64,000 nt of DNA from Lineus longissimus (Eukaryota; Nemertea; Pilidiophora; Heteronemertea; Lineidae), in the NCBI RefSeq assembly GCF_910592395.1, contig NC_088322.1, positions 13,263,431 through 13,327,430 on the forward strand. The letters are read 5' to 3'. Positions 1 to 64,000 of the stretch are shown here, piece after piece; position 1 is the stretch's first letter; each line of letters opens with the position of its first letter. Below the pieces are notes generated by a model that searched no databases, had not been told where the DNA came from, and was given only the letters and a program-made list of their open reading frames with translations. Both the position numbers and the translations under genes were made by a program.

Positions 1-3000
1 CAGCCTTCCCAGGAGAGGCTGGCTTGTCACCTGAAGAAAAGAAAGAATTGTTTGGTTATTATCTTGAATTGTTCTGAGTGATGCTGCCTGCTGATAAAGC
101 ATTGTTACCTGCAAGAATCTGCTTACTCCATTTTCATAGCTGGTCAAATATCAGCATGATCCGCACGGTGCACTTTACAGTGATACTATAAGCTAGGCAA
201 ATTAAAACTGGTGCAAATTGAATTATTTGATTGAAATCATGACATTAGATTTTCAACAAAAAACTTTCCAAAATGTACTGAACCACCCCGCTTTCTCTAT
301 TTCAAAGACGACAGCTCCCAATATTCATGGACTAATTGTACACATCATTGCATGCAGTCAACCCTCTATCAACTCAACTCGTATGAATCTTCATTTGACA
401 TGTACGGTATCATGTTAAGGTTTGTGACACTGACTAGATGGGGCTATCATGTTTTTCAGCTCATACAATCTATCCCTGAAAGTCCCCTCAATTTGACCTG
501 CTGAAAATGTTCTTTCTTTTCAATAACTTTGCAAACCTACAAAGCAAAAGCGAAGATGAAAATAGACAAGGGAGACTGAATATCAACCTTGGGGAGATTT
601 CTTGCCAGCATCAGGTGATTTTTGGCCATCTTCTGGTGACTTTTTGCCATCTTCCTCACCACCTTCAGGTGACTTTTTACCACCTTCGGGTGACTTTTTA
701 CCACCGTCGGGTGACTTTTTACCACCTTCGGGCGACTTTTTACCACCCTCGTGCGATTCCTTGTCACCTTCAGGGGATTTTTTACCAGATCTCGCCCGCT
801 CTTTGTCTTCACCTGAGTAGGAAAGAAACAGTTTTCATGAAATTGATCGTAACCATTACTTAAACTATATACATGTACATGTATACGTTATAGTCCTCTT
901 GCCAGACCCAACATTGGAAGTCCATTTTAAGAGAACATTTTAACATTGATTTACTGGTTTTTATCTACATGTACATGTACAGCTGCATTTGCAGAGCCTA
1001 TTCTTATATCTTATAATAGTTGCTGCAGAAGTTTTGTAAATTGTCTTGATACTCTGCAACTGAAATTATACCCATATATCGCAATTTATGGATTTTTCAA
1101 CAAATTGAAAAAACCCACGCTGTTATGGCAGGCTGTACTCATATGCGGGCATCATACTGAAAAATGTGTTAATAGTTTTCTATGTGGCGCACACTGTACG
1201 TGTCTGTACTAAAGCTGTGTGCAACAAGAAAAAGTGCTTTCCCTGTGGATCCTCGAAGAGAAAATGGTGCATGATATTTTATTTGCTGAAAAATTAATTT
1301 GATTGAGCTATTTTTGAAACCTTGCTGCAATGGAGCAAGTCAAGATAAGCCAGAATTAATAGAATGCACTGTCACCTCATGCAGTTATATAGAGTGCTCA
1401 TCAAGGACTATATAGGGTGTATCAAAATGAAACCGATATACAGAGGCTCCATTTATCACGCACCCGAGGCCATGTGTTTGGTGTGCACCCAATTTATGAG
1501 AATCCTACTCAATAACGTGCAGCCTTAGCCAATTTACATGCAGACCAAGAATGATTCTAAATCTCCACCTGTTTGAGGCCTTGACTTAGCAGCAGATTCT
1601 CCTGTTTCACCCTCTTGTTCTGCCTGATGCTCTCCGTCCTCACCCTTAGCATCTTTCTCCTGTTCATCTCCTTTTTCTTTTTCTAGAATTGAGGGCAAGC
1701 TACAGTTAAAAGGCAGGATCTTGAATTCATCTGGATATGGACCAAGTGTCTGTTCATTATTTCTAAACTGTCACAATCATTTACTCTTTACACCATTTAC
1801 AGTTGTCTAATCGACATGCGTACAGTTAATATCACGACACCAAACTATTTAACTTTACAATACAATATACAAGATTGATGAGGTAAGGAAAATTTGAGTA
1901 ATTGAGGGGAAAACTATCTATAGAATGGGAACTCAAAAACAGAAATTTTTTTATTTATACAAGGCTGAAATGCCTAAAAACATCTTAGCTTATGAGACAC
2001 CCACTACATTTTAAACTGATATGTTTAGAAAACGAACAAAGGTTTATATGCATGTTAGTTAAAGTAGTTTTCCTCCACCAGAATGACAAGAAGAATAAAG
2101 AAATTAAAAAGGAGGGTTAGGGCTTATAATACAAGGGTCTACAAATGGAGAGCTAAGATATTGACCTTCTTCTTCACCATCCTGTTTGGGTGATTCTTCA
2201 CCTTCCTGTTTGGGTGACTCATCACCCTCAAGTTTGGGTGATTCCTCGCCCTCTTGTTTGGGTGACTCATCACCCTCTTGCTGCTGGCCCTCCTCCCCTT
2301 CACCTTCGGCTAGAATAGAACAATCAGTTTGGTCAGGAAGAATCCATTGGCATTTTAGGTCGGACTTCCTTCTCCCTTGGGATTTGAAATTTGATTCAAG
2401 CTGGTCTTTCACTCAAAGCCTCTGCAGAATTGCAATTGTTGTTGGTGATGGAAGCAAATCACACGAGAATGACACACAAAGCGAGAGAAGTGGTTCGTCA
2501 CACAAGAGCAAAGGCACAAAGGGTGAAAAAATAATATTAACCTTTCTGCTCCTCATCAGCTTTTTGGCTGGCTTGCGATGACGGCCGTTCTGCTCCTTCT
2601 TCACTTTCTATAAAACGAACAAAACGTAATGAAAGAAAATGAAGTATCTTTCCTGTGGTTAAAGATGTCGTCTGAATTGAGGCTGATCGGGGCTACAAGA
2701 AAAAGGACTTTGTCTTTTTCGGTAGACACCACAACTCATTCTGTAATCTTGGTGGCCCACCTCTGCTTGCACCCAGCGATATACTTGGAGAGCCTCAGGA
2801 GACATTTGGCCCTAGGCCTAGATAACCTTCATCTGTAGCATCTCCTGGACGGAAAGATGGGAAATGGAGGTAGGGAGGCAACTCAAAATGATCACGGTCA
2901 TACAAATATTTCCCAGAACAAGAGGAGAAATGTAAAGAAATGTTTTTCAGAAATGCATTTTCAATTTGACTCTAGTCCTGAATGATGAAGCAAATCATTG

Positions 3001-6000
3001 TGGCACTTGAGCCTTAAGGGGTTAACAAGGCACACACATGTTTGCGTACCTTTTTGTTCTTCACCTTCGACAGCGGATTCGTCACCTTTGGCGCTCGCTG
3101 AAGATGCCGGTCGTTCTTCTCCCTGTTCGCCACCTTCTGAAGGACAAATAGAAATGAAAAGGTTATGAAAAGAACCATAGATGCTTAAATCTACTAAGAT
3201 ATTTGATTTTTTTTCATTTTTTAGGAATTTCCCAGCTATTTCTCTCGGTCTTGTGCTGGCTGAATGTTGGCTTATTTCATATGGGATTTTGCCATGACGA
3301 CAATTACTGGTAAAAGAGTAGTAAAATGGACTAGGTCAACATTGGCAATAAACATAAAACAGATGAAGGCTTCTCTGCATCGAGTTAAAGGCAGGCCAAA
3401 CTTTCCAAGAGGAGAACATTCTCATGATACTCTTAAACAACTGATTGGAATACAAGTACATGCTACTGAAGGGCTGGGGGGGGGGGGGAGGCGAGGGAAA
3501 CAGGAGGCAATGACAAATAACTCTCTCTGAAATAACTGAATTTGAAAGCTACAAATAAAGTACCTGAAACCGAAGTTCGAAATAATATTTGGGGGAAAAT
3601 AAACCTAATTTGCAATATCAGTGAAATCACTTCTGGATACAGTGAACATGCACAAAATCTGAACTAAATTGGTGGAAGGTGAAAACATCTTGGCACACAA
3701 CAACATGAAACCTTGGGCACTCGACTACACACAATGTTTGAATATTGCAAATATAACCTTGGCTATAATATGACTGTTGACTTGTGACAGAGACGGGGCG
3801 TGCATCTGAAAGTCAGAAAGTGGTTGATCAGTTAGGTAGAAATATGCATGATAAAAGCCAAACGATACTCTAAGATCCAAGCTTACAATGACTATATATT
3901 CTGGCATTACTTCTGATACACTACATGTATCTATCTTTACATAAGCACTGACTGTGCAAGGCGTCCATTGCCAAGTGAATCAAAGTTAGCAGTAGGCCTA
4001 CCAAATTCAAGGATTTTTGGTTGCCAGATTTTTTTTCAATGTATACTCAGCTCATAAAATATCAACATCAAATGATCATAAAACTGCCATTCATGAGTTA
4101 TGAGTTCAATTTCATCTGGTTTTCAGAAAAATGTATGTAAACTTTTTAGCTCATATTTTCAAAATCAATACAGCGACGATTTTCGGGATTGTACAAATGA
4201 CTTTCCCCTTAAAAAACGGTCAAAAATAACATGCCACTCAAGCACACAGTGCTTCACCTTTATCTGTGGTGAGAGATAGTGACGATTTGACCTCTGATCT
4301 GATGCTGGCTTGGGATCGGGTATGCACACTCCGAGGTGAACCTGCAAGTCAATTTGAGAAACAGAGCTGGTTATTACTACCAGATTTTAAACAAGCGCTG
4401 AGAGAATAAGAATTGGATATTACAGAACTTCATAAGACAAAAATAAGCAATATTTGTTTTGAGGAAAGTTTCTGAGAAGTTCAAACACCAAATGTCCTTC
4501 AAGGATAAAAAAATGAAACTATAGCTTTAGAAACAAAAAACACCCAAATGCACTCGGAACCAAAGCCTACAACACAACACCATAATTATACACAAACAAA
4601 ATAAAAAAAATAAAAAAAATTCCAACCATATTTCCCTTTAAGCCCAATTTTAAAATAAGAATCAAATAAATGCACACTACTTCATTGAAAAATGCGAACC
4701 TTTAGATAGCAAACTTGGCTTAGAGGCGTGCATCTCCTCAGGAGCCTCATCTGGCTCAACAGCCTCCTCTTCCATTCCTTCATCCTCCTCCTCAAAATCA
4801 CCTGCGGCAGTTTCAAATTAGATGACTTAATTTCTGGCAAGTTTTACATATTTTGCAGCTTGAAATTCCAATTTTGATATCAACTCAACTCTCAACAGCA
4901 AGACCAATTACTCGGACGCCCACTTAGACTGAAGACCTGTTAATGTTGTTGTCAACTGCAGCATGAAATCTCCAACACACTGACTCGAGGATTAAGATTT
5001 TAGTTTTGGAATCTACCGTACATTGCAGAGAGATATTTCAAGAATTTTTCAAGAAATCACATCTTTAATTTTCATTCCAGCAGACGTTACCGGCATGAAA
5101 CACAACGTAGCTCAAGACAAACACACAACCCGCCCACCAAAGTTGAGCTAGACAACATTTTAAGCACAGAAATAACTGAAATGAACCTTCATCATAGTTT
5201 CCTGTTTCTGAATGAATGCTTGCTTGAGACGAGGGCCTGACACTTTTGATACTTCTAGTACTTTTAACACTTCGGGCACTCTTGCCAGAATTAGGCCTGG
5301 ATCCATAAGCTGAACCAACTGAAAGAAAGCAATAACGTTAGGGTCAAATATTTAAAAGTGGAGAGACATGAACATAGCAAATGATGTTGACGTGGCAATT
5401 TGGTGTCCACTGCGCCTGCATAACCGCAACTGAATGAAGAGATCATTCAGGGACTGTCTGACAGCTGTGATTGTTGACCCGACGTCATGAACATAGCATT
5501 GAACTTATTGTGCAATTCGAATACATAAATAGATGAACAGGCCCAAGTTCAGATTAGACTTGCAAATGGAGGCATAGTGTAGATTATTCACAACTCAGTC
5601 AACCTCTCTGCTTTTGATTGAAAAAACCCACAAACCACAGAGAAACAGAAATTGTAGAAATACCATAAATTGCTTGTCAGAATAAGAACTGATCTAAACA
5701 GGGAACTTAATCGCAGACACGCCCAAACACAGGCCTACCTTCTTCATCTGAATAGGTGTACATGTCTGTTGAGAAAGACAACATACAATATTTCGTTAAG
5801 TATAAAGGAATATTCAATCATTGGACATGAAGAGATCTCCTAAACCACACGACACTGCCAGAAGATTCACAGAACAAATAACAGAAACACCAGACTTTAT
5901 ACATGTAACACTGGGAAAACTACTTTCTTGGAAGCTATAACCTAAAATTCTAAGAAAAATAATCATTAGCTATCAACCCAAACACTGTATGAAAACACTG

Positions 6001-9000
6001 ACTGAGGCAGCTGCTTGGCTGTTCCGAGATGGCGTTATCTCGCTCATCCACCGAGCCCATCGAAAGTCAATCTGATGCTGCTCCGTCTTATTCTAACAAG
6101 GGGGAAATGGGGAAGAACAAAAGAGGTGGGTCGGGATCTGATACAACATTTAAAAGACCTGAGGGGGACCGAGGGCTGTTCTCCTGTGTCGTCTGGTAAC
6201 TGTATGCTTCCTTTCCCTCTGCATTGTCCAGTGGCTGCGGTTCAACCTCGGAGTCAGGCTCAACAACCACCTGCTCTGTCTGCTTTTCTGTAGAGAAGGA
6301 ATGGTCAAATGAACAAGGGGTGGAGGGTGGTTCATCAAATGGAACTTTGAACAGAAACGGAGAAAATCGGGATATGACACTCTATATGCATGCTGTGATT
6401 GTGAGGGGATACATACATTTTGAGCTAGTTTTGTGAGGTTTAAATTCAGATTTTTTTTTGGCTGAAATCCATGACCACAAAGGCTCATGCAGACAACAGA
6501 TAGACTCAAACCTTCATTAAACTCATCATCCTCATAGAAATCGTCCTCATCTTCTCTGGGCGAGATCTTCTCTTCTTGTGCTTTGGGGGTGGCCGGGTGG
6601 AGGGACTGGGTGGAGGAGGGACGAGAAAGAATCTCTGGGGGCAGGGCAAATAGAAATGATACAGCTACATCAGGTTTGTGATAGAGAACCTCAGAAACAT
6701 TGACAAGTTGACAAGTGCAGTAATTGAGAATTTAACGATCCTGACAAGTAATTCATACCAGCTGAAGTCATTGAACCGGGCCCAGGGCAATCTGATGAGA
6801 CAATTCCAATAGAAATACTTGTTTACCACAACCATGCACAAACAAAATGTGCCGACGTAAAGAAATACTACATGAATATGAAGACAATGATATTACAATG
6901 TACAGACATAGACAAAATTTGAAAACATAAACAAATATTTTCTTCTCACCTTCTTGTTCAGCTGCCTCTTCCTTCGCCTCTTCACCAGCCTCGGCACCAC
7001 CTTCATCACCTGAAAGAAATGATCAGATTTCTTAGAGAATTGTCAAATGTATTCTTAAGCCACCGAGGGCCTCTGCCACTGTGACTTGACTCACAGTGTT
7101 TTGACCGATCCCACCACTTTCTACTGGTTTCCAAGAGTATGATTCTTCTGACACGTTTTTCAGATAGGATACCAATTAAGGTAGCGTTGTGAATGATTTA
7201 GAGGTGGGTTCAAGATGCCTATTAGCCCCAAATTCAGTTTAAAAGAAAAAGTGGTCGCATCACCTTATGATAGCGATGACAGCCTTCAATAAAAACAACG
7301 GCACAAGCCACAAGCCACTAGAACTGACCTGATGCTTTGTCTTCATCTTCTTCTTCCTCATCATCCTCATCTTCATCTTCAGCTTCCTCTTCCATCGTTT
7401 CATTTTCTAAACCAGTTTCTTCACCTGATAATGATGAAATAATAAAATCAGCATAATTACAAATACCACTCATTTCCAATGAATAAAAGAAGCTTTCAGT
7501 CAGAAATTATTCGATGTTATTTTTTTTAGCGGTGCAAAGCTTAGGAGAGGAGTTCTCAAGTTCAGGGAAGTTTGATTACCAAGGCCAAGGGAGGAAGTGG
7601 ACCTGAACATACCATATTTTGGGTTACAGTGCAACTATAAGTTCTGCAGTTTCTTCAAACTTGAGAAGGGGTCCTGAGTCAACAATATGATTATTTATTA
7701 CTGTGCACTTTGAATTTTTTAGATGAACGGCCAATGACAAAACACCGTCACAGTTAGTTTGAATTAACATGAATATAAACTGATGGTGATTAACCAAGTT
7801 TACATTGACGACTATTTCGCAAATAAATGTGGCCAACTCTGGCAAACATGTTTTTTTCTCACAATTTTCTTTTCATCGTAAACTTGGTGGAACACCTACA
7901 ATTTCATTTAGAAATATAAACCAAAACACCCAAACCAACTCTGTGCAAGGAGGAATCAGTACAGAATGGAACCCTTCTGAATCACCCACCAATGCGAGTT
8001 AAAACAAATTTGAAAGATTTGTTGCTTTTCTTAGCTAGGGTCACATGGGTGTTTGAATCTCTATTCAATCTGGACTGAACTGAAGAAGATAACGTCAAGA
8101 TACATGTAAGAATAAGCACTTGCCTACATTGTTAAGAATGACCAGGTCAGTTTGGTTTTTCCCTACAGGGGTCAGTTCTCCAATGTTTGTTTATTTGAAA
8201 GAAGTTGCCCAGTTAACAGTTTTGATTTGAGTTATGTGGACAAACGCAAGTATCATTTTGAAAGTATCATTGTTAGAGTACTTTTTCTTCATCCATGTTC
8301 GACTGGTTGATAACAGAAATTGTCAGAGTACTGATTCCTGATGTATTAGAAATGTTAACATTAGAACCAACATTAGCGCCAGCATGCAACAGACAAGAGA
8401 AGAACAGAAACCTTTGTTAGGTTTGGGTGCAATGAGATAAAATTAACAAACAGTGGCTAAGCATTCTTTCTCAAATTTTCAAAAACTGATATCGGATCAA
8501 GTCTTTAAAAAGTGTGATGAATTAGGTAAACCAACTTTTCAAGCAACTTTTCAAGTGAACTAGCATGATTTTTGGATACAAAAGAATGAGAACATCTCAT
8601 AGTTTTGAACCTAATATTGTCCCTGCAGTCACCAAAAACTCTTGATCTTAATCGATAGTCTTTTGAGGACGTCGCAACAACACCACACTCAAGAGGAAAG
8701 TCGGAACAAATTTCCAGATTTTGAATCCGGTCACACATGCGCACTGACAAGTAACCATTAGCTGTCACCAAGATACACTTATTAATGTGGACAGCCATTA
8801 CCCAACACAGAATCTGCTCTGTTGACTGTAGCCTCTATTAAGGAGTATTCTACTATCACTTAGCTACTGTTGTGTGAACTTGCAGTGCAGTATATAGAGC
8901 AGTCCAATACAAGATATGACAATGTACAGTAAATTTACAGACAGACAAAAAAATCACCATTGTTTTAGAACTAACTATGTACTGTACACTGTCACTGTGA

Positions 9001-11334
9001 ATGATACTGGACTCTCCACCATGACTTCATATCATAGCCAGAAATAACTTGCGATAACCGTTTTTCATTTTCAAATGAGAGAATTCGTGAGGGGAAAGAT
9101 GAGTTTAATGTATCTGTCCCCATACCCTATTACATTACAACACTGGTTGTCCCAATTCTTGATAAGCGATTTTGGCTGAATTGGGTCCATGAAGTGTATC
9201 ATGAACACTGAGATTTTCTCTCAATCAAGAAAGACTCCTCTCCTACTGGTATTCATGATGCATTCTATCCCAAGTAATTCATGGCTATGATGATGATGAA
9301 ACATTGCAACCACCATCAGTCAACTTCCAAATTTTCGATTTTTGACAAAGAAACAAAATGCCACGGATCAAAAATTCATTACATGAACTTGGCTGTAACA
9401 GATTGGCTGTAACTTGATTATGTCAGATGACGTCAATTATCACCTCACCACATTGGACGACAAACTTGCGGACATGAATGGCAAATCGTTGATGTTCTAG
9501 TTATCTGTTTTAACGCTCACTGAGTTGTGTGAGGTCATGGGCTCAATGATGTAGCGGATATGTGTTTGTTTTCCAATATGTGACCCGCTCTACCAAAACT
9601 AGGCGCTTGGCGCATCTGAACTTGACAGGTTGATACGGACTTGTTGTTCATTTCCCTATTGTAGACCTTTTGTGAAATCTATTACAAACTGATTTGGTCA
9701 CATTTCACAAAAGGTCAACAATAGGGAAATGAACAACAAGTCCGTATCAACCTGTCAAGTTCAGATGCGACAAGCGCCTAGTTTTGGTAGAGCGGGTCAC
9801 ATATGGCAGAGATGACGTCATCTATAGGAAGCTATTCTTCTCATGCAGTGTTTTCGGAAGAGATTCAAACTGATGATTGCAATGTTTCCTTCTTCAATTA
9901 CATGTAATTCTTCTCGACCTCAAAGTGCCACTTATTACCTGTGCATGAACTGGAATTTAGTACCTCAAATCAAGGGTTAGTTCATGCATTCATTATTTTG
10001 TTGAACTTTCAAAAGATAATTTAGAACCAAACATCTTCAATGTATGTTGAATAGACAAGACCAGAAAAAGGGCCCCTGCAGCAAAAGGGCTTAATTACAA
10101 ATTTTAGTCAGCTTTAAAGTTTTAAGATTTCTTGACAAGTTTACTTGACGACTAAATAGTGATAAAAGATGATATCAAGTAGGGTGTTGAAAGCAACCTG
10201 AATCCTTTACAGCTACCCTTAACATCAAGACTGACAAGAGTGAGGTTTTGAAAGGGAACTCAACTCAAAATTTCTTGATCTAATATGATCCCCTATAAAC
10301 CGCCCTCCCCTCCCAAATGAAATGGCCAGGGCCATTGTGCTCACCTCATGTGGAGGAAAGATGGATAAAGAGCATGGTATTGTGTCATGTAGTGTTAGGT
10401 TTGATGTAGGTCCAAGCAATTACAATTTCCCCAAAATGGCCAATTTACAGTACATTCGACCTCTGTGACCTTGAAAAGTAGGTCAAATCAAAGAAGACCC
10501 GGGTGACACATTGAATGGTTGTTAGAATTAGATGTACCTATGATATAAAATTGGTGCCAATCGGGCAAGTCGTTACTAGGAATAATGGCATTTTGATGAA
10601 TTTAGGATTTGGCCCCCTCCCTGGAGGTTAAACGGCAAATCAGATCGCACCAAACTTCGGTACCTGAGATCACCTGACCAAGGGGTACATGTGTACTTAA
10701 TTTGTGATCAATAGTCATTGCAGTTAAGAAACGTGCCATAGTTACGGCCTGACGGCGAATTTACGTCATTTGACCTCTGTGACCTTGACAAGAAGGTCAA
10801 ATTGAAAACCTGTGTGACATGTACTGTATGGTGGTTAGATGTACCCATGATATCAAATTGGTGGCAATCGGGCAAGAAGTTAAGGAATAATCACATTTTT
10901 AAGGTTTTTGGATTTTGCCCCCTGGTGGTCAAATGGTGAATCATATTGGACCAAACTTCGGTCCCTGAGATCACCTGACTAAGGGGTAAATGTGTACCAA
11001 ATTTGGTATCAATAGTCATTGCAGTTTAGAAACGTGCCATTTACACCATTTGACCTCTGTGACCTTGAAAAGGAGGTCAAATCAAAAACCCGGAGGATAT
11101 ATGATGCACCTTTGCTAGAAGTACCTACCATATTTTTTTCAAAATTTCCCGACTACTATTAAGGGAGATATTGCATATTTTCACTTTCAACGTTTGGCCC
11201 CCTGGTGGCCAAACCATGAAACGAATCGGACCGAAACTTGATCTCCAAGGTGTCATTACATAAGGGTACATGTGTACCAAGTTTCAACTCAATAGCTTCA
11301 ACAGTTACGAAACGTGCCCTGCTAACGGACGACG

Positions 11335-11414
<80 letters not shown>

Positions 11415-14400
11415 ACGACGGACGCCACGGTATGGGATAAGCTCACCTCTGCTAAGAGGTGAGCTAAAAATGAAATCTCTTACCTGTGGTGGCGAGGTCC
11501 TATACAATGTGATTCCGTCTTGGATTGCCACAAGACGGCCAATGTAGGCCAAATTTCTGCTTATTTTTGTTTTAATGATGATAAGGAGTGAAAAAATTTA
11601 CCTTCAGAAAACAATTCAACTCAATTGATGTTTTTTTATAGTACTTGATTAGTCCAATTTGAGCAGAATTTCTACAGTGAACCTCTTGTGGCATTCCAAT
11701 TGTATCGACGTTAAGACCAACAACATGAGAAATCGAGCGAATATTTAAAATAATCCCCAAAAAGTGCAATTTGTGAAGAGTCAGAAGCAAAGCTCTTCTT
11801 TATTATTTTGACAGATTTATTTGCTCTAAATTGACAATGCAAAAAATTTTTGCATCGTTTTAAAATTAATGAGACTTCAAGGTGTGTTTCATTTTTTAAA
11901 ATTCTTATAAATATTTTGAGTAAAACTGAGCTTCATGGAACAAATTCTAAAAAATGTTGACCAAAATCTCCACAATATTTCAAAGAGTTTAAAGACATCC
12001 AAAATGGCAGCACTAATTGATTCTGACACCAATCAATCAACATGAATTACCACTCGATTTCTCATGCTAGTCTGCGGAAGAAAAGGCGTAAAGAAAGCAC
12101 CGCCACGCGAAGGCGCAAAATACCTTTTACAGTACCGTCTTTGTTGAATTCTATTTCACCAAATATAAGTTTGACTTCAGCCTTTGCTTCATCTTCCGTC
12201 GAAGCACCGTGCACGGCATTGGATTTAATGTCTTTGCCAAAGGCAGCACGAATACTGAAATGGAAATTCGCATTTGAATTCTCAAGGAGTCATACGTGAG
12301 CAAGGACTGCAATGAACAGTGCAAGGTCATTCTTTTTCACACTACATGTACTTTTAAATACCTGAGTCTGGTGCGAGAGTGTTCTTTTCCTAGGCCCTAC
12401 TTGGCAATTGTTCGCCAAGTGGGGTGAAATCGAGCACACAAACTGTCAGGTCCACCGGATGACTTCCGAAATAACGCTGAGGTTCAATTCGTCTTGTTAC
12501 CTTTCTGGGTTCTCTTCCTTTGCCTTTTCGGGATCTGTATTTCCCATCATCGACCGCCAGCCCTCAACGGCGTCGTGTCGCGATAGAACCATGAATAACG
12601 TCGGACCACTTGTCATGTGATCTGATAAGTCATTGAAATAGTCCTTGTCCTTGTGTTCTGAATATAAAGCTTCTACGATTTCGTTATTTAGTTCCGTTTC
12701 TTGTCGTGCTGCAATTCGGAAACCGGCTTCGCGAATCTTGTTCATAATATCCTCTGGAAATGGAAGGAATATTGATGAGAAAATTTTCCGACATCTCCCT
12801 TCTTATCCCACTGGGAGTTTGTTGTTTCAGGTTTTTTTGTAAGCAATGTGTATCACTGCGGTTTCTGTACAGTCACTACTTTAGATCACATCCAGAAAGT
12901 TTTGTGAAAGTTCAATGCAGGTTTCTCCTACTATGAATAGGACTAGTCTTATGCAGTGAATGATCAGTTAAGATTCGATTTGAAGTCGATCACTTTACCT
13001 TTAGTCTGATATGCATCTGGTTTGACGACAGCCATCGTCTGCTGCACAGGGAAGAAGAACTCTAATTCTTCTTCTGCTTTCGTTGCCGAGTCTGACCCAT
13101 GGAGTGGATTGATTAAGTCTTCATCTACTGAATACTGCGCTCGTAAACTGAAAAAATGTTTTAAGGCAAATTTACAGAAGAAAAATCACCATGACACAGC
13201 CATCATGGAGAGTGGTAATTCTTATTTTCACTTTGACCATAGCTAGAGGAACATTTTGCAAAGATAAAGCAATCGCTATCCATGGAGCCACTGGCATTAC
13301 CTTCACTTTCCTGGGACAGAAACTTGATTGAGACACAAAAAGAAGCAAACATCTTCTAAGTCTGAATCTCAATTGAATCTCAAAATCTACCTTTCTGGCG
13401 CCTCTGTCTTTGCGACTGGTACTTCTTTCGGTCCTAACATATCTCTCCAAGAAGTCACAGCCTCAGCTCGAGCAAGACCGAGAGCAAGTAACGGCCCGCA
13501 TGACATCTTCGTCGTGAGCTCTTCGAAATATTCCTCGCCCCTGTGTTCTTTGTAAAACTCCTCCGCCTGCTCCTTTGTGAGCTGCACCTCTTTCTGGAGA
13601 GCAACTTCGAATCCTGCTTCTTTAACCTTGGCAAGAATTTCCTCTGGAAGTACACACATTTTATGAATTTAGAGGCAATGGCACAAATATCTGATGAATC
13701 GATTCGAAGAGTGAGAGTAACACTACCGGCACCTATTGGATGAGATGGACTTGAAGAGATCACCATGAATTGTAGGCTTAATTTATAGGTCACTTCTACT
13801 ATCAAGGAAGCCTGATCCAAGGTTATTTGCATGTTTGGCAACATCCTTTCCTACCTTTGTGATTAGCAACAGCATCAGGTCTGATAAGTGCAAGTGTCCG
13901 TTCAATCTTCGGTGCCTTCTGCTTCTTTCCTTTCTTCTTTTTCTCCTTTGTAGGTTTGACCACCGTTCTTGTCGGCTTGGAAAAGTTGGGGAAGAAGAAT
14001 GCAAGCTCCCTGTAAGAGGAAGTGAAACAATGATCATCAACTCTCCATACTTGTGGGTATAGAAATCTTCCTTGATATTTTCTAATCCAGGCATGAAACT
14101 TACGCATGAGCTCTGTCCTGTGAGTCACTGGCGTGCAAAGCATTTGTGAGTTTTTCGGACCCATATTTGGCACGCAAACTGTCCGGCGCGACTTCCTTGG
14201 CCTCATCTACATCTTTCGGTCCGAGGAGATCTCGGAACTCATCTATGATACCTGCATCTCCCTTTGATAAGACTAGCACGTGACTTGGACCACTCGACAT
14301 GAACTTGACAAGGTCTTCAAAGTAGTCCTGCAAAAGAGACGAAGATTCAATGAACCGCTATTTTTTTACATGTATCTGTTCACCTCTGGCTTTTAATTGG

Positions 14401-17400
14401 CACATCTTTATCCAACCTACCTCTTCAGCATGCGAGGCATAGAATTCCTTCACCTCTTCCTCTGTGAGTAGTCTCTCCTCGTCTGTGAGAACCTCGATGC
14501 CGCGTTCTGCCAGCTGAAAATAGGAAAGTAGTATGAAGATATCATCAACTGTTACTAGTTAGATCATACAACAGAGAGTGCTGTAGAGTCACTAGAGTGG
14601 CACTGAAACAAGCGACTCAGGACTGTAATGTCTGGAGGAATATGGTGGTACAGGTGGCATAGAATGTCAAGGTGCAGCAGACAGTTGGTGTCATCAAACA
14701 GCCGAGCTGACTAATTACTTGGCAGCGGGTGTCATCAAACAGCCGAGCTGACTAATTACTTGGCAGCGGGTGTCATCATACAGCCAAGCTGACTTATTAC
14801 TTGGCAGTGGGTGTCATCAAACAGCCGAGCTGACTAATTACTTGGCAGCGGGTGTCATCAAACAGCCGAGCTGACTAATTACTTGGCAGCGGGTGTCATC
14901 ATACAGCCAAGCTGACTAATTACTTGGCAGTGGGTGTCATCAAACAGCCGAGCTGACTAATTACTTGGCAGCGGGTGTCATCATACAGCCGAGCTGACTT
15001 ATTACTTGGCAGCGGGTGTCATCATACAGCCAAGCTGACTAATTACTTGGCAGTGGGTGTCATCATACAGCCGAGCTGACTTAAATTACTTGCCAATATG
15101 AATTATGAATTCAAATATAGGAGGAAATTGGAGTCGCGATTAAAATCACCTGTTCCAAGATTTCATCTTTCTTGCCAGCAGCGATGGCATCTGGCTTGAT
15201 GATACAGACGGTCACTTCTTGCTCGATTTCTGAAAACAGAACAGAAAGAGTTAAAGCGAAGGTCGCCATGTTATATACAGGAGTACCTTTGTGTGCACAA
15301 TTGGGATATTTGCGATCCATTAGATACGAAATGAATGGAATATGGCCCAAAACCACCCATAAATGTGATGTTCATTCTCAATGCTTGCAATACAGTATTA
15401 AACATTGACGCTGTCCTCGGAATATTCTATAAGAAGGTTGGAAAAGACTGATTTTTATTCAAAAGATTGATGAGAATATCAAGAGGGGTGGTGGTGGAGT
15501 GCTCCTAATGAAAAACCATTACAAATTTAGAATTCTAAGAGGGGCTCACTAGAAACCCCTTTTGTAAGGGTGTACTAGAACACTGATAGAGCTTACTTGT
15601 CAAACAGCAAAATAATTTCTTGAAATAAATATATCACATACATGTAGTTATACAACTAATAAACTGGAAAGAATGAACATGTGCCAAACCACTTTGTTAC
15701 TATTCTAGAAACAGTGGAAGACTCTCAATGTTTCATAAGATCTTCAAGAAAGAAAAATATAAAAGAATTGGCAACTTTCATAAAATAGTCAAAACTGATC
15801 AAAAAAGGCAAAAAATGGTGATGTCACAGGTGTGTCAAAGAATGAGTAGGAGTCCTCATAAATGTGTGTGACGTGCATTCAAAATTTAGTGGAAAATTAG
15901 ACGAATAATTATCGGCCCATGGGATTAAGGGCAACCCAGAAATCTTTAAAATAAAGTAACTTTGGAGCTTTCATGCTAAACCAAGAGATAAATCTTGATA
16001 TTTCATTGAAATTTTCATAACTGTGACATCGCCATTGAAATAAATGGGGGAAAGTCTATGTCTCGAGCATAGGCTTACGATTTTCGGCCGCTGAAAGTTG
16101 GTCTATGTCGCCAATCATCTCTTCGTTGAATTTCATGAAGGCTACAGGTGCGTGAGAGAGGAGGAAAGGTTAGAGAGAAGAATCTCTTTCTTAGTTTTGG
16201 AGCAGAATTGACAGCAACGATTAGTTTTGTCATGCTATAAAAAATCTACACTGTTCAATTGTTCAATGTTTTTTCTTATGGCTCAAGAAGACAGATATAA
16301 ACAGTGGGTGACAGGGGGAGTCAGCCATGGGGAAGGAAGATCCTAGATATCGTACCTTCCCCCTTTTCATTCTCCTCCTCATCAAGAGCAGCCTTCTCCT
16401 TCTCCAAGTCTGCGAGTAGCGGATCTTTGATCTGAGATGAGAGAGAATCAACATTGATACATACAATTGAAAGAAAACCGGAGCACCTTCAACATGGTAC
16501 AAAAGTGTTCAGGAGGCAATCTTTGGGCAAACTGCAGAATGCACGAGAATCCAATGATGTTTGTTCCTCACAGTTTTTACATGATGGTCTAGACTGATAA
16601 CAGCATCACTGCACAGTTTTCAGCACTGGCTGCACCAGTTTTTATAAAACTGCACTTTGAAATCTTTATTTATCCTGTGACATAACGTTACCTCTTTCCT
16701 TTCGGCAGCTCCGTCGATGACTTTGTGTTCATGAGCCAGCTGCTCTGTGATCGTTCGCAGCAGAAGTGGAGAGTTGGCCCCTCGGATGATAGCAACCAAA
16801 CATCCGCCCTGCAAGTGCAACAACAAGCCATGAAATTTCAGCAATGAAAAAAGAGTTCAAAATCAACAATAAAAAGAAATGATCCACTACTTTGTCTTTA
16901 TTTGCTTTGTTAACGGTTTTGTACTCCTAGAGTTGAGAAACAACCTTGACCTTGTCAGGGTCGCATACCAAAACTGTTAGGATTACAAGTCTAATCGGGA
17001 CCACATCACTAATACCATGCTGCCCTTCCCTATTCTAAAACTGAAGACTACTCACTGCATACAACATGAAACACGGTTGACACTTCCCACGATAGCGCTC
17101 CAGAGCATCAATGGAGTCAGTCTTGGCCTGAAAGTCAAAATTAACATGCATTTTTTAACTTTAGAAAATATTGCAGCAAATCTTTTCACGTCTACTTTTA
17201 AGGAAATAGAGCCAAGAAGGTTCATGCTCGGTTGATCTGGATTATTTGCCTGGTTGGAATCTGGCCGAAAAGTCGAGGTCAAATTTTTCACCGTTACGTA
17301 CGTACCACAGCAAATCTGAGTAAATCATCCCCGAGTTCGTTCTTCAGCCTCTTGAGGATGCTGACCATTGACTTGCAGGGACCCGCCCATTCCTGATAAA

Positions 17401-17500
17401 TGTCTATGACCGACAGGCCCTCCTTGGCCAGATACTCCTCCCATTCCTCCTGTGTCTCCAACTCCTGTTGGAGGGCAATCTCAGCCTTCTTTCTCGCCAT
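1..17500 (-). CDS. NME8: NME8/TXNDC3-like thioredoxin plus triple NDK axonemal protein (3' end off window)
   Basis: This family comprises outer-arm dynein-associated proteins of cilia and sperm flagella (sea urchin IC1, human TXNDC3). Exons read on the minus strand: 17500-17306, 17127-17056, 16808-16692, 16431-16356, 16141-16079, 15229-15150, 14513-14421, 14327-14104, 14009-13855, 13643-13391, 13147-12999, 12753-12501, 12254-12124, followed by tail exons to the left edge; all phases agree. Residues 1-130 are a thioredoxin fold whose active site reads WAGPC, so the first cysteine is lost. NDK1 (about 175-306) has KPDA and NALHASD; a Lys-rich linker precedes NDK2 (RPDA, NPLHGSD) and NDK3 (KPDA, NAVHGAS). 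All three keep the active-site His, but NDK2 has Arg for the usual Lys. The start is the ATG at 17500; a splice acceptor at 17511-17512 implies a 5'UTR intron. If exon 13 is not spliced it stops near 12,068, giving a short isoform. The domain core is certain; the join to the tail is inferred from matching phase 1. Confidence 0.9.
588..812 (-). repeat. In-frame 21-bp minisatellite in an NME8 tail exon (GGKKSPE heptads)
   Basis: The exon encodes a run of heptapeptides of the type GGKKSPE with diverged copies at both ends (KSPEGDKES, KSPEDGQ, KSPDAGK). Copies differ at synonymous and non-synonymous sites but not in length, so the frame is kept. The repeated Lys-Ser-Pro is a proline-directed kinase consensus, like the KSP repeats of neurofilament tails. 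That parallel is by sequence type only. Confidence 0.8.
2166..2309 (-). repeat. In-frame 24-bp minisatellite in an NME8 tail exon (EGDESPKQ octads)
   Basis: Four near-identical octapeptides of the type EGDESPKQ follow each other, with Asp/Glu and Gln/Leu substitutions only. The unit is 24 bp. It differs from the 21-bp unit at 588-812, so the two arrays expanded independently, although both encode Ser-Pro-Lys or Lys-Ser-Pro sites in an acidic background. Confidence 0.8.
9577..9804. repeat. Foldback element, about 100-bp inverted arms with a short loop
   Basis: The left arm (about 9577-9680) begins ATATGTGACCCGCTCTACC. The right arm (about 9702-9804) is its reverse complement and ends GGTAGAGCGGGTCACATAT. 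The arms match almost perfectly along their whole length and are separated by about 20 bases. No coding capacity is present. It looks like a recent foldback or MITE insertion inside the intron. Confidence 0.85.
10430..11470. repeat. Dispersed repeat with three diverged tandem modules and a GAC run
   Basis: A module containing GACCTCTGTGACCTTGA recurs at about 10458, 10772 and 11052 (spacings about 314 and 280), accompanied by shared phrases such as GTGTAC and GAAACGTGCC. A trinucleotide run (GAC)n of about 95 bp follows at 11328-11424. The element closes with a perfect hairpin, AGCTCACCTCTGC / AGAGGTGAGCT, at 11440-11465. No protein-coding signature is seen. Confidence 0.75.
11328..11424. repeat. 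(GAC)n trinucleotide microsatellite
   Basis: About 30 GAC units with an interrupted GACGGAC at each end. All six frames stay open and give poly-Arg, poly-Asp, poly-Ser and similar products, so the open frames across it are artefacts. Confidence 0.95.
14690..15085. repeat. 41-bp minisatellite, about 9-10 copies
   Basis: The unit contains CAGCCGAGCTGACTAATTAC followed by TTGGCAG and a GTGTCATCA linker. Variants (ATACAGCCAAG for AAACAGCCGAG, TTATT for AATTA) alternate along the array in a higher-order pattern. It sits in the intron between the first two exons of NDK domain 1 of the NME8-like gene. Confidence 0.9.
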
Positions 17501-19674
17501 TCTGATTTTTCTGAAAAGTTAAACATTTGTTTTAAGATCATTTTTGTTTATCAACACATTACAGGGTAGCCATTCTGGGAGGATTTTAAATGCAAAAATC
17601 TGCCTTGGAGTTGGATTCAATCATGACGACTGAATCTTGTCGTGTGACTTTGCATCTAAAAAAGATGTTATTTTTAGATGATTGTGCAAAATTGTACAAG
17701 TTCATTGACATTACTGGTTGGGCATTTAAATCTATTTTGTTAGAATCTGTGTATGATATAACGTGAGTTGTATTGACAATCTGTGAGTGAGTGAGTGAGG
17801 GATTACATGTACCTGCTTTTCTTTATCCTTATGTAGAGAGTAGAAGGGATAAAAAAAAGTTGTCATTGTAATGTAAGATAAGAATGATACTACAAAGTAT
17901 TCATAGCCTGGTGGTAATTTAAGTTGACATCATAAATTTGTCAAACAACCAGTCATGCCAGTGTTCTCTATGCATTTTCTTTGAGGCAAGTTTTTGAGGT
18001 CGAAGTTTTTCACAACCTTTTCCAACAGTGAAATTGATTTCAATTCATTCCTGACAACACAGAAGGGCAATCATGGCATAATATCATACCAACCATGAAT
18101 GATTTACATGGACACAACAACTAAGACTGAATAACTGACAGCAAAAAGTGCACTTCATAAATTATTAATTTATGACATGGCCAAAAAAAGTGACTGAAAC
18201 ATGCCAGTTGCAAAGTTTCTGACAGTGATTTGTGAAGTCGTACATTGACTGGTGATTAACCTATTTCAGCACTGGTGTAAATGTTACTTAGGTATCCATG
18301 CTGACATCAAGGTACTCCGAGTTTGCAAGAATGTTTAAATCAAAGAGTGAATTTATCAACAAATATTGATCAAAATCTAACATATTTTGACAAGTTAAAT
18401 TTTGAGAACATCTGAGATGAATTTTTTTGAAACAATACGATACAACATTGTGATTATCCTCATTCCTACGTCTAGCCGACTTGTGATTTCAAATGTTTTA
18501 CTCACAAGATGTCTGCCACTGCCATTTTTTATTTAATCCTTGTGGTTTTAGGTCTGAGATAAACTCGGCACACAAAAAGCAAGAAGGGACACAATTTTTA
18601 ATCAATTACAACAATTAATAAAATTATGAGAACATCTGATGCAAATAATTTTCTGGAGAATCTGTGAGGAGTTTTTATCAGAAATTGTTTGAATTGTTTG
18701 AACTGTTTTATTTGTGATTTTAAAGGTTAATCACAGCGCCACTGCACAACATATCCATGCAAGCTACTGGTAATTAATGCCACATAGGCCTAGGCCTATA
18801 TCTATTAATGGATCCTGTGACATTAGGCCTATATTATAATATGACGAGCATGCGAGGCCAAGGGCAAACAAGATTTGCCAACAGACAGTCAGTACATAAT
18901 GCAAAAGAAGGGATACGATACATTGCTGTTTCTTTCTAGCCTAGCCCTATGACACATGGCTGTGAGTTGGACAATCCTGTAATGCTGTATGTCGTGGACA
19001 TCGTCATGAGACATGACGTCAAGCTGTCCATGTCCGAAAAATATCAAAAAATAGTACACCATCGACATGTCCCTATTGTGCAGAGCATTTATCAACTCAA
19101 CTGACATGCCAACAGTGCTGCAACCTGCAGGTGGCAGGTGCATGCAGCAATTAATGTATTCACCATGTTTGCATGCAAAGATTTGGCACTGTTGACATTT
19201 CAAGACATTGACATGAGTTTGAAGATTATCACTGACAAAACTATGTTTTCAAACAACAATTCATAAAACAAGCAATGCCAACGAATGGGCTATATATGCA
19301 AGATGTATCACACCAAATTTGACCGCAGCTTACCAACGAAAATAGCGTTAATTCACACTTTTGTAAAGCCCAAAAATCTCCAGAAGTGGTGAATTTAGAA
19401 GTTGTTTATCTCGGTTGCTGGGATAGTCAGGTGACTTCGATCTCGCGCGATGATTGGACGAGCAGGTGCCCGAAGGTAGTTTCTCGCATACTGTCATTAA
19501 GTATTTTCGTACCAAGAAAAATATTTTTCGTTTATGTAGATAAAGGCAACAGTATTCTAAAGATCAGATGTAAGAATATATTTTAAACAGAAAGAAAGAT
19601 TAAATCATGGCTTTAATGCTCAAATAATTGGCAATATATTTTGGTTACAGCTCAATGCAATATCCAGAATCATA
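17501..19674. promoter_or_regulatory. Head-to-head intergenic region between NME8-like gene and VPS8
   Basis: The two genes start in opposite directions 2.2 kb apart, and both start codons lie just downstream of plausible 3' splice sites (17511-17512 on minus, 19649-19650 on plus). Transcription of both may therefore begin further inside this interval. I see no open frame with family signature, no clear TATA box and no CpG-dense core that would fix a start site. Confidence 0.4.
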
Positions 19675-22600
19675 ATGGCGGACGGGGCGGAAAATGCCCA
19701 GGTTGCTGCTGATAAAATGGAATTAAACTTAGAAGAGGTACATAAATAGAGCATAGTATTCACTTCATTTGAAATTTCCTCGTGTTGCATCTATACATAC
19801 CCAATTTCAGAGTGATTGAGTTTGTAGTTTTATGATGAAAGTGGGATATGTTGGAAATTTGGCCAACCCTACCATTATTTCGCCAGGTCCTTATACCAGA
19901 TGTCAACTTGTGTTGTGCAGTGTTGCAATGATGGTTATTGACCATGTGGGCATAAAATCAGCAGTGAATCATGTTGAGTCATGATCTCAGTATTGTGTTT
20001 CTTTTTGGTCTCTGGGTTTTTTTTTATTAATGTCTAACTCTAGACTATCATTGTCAATGTCAGTTTATGACATCTTTATTCTGATAGGCCCTAAATTTTT
20101 AACGATAATGGTCTTTTTGTTATAGCTTGATGCAGACGAATTTGATCTTCCCGCTATAGAATCAGCGCCAACATTGGAGAGTATTCTAAATGAGGTACAG
20201 TAGCAGATGAAGACCAGGCCATGGGTTGGGTGTGCCATGCCCAGTTATGCTAGGCTGCGCATGTGCATGCCACGCCCCCTTTATCACTTCCAACAGAAAC
20301 AATATCCTTGATCCAGCCCAGCCTTGTTGCAATTCAAGTATTTCGAATTAAAAAACAGGACAGTCTTTTGTTTGCTCGTCAAGTTCTAAAGATTTTAACA
20401 TCCAGGAGTACAGGTGAGCACAATGGTCATTTCATTATTGATTTTAGATCAATTTCCATTTTACAGCCTGACGATGGATCTGTGTTTGGTGATGATGACC
20501 TCGTGCTGCCCCCTATGTTCCCGGGTGACCTGGACCAGGGCGATACCTCATCGATGTCGAGCCAGGAGGGCATTCTTGATACTCCAAAGTCAAGGGGCCG
20601 TAAAAAGTACATTTGAATGGTGTTTCTTGAGATCTTGTGCACATCCATTGCCTATCATATTCCATGAAATTGTCTGAGAACCACATTTTGTGGGTTCCTG
20701 AGCATTTGGAAAAGTTGCAAATAGGGTACAAAATGAGTAAAACTTACAAGTATGGAGGCCTGCCCTAGGGTAACCCAAATGATATTACTAGTATTATACT
20801 GACTCTCAAAAAATTTGAAGAAAGTTATCTAGGCCAGAGGTGATATTTGATGATAATATCGATAGTTATGTTTGTAAACAGGAAAAGTAACCAAATACTT
20901 TCATCACCTGGCAAGCCAATGAGAAAAGTGTGAGATATTTTAGACAGCACAGTTTCAAAATGATTTGGTAAATGTTTATTGTCATTTTTGCTTCATTTTA
21001 GACAGAGGAAGAGCATTCGCTATGAAGAACATGGTTCAATCATGCGTCATGTTGTCCTGAAGGGGATCTCTGCCCAGCTCATGTCTGCTGCGGTGAGTTG
21101 GTGAAATTAGAATGATATTTTATGTAAGAGTGCTTCCAGCACTGGAATAGTGATTTTTAGCTTTTGCTTCTTGACTTATTCACCACTTATTCAAGCCGTA
21201 ATTTGGGCTTGCCTATCTATCTTTGCAGTGGAGAATTGCTATATCTTAGTTGGTGATGTCATGTCTTGATATTTCTTCTTTTCAGGATCGTGTGGATGCT
21301 GGGATGCCCACAGCAATGGTAAGCATATTTTCCCAAACTTGTAGCTTATCATCAAACTTCATTGTACATGTATGAACAAAATTTTCAAGAGAAGCAAGCC
21401 TCTGCTACACATTGGAATCGCGTGATGAATAATAAGGTTCATATTTAATTCATCTCTATAATCCACCTACACTGAATTGTTGACCCATAGATAACTTTTT
21501 ACAAGTCTTAAAATGAATGAGAATTTTGAAATCAGTCTTCTTCTTTATAGGCTGTTTCTGAGCTCATTGCCATTGGAACTTCTCATGGATTGGTGTTGGT
21601 GTTTGGTAAGTGTTTTGTGCCATATTTTTCTGCTGAACTGCTGCTTTCCCTTATTTGTTCTTGGCTTAAAAAGACCTAAATGATCATTGTAAAAACTTGG
21701 AATGTTATGCAAAGGACGGGTATAAACATTTGAATATATTATAAATATCAAATTTTAATCGGGCATGGGGGAACTGAAAAAAAAAGTATTATGTTTTAAA
21801 ACAGTGTTAATTTATTTAAACTGATTTTTTAGACCCAAAGCAAGTCTTGAAATGGTGTTTAGGAAGCACTGCTGTCGGAGCCCAGTACGGGTCTGTCTCT
21901 GCTCTCAGCTTCAACAGGGATTGTACAAGGCTACTGTGTGGGTTCGCTAAGGGTCAGATCACTATGTGGGATCTGACGAATGGAAAGTTGATCAGGACGA
22001 TCAGTGATGCTCATCCCCCAGGGACTGCCATTCTTCATGTCAAGGTAGGATTCCGTTGTGTCCTCGGGCTTCCTCCGATCACCATTTGATTCAGTTTTCA
22101 AGTTTGATAACTAACTTTAAAAAACACATTACTTGCGACTGTAGCAACATTACATGTTACTGTACCTACATCACATAGAACTGTAGCAACATTACATGTA
22201 ACTGTACCCACATCACATAGAACTGCAGCAACATTACATGTAACTGTACCCACATCACATACAAAAATCTGAAATTTTGTCAAGGTTGTTTTTTTTCTTC
22301 AGTTTACTGATGACTTGACGATTGCTGTGTGTAACGACAGTGGCGGATCTGTATTCGAGCTGGAAATGAAGCGTCTGATCGGAGTGCGAACCTGCGAGTC
22401 AAGATGTCTTTTTTCTGGAAGCCGAGGTGAAGTTTGTACGATCGAGCCCCTTCATATGAATCACACGATCAAGGACCACCCCATGAAAGATGTGTTAGTG
22501 CTTGCCATGGGCACACTGTCAAAGGTTCTCGTGGTCACCATCAGACCCAAACTCAAAGTCATCTTTAGCCATGCACTCAAGGTGAGTAGGGAGAGGTCCA

Positions 22601-25600
22601 AATATTATTCGGTAAAACCCTACCTCAGAGCTCACACCTTTCAACAGGATGCTCTCTCTATTTGTCAAGGACCGGAATTGTTTTTTCTCTATCAATTTTA
22701 ACCCTCTAATCAAAGGACAATCTCAAATATTATTTACTGACTTGTCATGGATGCATTGATACATAGCTTAGTATGTAAGTGTACTGGTACACTTCATTAG
22801 AAAATTTGATTTCTGCCAAAGTCTCATGTCACTATTTGATTACGTTTTCCTATTCCAGGGTGATCCAGCTACTTTGCCTCTCCTTGCATGGCAGTTCGTC
22901 ATCATTCAGGTGTCAGCTAAAGATCGAGTCATAGACCCAGTCTTGGCCTTCGCCCGTGATCAGACAATCTACTATTACCAGGTAGAGTAGTTACAAAACA
23001 ATTTATTGGGGGTGCTATGAGTTATAGTACTCAGTGAATTCAATAGTCTGTTATGCACAAAGCAAGCAGGTCCAACAGAAGAATGCTTGCTGTTTGCATT
23101 CGGGACCTTGGAGCAAACATTTACCGACCAGAATCAGAGCAACTGAAGACCTTCACTGAAGTAAAATTGCACTTCTGAGAAGGTAGCAGAATGACTCAAA
23201 ATTAATCTGTATCTTCTTCTTAAGCCAACCCAGAAAAATTTTGAGGTTTTGATGAAAAATCTATTTATAATATACACGTACATTGGATGTATAGGTCTGG
23301 AGAGACAGTTTTCTTCCTGTTCTTCTTACTATTCTTGCATCTTCACTCCCGTTCCAGGCCATTTGTACTGCAGCAGACGACATTCGTTTCTGCTCTCTCC
23401 AAAAAATGGAGACACCCTACAAACTCCTTGCGATTCAATGGATCAACCCTCGTACGCTGATTGCGCTCGATACATCCGAGAAGATTCATATTCTAGATGT
23501 CAAATCTGAAGAAGAATTAGAGGTCGGTTTTCTAAGTAGAAGTCTGCACCCTGGGGAAAAATTTAGTTTGTGCTGGACTCTTCCTTGGACCGAGGCACAG
23601 TCAACTTGTGCCTAACTGTTGACACCTAAATTAGTGATGACCACTGACCAGGGGGTGCGTGCTTTGCATTGATCGCTGCATAAATAATTCACTGTCATTT
23701 CCTTTTACAGGTGATTGATGTTGGAGAGGTTCAACTGAGTTATGGAACTAGTCACTTCAAATCTTTGGCGACGGGTGGTAACGTAAGCAAGGCTTTGGTG
23801 AGTGGAAAGTACAGTAAAACCCCTCAATCAAGGACACCTTTAAGACTGTCCTCAAAAGAAAGGTGTCCTGATAAAAGAGGTTCAGTGGTATAGATATGTT
23901 CAACTAGTAATCAATGGGTTTGATAGTGACTTGCAGGTGGCTGCAGCCTGTTATGAGTGCGATTTCAATCGCAGTTTGCATCGATTAAAATCACTTGTTT
24001 GCAGGCGCTTCAGTTTACATGGACAGGTTTCTACATTGTGTGCAAGGATCTTTTATCTATTCTTCAGGCATTTGCTGGTGAATGTGCCTGTTACCAGTCC
24101 ATCATCTGTCATAACGGACAACTCCTCCTGATGGGCACCAAGTCCATCCATGTGCTTACAATGAGAAATTGGGAAGAGGTGAGATTTTCATCTGATTTTC
24201 TCTGATAGAAAAGTTAAGTCTGATGGCCTATTGCCTAGGCTGCTGAATGGCTCATCAGAGCGCTTGCAAGTCCAATGAAATGTGAATCTCGAGGGAGCGC
24301 TCTACAAATGCTTAACATTATTTTTTTCATATTTATCATTTTATTGTGGTCAAACATGTTTCTGAGTATTCAAAGTATTAGCAAAGAAACTGTGCCCATC
24401 TACACTTGTGTGTCGGTGTGATGTTTGTAAAATCCTCTGACTGTGTCGTTGTTTTTTACAGAGAATTGAGAATCTCGTGAAGCAGAACAACTACCAGGAT
24501 GCGCTGACTATGGCTCAGTCATTCTACGAGGGCAAAGCAAAGGCTGTGATCGGCCTCCTCGGTGGTCAGCAAAAGCGAAAAAAAATTGTGGCAGCAAAGA
24601 TGCTTGACCTGCTTCAGAATTATGTCGACATCTCCATGACGAAGAATCTTCCTGAGCGAGGGAAGATGGAGGAACTGGAAGAATATTACCAGAACGTTGT
24701 GCCGATTTGTGTTGATTATTGTCTGACTCTGGGTAGAACGTAAGTAGAGATGATTTTGATTTTGATTTTAGCCAAAAATTGCCGCTCCTTGTATGAGATG
24801 TTCAGCATGCATTGGCAAAAGCCCAAACCATGCTGAACTGATGTGACATCTGTGGTTGTTTCCATACAATAGAAAGATAGAAACACCGAAAAACGTGTCA
24901 ATCTGGCTTTAAACATTCCCAGACAATGAGGGGAAACACTCAGATATCAAATGGAAACACTTAAAAACTGTTACAACAAACGTTGATTCATGGTACTAAT
25001 ACCATCTGCTCTTACTATATATTTTAACCTTTTCAGTGATGTCCTCTTCGGTGAAATCTACGTCCGTTTTAGCATGGACCAAATTGCCAAATCCACCTTC
25101 CTTGAATGTCTGGAACCATATATCATTACTGATCGCCTCACGTCAGTAACGCCCTCTGTTATGAAAGACTTCATCGATAATTACGAGGCCAAGGGAATGT
25201 TACAAAATGTTGAAGCGTGTATTGTGCATCTGGACGTATCTAGTCTAGATATTCACCAGGTAAGTACTTTGACCTTGTTTATCTTTATGGGAGCTTGGTG
25301 GCATAGTGGAACAGGATCAGTCTTGCGATCAGAAGGTCGTTGGTTGGAAAAGTTGAAATTGCTAAATTCTCAGTTGATTTTTCTTGACAGGTTGTAGTCT
25401 TGTGCTGGGGCCACGGCCTCTACGATGCCATCATCTATGTCTATAACAAGGGCATGCAGGACTACACCACCCCATTGGAGGAGCTCCTGAGGATCTTGAG
25501 AATGGCTCTCAGCGTTGGCAAGCAACTCAGTGGTGAGAAATTATTTCATATCATGTGTTCATCTTCTACAATTTTGCTACTGAGAGGTTTGTCGGTGTAA

Positions 25601-28600
25601 GGCGGAGTTGGCAACACCTTTGTTCTTCTTGGAGGTTTGGCTGTTGGCATTCAGGTTGGCCGAAGTCCCAGGATTGGGGGCAACTTTTGACATGACCCCA
25701 AGTCATTGGATATTGCAGTGGCATAAGTCAAAACATGAATTTTGGGCATGGGTGGTGTCATTGTTCGTAAATCGTTGTGCATTTGGGATAAAATAATGCG
25801 GGAGACTTAGGCAGTATCAACTGTGTGCGGCATGACTGCCCATCCTCTTTATAACATAGGATTCGAAAGTAGACCAGAATCTGGAAGTCTAACTCACAAT
25901 TTGTCTTATAAAATATTTCATGGTTTTTCAGATGACCAGATTCGCCTTGGTAACAAACTCCTGGTCTACATCAGCTGCTGCCTGGCAGGCCGGGCGTACC
26001 CCCTTGGAGACATTCCTGCACCCATTGTAAACAAAGTGAAAGCAGACGTCTTCAAATCTGTCACATGTTTGCATACAAAAGAGGCGAATACTGACGAGCC
26101 GGTCTACCCGCACTTGAGAACACTTCTCCAGTTCGACACGCGAGAGTTTCTGAACGTCCTCGCTTTGGTACGTGTAATCCAGCAATCAATCTAAACCCTG
26201 TACCCCATTTGTGGCCCATTGACCCCTCAGTAGATGGATTATATAAGCCAGTCAGAAGAAAACCTATAAATGTATGTGTTGTTAAAGAGGCAAAGGAGTG
26301 TTCACTTCTTGCTGTTTATTGTCCTGTCATGGTTCATCCTTTTCAGGCATTCGAAGAAGCAGAATTCAACACTGACGAAGGCATCCAGAAACGTCAAAGA
26401 GTTGTCGATATTTTATTACAAGTCATGGTGGAGAGTATTGGATTTTCTGTGAGTAGGTTTTACTGCAGGCATGTAGAAAGCAAAAGACTCCATGCATGTG
26501 AGAAACGCAGTGAGAAACACGAGTGGTGTAAAGAAAAAGCCTGGCTCAAGATTGAACTTGAATTAAAACTTGGCCGTACTCATCTTCTTAAAAAGCCATA
26601 TCATCATACTGCCCCTGTTATTGGTCTGATTTGATATCTCCATTTCAGCCGACCCAAGTAGGGATCCTGTTCACCTTCCTAGCCCGTCAGATGGCCCGCC
26701 ATGAGAATACCATTCTTGTCAACAGAGTTCTCTTTGAGCAGGTAAGAGCCTGATTTTCCATTCATTTGATATTTTTCCCTTGACTCGTTCGATCCCAGTC
26801 TTCATAAGACAACATCCGCAACCCTCATTTTTACAATTTATATTAAAAAGTACAGTTGAGTCTCTTAACAAAATTTGACTCCTTGAAACCGCATCGAGGG
26901 AAAAGGATTTAAACTAAAAATGTGTCTTCCGAACAGTATTTCTACTATGTGTTCTCTCACAAGTCTCGTTTCATGATTTTCTTCTAGGTTCTTGAGTTCC
27001 TCTCAAGCCCGGGGGACGAGTCACGTCATGAAGAGAGACAACAGGCTCTACTTGAACTATTGAATGCCGGCGGCTTTGAGCAGTTTGATGAGACTCGTCT
27101 GCTCACCCTGGCAGAGAATGCAAAATTGTAAGTCACACTTTCTCCAGCAATCAGTGAAGTGACTTATCAGTTGGAACTATATTTGGCCACAAGTGAGAGT
27201 CAAAGTGTTTTCCAAGTGTTTTTAAGGAACGGTGGCGGCCTTTAAAATGCAAGTGCAGGGGCGGAAAAACCAAACAACTCATTTTGCTACTGAAATGGTT
27301 AATTTCTATTGTGTCTAGTAACAAGTTAGATATTTATAACAAGTGAAAAAGAAATCAAAAAATATTTTACTCTATACAGTTTACATGTTTCACCATTGTA
27401 TTTCTAGCTACCGTGTATGTGAGCTCCTCTATGAAAAAAGAAGAGAATTTGACAAGATTCTGTCATGCTATTGGAGGGATCCTTCTAGAAAGGTAATCAG
27501 TGCATTTTGTTCTACATTTAAACCTCATTAAAGAAATTTATATATACCTTCAGCCCGAAGCTGCCAAAAATGTGGTTTCTTCGATCAGCCATAGCTCTCA
27601 CACTTCGCATGTCACATTTGCAGTTAACCCTTCAAGGACTGATTTCGCACTGCTGCGAGGAACCGATTTCCTTCGTGACAGCCTGATCTCGCATCTGTGC
27701 GAGCAATAGAGTACGCGTTAGAACTTCGTTCCGGCTGCAGCAAATGGCCTAGTCCTTGTTTTAGAAACACACGTTTGGGATTCCCAAGATTCTACGCTGT
27801 ACATTTTTTATTCAGTGCAACTTTGGCGGACCGGTGTGATCATCAAAATACCTTGAGTCCTTAATAGGTTAACTGACAAGTGGAAGGAATGACAGGTGAT
27901 AACAAAATAGGCTGTCACCCATAGTGTCTGTCTGAACAACTACAAAGTAATCACCACTATTATTTATGCATATTAGCGAAATCGCATGAGAGTAAAGTAC
28001 AAGTAATGTCCATATTTATAAAGCGCTACTCAGTTTGACTGTTCAAACGCTGCCTTAGAATTAGTTGAAAGTAGTTTTTGTCTTCCCCTCCTTTTTTTTC
28101 CAATGTCAATCAATACTGATGAATCGACCATAAAATAACCACAGCAATACCACAGATGACCAGATAATGCCACTTCCACCTGCTCTCATTTTCTTGATAT
28201 CTGTGTTCCACTTCTTCTTGGTGTTGACGTTCTTGGCTTCTGCGTTCCTCTTCTTTGAGCTGAATTTCTTGGCTTCTGCATTCCTCTTCTTCTTGGTGTT
28301 GAAGTCCTTGACTTCTGCGTTCCTCTTCTTGGGATTGAAGTTCTTGACTTCTGCGTTCCTCTTCTTGGGGTTGAAGTTCTTGGCTTTTGCGTTCCTCATC
28401 TTCTCGGCGTTGAAGTTCTTGGCTTCTGCGTTCCTCATCTTCTTGTAGATGAAGTTCTTGGCTTCTGTGTTCCTCTTCTTCTTGGGGCTGAAGTTCTTGA
28501 CTTCTGCGTTCCTTTTCTTGGGGGTGAAGTTCTTGGCTTCTGCGTTCCTCATCTTCCCGGCTTTGAAATTCTTGGCTTCTGTGTTCCTCTTTTTTGGGTT

Positions 28601-31600
28601 GAAGTTCTTGACTTCTGCGTTCCTCTTCTTCTCGGTGTTGAAGTCCTTGACTTCTGCGTTCCTCTTCTTGGGGTTGAAGTTCTTGGCTTCTGCGTTCCTC
28701 ATCTTCTCGGCGTTGAAGTTCTTGGCTTCTGTGTTCCTCTTCTTGGCTTTGAAGTTCTTGGCTTCTGCGTTCCTCATCTTCTTGGCGTTGAAGTTCTTGA
28801 ATTCTGCGTTCCTCATCTTCTTGGTATTGAAGTTCTTGGCTTCTGCGTTCCTCATCTTCTTGGTATTGAAGTTCTTGGCTTCTGCGTTCCTCATCTTCTT
28901 GGTATTGAAGTTCTTGGCTTCTGCGTTCCTCACATTCTTGGTATTGAAGTTCTTGGCTTCTGTGTTCCTCATCCTCTTGGCATTGAAGTTCTTGGCTTCC
29001 GCGCTCTACATCTTCTTGGTATTGAAGTTCTTGGCTACTGCATTCTTCATCTTCTTGGTAATGAAGTTCTTGGCATCTGCATTCCTCATCTTCCTCGCCT
29101 TGAAGTTCTTGGCATCTGCGTTCCTCATCTTCTTGGCTTCTGCGTTCCTCATCTTCTTGGCGTTGAAGTTCTTGTCTTCTGCGTTCCTCACCTTCTTGTA
29201 GTTGAAGTTCTGGGCTTTTGCGTTCCCCTTCTTCTTGGTATTGAAGTTCTTGGCTTCTGCGTTCCTCATCTTCTTGACGTTGAAGTTCTTGTCTTCTGTG
29301 TTCCACACCTTCTTGGCGTTGAAGTTCTTCTCTTCTGCGTTCCTCATCTTCTTGGCCTTGAAGTTCTTGGCTTCTGTGTTCCTCATCTTCTCGGCGTTGA
29401 AGTTCTTGAATTCTGCGTTCCTCATCTTCTTGGTATTGAAGTTTTTGGATTCTGCGTTCCTCATCTTCTTGGCGTTGAAGTTCTTGGCTTCTGCGTTCTT
29501 CATCTTCTTGGTATTGAAGTTCTTGGCTTCTGCTTTCCACATGTTCTTGGAGTTGAAGTTCTTGGCTTCTGTGTTCCTCATCTTCTTGGCATTGAAGTTC
29601 TTGGCTTCTGCATTCTTCATCTTCTTGTAGTTGAAGTTGTGAGCTTTTGCGTTCCCCTTCTTCTTGGTATTGAAGTTCTTGGCTTCTGCTTTCCTCATCT
29701 TCTTGGCGTTGAAGTTCTTGGCTTCTGCATTCCTCAGCTTCCTGGTATTGAAGTTCTTGGCTTCTGGGTGTCTCTTCTTCTTGGAGTTGAAGTTCTTGGC
29801 TCCTGCGTTCCTCAGCTTCTTGGTATTGAAGTTCTTGGCTTCTGCGTTCCTCTTCTTCTCGGAGTTGAAGTTCTTGGCTTCTGCATTCCTCATCGTCTTC
29901 ACGTTGAAGTTCCTGGCTTCTGCGTTGATCATCATCTTGGCATTGGAGTTCTTGGCTTCTGCATTCCTCAGCTTCTTGGTATTGAAGTTCTTGGCTTCTG
30001 CGTTCCTCATCTTCTTGGAGTTGAAGTTCTTGGCTTCTGTGTTTCTCATCTTCTTGGTGATGAAGTTCTTGGCTTCTGCATTCCTCATCTTCTTGACGTT
30101 GAAGTTCTTGACTTCTGCGTTCCTCATCTTCTCGGCATTGAAGTTCTTGGCCCCCGCATTCCTCTTCTTCTTGGAGTTGAAGTTCTTGGCTTCTGCGTTC
30201 CTCATCTTCTTGGAGTTGAAGTTCTTGGCTTCTGCATTCCTCATCTTCTTGACGTTGAAGTTCTTGACTTCTGCATTCCTCATCTTCAATGTATTGAAGT
30301 TCTTGGCCCCCGCATTCCTCTTCTTCTTGGAGTTGAAGTTCTTGGCTTCTGCGTTCCTCATCTTTTTGGTATTGAAGTTCTTGGCTTCTGCGTTCTTCAT
30401 CTTCTTGGTATTGAAGTTCTTGGCTTCTGCATTCCTCATCTTCTTGGTATTGAAGTTCTTGGCTTCTGCGTTCCTCATCTCCTTGGAGTTGAAGTTCTTG
30501 GCTTCTGTGTTTTTCATCTTCTTGGTGATGAAGTTCTTGGCTTCTGCATTCCTCATCTTCTTGACGTTGAAGTTCTTGACTTCTGCATTCCTCATTTTCA
30601 ATGTCTTGAAGTTCTTGGCCCCTGCATTCCTCTTTTTCTTGGCGTTGAAGTTCTTGTCTTCTGCGTTCCTCATCTTCTTGATGTTGAAGTTCTTGGCTTC
30701 TGCGTTCCTCATCTTCTTGACGTTGAAGTTCTTGGCTTCTGCGTTCCTCATCTTCTTGACGTTGAAGTTCTTGGCTTCTGCGTTCCTCATCTTCTTGGCG
30801 TTGAAGTTCTTGGCATCTGCGTTCCTCATCTTCTTGGCGTTGAAGTTCTTGGCATCTGCGTTCCTCATCTTCTTGGTGTTGAAGTTCTTCTCTTCTGCGT
30901 TCCTCATCTTCTTGGCGTTGAAGTTCTTGGCTTCTGCGTTCCTCAGCTTCTTGGAGTTGAAGTTCTTGTCTTCTGCATTCCTCAGCTTCTTGACGTTGAA
31001 GTTCTTGACTTCTGCATTCCTCATCTTCAATGTATTGAAGTTCTTGGCCCCCGCATTCCTCTTCTTCTTGGAGTTGAAGTTCTTGGCTTCTGCGTTCCTC
31101 ATGTTCTTGGTATTGAAGTTCTTGGCTTCTGCGTTCCTCATCTTCTTGGTAATGAAGTTCCTGGCTTCTGCATTCCTCATCTTCTTGGCCATGAATTTCT
31201 TGGCTTCTGCATTCCTCATCTTCTTGGCGTTGAAGTTCTTGGCTTCTGCGTTCCTCATCTTCTAGGTTTTGAAGTTCTTGGCTTCTGCGTTCCTCATCTT
31301 CTTGATATTGAAGTTCTTGGCTTCTGAGTTCCTCATCTTCTGGGTATTGAAGTTCTTGGCTTCTGCATTCCTCATCTTCTCGGCTTTGAAGTATTTGGCT
31401 TCTGCGTTCCTCATCTTCTAGGTTTTGAAGTTCTTGGCTTCTGCGCTCCTCAGCTTCTTGGTATTGAAGTTCTTGGCTTCTGCATTCCTCATCTTCTCGG
31501 CTTTGAAGTATTTGGCTTCTGCGTTCCTCATCTTCTAGGTTTTGAAGTTCTTGGCTTCTGCGTTCCTCAGCTTCTTGGTATTGAAGTTCTTGGCTTCTGC

Positions 31601-34600
31601 ATTCCTCATCTTCTTGGAGTTGAAGTTCTTGGCTTCTGTGTTCCTCATCTTCTAGGTTTTGAAGTTCTTGGCTTCTGCGTTCCTCATCTTCAAGGTTTTG
31701 AAGTTCTTGGCTTCTGCATTCCTCATCTTCTTGGCGTTGAAGTCCTTGGCTTCTGTGTTCCTCATCTTCTTGACGTTGAAGTTCTTGGATTCTGCCTTCC
31801 TCATCTTCTTGGCGTTGAAGTTCTTGTCTTCTGCGTTCCTCATCTTCTTGATGTTGAAGTTCTTGGCTTCTGCGTTCCTCATCTTCTTGGCGTTGAAGTT
31901 CTTGGCATCTGCGTTCCTCATCTTCTTGACGTTGAAGTTCTTGGCTGCTGCGTTTCTCATCTTCTTGGCGTTGAAGTTCTTGGCATCTGCGTTCCTCATC
32001 TTCTTGGCGTTGAAGTTCTTGGCATCTGCGTTCCTCATGTTCTTGGCGTTGAAGTTCTTGTCTTCTGCGTTCCTCATCTTCTTGGCGTTGAAGTTCTTGT
32101 CTTCTGCGTTCCTCATCTTCTTGGTGTTGAAGTTCTTGGCTTCTGCGTTCCTCATCTTCTTGCCATTGAAGTTCTTGTCTTCTGCGTTCCTCATCTTCTT
32201 GGCGTTGAAGTTCTTGGCATCTGCGTTCCTCATCTTCTTGACGTTGAAGTTCTTGTCTTCTGCGTTCCTCATCTTCTTGGCGTTGAAGTTCTTGGCTTCT
32301 GCGTTCCTCATCTTCTTGGCGTTGAAGTTCTTGTCTTCTGCGTTCCTCAGCTTCTTGGAGTTGAAGTTCTTGTCTTCTGCGTTCCTCAGCTTCTTGGAGT
32401 TGAAGTTCTTGGCTTCTGCGTTCCTCATCTTCTAGGTTTTGAAGTTCTTGGCTTCTGCGTTCCTCATCTTCGTGGTATTGAAGTTCTTGGCTTCTACAGT
32501 CCTCATCTTCTATGTTTTGAAGTTCTTGGGTTCTGCATTCCTCATCTTCTTGACATTGAAGTTCTTTGGTTCTGCGTTCCTCATCTTCTTGGCATTGAAG
32601 TTCTTGGCTTCTGCATTCCCCATCTTCTTGGGGTTGTAGTTCTTCGCTTCTGCATTCTTCATCTTCTTGGAGTTGAAGTTCTTGGCTTCTGCGTTCCTTA
32701 TTTTCTTGGTATTGAAGTTCTTGGCTTTTGCGTTCCTCATCTTCTTGGTTTTGAAGTTCTTTTCTTCTGCGTTCCTCATCTTCTTGGCTTCTGCGTTCCT
32801 CATCTTCTTGGTGTTGAAGTTCTTGGCTTCTGCATTCTTCATCTTCTTGGAGTCGAAGTTCTTGGCTTCTGCGTTCCTCATCTTCTCGGTTTTGAAGTTC
32901 TTGGCTTCTGCATTCCTCATATTCTGGGCATTGAAGTTCTTGGCTTCTGTATTCCCCATCTTCTTGGGCTTGAAGTTCTTGGCTTCTGCATTCTTCATCT
33001 TCTTGGAGTTGAAGTTCTTGGATTCTGCATTCCTCGTCTTCTTGGCATTGAAGTTCTTGTCTTCTGCGATCCTCATCTTCTTGGCATTGAAGTTCTTGGC
33101 TTCTGCGTTCCTCATCTTCTTGGTCTTGAAGTTCTTGGCTGCTGCGTTCCTCATCTTCTTGGCGTTGAAGTTCTTGGCTTCTGCATTCCTCTTTTTTCTG
33201 GCGTTGAAGTTTTTGGCTTCTGCTTTCCTCTTCTTCTTGGCGTTGACGTCCTTGGTAACTGTGTTCCTCTTCTACTTGGAGTTGACCTTCTTCAAATCTG
33301 TGTTCCTCTGTTTCCTGTTGTTGACATTCACTGCTTCTGATTTCCTCTTCCTCTTGATGTCGAAGCGCTTGGCTTCTGTGTTCCTCTTCTACTTGGCATT
33401 GAAGTTCTTGGCTTCTGCATTCCTCTTCTTCTTGGCATTGAAGTTGTTGGCATCTGAGTTCCTCTTCTGCTTGACGTTGAAGTTCATGGCATCTGAGTTC
33501 CTCTTCTTTTTGATGTTGAAGTTCTTGGCACCTGAGTTTCTCTTCTTCTGCACGTTGAAGTTCGTGGCATCTGAGTTCCTCTTTTTCTTGACGTTGAAGT
33601 TCTTTGCATCTGAGTTCCCCTTCTTTTTGACGTTGAAGTTCTTTGCATCTGAGTTTCTCTTCATCTTGACGTTGAAGTTCTTGGCATCTGAGTGCCTCTA
33701 ATTCTTGACGTTGAAGTTCTTTGCAACTGAGTTCCTCTTCTTCTTGACGTTGATGTTCTTGGCGTTGACGTTCTTGGCGTCTGAGTTTCTCTTCTTCTTC
33801 TTGACGTTGACGTCTGTGTTCCTCTTCTTCTTTGCGTTGACGTTCTTTACGTCTATGTTCCTCTTCTTTTTGGCGTCGATGTTTTTGAAGTCTGTGTTCT
33901 TCTTCTTCTTGGCGTTGACGTTCTTGGCGTCTGTGTTCCTCTTCTTCTTGACGTTGATGTTCTTGGCATCTGCGTTCGTCTTCTTCTTCTTGACGTTGAC
34001 GTCTGTGTTCCTCTTCTTCTTTGCGTTGATGTTCTTTACGTCTATGTTTCTCTTCTTCTTGACGTCGATGTTTTTGAAGTCTGTGTTCTTCTTCTTCTTG
34101 GCGTTGACGTTCTTGACGTCTGTGTTCTTCTTCTTGGCGTTGACGTTCTTGGCGTTGGCGTTTCTCTTCTTCTTCTTGACGTTGATGTCTGCAGTCCTCT
34201 TCCTCTTGACGTCTTCGTTCCTTTCCTTTTTTACGTTGACGTCTGCGTTTCTTTTTTTTAGATTGATTATTCTTCTCCTCCTCATCTGAATCTGATGCAT
34301 CAAACTCATCCTCATCCTCTTCAGGGAAGTCTTGCTCATCAGACGTGCTACAAGGTTTTTCAGCTACTCGTAAGCGCCTCTGAAAGTAGGAAGAAAAGAG
34401 GGCTTATTCTAGTTAACATTTCCAAAAATCTATATTTGCTGTTGCAGTTTTTTGCAGTCAGGGTTCCTGCAATCTTAAAAATGGCTTATTTAGAAGTCCT
34501 AATTTTCAATGTGCCACGTAGAGCTTTTAAAAAAGGGGAAATTGTGAAACAGTACAATATCTGGGATAGTCCGTTTATGTACAAACATACCTGCATATGT

Positions 34601-37600
34601 GGGTAGACATACTGGTCACAATTCAAGCACTGTTGGTGTGCGTTAGCCCAGCTTTTGATACTCGTCCATATGTTGCCACAGTTTTTACAGTAAAATGTTC
34701 CAAAGCACTGCCTGTTTCCTTGGTAAGGCGTCCAGTAAATCCGTGGTTGATAGATCCACCCTCCGCAGCTGCAAAGTTGTTTTGAGTTTGGCAAAATGTT
34801 GTTTCCATCCCATGTTATCCCACACCCTTGTCTTCGACATGTAAATATCCCCTTGAAAGGTCCACTGTTGACAGCGGCTTGCTGGTGCCTCCTGCCCCGC
34901 TGTAGAAAATAAAAAATATATTGTGTAGACAGATGTGTACCTTTACAAAACAAATAAATCCAGAACGATTTGAATCCTTCCTGAATGACAATAATTTGAT
35001 GGTGCATATCATAATGTCTTCACCAACACTTGAAGCATTGCATGCTCAAGTGATCTTCTTATGTGGAAACAAAAAAGAAAGAGGATTGCATTTACACAAC
35101 ACAAAACCATATCTGTTACAATTCCCAATGATATGGATGGTTGTGAAAAACAGCTGAATTGATTACATCAATTTAGATTAAAACTTAGCGAACCGTGTAT
35201 TTAACCTGATGTGACCACTCCCTGACAGGCATCCCAATTAGTGGCACAGTTCAAAGCCCTATACTATTCTACTAAAGAACACTATTTCTGACTTTCATTT
35301 TCCCCTCCAAAGTTTATGTTCTGGTAAAACCACGAATTTAAAATACAGTGATTGCAATCATAATGTGTAATCTCACGTACCTGTGAGTTGGTCATTCTGT
35401 GCCCGGACATTTCAGTTGTGCTCTCAAAATGCTGTTGCTGTATTAATAGCAAAACGAAACAGTCTCTCTGAAGAATTGTCTTCTCCCAAAATGACAAGAG
35501 TATAGTGATGTAAAATTGTGGTAATGCCTGATGTGCTTCCCATTTTGCCTTGTTTTTTAATATCTCTTTATGGAATCCATGCATGAATGAATTTATACAA
35601 AACATGTGATTCGATGAATCTTCCCTTGAAAGCTTTACTGGGTCATACAACTACGGCTGGATTTACCTTTCTCATAATGTTGATTGGTGGTATATAGAAG
35701 TGACGGGGGGGGGGTTGTCAATTGTGTCATTTCAGCCGATGACTTTTTTGGCACACGGGCGAAATGACATCTGGGCATAGGCAGACAAGACTGTGGGCAA
35801 AAATTGTTGTGGGCCAAACAACCTGGGCCGCAATCCTCATTGACCAAATAGTCATGGGCCAAAATGACTTTTTAACAAATTTTCGCCATCCAGTCACTGT
35901 TTACCTCATTAGTGTATACTGTAGGCCCCTGTCTTTTTTGTTTGGGTTTTTTTGTTTGATTTTTGAAACTACCAATGGGAATGTAGCCTTGTGGTGAAAG
36001 GGACAACTCGTTGTGGGATTGAGGTGGACTGGAGAATAGTTTGCCTACTCACCACCATGCGCTGCCACGTGCAGCAACTCTAATCATGATTTTTGCTGGT
36101 GTTGTGTGGCAATTTTGGAGGTTACATTCCCTTCTAGTGAAGTATTTAATGCTGTTTTATAGTGATTCTTCACTGATCTTGTTTGAAAAAGTCATAGTCA
36201 TGCTGGGAGTGATTTTCTCTTTAAAAAAAAACAAAATTCTCAATGCTCAAGTTTTCCCTTTAAGGTGTCAGAATATGCTGGGTAACTTAAAGTAAAGTTA
36301 GGAGTATTTGACGTTCTTCAATCAAAAAAGACCCCGACCAATATCTTTCATTTTTGCTCTTCTGTGTTTGCAGTATCAAGCCTTTGCGTATATCGAATCA
36401 ATCATCGTGAATCCTCTCTACACTGAGGAAGAGAAAGACAATGTACGCAAGGAAGCTCTCTTGCATTTGGAGGAGCTAATTCTGATTGACAGCAAGAAGA
36501 CGGCCCAGTTGGTTCTGATTGGCTTCAGCCGAGATTTGGTGGACATTGTGAAGAAACTGGAGAATAATACTCAAGTGACGTATGAATTCCTGAAGGGAGT
36601 ATTCGAGTACAGGTATGTCATCATATTATTTCAAATATAATGAAGAAATGTGTAGACTCTCTATGGCCTGTTTATTAAATAAAGCATCAGCGAAGATAAT
36701 TTTAGTAATGTACCAAGTTTAAAAATGTTTAAAAAACGACTCGGATGTAAACTGTGGAAAGATCATACTGAGCGATGACCTGTTACCAGTAAAAGCCCTA
36801 GTGATAGACCAGAGTATCATTTTAACACCTTCTGCGCCGAACCACGTAGATCTACGTGGCCCAAATCCCCTCCCCTTTGAGCTGGTTATCGGAGTCTCAT
36901 GGACTTCATGAAGGAACTACGCCATCGCCATCTTCAGGGCAAGGTAGACACTGAAAAGACCGTTCAGTTCCTGCCTTGCCCTAAAGATGGCGATGGTGTA
37001 GTTCAGAACTTTGACTTCGTGAAAGAACTACGCCATCGCCATCTTCAGGGCAATGTAGGAACTGAATAGACCCAGTTTGTACCTTGCCCTGAAGATGGCG
37101 ATGGCGTAGTTCTTTCATGAAGTCCATGAGACTCCGATAACCAGCTCAAAGGGGAGGGGGGATTTGGGCCACTATGGCTGGCGGGAGTGGACAAATATCT
37201 GAATTAAGGGTCGGGATAAATCAGATTTATACCACGACTATATTCATAATAGTAGACAGCCAATCAGAACCCCGCATTTCATGAATTATGGTGACCATTA
37301 AATCTGAATTATACCACGACATAAATGAATCAACCCACGACTATAATCGTTTTAGACCCACGACTATATTCGTAATAGCAGACAGCCAATCAGAGAGCCG
37401 AATTTATGGACGGAAGTGCGATTTATGGACGCCGGAAGTGCGATATATGGACGCCGGAAGTGCTATTTATGGACGCCGGATGTTAGAGATCTGATGTTTT
37501 GATTGGTTGATTTATGGTGCACCACAATTCTGATTTACTTCCGTCCACAATTCCTATTTATGCCGCGGCATAATTCACGAAATCCGAGGTTTTGATTGGT

Positions 37601-40600
37601 CGATTTATGGTGCACCACAATTCCTATTTATGCCGTGGCATAATTCTGAATTCTGTCCACTCGCGCCAGCCATACACGTAGATCTACGTGGTTCGGCGCT
37701 GAGGTTAAGAGTGATCTTTTTCAAAGTCAAACTGTATCAGTGATTTTCTTTGATCAAACCGAGGTGACATGTATCTAGGAGTCAAATTTAGATGTTGGAT
37801 TATTTATATTAAGCAGCAGGTTGAGTTGAGGTACAGCAAGTCCACGTAAGAAAATGTGCTGTGCTACAAGCTACAAGTAGTTTCTGTTCAACCCTGCACG
37901 TTAAAAGCTGAATTCAACTCTTTATAACACAGTTATAACATTTCAGGGAGACAACAGGCAGTGCCATCTATACAGACCGCCAAATAACGATAGAACCGCA
38001 GATTCATGAAAAATATATCGAGCTAATGTGCCAGTTTCATCCGAGTAATGTCTACAACTACATCAAGGGGGCAGATGGTTACAGACTCCCGGAAACGCTC
38101 CTTGTAAGTTTAGACAGTACCTGTTTAGTAATTTTTCGATCTATTGGTAGAAGTATTGATTGGATTTGAAATTTAAGAAAGTTAACTCTCTGTGTATCCT
38201 CCTTGTCCTTGTATATAGGCATAGCCAAAGGGGGTTGGGTTTTCAACGCATCCCACTTTTGTAGAAACTCAGTGAAATTGACCAAGAAAATTCTTTAAGA
38301 GTTTTTGGTCTTTTTAGAAAATGATTTCTTGGGAATACATTTACCGCTGAACAAGACATGACCCAATCCCTAACTGTGCATATTGGTCACAAGAACGCCA
38401 CCAATTTCACCACCAGGCTTCTGCCTTTAGTCCCCTTTGATATTCATTTATGTTCTTCCTTGTGTTTCCAGATCTCCAAGAGACACAGGGTGCCAGACGC
38501 AACTGCCTTCCTCTTGGAAAAATCGGGAGACATCCAGGGGGCATTTGCCATCATCTTAGAGGTAAGCTAGTCATTCAGGACCTGGTTATTCGAAAAAGGT
38601 TATCTCACTAAAATGGTGTGTCAATAACTATAACAGTAAGTTTCAAACTCATTATTGAAGCTTATTCCAGAAAGGAAAGACGAAGATGTTGGTAAAATAG
38701 TTTGCCGTGATAACAATTCTTCAGATTGTAATCGATAATTTCTAATATTTTAGAGTGTAAAAGATAAAATACTGGAGTTGGAGGGAGTGTTGATTGCAAA
38801 GAAAGACACACAGGATGTTGATGAAGGTGAGAATATTCTGTTTGTTATTGTTCCAGTACTACTTCTGTTCATGCTCATAGGCAATGGCACATAATACTCG
38901 AGTTTCTCCTTCCAATCAGCGACATCTTATCACAGTTGGTCCAGCTGACTTTGTTCCTTTTCACATTGCCCTGGCTTTGGTACTCTGGTATGAAATATAA
39001 TCGCAGTTTGTCCTTCAGGGGCTAGAAATATGTTCTCAAGTCGTAAAAGTGCTGGTGGAGCCAGAGACACAAAATTGCGATCTCTGCAGATTCCAACCCC
39101 TGACAGTGACACCATTTTTTGACAGAGACCCAGCCATCTACATGTCTTGAACAGGTTTTCAGTAGAATAAGGGCCCTGACTGGTGAAGAGTCTTTAGTGT
39201 TGAGCATCAGTAGAGTCATTTCACTGAAAGACTGATATATTTTTACTCTATTTCCCAGTAAATGCATTGAAAAACAGTAAGTTTTATTTACATTTTGTGG
39301 TGTCTTGTTTAAATGTTGTGTATCTGTTTCAAGTTTTTTGTATATATGTTTATTGGTACTGGTACAGGTACTGGAGGAGCATTACTCTGGTATATTGGAA
39401 AATGAGTTTGGTTGGAGAAATTGCGAAAAACAAGCAATTGGGTATATGGAAAATTAATGGGATTCCACAAAACCAGTATTTGGTGGTGGTACAGGAAGTG
39501 CTCCCAGAACACCGGTGTTACAACTGTCATTTAGCCTTTGTTAACTTGTTCAACACAGCTGGTTCATTCGTGGCCTCAAGATAAATGTATTGTACGCGCC
39601 GGTCACCGATCCAAAGGTTGACCGCGCTCAACGTTGCTTAACTTCCACTCTGGGCCAACGCGCCAACCACTGGGCCATAAAGGAATTCCCTTATGGCCGG
39701 GGGGTTAAGCCGTGCCATATACCTGGGGGTACTATACAATAACCATTGAATCTTGGAACGAAACTGCCTTCCCAGCAGGTGGTTGGCATCGGTGATGGGA
39801 GTCTGGAGCCTGGGAGCAAAGCATCTCGCAAGCCAATAAGACAGTCAAATCACCAGGGAGGACACTATAAGCTCTAAAACATTTCCTCATTGCAGCCATC
39901 GCGATTGCCCTTTGCAACATCCAGACTGTCCTGATCGTCATCATTCAACTCTGCCAGCGCAACTCCAAGAAACTCGAAGAAGATGAGCGGGAGGCGTTGT
40001 GGTTCCCGCTGCTCGAGGTCATGATGTCATCACAGCGTCGTCTTAAGGATCAGGTCCACAAGGAATTGTGGGATGGTGAGTTTATGGTTGAGGTTCTTTC
40101 AGATTTCAATAAGTGTTTTTTGCTGCCAAAATTCACGATAGGTCTCAAAACCCTAATGGGAGTTGTAAATATCGATGCATTTGTTTTAAGGCAAATTCGG
40201 TCATGTCTGGTTGATTTCTTAGAATATTTCTGGACTCATCAGTAATATTTTCAATTACTGGTACCTATTTCAGTGACTAAGTGATTACATTTCAGATTTT
40301 AAACAACTGACCCGCCATGTTCTGAACAGCATGATGGGATACATCGCACTGCCCGCCATTCTTCAGAAAATCATGCAGGACCCGACATACAGCACGGGAA
40401 AGTTTGGTGAAATTCGAGAACTCATTCTCGGCATGCTCGAAACTTATAATTATGAAAAGGTAATTATTAAACAAAAGAGGATTCCCATTCGTCATGCTCA
40501 ACATGTTTGAGCAACTAAAAGGTTGCATCCCAATAAATTTAAAAGTTTATTTCGTCATTCTGTTTCAGACGCTGCTTCACACGTGCAACAGCCTACTTAA

Positions 40601-42738
40601 TCATGACCTTCACCTTCAACTCGCTGGCCTCCACAGCGCCGCAAACCATGGCATCATTCCACGTGGCGATGCCTGTAATACCTGCTACAAACAGTACAAT
40701 ACATTGGCAAACAATGAAAGCATTGTTGTGTTCAGGTAAGTTGCGACCTAGATATTGCTTTGTTTGCTTTAGTGAGCATTTCTGGTGCCACTGCAGTTGG
40801 GCTATTGGGGTTACTGACCGAGTAGCTCCTTTGAAGAGTCCAACCAAGGAGCCTCATGGCCTAGTGGTTTACACTGCTGGCCACCACGCAATAGGGCCCG
40901 GGTTCGATCCCGGGGAGAACCCATGATCGTATGTCTGGATGAACCGGCGTGGCTTTCAAGGAACTAAAATTCCTGGCTCTTCACAGTCCTTCGAATGAGA
41001 CTTAAAACTGAGGTTCCTTGTACCTGGTGTCTATGCCGGGGCAAGCTAAGACCCCACCAAGTGAGAAACATGAGTAGCTTGCGTGGACTCTGTCTCTCTC
41101 GCCAAAGTCGGACCACTAGGCCAATAAACCCAATTGGCGCCTAACCGTAGTGGCACGCAGGATACGCTCATCCCGCCTTGGAGGAGGATTACTCCTAGGA
41201 GAATGACCCCTCCAAGTGCAGAGCGAACGCTGAAGAAGAAGAAGAAGAAGAAGAGTCCAACTTGTATAGCCACTGGGTACAAGGAGTCATGTTATGGTTC
41301 AACGTCTCCTTCAAAAGGAGTGGCAATTGCATGAAACTGACTGAAAAAATGCTCAAAGCAAATAACCAATTTGTTCCAGATGTGGACACGGCTATCACAC
41401 CCAGTGTCTCTATGGCACAGATTCCTATCACATCATCGACGGCGAAGAGGTCTGGGTGTGTTTCCTGTGCACTAGCACCAAAAGAGGGCACACCAGTCAG
41501 GCACCACATCTCCTACGCTCGCTGTCTAATCCAGGTCAGAGTGCGGTGCGAGTGAGCATCAAGGATCGGGGCGCCAGATCGAAGGAATCGCCAATTAAAA
41601 TGAGTGAAGAACAAATGATGGGGATTGATGCGCTCCGCAGGAACCAGAAAACGGCTTCGAGGGTAAGTGATTAATCTAAAATTTATTGTAAAATCATATT
41701 TTTTGAGTCTTCAATTCTGTTTGAGCTGATTCTCTGCAGCTTGAAGTGCATCAACAGTTTATAAGAACACTCTTTCTGAGAGGTAGGCTATCCATGTGAT
41801 TCTCAAACTCGACACTAACATGACATTGAGCGGTGACCCTTGACCAGGGGAGTACATGGTTTACTTTGACCGTTGCATAACAGTCAGGGTTGGCGCGTCC
41901 GTTAGGATTTTCCCCACTTGCGAATGCTGCACATGAGTGGTGAATGTAAAACAATGTCTGGCTAAAAATTTTGCGAATTCAATTTGAATTGCCATGATTT
42001 GACGAGAGAGTAATAGAGTTGTGCGAAAATTGGTCAAAGTCTATCAAAAAGATCCATTTCCACACCAAATGCACCAAGGAACGATCGTCAGTCAGTCCAA
42101 CTTGATCATATTTGCGGGCGGCCGCGCTATCACACGTGGTTGCTATCGTCTGCATTGTAGTTCTAAACGTTGCCGCTAGTGGTTTTGGTGGCGCTGCTGG
42201 TCGCCTTACGCAAACATTATTGGCGAGTTTCCCGCTCGCTTCGTTGCCATGGAGTCTTCGGTCACGGATTCCTCGAATCGTTCGTTGATTTGCTAGTCTC
42301 AGTACTGGCGGGCTGCCATTCTCGCACATGTTACTGTGGGCTGGGTCGGCCCCAAGATGGACAAACGATCGGATCAATATGGCTAAAAGTGACAGCCACT
42401 TGGCTATAAAGCGCTAGGAGGAAAAAATTCACAGACGGAGCCAACCCTGACAGTGGCTGATATTTGAATGTCATCTACTCTGCCTGTGAAAACTAAGCTG
42501 CTCGGCTAACTTTCAATTGTAGTTTCGATGTGACGGCGTAAACAGACGTCCCATCATCCCTATGATTTTGACCATTGTTTCTTACCTTTTCCAGCTTGCC
42601 ATTCTAACCGAGCTTGCCAGGCCAGACACGCGCCCAAAATACAGACAACAGACATACTCGGCAACGACATCTGGCAGCATTCTACAGAATGAGAACTTCC
42701 AGTTGCGGCTTGCACCACCTCCTTTGGACATATCTTGA
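19675..42738 (+). CDS. VPS8: VPS8, CORVET endosomal tethering complex subunit
   Basis: Exons: 19675-19737, 20126-20194, 20467-20606, 21002-21092, 21286-21318, 21551-21605, 21833-22044, 22303-22581, 22859-22981, 23358-23522, 23711-23797, 24068-24178, 24462-24739, 25037-25259, 25391-25532, 25932-26167, 26347-26448, 26649-26741, 26988-27127, 27408-27492, 36374-36612, 37947-38103, 38472-38561, 38754-38826, 39896-40075, 40296-40459, 40569-40735, 41380-41662, 42595-42738. They sum to 4,224 nt, 1,407 residues, close to human VPS8. VPS8 is a Rab5-binding CORVET subunit needed for early endosome fusion. Family landmarks: APTLESILNE, GTSHGLVLVFG and DPKQVLKWCLGSTAVG in the N-terminal beta-propeller, KLLVYISCCLAGRAYPLGDI in the helical solenoid, a C-terminal RING-H2 (CNTC, RCGHGYHTQC, CFLC, about 1246-1299) and the terminal ILQNENFQLRL. 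Intron 20 (8.9 kb) contains an antisense gene. No frameshift or missing exon was found. Confidence 0.97.
22139..22262. repeat. 42-bp tandem repeat, three copies, in VPS8 intron 7
   Basis: Three successive copies contain GCAACATTACATGTAACTGT and ACATCACATA. They fill most of the short intron between the exons ending at 22044 and starting at 22303. Antisense frames give a Cys/Asp/Val peptide repeat, which I regard as an artefact. Confidence 0.85.
23811..23888. mobile_element. Short MITE-like element in VPS8 intron 11
   Basis: The left end ACAGTAAAACCCCTC and the right end GAGGTTCAGTG, with internal GGACACCTTT / AAAGGTGTCC, form an imperfect inverted repeat of about 78 bp beside TA dinucleotides. 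Related ends (CAGTAGAACCTCTCTATTAA) occur at 61053 and, inverted, near 63685. The size, TA target and terminal sequence are typical of mariner/Tc1-derived MITEs of marine invertebrates. Confidence 0.6.
24005..24067 (+). other. Possible in-frame alternative 5' extension of VPS8 exon 12
   Basis: A good acceptor (TGTTTGCAG) at 24004 precedes 63 open bases that read in the frame of exon 12 and would add 21 residues (begins ALQFTWTGFY). The downstream acceptor at 24067 gives the junction expected from vertebrate VPS8, so the longer form is either an isoform or chance openness. Confidence 0.35.
27807..27812 (-). terminator. Candidate polyadenylation signal AATAAA for the nested gene
   Basis: On the minus strand AATAAA occurs about 300 nt after the stop codon at 28110, inside VPS8 intron 20. 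It is the best-placed signal seen downstream of the repeat gene; usage is untested. Confidence 0.4.
28110..35410 (-). CDS. 3CxxC zinc-binding, giant Glu/Arg/Gln repeat rod, tail-anchored protein nested in VPS8
   Basis: Exons: 35410-35381 (MSGHRMTNSQ, donor CAGGTACGTG), 34899-34591 (donor CAGGTATGT) and 34379-28110; both introns are phase 0. Total 2,202 residues. Exon 2 carries Cys motifs CRRQGC, CSCGGW, CKNCGNIW and CLNC, ending DQYVYPHMQ. This resembles the 3CxxC zinc domain of ZAR1 and receptor-transporting proteins. Exon 3 opens with an acidic segment (EEDEDEFDASDSDEEE), a Lys/Arg patch, then about 150 copies of a 13-residue unit of the type EDEERRSQELQRQ. It ends in a hydrophobic segment (YLVICGIAVVILW) and a four-residue tail, as in a tail-anchored protein. 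The repeat frame has no ATG, so a start-to-stop ORF search truncates it. Reading every TTA, CTA and TCA in 28110-34379, I found none in this frame. Function is unknown; vertebrate RTPs share the zinc-domain plus terminal-anchor plan but are short. The alternative is a non-coding repeat, which the preserved frame argues against. Confidence 0.8.
28190..34260 (-). repeat. 39-bp tandem repeat array, about 150 copies, coding on minus
   Basis: The plus-strand unit contains TTCTTGGCTTCTGCGTTCCT and CATCTTCTTGGCGTTGAAG. The array is regular from about 28,200 to 33,700, then shortens to irregular units with more GAA/AAG runs up to 34,260. Insertions and deletions are whole codons: the CTC-ATC register stays at the same position modulo 3 from end to end. 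Four of six frames are mostly open because the unit is strongly purine-biased on one strand. The false products are plus LASAFLIFLALKF and LGFCVPHLLGVEV types and minus KKMRNAEAKNFN type. These are interrupted (for example TCTAGG at about 31262, 31418, 31535, 31652 and 32432), while the EDEERRSQELQ frame is not. Confidence 0.95.
36823..37708. mobile_element. Composite foldback element in VPS8 intron 21
   Basis: Outer inverted ends contain GCGCCGAACCACGTAGATCT at about 36834 and the reverse complement at about 37677-37702. Inside the left part is a second inverted pair of about 90 bp: CCCTCCCCTTTGAGCTGGTT through CGCCATCTTCAGGGC (36870-36940) against 37080-37165. A third, AT-richer set contains TACCACGAC and CAGCCAATCAGA. 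The structure suggests one foldback element inserted in another. No transposase frame is present. Confidence 0.75.
39592..39690 (-). mobile_element. SINE head with 5S rRNA-like promoter (and tRNA A-box-like motif)
   Basis: On the minus strand the segment reads GAAGTTAAGCAACGTTGAGC, a near match to the internal A-box region of 5S rRNA, then CTTTGGATCGGTGACCG, matching the 5S C-box region. Just upstream is TGGCCCAGTGG, a tRNA-type A box. It is not a functional 5S gene, since both flanks of the 5S are missing. It is best explained as a remnant of a 5S-derived or hybrid SINE in a VPS8 intron. Confidence 0.65.
40845..41249 (+). mobile_element. tRNA-derived SINE with target-site duplication in VPS8 intron 27
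   Basis: The head contains an A box (TGGCCTAGTGG, about 40857) and a B box (GGTTCGATCCC, about 40901) with tRNA-like spacing, then an unrelated body and a (GAA)n tail at 41232-41249. The 12-bp direct repeat GAAGAGTCCAAC lies immediately on both sides (40833-40844 and 41250-41261), as expected from LINE-driven insertion. It separates the two exons that encode the RING-H2 of VPS8. Confidence 0.88.
41885..42449. mobile_element. MITE copy 1 (CAGGGTTGGC ends, 5-bp target duplication)
   Basis: 565 bp with terminal inverted repeats CAGGGTTGGC and GCCAACCCTG. It is flanked on both sides by ACAGT (41880-41884 and 42450-42454). It is highly similar along its length to 47453-48026 and includes a GCGGCCGC site and CGTTGCCATGGAG in both. 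There is no transposase. The CAG-start ends are hAT-like, though canonical hAT duplications are 8 bp. It lies in the last VPS8 intron. Confidence 0.9.
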
Positions 42739-43879
42739 AATTCTTATGTAACATGTTCTGGGCTTGTGTAATTGTGCATTTACATGCCTTAAGTTGGTGC
42801 ATTAATCAATTAGCTACCATTTTAATGACATTCCATAAAAAGCAGAGAATGTGTAGCAGAACTGCAATGCGGTACTTGCTGAATCTCAAGGCCATGAAGT
42901 TTATTCTGAGGGCTCTCAGACGATGACTACATTCACAGAGTTTTGACTGACGCATGTGAAAATGAGACTTTATCTGGTCATTTAACATTATTGACACGGA
43001 AATTAATTGGTGCTGCATCTCGCCTATGAAACATTAAGAGTCAAGATGATTGTGGCGTCCACTAGTGTGAGGTCAGGCAGGCACAGATCCAGGAGAAATA
43101 AGCCATGAATTTTCCAGAATGACTTTAAACATCATTCTCTTCGGCACCCACCCCAAATTCCTGGATCAGCCTGTGAGATGGTGCATAGGGGGAACGGGCC
43201 AGAAAATGCATTCTGTATAGGGTACAGACAAAACTGTGACTGCCTGTAGCTGTCCCTTGTGCTGATTGTGACTTGGGTATTGCGCTGTTGTGAGGCGTGA
43301 CATCGATTTCGTCTTGTGTTATAAGGCAAACCCTAGTTAATATCAGTGCCTCTTATTTTTATGCCGATACCCTATTCATACATGCAGATGTTAAAATCTG
43401 AAAATTTGTCCTTGTGCTGTAATAACTGTGGATTGCTATTTGGATGTCTCTACATGTTGTCTCTATTTATTATGTAAATAACAGATATAAAATATAAACG
43501 AAATGTAAAATATTTGCTTTAATCACATTATTGGGTTGCTTAAAACGTTCAGCATAAATTGGACTGGATTGGAGATCTCACAATATTGGTAGAGACGGCT
43601 GGAGTCCATGAGCGCTGACATTGTAGTGGTGCAGTACAGATACGATCGAGAGGGCAGTTTGGGGTTCCGCCGATGGGGGTCGCATGCCTTGGTCGTATAC
43701 CCGAAACCTTTGAAGAAGTGTAAATCTCCTAGCGTATCGGATGCGCATCTGATGACGGTAAAGGAACTGTAAATTAAATCTGGAACTGTAAATCTCGTGG
43801 CATCCAATGACGACAATAAATATATAAATTTATTTTAGTTTTATACTATTATGTAAGTGCAAGCTCTAGTGAGCTCGCA

Positions 43880-45672
43880 TAACTGTTTGACAGTCCTGGC
43901 TGCTCCACTGTGCTGACAAACATGATGAGAGATAGAGAGTAACAGCCAGGCCAAATCAGTCCTGGCTGCTCTGCCAAGTTGTCAACATGATGAGAGAGAT
44001 GAGACAGTCACAGCCTGGCCGAATCAGTCCCGGCTGCTCCACCGTGTTTGCAATATGATATGAGAGATGAGACGGTCACCGTCAGGTCGAATCAGCCCTT
44101 GCTGCACCACCGTGTTGACAGCATGGTGAGAGATATGAGACGGTCACAGCCAGGCCACATCAGTCTTCGCCACACTGCCAAGTTGTCAACATGGTGAGAG
44201 AGATGAGACAGTCACAGCCAGGCCAAATCAGTCTTGACTGCTCTGCCAAGTTGTCAATATGGTGAGAGAGATGACGCAGTCACAGCCACAACGAATCAGT
44301 CCTGGCTGCTCCATTGTGTTGACAACATGGTGAGAGAGATGAGACGGTCACAGCCAGGCCAAATCAGTCTTTGCTGCTCCACCGTGTTGGCAACATGATG
44401 AGAGAGATGAGACGGTCACAGCCAGGCCAAATCAGTCTTTGCTGCTCCACCGTGTTGGCAATATGATGAGAGAGATGAGACGGTCACAGCCAGGCCTAAT
44501 CAGTCCTGGCTGCTCCACCGTCTTTGCAACATGATATGAGAGATGAGACGGTCACAGCAAGGCCAAATCAGTCCTTGCTACTCCAACGTGTTGACAGCAT
44601 GGTGAGAGTCTAATGAGAGATGAGACGGTCGCAGCCAGGTCGAATCAGTCCCGGCCCCTCCACCGTGTTTGCAGCATGGTGAGAGAGATGAGACAGTCAC
44701 AGCCAAGCCGAATCAGTCCTAGGTGCTCCACCGTGTTTGCAACATGGTGAGAGAGATGAGACAGTCACAGCCAGGCCGAATCATTCCTGGCTGCTCCACC
44801 GTGTGGACAAGGTCAGACAGATGAGACGGTCACAGCCAGGCCAAGTCAGTCTTTGCTGCTCTGCCAAGTTGACAACATGGTGAGAGAGATGAGACATGTT
44901 GGCAATACGGTGGAGCAGCAAGGGCTGATTAGGCCTGGCCGTGTCTGTCTCATCTCTCTCACCATGTTGGCAACACGGTGGAGCATCCAGGACTGATTTG
45001 GCCTGGCTGTGATCGTTTCATCTCTCTCATTATGTTGTCCACGCGGTGGAGCAGCCAAGAATGATTCGGCCTGGCTGTGACTGTCTCATCTCTCTCACCA
45101 TGTTGGCAACGCGGTGGAGCAGCCAAGACTGATTCGGCCTGGCTGTGACTGTCTCATCTCACTTGTTGTCAACACGGTGGAGCAGCCAAGACTGATTCGG
45201 CATGGCTGTGATTGTCTCATCTCTCTCACCATGTTGGCAACACGGTGGAGCAGCCAGAACTGATTCGGCCTGGTTGTGACTGTCACATCTCTCTCACCAT
45301 GTGGTCAACACGGTGGAGCAGCCAGGACTGATTTGGCCTGGCTGTGACTGTCTCATCTCTCTCACCATGTTGGCAACACTGTGGAGCAGCCAGGTCTGAT
45401 TCGGCCTGGCTGTGACTGTCTCATCTCTCTCATCATGTTGGCAACGCGGTGGAGCAGCCAGGACTGATTCGGCCTGGCTGTGACTGTCTCATCTCTCTCA
45501 TCATGTTGTCGACACGGTGGAGCAGCCAGGACTGATTTGGCCTGGCTGTGACTGTCTCATCTCTCTCAGCATAGTGTCAACACGGTTGAGCAACCAGGAC
45601 TGATTCGGCCTGGCTGTGACCGTCTCATCCCTCTCACCATGTTTGCAACATGGTGTAGCAGCAAGGGCTGTT
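43880..45672. repeat. Inverted satellite: about 68-bp units in two opposite arrays
   Basis: From about 43880 to 44893 units run in one orientation (GCTGCTCCACCGTGTTG ... GAGAGAGATGAGAC ... CACAGCCAGGCC). From about 44894 to 45672 the same unit runs as its reverse complement (GTCTCATCTCTCTCACCATG, CGGTGGAGCAGCC). There are about 14 units, then about 11. The switch is abrupt, within GAGATGAGACATGTTGGCAA near 44894. Units differ by point changes, giving a large imperfect palindrome. No coding content. Confidence 0.92.
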
Positions 45673-47452
45673 TAAATTCATATCGAGTCATTAAGGTACA
45701 TGTCTTGTATGTCTCCCTGTAGAGACCATGTCACAACCAGTCTGATGGCAGTAGCTGTCGCAATGTCCATGGCCTGAATACTGGTAGCCTACGGATTCAT
45801 ACAGTGGCCCAGTGTTGTATATCTGTTTGGATGGCAGTGTTCTCAAGAAATGCATTTTACAAAGTAACAGCCAGTTCGAATAGGCTGGTTACTCTAAGCT
45901 TAATTAAAAAGTGATCTGGGCCTGGTGCCTTGGTCTGACCTATATACATCTCACTGTGCTCTAGATGACATGCACACCAGGGCCCACTGCCTTGGACTGA
46001 GCTAGATCTTGGATTCACCGTAGTAAAATCTGGCCCAGATGACTGTCGTTAAATAGACAAGGCTGTGAATGTCCGTCCTCCAGAAAAGTTTAGACCAAGT
46101 CAATCATCAATCACTACTATAATGGACGTAGAGCTGAAATAGTTTGTCACACATCTCCTCCGTCAGTTCAGATCGGATGACCTCGAAACTTTTCCTGCAA
46201 GTCGTGGTTGATATTGAGATGGTCCTCGCCGGGTTAAATGGGTAAACTTTGCAGCGATCTCGGAGAAATAGCATTTTTTGTTCTTTCTATATATGGACAT
46301 ACTCATTAACACAAGGGGCCATTTCAGCAGGTCTGATTTGCATATGGGGGCCATCTATTAAATCAAAAGTGTGGAATTATACAAAAATAAGCCGGGAAAG
46401 TATTGGGGCCATTATTATGTTTAAAGCATTCATCCATCTCCGCAATTTACCCCCTTTATTTTGGTTGTACTCTTTCACCTTACGTTGTTAATCGCTCTTC
46501 AGTTTTCGAAGTACCGTGTGACAAACAAGGCTGGATTCATTGTCACCTTTTAGTATGACCAAATGGTTGTTTAAAATTGGTCTTTAACATGGCAACTCGT
46601 GGTAGCCAAGCTCTGAACAACCAGGTCTCCTGATCCAGGTCCAGGTCTCAAATGAAAACGTGAAAACTGTTGGCACATTATGAAGCATTTATTAGATTAA
46701 ATGGATTTTATGTCCTGCATTCAACACACTCACACAGCTGTTACATAATATTTACATGTGGTTCAGAATCAAGCATGAAATCAGAGTAAAGGTCACCAAA
46801 TTGTGATTGATACGTTTCCAAGGGTAGAAACCTCCATTGAACCAAAAAATTGCAGATTAGATATGATGAAAGGACTTACAACAATTACATGGGGATATAT
46901 AATATCGAGTCCATAACTTCCAAAATCAGGAACAGGGGAACTTCCAAAATCAGGATTCATTTACTATCGAATATCATAGTCGCTGAATTTTCAAACTTTA
47001 TTTTGTGATTAGAAAGAGTTACAGATTAAACAAATAATATTCACTCGAATAACATTGAAATGTTACATAATTCTAAAGTAGTTAATTAGGATGAATTATC
47101 ATTATACGTTTTATATTGTTACATGTACCTCCGCTACTACATGAATACTTGATTATTATTGACTAACCATGAATATGGTGATTATCCTCGATGTTGGCCA
47201 GCCACCAAACATCAAATACAACATTATAGCGTGATTGATATTAAAGAAATATCTATCTACACATCGCACATATTGTCCCAGAAAAACGTACGAACATTTA
47301 CCTTTACACCCCCAATTTCCTGAATGGACTGTTCTTGTACATAAACTGGAAGAGTGAAGGTTTGTTTCCCCCAAAAAAATCTTATTTTTTGCTTGCGGTT
47401 CAAACAACTAGCACAATAGCCAGGATGAATATCAAGGATATAAATATCAAAG

Positions 47453-48026
47453 CAGGGTTGGCGCGCCCGTTCGCATTTTCGCCAATTGCGAATGCTGCAC
47501 GAGTGGCGAATGTAAAACAATGTCTGGCTAAATATTTTGCGAATTCAAATTGAATTGCCTTGATCTGAGGAGAGAGTAATAGAGTTGTGAAAATTGGTCA
47601 AGGTCTATCAAAAAGATCCACTTCCATACCAAATGCATCAAGGAACGATCGTTAGTCAGTCAAACTTGATCATATTTGCGGGCGGCCGCGCTATCACACG
47701 CGGTTGCTATCGTCTGAATTGTAGTTCTACCCGTTGCCGCTAGTGATTTTAGAAGCGCTGCTGGTCGCCTTACGCATACATTATCGACTGGTTTCCCGCT
47801 CGCTTCGTTGCCATGGAGGTTCCGGTCACGGGTTCCTCGAATCGTTCGTTGATTTGCTAGTCTCAGTACTGGCGGGCTGCCATTCTCGCACATGTTACTG
47901 TGGGCTGGGTCGGCCCCAAGATGGACAAACGATCGGCAATGTTTTGAGCTGACTCAATATGGCTAAAAGTGACAGCCACTTGGCTAAAAAGTGGCTGGGA
48001 GGAAAAAATTCGCAGAGCCAACCCTG
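47453..48026. mobile_element. MITE copy 2 (CAGGGTTGGC ends, 5-bp target duplication)
   Basis: 574 bp, same termini and internal sequence as 41885-42449, flanked by CAAAG at 47448-47452 and 48027-48031. The different flanks show an independent insertion of the same family. Confidence 0.9.
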
Positions 48027-50278
48027 CAAAGGATACCATTCAAGCTTACATGTATGGGCCGGGGAAGGTATGCTGAAATTTCACAAGAAAATTTCAGTCA
48101 AAACAAAATCGGGGCTACCTTTTTCATACACGTCACATCCAGAACATCCAGAAAATAAATAATATTCACGATTAGACATTACATGGAGACAAGGAACTAC
48201 TCCACAAATATCGAATGCACTGACCCCTGGATATATCACAGATTTATTTACAACCCTAGCACTCCTATTTACCCTACATGTATGCCCTCAAGAAGACACT
48301 TTTCAAACTGACCCGATTTTCATGCTTACACCTTTTATCTTCTACGGAGCAGTCCATTTTGGGGGATTCATGAAGGAAGGTTCCCCTTTGAAGATCACAG
48401 AGAGACATCGAACTGCAGTATGATGTTACCATTATGATATACTGATTCTGAAGAAGCCAACCTGCAAATTCCCCCTGCTCCTCCAGGGGACTCCATGAAA
48501 TTTACAGCACCACCAGTTCAAATTCACAGACTGAAAACCACCCCTGCTACACAACACATTAGTATGTATCAAAAACATATTACTTCAACTTTGATGTAGT
48601 AAGTTTTTAGTTGTATCAACATACAAGGTACATGTAGCCACATGAAAATATGCACTAGACAACATTATACATATTTTACTGAATGAATACAACATGATGA
48701 TTCAGTAAGAATAAATGACAGATAGAATTAACTGTCAAAAAAGTTGTGTTTTCAGTCTGTTACATTAACGGTTGGAGTCATTCTCTGGCTCCAAACTTAC
48801 AGTTACGTGTCAGGGTATATCGTAATGAGTGATAATGAACCTGGACAATCAGACACACAACAGTATTGAGAAAAAATTTACAAAGTTTAAACTGGCCGGA
48901 TAATAAAACAAATTCTAATCTAAAAACGTTGGATATAGAAATGATTAATCTAGTTACGAATGAAATGAACACAACACCAAGAAACTGATTATATGCAATG
49001 AACTACTTTTCTAAATCCAATTTTGAGATCATAAATCAAACCTGCAAGTGAATTTGAAAAAAAAAATGTCTTCTATAAACACCCCAGAAAAAGATGCAAA
49101 ACTTTGGAAAAAAAACTTTTCCAGGGACACATATGGCTTTATACCAATATGTGGATATATACGAAAAGAAAAGCGACTTGTCTACATTGTATATCAAAGA
49201 CTTGAAGAAAAAAATTCAAAAATTACACATACACATTGCTTCAAGACAAGTCTGACAAGTATATCAATGATACATGTATTTTATCTTTATATGTACATTC
49301 CAAATAATAGGTTACTTTCTCGAGAGCCATGCATGTTATAGTTTGAATGACTTGCCTGACGCCATTCGTATCTTAGTGAACAAGATGATATAAGGTTTGA
49401 ATAAAACTACATCTGTGCTTTGAAATACAATATCATAGCGACAAAGTCTTTGCAATTAATCCCTCCTACTTTACATGTATGTAGGTCACAAGTATGCAAA
49501 CTTACGTAGTAAAAGTTCTCTGAATTTAAGTACCAGCAACGTGCTCACAAAATACATACTTTTAATAGCTTTATACACACTGTGACGAAACCCTCACTTC
49601 AGTTATCCGCCAAAAATCACCCCGCTTCACAACTTGCCAATCCACTGTAGAAACACCCATTTGCCAATCCACTGTAAAAACACTCGCTGCTTGATCACTT
49701 CTCACCACCAAACTTTTGAAAACCACACCGCATTATGTACAATTTACATACAACACTCACTGACAAGATGTGCAGAAATATTCCATAGCGTAAGATTTGT
49801 ACAAAAGAACCACTAATTATATTATAATCACACATGAATTTCAAGAACTTTTTTGTAATGAACAAGATTCAATATACCTTTTTTACCTGACAATTGACCT
49901 TTCTTATCTTTTCACAACTACAAAAATCTTTAAACTTTTTGAGCAAGTTGCTTTTTGGACAATTTTTTTGAACACTCACTTTGATATTCTCCCAAAATGA
50001 TGTTTCCTCTTCAATTTTCAAAATGTGCTCAACACTTTGCCCCCCAAAAGTATTATTTTGCCTATGCTAACAGCGCTAGCCATTTCCCACACACCCTAAT
50101 CCTAACCACATTAGTTTAACTGTCTATAACATTGGCCTTTTTGAGGGTAAATTACAATCAGAGGAATAATTTGAGATAACTGGGCAATAAACACACAATT
50201 TCCACGAAAAGACGTGCTAAAACTCGGGTAATTAGTACACCTGAACAGTTTGTGATGATACCGGTTAATTCCGGATAT

Positions 50279-53200
50279 CTAATGCCTGTGGACATGCCAG
50301 TCATTCTCCCCCTGTTGTAACAACTCGGAAACCACCTTCTCGAGATTTCCATTGTGTTTCTCGAGCAACTGCCGATTTACATCTCGGTTAGCGAAGCCCA
50401 TTTCGACGAGTTGGTCCAGGGGCGAGCTTTCCTTTGGTACTGGCTCGCTCTGCGGAGGAGTCCATGCGCTCTGGGGGGCAGTCCATGTGCTCTGCAGGGG
50501 TGTCCAGTCATTTTTTGGAGGATTCCATTCACTCTTTTGGGGTGTCCAATTGTCCTGTGGTGGTTTCCAATCAGATTTTGGTGGAACAAACTGAAAGACA
50601 GATGATCAGATGGTGTAACAAAGGAATTGGATTCATGATATTGAGTAAAACCGATCACCCAAATTGTAAATATACTCAACATGAAGTACTTGCACAGTCG
50701 CATAAAAAGGACAAGGGTATAAGAGTTACGCCTTTTACAAAACAATGATAAGAGCATCCTACCTTGTTATTTGCTTGAAGAGTCTGGAACACATCTTTTG
50801 CTGTATGATAAGCCTGAGTCGCTGCTACACTTGCCATCCCGATAGCTGTATGCATGAAGCCTGCTCCAGCATGGTTACGCCTGAAACGATAACAGATATC
50901 TAAGAATCAAAATCCATCAACTATGATAATCATCTTCTTTTGATAATTTGTCATGCCTGTTAGCGTTTGTCGCATGAATTACGGGTTTGCGCCAAATTTT
51001 GGTTATTGGCCTATGCGACTGCCAAAGGTCACATGAAACTGTTAGATTAGGCTTGACAGACTCCACTCAACTCACCCCTGGTCATCTCCTGATGTATCCG
51101 GACCCTCAGCACCCTCTTCACTTCTCTCCTGAGGTTCTTGATTCACCACAGGCACCTGTCCTTCAGCAACGTCAGACTCCTTAGCGACCATCTCGCCCGT
51201 CTCGTCATTCTCAACCCTTTCCGTTTTGACGTCATGTTCCGGGACGACCAGTTCGGGCCCAGCAGCTTCGTACAACTCATCATCAGACAAGTCAATCTGT
51301 GCTACCGCATCCACGATTGAACCTGTCTCACCATTTAACTCAATCCTTTTGACGCCCTCGGTGATGGTGCCAGTTTCGCCGTCTGCAACCTCATCATCTT
51401 CAGAAGCATCGCTGAATGATTGCTCCTCATTCTCTATCTTGACCTCTGGTTGGAGAGCAACAGCTGGGGTGAGTGGCTTCATAGGGATGGTGTTTGACGT
51501 CGTCAACATGTCATCCACAGACCTCTCAGAAGAACAATCTGAAACTAATCAAGGAAATTTCGCCTAAGAATCATTCTTCACTGAAGTTAGTTTTTGAGCT
51601 TATCAAATTTTTAAGTTGAAATCTAACTTTCAAAGTCAAATTTTTGATGATGATGATAGAACAAATTTGTGCTCACAACTCAGCACCTCTAAGACCCTGG
51701 ATCCTTATCATTAATCTGGGTCACTACCAACCTGTATTGCTGGCTGATCCATACGTGGCCCCTGGGCTTATTACAGAGCGCGTCAATGGGATAGACGTGT
51801 TGAAACATTCGGGTAGCGGTACGATGAAAAAATCATTCTCAGTAGCATCTGATTCGTCAGAGCAGGAACTGATCGATTCGATGTCAATCTCGCACTCTGG
51901 AAATAAAATGGAAATGAAGTTTATAAGTATTGTGTATTTTAGCTTCCTCTTCTTCTTCTTCACATCAAATGCTCTGGTGAGAGCTGGTTGTGTGAGCAAT
52001 GAGTGCCAAAAGTTAAAAGCCTAGTGACACCGTTGTCGAGTGAGGGATGGATCAATGACAAGCCTACTCCTATTTCACACAAGAGTCTTGGTTGTGCACT
52101 GACATAATGAGATCAGCATCTGCATATCAATGAGGGGTCTATTAGTTGGTTGCACGTCTTATCAAAACAAAATTGCATTCAAAGTCAAATTCCTTGCCCA
52201 AAGTCACAAACAGAGTCACTTTCAGGTGGTGATACTGCAAGCCACAATGATTGGTTTATGAGTCTCGACAACTTGACCAGAAGACCTCCAGTTTTTTTAC
52301 TTTCAAAATAGCACAAGACTGCAAGATAACAAAGGTTCAATAATTGACCTACCTCCCAGGCCTGGTTTCAATCCAAGTGCAGCCATTCTCTCCTGGACGA
52401 GAGCCGACATCAAATCTAGGTCATTCTCCCCAGCAGGAGACTCGGGAACCAACTCCAGGCTACTGGAGTTCGAAAGGCGACAAGCGGCTGCCAGGTCTAA
52501 CTCTGGTATTGGAGATTTGGGAGGGCTCATATCTGAAGATTAGGAAGTAGATCATTAGTAAGTATAGAACGAGAAGACGGCATAAGTGCAATCTTTGGAT
52601 CTGATTTAAAACTTACCCAATGGAGTATTATTCGGAGTAGCCGTCTGTGAAGCATGAGGTATCTTCTGTCCCTGCCCCTCACTGATCTCCAACATCTCAA
52701 AGGAGAGCAGCTCCTTACACGGAGACAGGACTTGCCTGTCTGTATTACAGACGGTCGTCTCACCACTTTCCACATTCCTCTCAATTTGATCTGCAGCCGC
52801 CGCTTCCGGTTGCTGTTCCTGAAAGTTGGAGACGAATAATGAAATGAAGTGCAGCTTGTCTTACGCATAGCTGATAATCATGGAGGCTCGATATACCCCA
52901 TGTTGCTTTGTCTAATGGCCTGTGTCTTCAATGGAGAGGCTGGGCTTTCTCTCTTCTCAGAAAAGTTAAAGTCTGATTCTCATATAATGCTTTTCCATCG
53001 GCAAGTCCTTGTGAGAGCATACCAGAAACTCTTCACTTGAAATACTTCGGTGCTGCCAGAAAATGCCTGGCAAAACTCTGGTAAAACAAAATCGAGCTGA
53101 ATTCAATCAAACCGGTCTACATTGGTACAACTACGTCTGCTACAGACTCAAAACACACCGACAAGAGACCATTTTAACTCACCTCTGTCTCGTCATTCTG

Positions 53201-56200
53201 ACCATCTGTCCTTACATCAGAATGATGCGTGTCCAGCCCCTTCCTGGCCTCCCCACTCTCCTTCTCTGTCTCCACCATCTCTGCCATCATGTCCGGGTGT
53301 TTACTAGTCAAATGGAGCCGGAAGAGATTGGTCGACACCAGGCTTGTCGGACAGAATGGGCACTGAACAGCAGCAGGAGCTTCAGCTTGTTCCTGAAGTT
53401 GGATGGGAGAAAAAGTTCAATGAAATCCAAGTTACTGGTGTTACTGTATTAAGCTCTATGTAGTAAATAACATTGGAACGAAGATGGCAATGGTTGGGCC
53501 ATGTGCTCCGAATGCCTGCAAACGCATTGCCAAGGAGAGCACTCACATGGACTCCACAGGGGAGACGGTATAGAGGCAGACCAAGAGAGACCTGGCGGCG
53601 TTCCATGGCAAAGGAACTTCAAGAGAAGGGCCTAATGTGGGAGGCAGCCAGAGAGCGAGCAGCCAACAGACTTGAGTGGAGGACCCTGGGGAACGCCCCA
53701 TGTGCCACCTAGGGCATGAAGGGTCCTAAGTAAGTAAGTAAGTAAGTGAATAACATTATTCTAATCAGAAGCTTCAGAGTCAGATGGTAGATCGGGACGA
53801 AATTGTTTAATGATTGATATTCAAATTTTAGGACGTTCCACGTTTTAACTTCAACTTGACTGATGAAGGCAACAGAGCTATCCCAGCCAAGACGTTCGTT
53901 ACATCACAAATAACGTTACATTGCTTTCAATTTTTGATTGATACTCACTGAAGCTGGCTGTATTCTGACACAAGCCTCAGAAGGCTGGTCATATATCTCC
54001 GACAGAACAGGATCCCCCATTAGTTCTCCGTGCTGCCTCAGCAAGTGTGAGACGAGAGGTTGGCTGTGCTTGTAGGCGACGGTGCCAGGGCAGAATGGAC
54101 ACTGCCAACTTTCAGAGCCATCATCTGGAAGAAGACACCCAATACTGTATAAACACATTCAAATTTTGAAAAAAGGTTTGAAGGACGTGACTTTCAGGGT
54201 CTATCTACAGGGACCACGTCCCATTTTGGATTCAATTGGGCCAGCTACTCTCATCCGGTATTTTCACCTGGTGATTCAGGTCATCCAGAGTCAGGTTTTT
54301 GTCATTGAACTGTATTTTTATCACTCACCTTCGGTGCATTTAACCTCTCTTCTACGAATGCCAGGTTCGGCCTCCGACGCCTGAAACAAGACATGATTTT
54401 CTGATGAAGACGGCACAGAATTGCATTATTACTGAGTAGAGCAAAAGCTTTGCTACGTTGAGCTGCACAGCACCTGGTCAAAATGCTAAACACACTCGTT
54501 GAAAAAAACAGATGATCAAACAACTGTACCTAAATTTTGAGCCAAGTCACTGACCAGGGCAATATTCAAGTTTCACCTCAGCTGATCAAGCAATAAGCTG
54601 CACTTGAAAAACTTACCGCCGATGCATTTGTGACGATTTCACAAAGTTCCGAAACTGTCTGGGAAACAGGCTCCAAAACACTTCTCTGCTGGACAACAAT
54701 GCTACACCAGACACGATGACCAAAGGAATAGCCCCTCTGTAGTCTCCAGTGGTTCTGGTACACACCAGGCTCCTCAGGGGCAACAAGTTCAACTAACAGG
54801 GTTCCCTCTTCTTGGGGCTGGAGATGGGGTACCGCATTTCGGGCGGCTGTTGGAGGTAGGTTCCCCCACAGGAAACACAACTGAAAGGCAAAGTGTAAAC
54901 AGTCAAGGTTCGCAACATCATGAGTTTTGTTACCAAATACTGACAGATAAACTTGTGTTGTGTTGTAAAGTTGAGCAAGTCATTTAACTTTGATGCCAAA
55001 TCCTTTGAAGGAGACGTAAAACGAAGAATCGTTCTCAACAGTGCTGATGCCAGGGCAAGCCAAAGATCAAAGCCTTAGTCAAACTGTCAATACCTTCGTG
55101 TCTCGATCCCATGCTGAATTGCCGGTATTCTTCATCAGCCATTTCTTGGTGAACTTGGTGCCTGGGGGCATCTGGGTGGCATCCGCGATTGTCTCATCTC
55201 GAATAAAGCGGGCATCGAGGCGACTGCAACGATACAAAGTGACATTGTACAGGAACGTGGGAACTTGTACTTGTAAACAAACTTTTCAAAATCAAGCCAT
55301 CAATTGAGGGAACATCTCAAGAATGCTTGATGCCATGCGAGATGAAATAATTTCATCTGTCTCCAACACGTCTAAATGATGAAAAAGACTCATGTCCAGC
55401 ATCACCATTTCATTTGGATAATGCAAGACCTAATGACAAAATTTGGAACGGGAATTGACTAACACCCTCCGATGGAAAAATGTCATCCCTCCAAGGGTCG
55501 AGCAATTTTGAGACGATCCCTTACTCCTTCAATCTGTACTTTGGTAGGTCCAGCCTCTCCTTCTTGTGAGGAACATCTCGCTGATGTTCGTGGCGACGTT
55601 TCAACTTTTCTTCTTTCTTCTTCAACTTCTCCTCTTGTTTCTCCTCACGGCGTCGGCAGCGTTCAGCGAGCCTGGCATCGCGCTCCTGCATCCTGTAAAT
55701 GACAAGGATGCAACATTATTGGTACAGAGTGAAAGGGATGTTGCAGAAAACATAATTCCTGGTTCGTCGCCTCTCCTACATCAAGACTTCAGCAGGACCA
55801 ATTTGCAGTTCAGCTCCCCAGGCCCACTGTGAATCTTACAACCCGAATCACATGACCTGAACCTAACCACACTGGACCACCAACCATACAATGTACAATG
55901 TCAATTATCACAAAAAAGCTCTTTCTCGACACTAACCTCTCTAATTTCTTCGCCTCCTTCATTTTATCCTCATCGTCTGCCTCCTCTGGGCTATAGAGTG
56001 ATTTCCTCAGCAGGGGCTGCATCTGGCCCTTCTTGCGCCCAGCTGTGACTGCGGGGCGCTTGATCTTGATAAACACGTGAGTTGGATCGTGGATCCCGTC
56101 GATAGACTCGCATTGCTCACAGAGATCATAATCATCACAGTTCCTGGAAGCAGATTCTAGAATGGAACATTACAATTTCCACGACAAGGCCTGGCAAAAT

Positions 56201-59200
56201 GCAACTTGATATTATGCTGGATATAAATACAGTACATACCAAAATCAGTAGAATTTTAAAGCAAACGCGTAGGAGCAAGAATATTCACAGTGACTTACCC
56301 GCACTTGTACCTGTTGCCCACAATGGTCTGATCACAACAGTCGCAGATGATGCCAGTGTGGCAGTAGATAGCTGCAAGAGGGAAAAATACAGGAGTTCTG
56401 TTAGGCAAACTGTAGTTAAAAGCTGTTGGATATCTTTCAAAGAAGTCATTTAAACCTCTCTTTTGAACCCCAAAGTTAAGGATGTCAAAATTGGCAAAAC
56501 CATTATCACACTGTTACTGGTGATTCCAGTAGAACTCCACCGATGTGATCTAAATAATCATCATCAACTTCGTGGAAACAAGACAATAAGTGTAACTGCT
56601 CTTCATTAAATGAATGTTTTATATCAAAAAGTACATGTAGCATGGGTCATGAACTTGAAACAATCTGATGGAGAAAAAAATGGTTTCACCCTACAGTCAT
56701 TTAGTGCCATAAAACACCAAATATTTGGGAATACTTTATCTTCACAGAATAACTTAGAATAACCAAACATTTTCACATCATGTCAAAGTTTAGCCTTGCA
56801 TTCATAATGAACTTCAAACCTACCTTGACCTTGTCCATCAGCACCTGGTCCTGGATCCGGTAAAACAGCTGGTGCCGGGCGACCTGATGTGCCCTGTACC
56901 GAGTGAATCACTGCGCCATCCAGGCCACCTAGGATCTGTCTAACTGTCCTACGAGCAACCCTATCAGCAATTTCACCTGAAACGTCTTTTTTGAACTGAA
57001 ACAGAAAATCGTATTATTTAATTTCAATTTTGAACAGTTAATCTAGTCTTTGGCTAGAGTGCACAAACGAGATTCTGTTGCCCTTACAAGGGTCTTTTTC
57101 AAGATCTCCAAATCACTAATGCAAGTATCAATTCGTGTCTTGTACCCCCCCCTCCTCAAGGGTATGACACCTTATCACCCTATAACGACATCTTAAGGCT
57201 CAAGCATCACCCTTTTTTCACCAATGCTACTTTTTCATTCGTCAAGACATCACCATCAACAATATATCAGTTATCACCGTCATATAAAGTAACCGAACTA
57301 ATTTTACTGGGTAAGGCTGTATGTTCGACAAGACATCGACACATTAGCATCCTTATTCTTTCCAGCTTCGCCAAATTTTCACTAAAGGACAAATAAATAC
57401 TACCCAAGCATCGGCAAAGATTAGTGGTGATAGCTTAACTACCCTTGGGGAGGGGGGGGGGGGGTACAAGAAACGAATTGATACTTGCATAAGCAGGCCA
57501 AACCTTTTTAAGCTTACCTTGTCCATATATTGCTGGAACCACATGGGTGGAGGTGGGGCTAGGATATCAGACATGTCAGACACTGGAGACTGCTCTCCGG
57601 ATTCCGAATCATACTGCGACGAGGGTAGGTGGCGCTGCATCCGGTTGCCACAGGTTCGGACAATCTTTCCTCTCATACAGCCAACATCTCGTGCCAGCCT
57701 GGAATAGTAACCCTTGACCCTGTGTCGCTTAGCAAGGCTGGCCTCTGTAGGGGAAGAGGGGGAACTGCCAGAGTCATCCGTGTGCATTGTTTCGCCAGTT
57801 TCCTCTGTCTCGTTTTGCGCAGCCGTAAAGCTGAAGAAATTTAGTATTAGAATTCATAATCAAAGTTTGGCAGAGGCGTACCAACCAACAAAGCAATAAC
57901 AAATGGATTATGCAATTTGAAATTCAATCATTTACAATTGGTGAACTAATTCAAGCACATCATTATTATTAGCAGAGATGTAGGGCGTTCTGTAGTGAGA
58001 AGATAAAGTGTGTTACACCAACATTAATAGTTCACGAAATTGTCAAAGAAATCATATAAATCTAGCATCAATCCAATAGAATTTCCCCAAAAGACATGAA
58101 AGAGAAAGTCAACAATTACTTTATGAGTAGTGGTCAAGGCCTTGAGTAGTAGTAGCACCGTACACCCCTTTACATGTACAATGCATTTCATGAGCCCAAT
58201 ATTTTCATGACTTTCACAAGAGGGGGCACAATTGCAATCTTGAGCGAATTGAAAATTAACCTTAATGGTTTTATCATTGAAAAATTGCAAACACGTAAGT
58301 CTGCAAAAAATAAAGGGGTTAAATATGAACAAAACCATGTTCTCACTTTATTGCGAGAGCAATATCTTTCATCTCCCCTTTCTGAGCTTCTCCTCCAGCA
58401 GTTGCATCCATCATTGCAGCTTCAGCAACAACTTCTGCATTCAGTTTCTGTCCATCTATCTGCTCATTTTCAGTAGGCTGGGGGTAGCTCTCAGTCACAC
58501 GAACACGGAGCGTATTTCCAGTCTTTTTGCCAAATTTCATGGCCTCTTCAAGTTCTTCTTGACTTCCGATCATAACGGCATCATTTTCTTCATCAAAGTA
58601 TTGAATTATCACTTCCTCACACTGGAACGCTAGCTTCAGCTTGAAAATCAAGATCAAGAAAGATAGGAGTAGAATAGAGTTAAATACCCGAAGGTGCTGG
58701 TTCCCAGGAAATCTTCAAGACTCACTCATTTCGATGGCAATTTCGATCCCGAGTGTGGGCCTATCAACAAACCCTACCATACCAACAACCAATGCTTCAT
58801 CTCCATCTTGGGCAGTAGCCCATGACAATTTGGAGCCTAAGTGGGCCAAGGGGATCGGGAGGATCCAGAAAATTGTGTCCGGCCGTCAATGTAATGTCAT
58901 TGTCACCACTTTGCTCCCTAATACCACACTTAAGAAGTTGGACCAGATATGACGACAGTACGTTTAGACGATGGGAGACAGTACGTTTAGACGATGGGAG
59001 ACGGATTGTTTAAACCGTACTGTCGCCACTTCCTGGTCAACTTCTCAAGTGTCGTACAGGGGCATTTTTATTGGACTTGAGACAACACGACAGACAATGA
59101 GAGACCAATCGTCACTGTGTCACTTATCATTGCAATGGTCAGAGGAAGCCGTTGGCGACAAGCGCCATGCAACAAACCAGTCGCAAACCGAAGTCTGAGT

Positions 59201-59737
59201 GGTTGCACAACACATATATTCTTGTGACGTTAAGTCTCCCTCCGTCCCGACTGATCTGGTGCCAGAATGAGGTCTATCATGTCTATTCTTTGATGTTGTC
59301 AGTAGAGTAATGTCATGTTCGATGATGTCTATCAAAAAGTGTCATGTATGTCTGACGTTGTCAGTTACAGCAGTAATGACATATTTGTTGGTTAACAAAA
59401 TGAGGAGCCAAAGCAAAATGAACGTTTGTTTTATGAAAGTTGAAATTTTTTTAATCAGGCCAAGTAAATAGACCTGCCTCTCTAGGCTACACTAAACACT
59501 GTATTTGTTAAATGACATCAATTTTCAACACATGAAAACCACAAGCATTTATCAAAGCTACACTAAAGAATAGTTGACTGCTGCGAAGGAGAAAATACGA
59601 AAGTTATGAGAAATTTCACTCACCAGAAGTCTAAAATCTGGCCAAGTGACGTCACTTGGAATACAGAGAACACTAGTGGTGGATCCTGCTTCCCCTCTCC
59701 CCCAAAAATCTACATTTACGGCCACGTTTTCCCCCAT
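50279..59737 (-). CDS. NBR1: NBR1, selective autophagy receptor
   Basis: Exons: 59737-59624, 58639-58347, 57830-57518, 56995-56824, 56371-56299, 56143-55937, 55692-55525, 55223-55094, 54880-54617, 54380-54329, 54124-53949, 53392-53183, 52818-52617, 52532-52353, 51896-51732, 51538-51076, 50880-50763, 50590-50279; 3,612 nt, 1,203 residues, every junction in phase. NBR1 links ubiquitinated cargo to LC3 on the phagophore. Visible parts: PB1 (about 4-85; VAVNVDFWG, acidic YFDEENDAVMIGS); ZZ finger (about 300-352; CDCC, CGNC, CEQC, HDPTH); coiled coil (391-446); NBR1/FW domain (447-578; MKNTGNSAW, NHWRL, FGHRVWCSIVV); two C2H2 fingers (about 602-628 and 665-685); ELLSFEMLEI; an LIR, ENDFFIVPLPECF, about 874; an Ala-rich amphipathic helix (1061-1100); Trp repeats (1101-1150); and UBA ending GENDWHVHRH. 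Human NBR1 is about 966 residues. The start ATG gives MGENVAVNV, directly at the PB1 first strand. Confidence 0.95.
50441..50590 (-). repeat. Tryptophan heptapeptide repeat in the last NBR1 exon
   Basis: Six tryptophans occur exactly seven residues apart (SDWKPPQDNWTPQKSEW and on), in a Pro/Gln/Lys/Ser background just before the UBA domain. At DNA level this is a diverged 21-bp minisatellite (CCA-CAG-type codons). Spacing is perfect although several residues between the Trp have changed, which suggests the Trp are selected. Confidence 0.85.
53474..53750 (+). mobile_element. 3' end of a non-LTR retrotransposon in an NBR1 intron
   Basis: An open frame encodes the typical C-terminal tail of LINE ORF2 proteins (WQWLGHVLRMP, GRPRETWRRSM, stop after GNAPCAT). 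The stop is followed after a short 3'UTR by a (TAAG)n tail at about 53729-53749. The reverse transcriptase and endonuclease parts are missing, so it is a dead 5'-truncated copy, in the intron between the NBR1 exons 54124-53949 and 53392-53183, opposite to the gene. Confidence 0.85.
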
Positions 59738-61914
59738 TTCGGGCCTTCTTCTGCTTCTCTGGTATTTTTACTTCCAATCTACAGGTCTGCGGAGAAATCG
59801 GATGCCTGATTTTTCAATGACAAGGCGTTTTGAACACGTAGAATATTCGCTGTATGACAATGTATGAGAAATTTTGCAATGTTTTGCTTTTCAGCCAAAT
59901 AACTCTCATTGACACGTCTAAAACCGCAAAATATAGTGCAAAACTTGTATCTCCATACGTTATCAATGCACAGTTCATTCATCGTTTCTGAAAATAAATA
60001 ATCAAAACAATCTGAAAATTTCGTAGGAAATGTAATTTTTTTCAATATTATGCACTGAAATATATTGTTGTTGTTTTATGCGCAATAATTTTGAAAATTA
60101 GTGCCTTGGATTCTAAAAATAGATTGTCAACCTCCTGACGTCATGAACAGGTGCCCTTTAATCATCAATGACAAAATACCACTTAAGAAGCATTTAGAAC
60201 ATGTTGAGTCTTTTTCGAAGTTGGTACACATCGATGACCATATTATCAATCACATAGAAATGTTTTTATGCTTTTTATTTACCAAAATGACGAAAATGCC
60301 CGTCTCAGACTCTTACCTGACACCCAGGTTCTAGCCACCTATCAAATGTACTCTTTAAATGTACAGGGGTGCAATCAAGGGACGAGAAGAATAGTTCAAC
60401 ATCTTATCAATAGGGGCGCCCAACACTATTTACGTTTTATTCTATTTTTAGAATTTGGAATTCCCCACTCCATGATTTCCTGGTTGTGATTAGATTAGCC
60501 CCCACGCGGCGCTGACGAAACGATTTTATTTTCGTTATCCTTCACCAGAATTTGTTAATGGCAGGATCTTCGGTAAGTTTTAGTGTTTTAACGAAGGGCT
60601 AAACTTTAGAATTACCGATCGGATGTTCCTCCGCACTATATAAGTTGTGAATCGGTTTAAAGGGTTGGGTTAGGGTTAGGCTACTTGTTCATTATTCGGT
60701 ATTCATTCGCCCCTTAGACCTATACTTCCGATCGGGAATTCTAAAGTCGTTCCTATACGTTGTCTCTACTAATAAGCTGCCGCCAGGTGGCCAGTGTGTA
60801 ACCACCATTGGCTAGTTACGGCCACTCTCTGGGAATGTAATGCAAACGAGTTGTTGAGACACTAGAGTCTCTCTAGAGGTTGTGTATACATGACGTATGT
60901 TAGTTAGTTTCATTCAATTGCTTCGGTCGGACGGGTTGAGCAGATCTTGGTGAGTCTATATAGGCCTACTATTGTCAGTTTTGTAAATTAAATCATTTTA
61001 ATTTAACTTTCGTTTTAGAATTGTGAGCTATGATTCATCACCTGATCACTATACAGTAGAACCTCTCTATTAAGGAAACCCTCAAGACTGACAAATGCTA
61101 TCCTTAAGAGGGGGACAATAGTGAAGAGGGAGGGGGCTTTTTCTTTTTTTTCAGGGAATTCCCTCTTGGCATCGACGATCGTCAGGCTTGGCCTCGCGAT
61201 ATCATTTACGCGGGAAGCCTTGGCGGGAATGGACGTGCGTGTGGCATTGCGCAGTGGAATATGAGGGGCGGGAGGGCTGTGTCTGCTACCGGGCTACGAA
61301 GTAGGCTCCTTATGTATCTAGAGTCTAAAACAATGGCAATCAGGTGATACCCTTCCTGACCATTGCGAAACGGCAAGAACAAAGTGTTTACTGTCATATT
61401 AGTTTCTCTTTCTGATTCTACAATAAATTGGGTCAAATCACTGTGTTTCTGAACTTTTAGTCTGACCTTTAATGTATGGTATTCCTATCTGTGGAAGTCG
61501 GGCATCCGTGATTAGTCGGACATGTCAATAATGGATTGCCCAGATTGCAACAGAACTCAAATATGATTGGGTCAGGACATAAACCTCGTGACAAGATAAC
61601 TCCACTTAAATAAATAGTGTCATGCAATGAATAGTGTCCGGCTGAAGAAAAACACATATTTCGGCTGCGACGTGATGGTGTATTGCATGGTATGAAACCA
61701 ACCTGAGGTCTGACGATGAAGACTCGATAAAGACCTCCGGCGTATTTCGTGTGATTCCCTTCCAAGACGTATCATGCTAGACGCAGCCATTAACAACCAC
61801 TTATTTTAGGTTGCAGTGCCACAAAATCGGAGATTTAAAACAGCCTTTATTTCTAATCTCTATGATATCCAACCCTGGAGATAGTGTTACCGCTACCGTA
61901 CAGACGATGTAAAT
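59738..61914. promoter_or_regulatory. Divergent intergenic region between NBR1 and the secreted coiled-coil gene
   Basis: The two start codons face away from each other. A potential tiny plus exon (ATGGCAGGATCTTCG then GTAAGT, 60559) has a phase that does not fit the downstream gene. A MITE end (CAGTAGAACCTCTCTATTAA) lies at 61053-61140. No convincing promoter element or coding exon was seen; the upstream boundary of NBR1 transcription is unknown. Confidence 0.4.
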
Positions 61915-63520
61915 ATGCATTTTGCTCTTAAAGGAAACTGGTAAGTGAACAAGACACGGGTAACTATAAATCTTTTGCAGTTTTTTAAGAACAAATTGTT
62001 GCCCCTAAATTCATAACTACAGATATATTTTTTTACTCCAAGGCACATGTTATCCTAAAGTGGCAACCTTGCGGCCTTATACGGACATTAAATTTTAAAA
62101 AAAACTGTGCGATGTCATCAAAATAAACATGCTTGGTGCCATTAGGAAGTGCATTGCATCAATAATGCAATCAAATGGATATAAATGAACCATAATTCGT
62201 ACACGAAAATTCCAGGGTTACTATAAAAAGAGCATATACTAAAATAGTTAACTACTCGCCGTCCTGCAGGTGGCCAATTGCTATCTTGCTCCTCTCACTA
62301 CTACAAGTCGACCAAGCAATTTCAGACCCATGCGGTGCTGTAAAGACCGAGTTAACTGCCGCAACAAAAGCTAGAGACGAATGTTTAGCTAAGGTGCAGA
62401 AAACATCAGATGAATCATGCGAGGGCTCAAAAGTTGCGGTCAATCTACGAGAGTCTTTGAAGAAGAAGGATGAGAGCCTCAATCAGTACGTGAAGAAGAA
62501 TTCAGCACTGAATACCGAGGTAAACCCTTGACTTCTGCTTGTGTAAGCACCACCTCGTTTGGGCACCAATTTGGGTCGTTGGAGTATTGACTATTAGAAA
62601 CTCCCTCTATCTTTAAGTTGTGCAGTTCTTGTTCTACATGGTTCTTTTTGCACTTGTGTTGGCTATTATATTCTCAAAGTATTGCTTCTCAATGTTTGGA
62701 TGAGCGTTTTTTGTATTATGGTTATAGGCAATTGTTGGGTTTGCTTCCTTGTGACTTCCATATTTGTGTCTATATAGCTTTTGGAATGTCAAGAAATCAA
62801 CAACAATAATAAGGACGAATTGCAACAGCATGAAAAGAGGAAAGCGCTCCTGGATAAAAGGTTGATGGCTACTAAAGAAAAGTTGACAAAATGTGAAGAC
62901 CAGGTACAGACAGACTTTTTACATTACATTACATTTTCGTATTGTAATACAAGACATTAAGAGTTGTTTAGGCTTTTCACCTAATCAGTTACATGTATTG
63001 ACGACCTGACCCTGAAGACTAGTTTCAGATGACGACTGTCTCGGGTGTCTACCGCCCAGTCAGAAGTAAACTAGGTTTCTCCTCCTAGGCTTCAAAAGTA
63101 CCGGTATATAAATGCAGTTTGGGTTAAACTTTTAGTATATGTTATCCTTCAATATTAGCTTTGAGTTCGTGGACATAAACGTTGTTTTGAAGAAGAAGCA
63201 TGTGTGTTGAAATATGTTGTTTAATGTAATTATTAATCTTGAATGTTAAGGTTACTGAATTTGGCCCAGATGATGCCACCGCTGCTCAGCAAGAGATAGT
63301 TTTCCTCCATAAACAGGTGAAAACCCTCCAGGACACTAACGCAGTACAATACATGACGATTGGAGAAGTGCAGAAAAGTTTGAATGAGCTTCGTATCATT
63401 GATGCTGTCTGCCAGTCAAATTACACTAATCTCGAAAAGGATCATGCCAACTGTAACATGTCACAGGGTGCCATTGCTCAAGATTATGAGATATTGAGGA
63501 CTCTTTTGGAATGTAGGTAG
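61915..63520 (+). CDS. Predicted secreted cysteine-containing coiled-coil protein
   Basis: Exons: 61915-61940 (ends before GTAAGT, phase 2), 62270-62519, 62778-62903, 63251-63520; 672 nt, 223 residues, all phases agreeing. Exon 1 plus exon 2 give a signal peptide, MHFALKGNWWPIAILLLSLL, with probable cleavage after QAIS. The mature part is hydrophilic and mostly helical in appearance: charged heptad-like segments (LRESLKKKDESLNQYVKKN, KRKALLDKRLMATKEKL, FLHKQVKTLQ) with eight scattered Cys (for example DPCGA, RDECLA, ESCEG, LLECQ, TKCED). It stops at TGTAGGTAG; if TGTAG|GTAG were used as a donor the protein would continue to the right. I do not recognise a family. Confidence 0.7.
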
Positions 63521-64000
63521 TCGCCTCTGCCTTAGCAGACACCTCTTTACTAAGGATTCCCTCTCTCTTATCAGGACACTGGATTTTGTTCCAAATTGGT
63601 CATTTTCATCGAGTTTGAACTCTTTAATCAAGTCACCTCTCTATGAAGGACAATAATTGTCTGTCCCAATGGTGTCTTTTAATAATAGAGAGGTTCTATT
63701 GTACAATATGATTCGTTTTCGAATTTTCTAACTGTCTCTTAGGCTAAAAGTCCATATCAGTATCCATCTCTCCCATCCATTCTAATCCTGGGCTGTTTAT
63801 TGAGATCCCTCCACAAGCCGGGTGATGGTGGAGCTTGCAGCTGACAATACAACCTGAAATTCAGGTTTTTGATACTTCTACCTCTTATTGAAATATCGAG
63901 AGGTGGAGTCATTGAAAACCACAGGTGCCAGCATGCAGACAATAGTGATGCCATACATATATCATAATGGCCCATGCAACAATAGTCTTCATCTACATAT
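63521..64000. other. Right-edge non-coding sequence with a MITE fragment
   Basis: CACCTCTCTATGAAGGACA ... TTAATAATAGAGAGGTTCTA (about 63640-63702) carries inverted ends related to those at 61053 and 23811. Nothing else supportable is seen; no exon with clear splice signals. Confidence 0.5.

Follow-up and report, generated by a model that had tools for sequence, protein, structure and literature searches.

A ZCCHC24-related zinc-ribbon gene with a minisatellite-encoded rod and a predicted tail anchor, nested in a VPS8 intron of Lineus longissimus

ZCCHC24 is termed a CCHC-type RNA-binding protein and binds the motif UGUWHWWA in mRNAs (PMC11624195). The zinc domain of RTP4, a protein of 247 aa in human (PMC10470548), binds viral RNA, while its transmembrane (TM) segment is dispensable for antiviral action (PMC8172065, PMC10470548). 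The tail-anchored golgins giantin, golgin-84 and CASP project a long helical rod into the cytoplasm from a C-terminal TM segment (PMC4707255), and single alpha-helix (SAH) domains, such as those of Myo10 and INCENP, act as a leash, spring or spacer (PMC4183817, PMC5812594, PMC4571873).

Here we analyze a gene found in a window of 64,000 nucleotides of the Lineus longissimus genome (NC_088322.1, positions 13,263,431 to 13,327,430), whose predicted product joins a zinc-binding head to a very long repeat rod and a hydrophobic tail. Judged from its sequence, the layout is a minisatellite-expanded form of a tail-anchored ZCCHC24-like protein. The initial annotation knew of no described protein with this layout. 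This stands for the literature that we searched, in which no zinc head combined with a giant rod and a tail anchor was found; however, the head-linker-anchor plan itself recurs in a paralogue of the same genome (see below).

A three-exon gene antisense to VPS8

The gene and its setting comprise the following features:

27493..36373, plus strand: VPS8 intron holding the nested gene, with flanking exon ends and, further out on both sides, VPS8 Pfam domains
35381..35410, minus strand: exon 1, 30 nt, 10 codons (MSGHRMTNSQ), phase-0 donor CAG/GTACGT
34591..34899, minus strand: exon 2, 309 nt, 103 codons, double zinc-ribbon head, 44-46% identical to three paralogue heads of the same genome
34765..34839, minus strand: zinc ribbon 1, C31-x4-C36 ... 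C53-x-C55
34591..34710, minus strand: zinc ribbon 2, PF17180 (Zn_ribbon_3CxxC_2), C81xxC84 ... C101xxC104
28110..34379, minus strand: exon 3, 6,270 nt (stop included), 2,089 codons plus stop, with an acidic start, the repeat rod and the tail anchor
28203..34208, minus strand: rod, residues 171-2172, 13-residue repeat QELQRQEDEERRS with a single alpha-helix charge pattern
28122..28178, minus strand: predicted tail anchor (residues 2181-2199), then HQY and the stop
27807..27812, minus strand: poly(A) signal AATAAA, with a GT-rich stretch about 40 nt downstream

The three exons are all in phase 0 and join into an uninterrupted frame of 2,202 codons. Among the 3,455 GT and 4,499 AG dinucleotides on the minus strand of the window, both donors and both acceptors belong to the best 0.2-0.5% as scored with a generic splice matrix, and the AATAAA begins 298 nt beyond the first base of the stop codon region. 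Exon 1 is the least certain part of the model. Its donor ranks at 99.6% among the minus-strand GT sites and is the best of three phase-0 first-exon candidates with a donor score of at least 4 within 3.6 kb; the exon itself has no homologue, and two further in-frame ATGs (35584 and 35605) lie upstream of the start at 35410.

On the plus strand, three of the eight open reading frames searched gave VPS8 Pfam matches over cut-off, with propeller and TPR exons on one side of the gene and a RING exon on the other. The exons immediately flanking the intron (ending at 27492 and starting at 36374) have no Pfam match and are taken by us to be VPS8 by reference to human VPS8. The three phase-0 exons, the strong splice sites and the antisense nesting in one VPS8 intron were thus correctly called from the start. 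A plus-strand frame of 1,022 aa (28259-31327) was rejected as a gene, being the complement of the array in a frame that has stops over the array.

The zinc head and its relatives in the genome

Ribbon 2 matches PF17180 at 35.6 bits (E 9.6e-9, cut-off 27, hmmscan), and the match was recovered again when searching from the genome side. Ribbon 1 resembles ribbon 2, with 0.2% of 2,000 shuffles attaining the score, and by these comparisons the head is two tandem zinc ribbons. Its cysteines form two CxxC pairs, a C-x4-C, a C-x-C and a lone Cys rather than three CxxC pairs. The cysteines of ribbon 2 are preserved, while clean ribbon 1 spacing is missing. AlphaFold2, given no alignment, modelled the head at a pLDDT of 42, which is too low to be useful; the best hit of the head among solved structures was not meaningful (E 0.78), NCBIfam gave nothing notable, and the window holds no second copy of the head (tblastn, next best E 1.1).

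The initial annotation had placed the head in the RTP/ZAR1 3CxxC family, with an HMM search as the check. Against PF13695 (Zn_ribbon_3CxxC), which we take to be the RTP/ZAR1 model, the head scores 15.4 bits, below the cut-off of 23, PF17180 being the model that it passes instead; moreover, the closest relatives found are ZCCHC24-like. The sole place in the genome over the PF13695 cut-off is a separate locus on C12 (44.5 bits). The annotation was therefore right on the layout and wrong on the family.

The head search returned eight places, three of which were dropped as chance (E 0.445, 0.827 and 5.15, with internal stops). Three, with E values of 2.5e-21, 3.9e-21 and 1.3e-16, form a cluster of paralogues on C7, here called A, B and C. 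A gene on C1 (C1:25.78 Mb) matches the head at E 5.2e-11, with 50% identity over 48 residues, and carries zf-CCHC_2, PF17180 and ZCCHC24_C; it is taken as the ZCCHC24 orthologue. A junction of the form YPxxQ/xxL is common to the nested gene, paralogues A and B and the C1 gene, the last three residues being RRL in the nested gene, ERL in paralogue A, RKL in paralogue B and RPL in the C1 gene. Paralogue B (C7:16.940 Mb) matches the nested gene in head and exon junction and ends in a similar tail anchor; it also carries the third CxxC module, and its linker is about 90 residues long vs. about 2,000 in the nested gene. Paralogue A has a different, Asp/Tyr/Gln-rich repeat at the linker position. 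Sub-threshold matches to PF15135 (UPF0515), presumably the antiviral SHFL family, were also seen in paralogue A (22.4 bits, cut-off 29.8) and the C1 gene (18.7 bits).

At E 0.001, a genome search with ZCCHC24_C found the C1 gene and paralogue B only, and paralogue A reaches 18.1 bits, below cut-off. Paralogues A and B and the C1 gene have a third CxxC that the nested gene lacks; the head and exon 3 of the latter have no ZCCHC24_C match, and its sequence does not contain the pattern LC.KC. No CCHC zinc knuckle was found in its predicted protein, from which an upstream exon may have been missed. The RNA-binding residues of ZCCHC24 may sit in this knuckle, which the nested gene lacks.

The tail of the nested gene, WKWHYLVICGIAVVILWSI, has a mean Kyte-Doolittle hydropathy of 1.59, which by itself is weak evidence since 4.5% of 1,347 background ORF tails in the window reach this value. 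It is, however, the single such segment of the protein (19-residue hydropathy 1.59 at 2181-2199, best elsewhere 0.07 with the start at 35410), so that the C-terminal hydrophobic segment originally described is indeed present. Its alignment to the paralogue B anchor is also free of gaps, with 1.2% of 2,000 shuffles attaining the score; exon 3 of the latter (142 aa) ends in FLKMVCVGLGLLIIWTVFG followed by SRSN (hydropathy 2.11). A hydrophobic tail is absent from the exon read for paralogue A, and for paralogue C the 10 kb below the head exon yielded no last exon; thus, the anchor is not proven as a family trait. Taken together, the sequences suggest a small ZCCHC24-related family of which at least two members end in a predicted tail anchor.

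Outside this genome, the protein database gave 3, 0 and 3 candidates with common words in three length ranges, none of which scored, and hence no homologue. Phage records searched with the exon 1-2 region had no match, one 10-residue match in viral contigs (L001) was taken as chance, and none of the 33 stretches fitting a pattern in a collection of genome contigs was confirmed.

The exon 3 array as coding sequence and predicted helix

Exon 3 had been described as a single 6.27 kb open exon of 39-bp repeats. It is open, its 2,090 codons containing no stop but the terminator, vs. 11, 133, 15, 202 and 15 stops in the other five frames, but the description as all repeat is slightly simplified because the first approximately 600 nt are less regular than the rest. 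The rod contains 128 units of exactly 13 codons and 8 of 12 codons. Its frame has no stops, while the other five have 10-193, and none of four further tandem repeats tested elsewhere in the window stays open beyond 69 aa. The stop-making changes expected among the 128 regular units number 52.4, or 20.9 when CpG is taken into account, both counts being inflated because the units share ancestry; a single one was observed, in a codon kept non-stop by a second change. Counted as distinct types, 5.05 ± 1.13 stop-making changes were expected and 1 was seen, a value as low being reached in a fraction of 0.0009 of 20,000 draws. These stop-free statistics indicate that the array is coding, and together with the finding of the array at one locus in 391 Mb they lead us to reject a satellite that is open by chance.

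Opposite charges at i+3/i+4 in the rod (872 pairs) far exceed like charges (193 pairs), giving a helix charge score of 0.339 compared to -0.061 ± 0.016 after shuffling; the Myo10 helix quoted in PMC5812594 scores 0.565 by the same measure. The pattern is uneven, with 18% of 49-residue windows scoring 0.2 or less and 10 prolines present, and the rod is Gln-rich and acidic (net -351). AlphaFold2, run on the last 229 of the 2,089 exon 3 residues, predicts helices at 2-90 and 93-228 separated by a two-residue break (mean pLDDT 87.8). A coiled coil was rejected, as there is no heptad stripe (order 0.26-0.28 at periods 3.5-3.75, given without a shuffled control); the order of 0.57 at period 3.25 merely reflects the 13-residue unit. 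The long charged helix proposed initially is thus borne out as a single-helix charge pattern. The rod would be a mostly monomeric single alpha-helix of 300 nm contour if fully helical, although its end-to-end length would be much shorter because such helices bend.

Is this length of use to the protein? A real tail-anchored gene might instead carry a tolerated coding minisatellite, in which the linker is neutral or slightly harmful, probably length-polymorphic, and merely connects the two ends. We consider this unlikely, though it is the alternative to be taken most seriously. Several replacement classes, including Pro, Gly, Leu, His, Lys and Ser, are near mutation-class predictions. Changes that break helices have not been removed (Pro, 9 seen and 8.7 expected; Gly, 28 and 26.8), and two CGC codons account for 46 of the 60 Cys counted across the 128 regular units, as CpG decay predicts. 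The short linker of paralogue B and the other repeat of paralogue A likewise look as if the linker were expansion-prone. On the other hand, changes towards Glu (28 seen, 11.0 expected) and Arg (26 seen, 15.0 expected) are in excess and changes to Val, Asp and Phe in deficit, 6.27 kb are without a stop, and the charge pattern is far from shuffled, although a founder unit could have passed it on. Constraint on the precise sequence of the rod appears to be no more than loose, and there is a bias to Glu and Arg.

That the gene is untranscribed or decayed, exon 2 being a family relic and the array open by chance, is improbable: the lack of relatives in the protein database, the missing third CxxC and the irregular ribbon 1 would fit, but the stop statistics, the preserved ribbon 2 cysteines, the strong splice sites, the shared junction and the anchor similarity do not. 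Least credible is an invertebrate receptor-transporting protein with a long linker, for although RTP4 has the same order of zinc domain, variable linker and C-terminal TM (PMC12431671, PMC10470548) and invertebrate RTP-like proteins such as Ciona Ci8long exist (PMC3639994), membership is rejected by the sub-threshold PF13695 score, by the PF13695 locus lying elsewhere on C12, and by ZCCHC24_C in the relatives paralogue B and the C1 gene.

A candidate membrane leash and the known systems

The reading that we favour, with moderate confidence, is that the nested gene belongs to the ZCCHC24-related zinc-ribbon family and encodes a tail-anchored protein whose minisatellite rod links a membrane to a head collecting RNA or protein. 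Growth of the 39-bp minisatellite in exon 3 would have produced the stop-free linker of about 2,000 codons, in a gene where the ZCCHC24_C module is absent. The tail is predicted to insert post-translationally into a membrane that faces the cytosol, be it ER/Golgi or another, and the rod would stand as a mostly monomeric helix between this anchor and a head that stays cytosolic and, by analogy with ZCCHC24 and RTP4, may bind RNA. Anchored tail, helical rod and RNA-binding head would together form a long flexible leash that samples a large volume around the membrane and collects RNA (or protein) there. The stop-free frame is most simply explained by selection keeping the distal anchor attached to the head.

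More tentatively, and we would give this rather low odds, the gene may represent a new class of membrane leash, with an RNA-binding-type zinc head, a monomeric repeat helix of about 2,000 residues and a tail anchor, grown by a minisatellite in an exon of a ZCCHC24-like gene and with a reach evolvable stepwise via unequal crossing-over. If expressed as read, its single-helix linker would be far longer than the examples known to us. The family has a named mRNA-binding member in ZCCHC24, and the part order is that of the antiviral protein RTP4, whose zinc family is a different one. The head-linker-anchor plan is not unique to this gene; linker length is its special part. Paralogue B offers an unexpanded control in the same genome, so that the pair would make a clean test of how a coding minisatellite can lengthen a linker into a mechanical element and of whether length is selected.

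Compared to its relatives, the nested gene shares the PF17180 ribbon and the exon junction with the C1 gene taken as the ZCCHC24 orthologue, but the latter combines a single PF17180 ribbon with a CCHC knuckle and ZCCHC24_C, right after which it ends, whereas the nested gene has two ribbons, the rod and the hydrophobic tail, with neither knuckle nor ZCCHC24_C. Paralogue B is closer in its double-ribbon head, junction and tail anchor, but keeps ZCCHC24_C and has its short linker in place of a rod. We know of no golgin with a zinc head; golgins resemble the nested gene in that a C-terminal TM segment (predicted for the nested gene) holds their helical rod on a membrane, but they are coiled coils, while its rod lacks a heptad stripe. 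RTP4 and other RTPs share a 3CxxC-type zinc domain, a variable linker, a C-terminal TM segment and RNA-associated heads, yet belong to another Pfam zinc family, and no rod is described in the RTP reports cited here. Finally, SAH domains share the charge pattern of the rod, which differs from them in extending as a single tandem array over about 2,000 residues and in being Gln-rich and strongly acidic.

Gene model inside the VPS8 intron

The nested gene, whose layout, reading frame and family are established here, consists of three minus-strand exons:

35410-35381, minus strand, phase 0: exon 1 (30 nt)
34899-34591, minus strand, phase 0: exon 2, the head (309 nt)
34379-28110, minus strand, phase 0: exon 3, the rod and hydrophobic tail (6,270 nt including the stop)

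The three phase-0 exons with strong splice sites proposed in the initial annotation hold up: joined, they give 2,202 codons with no internal stop, and a generic splice matrix puts their donors and acceptors among the best 0.2-0.5% of minus-strand candidates. A poly(A) signal lies ~300 nt 3' of the stop. The host is an 8.9 kb intron of VPS8 on the plus strand, and the proposed antisense nesting is borne out by Pfam matches that flank the gene: the propeller and TPR exons of VPS8 lie beyond one end, its RING exon beyond the other. The exon edges bordering the intron are at 27492 and 36374; neither of these two exons matched in the Pfam scan, and we take them to be VPS8 by their resemblance to human VPS8.

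Elsewhere in the window, the minus strand at 50279-58714 carries what looks like the SQSTM1/p62 gene, with a PB1 exon by Pfam and ZZ-like and UBA-like exons by eye. At 43891-45670, two adjoining 68-bp tandem arrays, whose consensus units by eye resemble reverse complements of each other, look like a large inverted pair.

Coding evidence and character of the rod

Over 28200-34174, the rod frame contains 0 stops, compared with 11, 193, 12, 10 and 120 in the other five frames; none of the four other tandem arrays tested in the window has an open frame longer than 69 aa. For the 128 regular units, the observed mutation classes predict 52.4 stop-making changes, or 20.9 if CpG is handled separately, while 1 is observed, its codon being rescued by a second change. 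When distinct change types are counted, which allows for the shared descent of units, 5.05 +/- 1.13 are expected versus 1 observed, a count as low as this occurring in a fraction of 0.0009 of 20,000 draws. That the rod is stop-free suggests that the distal tail matters. In the 391-Mb genome the 39-bp unit has one candidate region, with 69 overlapping matches all within exon 3, a rarity not strictly established since the search passes over simple repeats and words of very high frequency.

Selection on the rod residues appears weak. In raw counts from units that share descent, changes that alone yield Pro (9 observed vs 8.7 expected) or Gly (28 vs 26.8) are unpurged, those to Glu (28 vs 11.0) and Arg (26 vs 15.0) exceed expectation, and those to Val (7 vs 14.5), Asp (6 vs 14.3) and Phe (1 vs 4.6) fall below it. 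CpG decay at Arg codons is seen across 28203-34208: C to T at CpG affects 74 of 256 cells, and 46 of the 60 Cys listed for the 128 regular units lie at the two CGC codons.

The rod's 2,002 residues (171-2172) are 53% charged, with a net charge of -351, and include 10 Pro, 25 Gly and 66 Cys. Opposite-charge i+3/i+4 pairs number 872 and like-charge pairs 193 (shuffled, ~508 and 630). Single-helix prediction on exon 3, proposed earlier, agrees with a charged helix: the charge score is 0.339, far above shuffled sequence (-0.061 +/- 0.016), with 0.565 for the Myo10 helix, and it drops to 0.2 or below in 18% of 49-residue windows. For the last 229 of the 2,089 exon-3 residues, AlphaFold2 without an alignment predicts helices at 2-90 and 93-228 (mean pLDDT 87.8, pTM 0.34). 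The alpha-helix rises 0.15 nm per residue; if all helical, the rod would have a contour of 300 nm.

The head and its relatives

Of the 3CxxC-type head initially proposed, the zinc ribbon stands, as PF17180 (Zn_ribbon_3CxxC_2) is above cut-off, but the zf-3CxxC profile check does not, PF13695 missing its cut-off. PF17180 has five places in the genome, namely: the window gene; a gene on C1 with zf-CCHC_2, PF17180 and ZCCHC24_C domains, taken as the ZCCHC24 orthologue; and a cluster of three.

C7:16936656-16950357, minus strand: three ZCCHC24-like double-ribbon genes (paralogues A, B and C) within 14 kb

The full head is 46, 44 and 44% identical to these three paralogues and 50% identical to the C1 gene over 48 residues; a MAFFT alignment including part of exon 3 gives 37-41%. 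Ribbon 1 scores 47 against ribbon 2 in the window head (shuffled mean 23.8) and 72 in paralogue B (25.9), showing an internal duplication in both. The single PF13695 place above cut-off, C12:16856025-16856192, is an RTP-like exon by eye, and an RTP-type gene seems to be present there. Against PF15135 UPF0515 (cut-off 29.8), which we take to be SHFL/Shiftless, the double ribbon of A reaches 22.4 bits and the C1 gene 18.7 bits; there are hints that ZCCHC24-like ribbons and SHFL may be related.

A, B, the C1 gene and the window gene share the phase-0 junction YPxxQ|xxL between the head exon and the next. In B, which has an apparent GC splice donor at the head exon, the next exon (142 aa; ZCCHC24_C, 28.8 bits, cut-off 27) has a ~90-residue linker followed by a hydrophobic tail (KD 2.11), whose ungapped alignment score with the window-gene tail is matched by 1.2% of 2,000 shuffles. 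The next exon of A (111 aa) keeps the third CxxC, followed by an Asp/Tyr/Gln-rich repeat, and has no hydrophobic tail. In C, the ribbon 1 cysteines are altered and a search for the next exon did not find it. Among the three double-ribbon genes with a readable next exon, the anchor is thus present in two (window gene, B) and linker repeats in two (window gene, A). This pattern of junction, anchor and repeats in relatives supports, independently of the initial annotation, the predicted exon 2-3 join and anchor.

Proposed working and known systems

The tail would insert into a membrane as a tail anchor, leaving the zinc head on the cytosolic side. The head may bind RNA, by analogy with ZCCHC24, described as a CCHC-type RNA-binding protein (PMC11624195), and with RTP4 (PMC8172065, PMC10470548). 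A caution is that the C-terminal TM of RTP4 is reported to be dispensable for antiviral action (PMC8172065, PMC10470548). The rod could act as a leash, a role assigned to SAH domains (PMC4183817, PMC4571873) and tail-anchored golgins (PMC4707255). Taken together, we moderately favour a ZCCHC24-like zinc-ribbon protein with a predicted tail anchor and an RNA-collecting leash. The family and RNA steps are slightly weaker because the window gene has no CCHC knuckle, whereas ZCCHC24 is described as CCHC-type, and because the last exon of C was not found. The head-rod-anchor layout was not found in searches of the open-licence literature on 3CxxC proteins, RTP evolution and the Pfam families concerned, in keeping with the earlier view that no such protein had been described. 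It is the extreme linker that sets this protein apart, which would otherwise be a tail-anchored member of the known ZCCHC24-like group of zinc-ribbon proteins.
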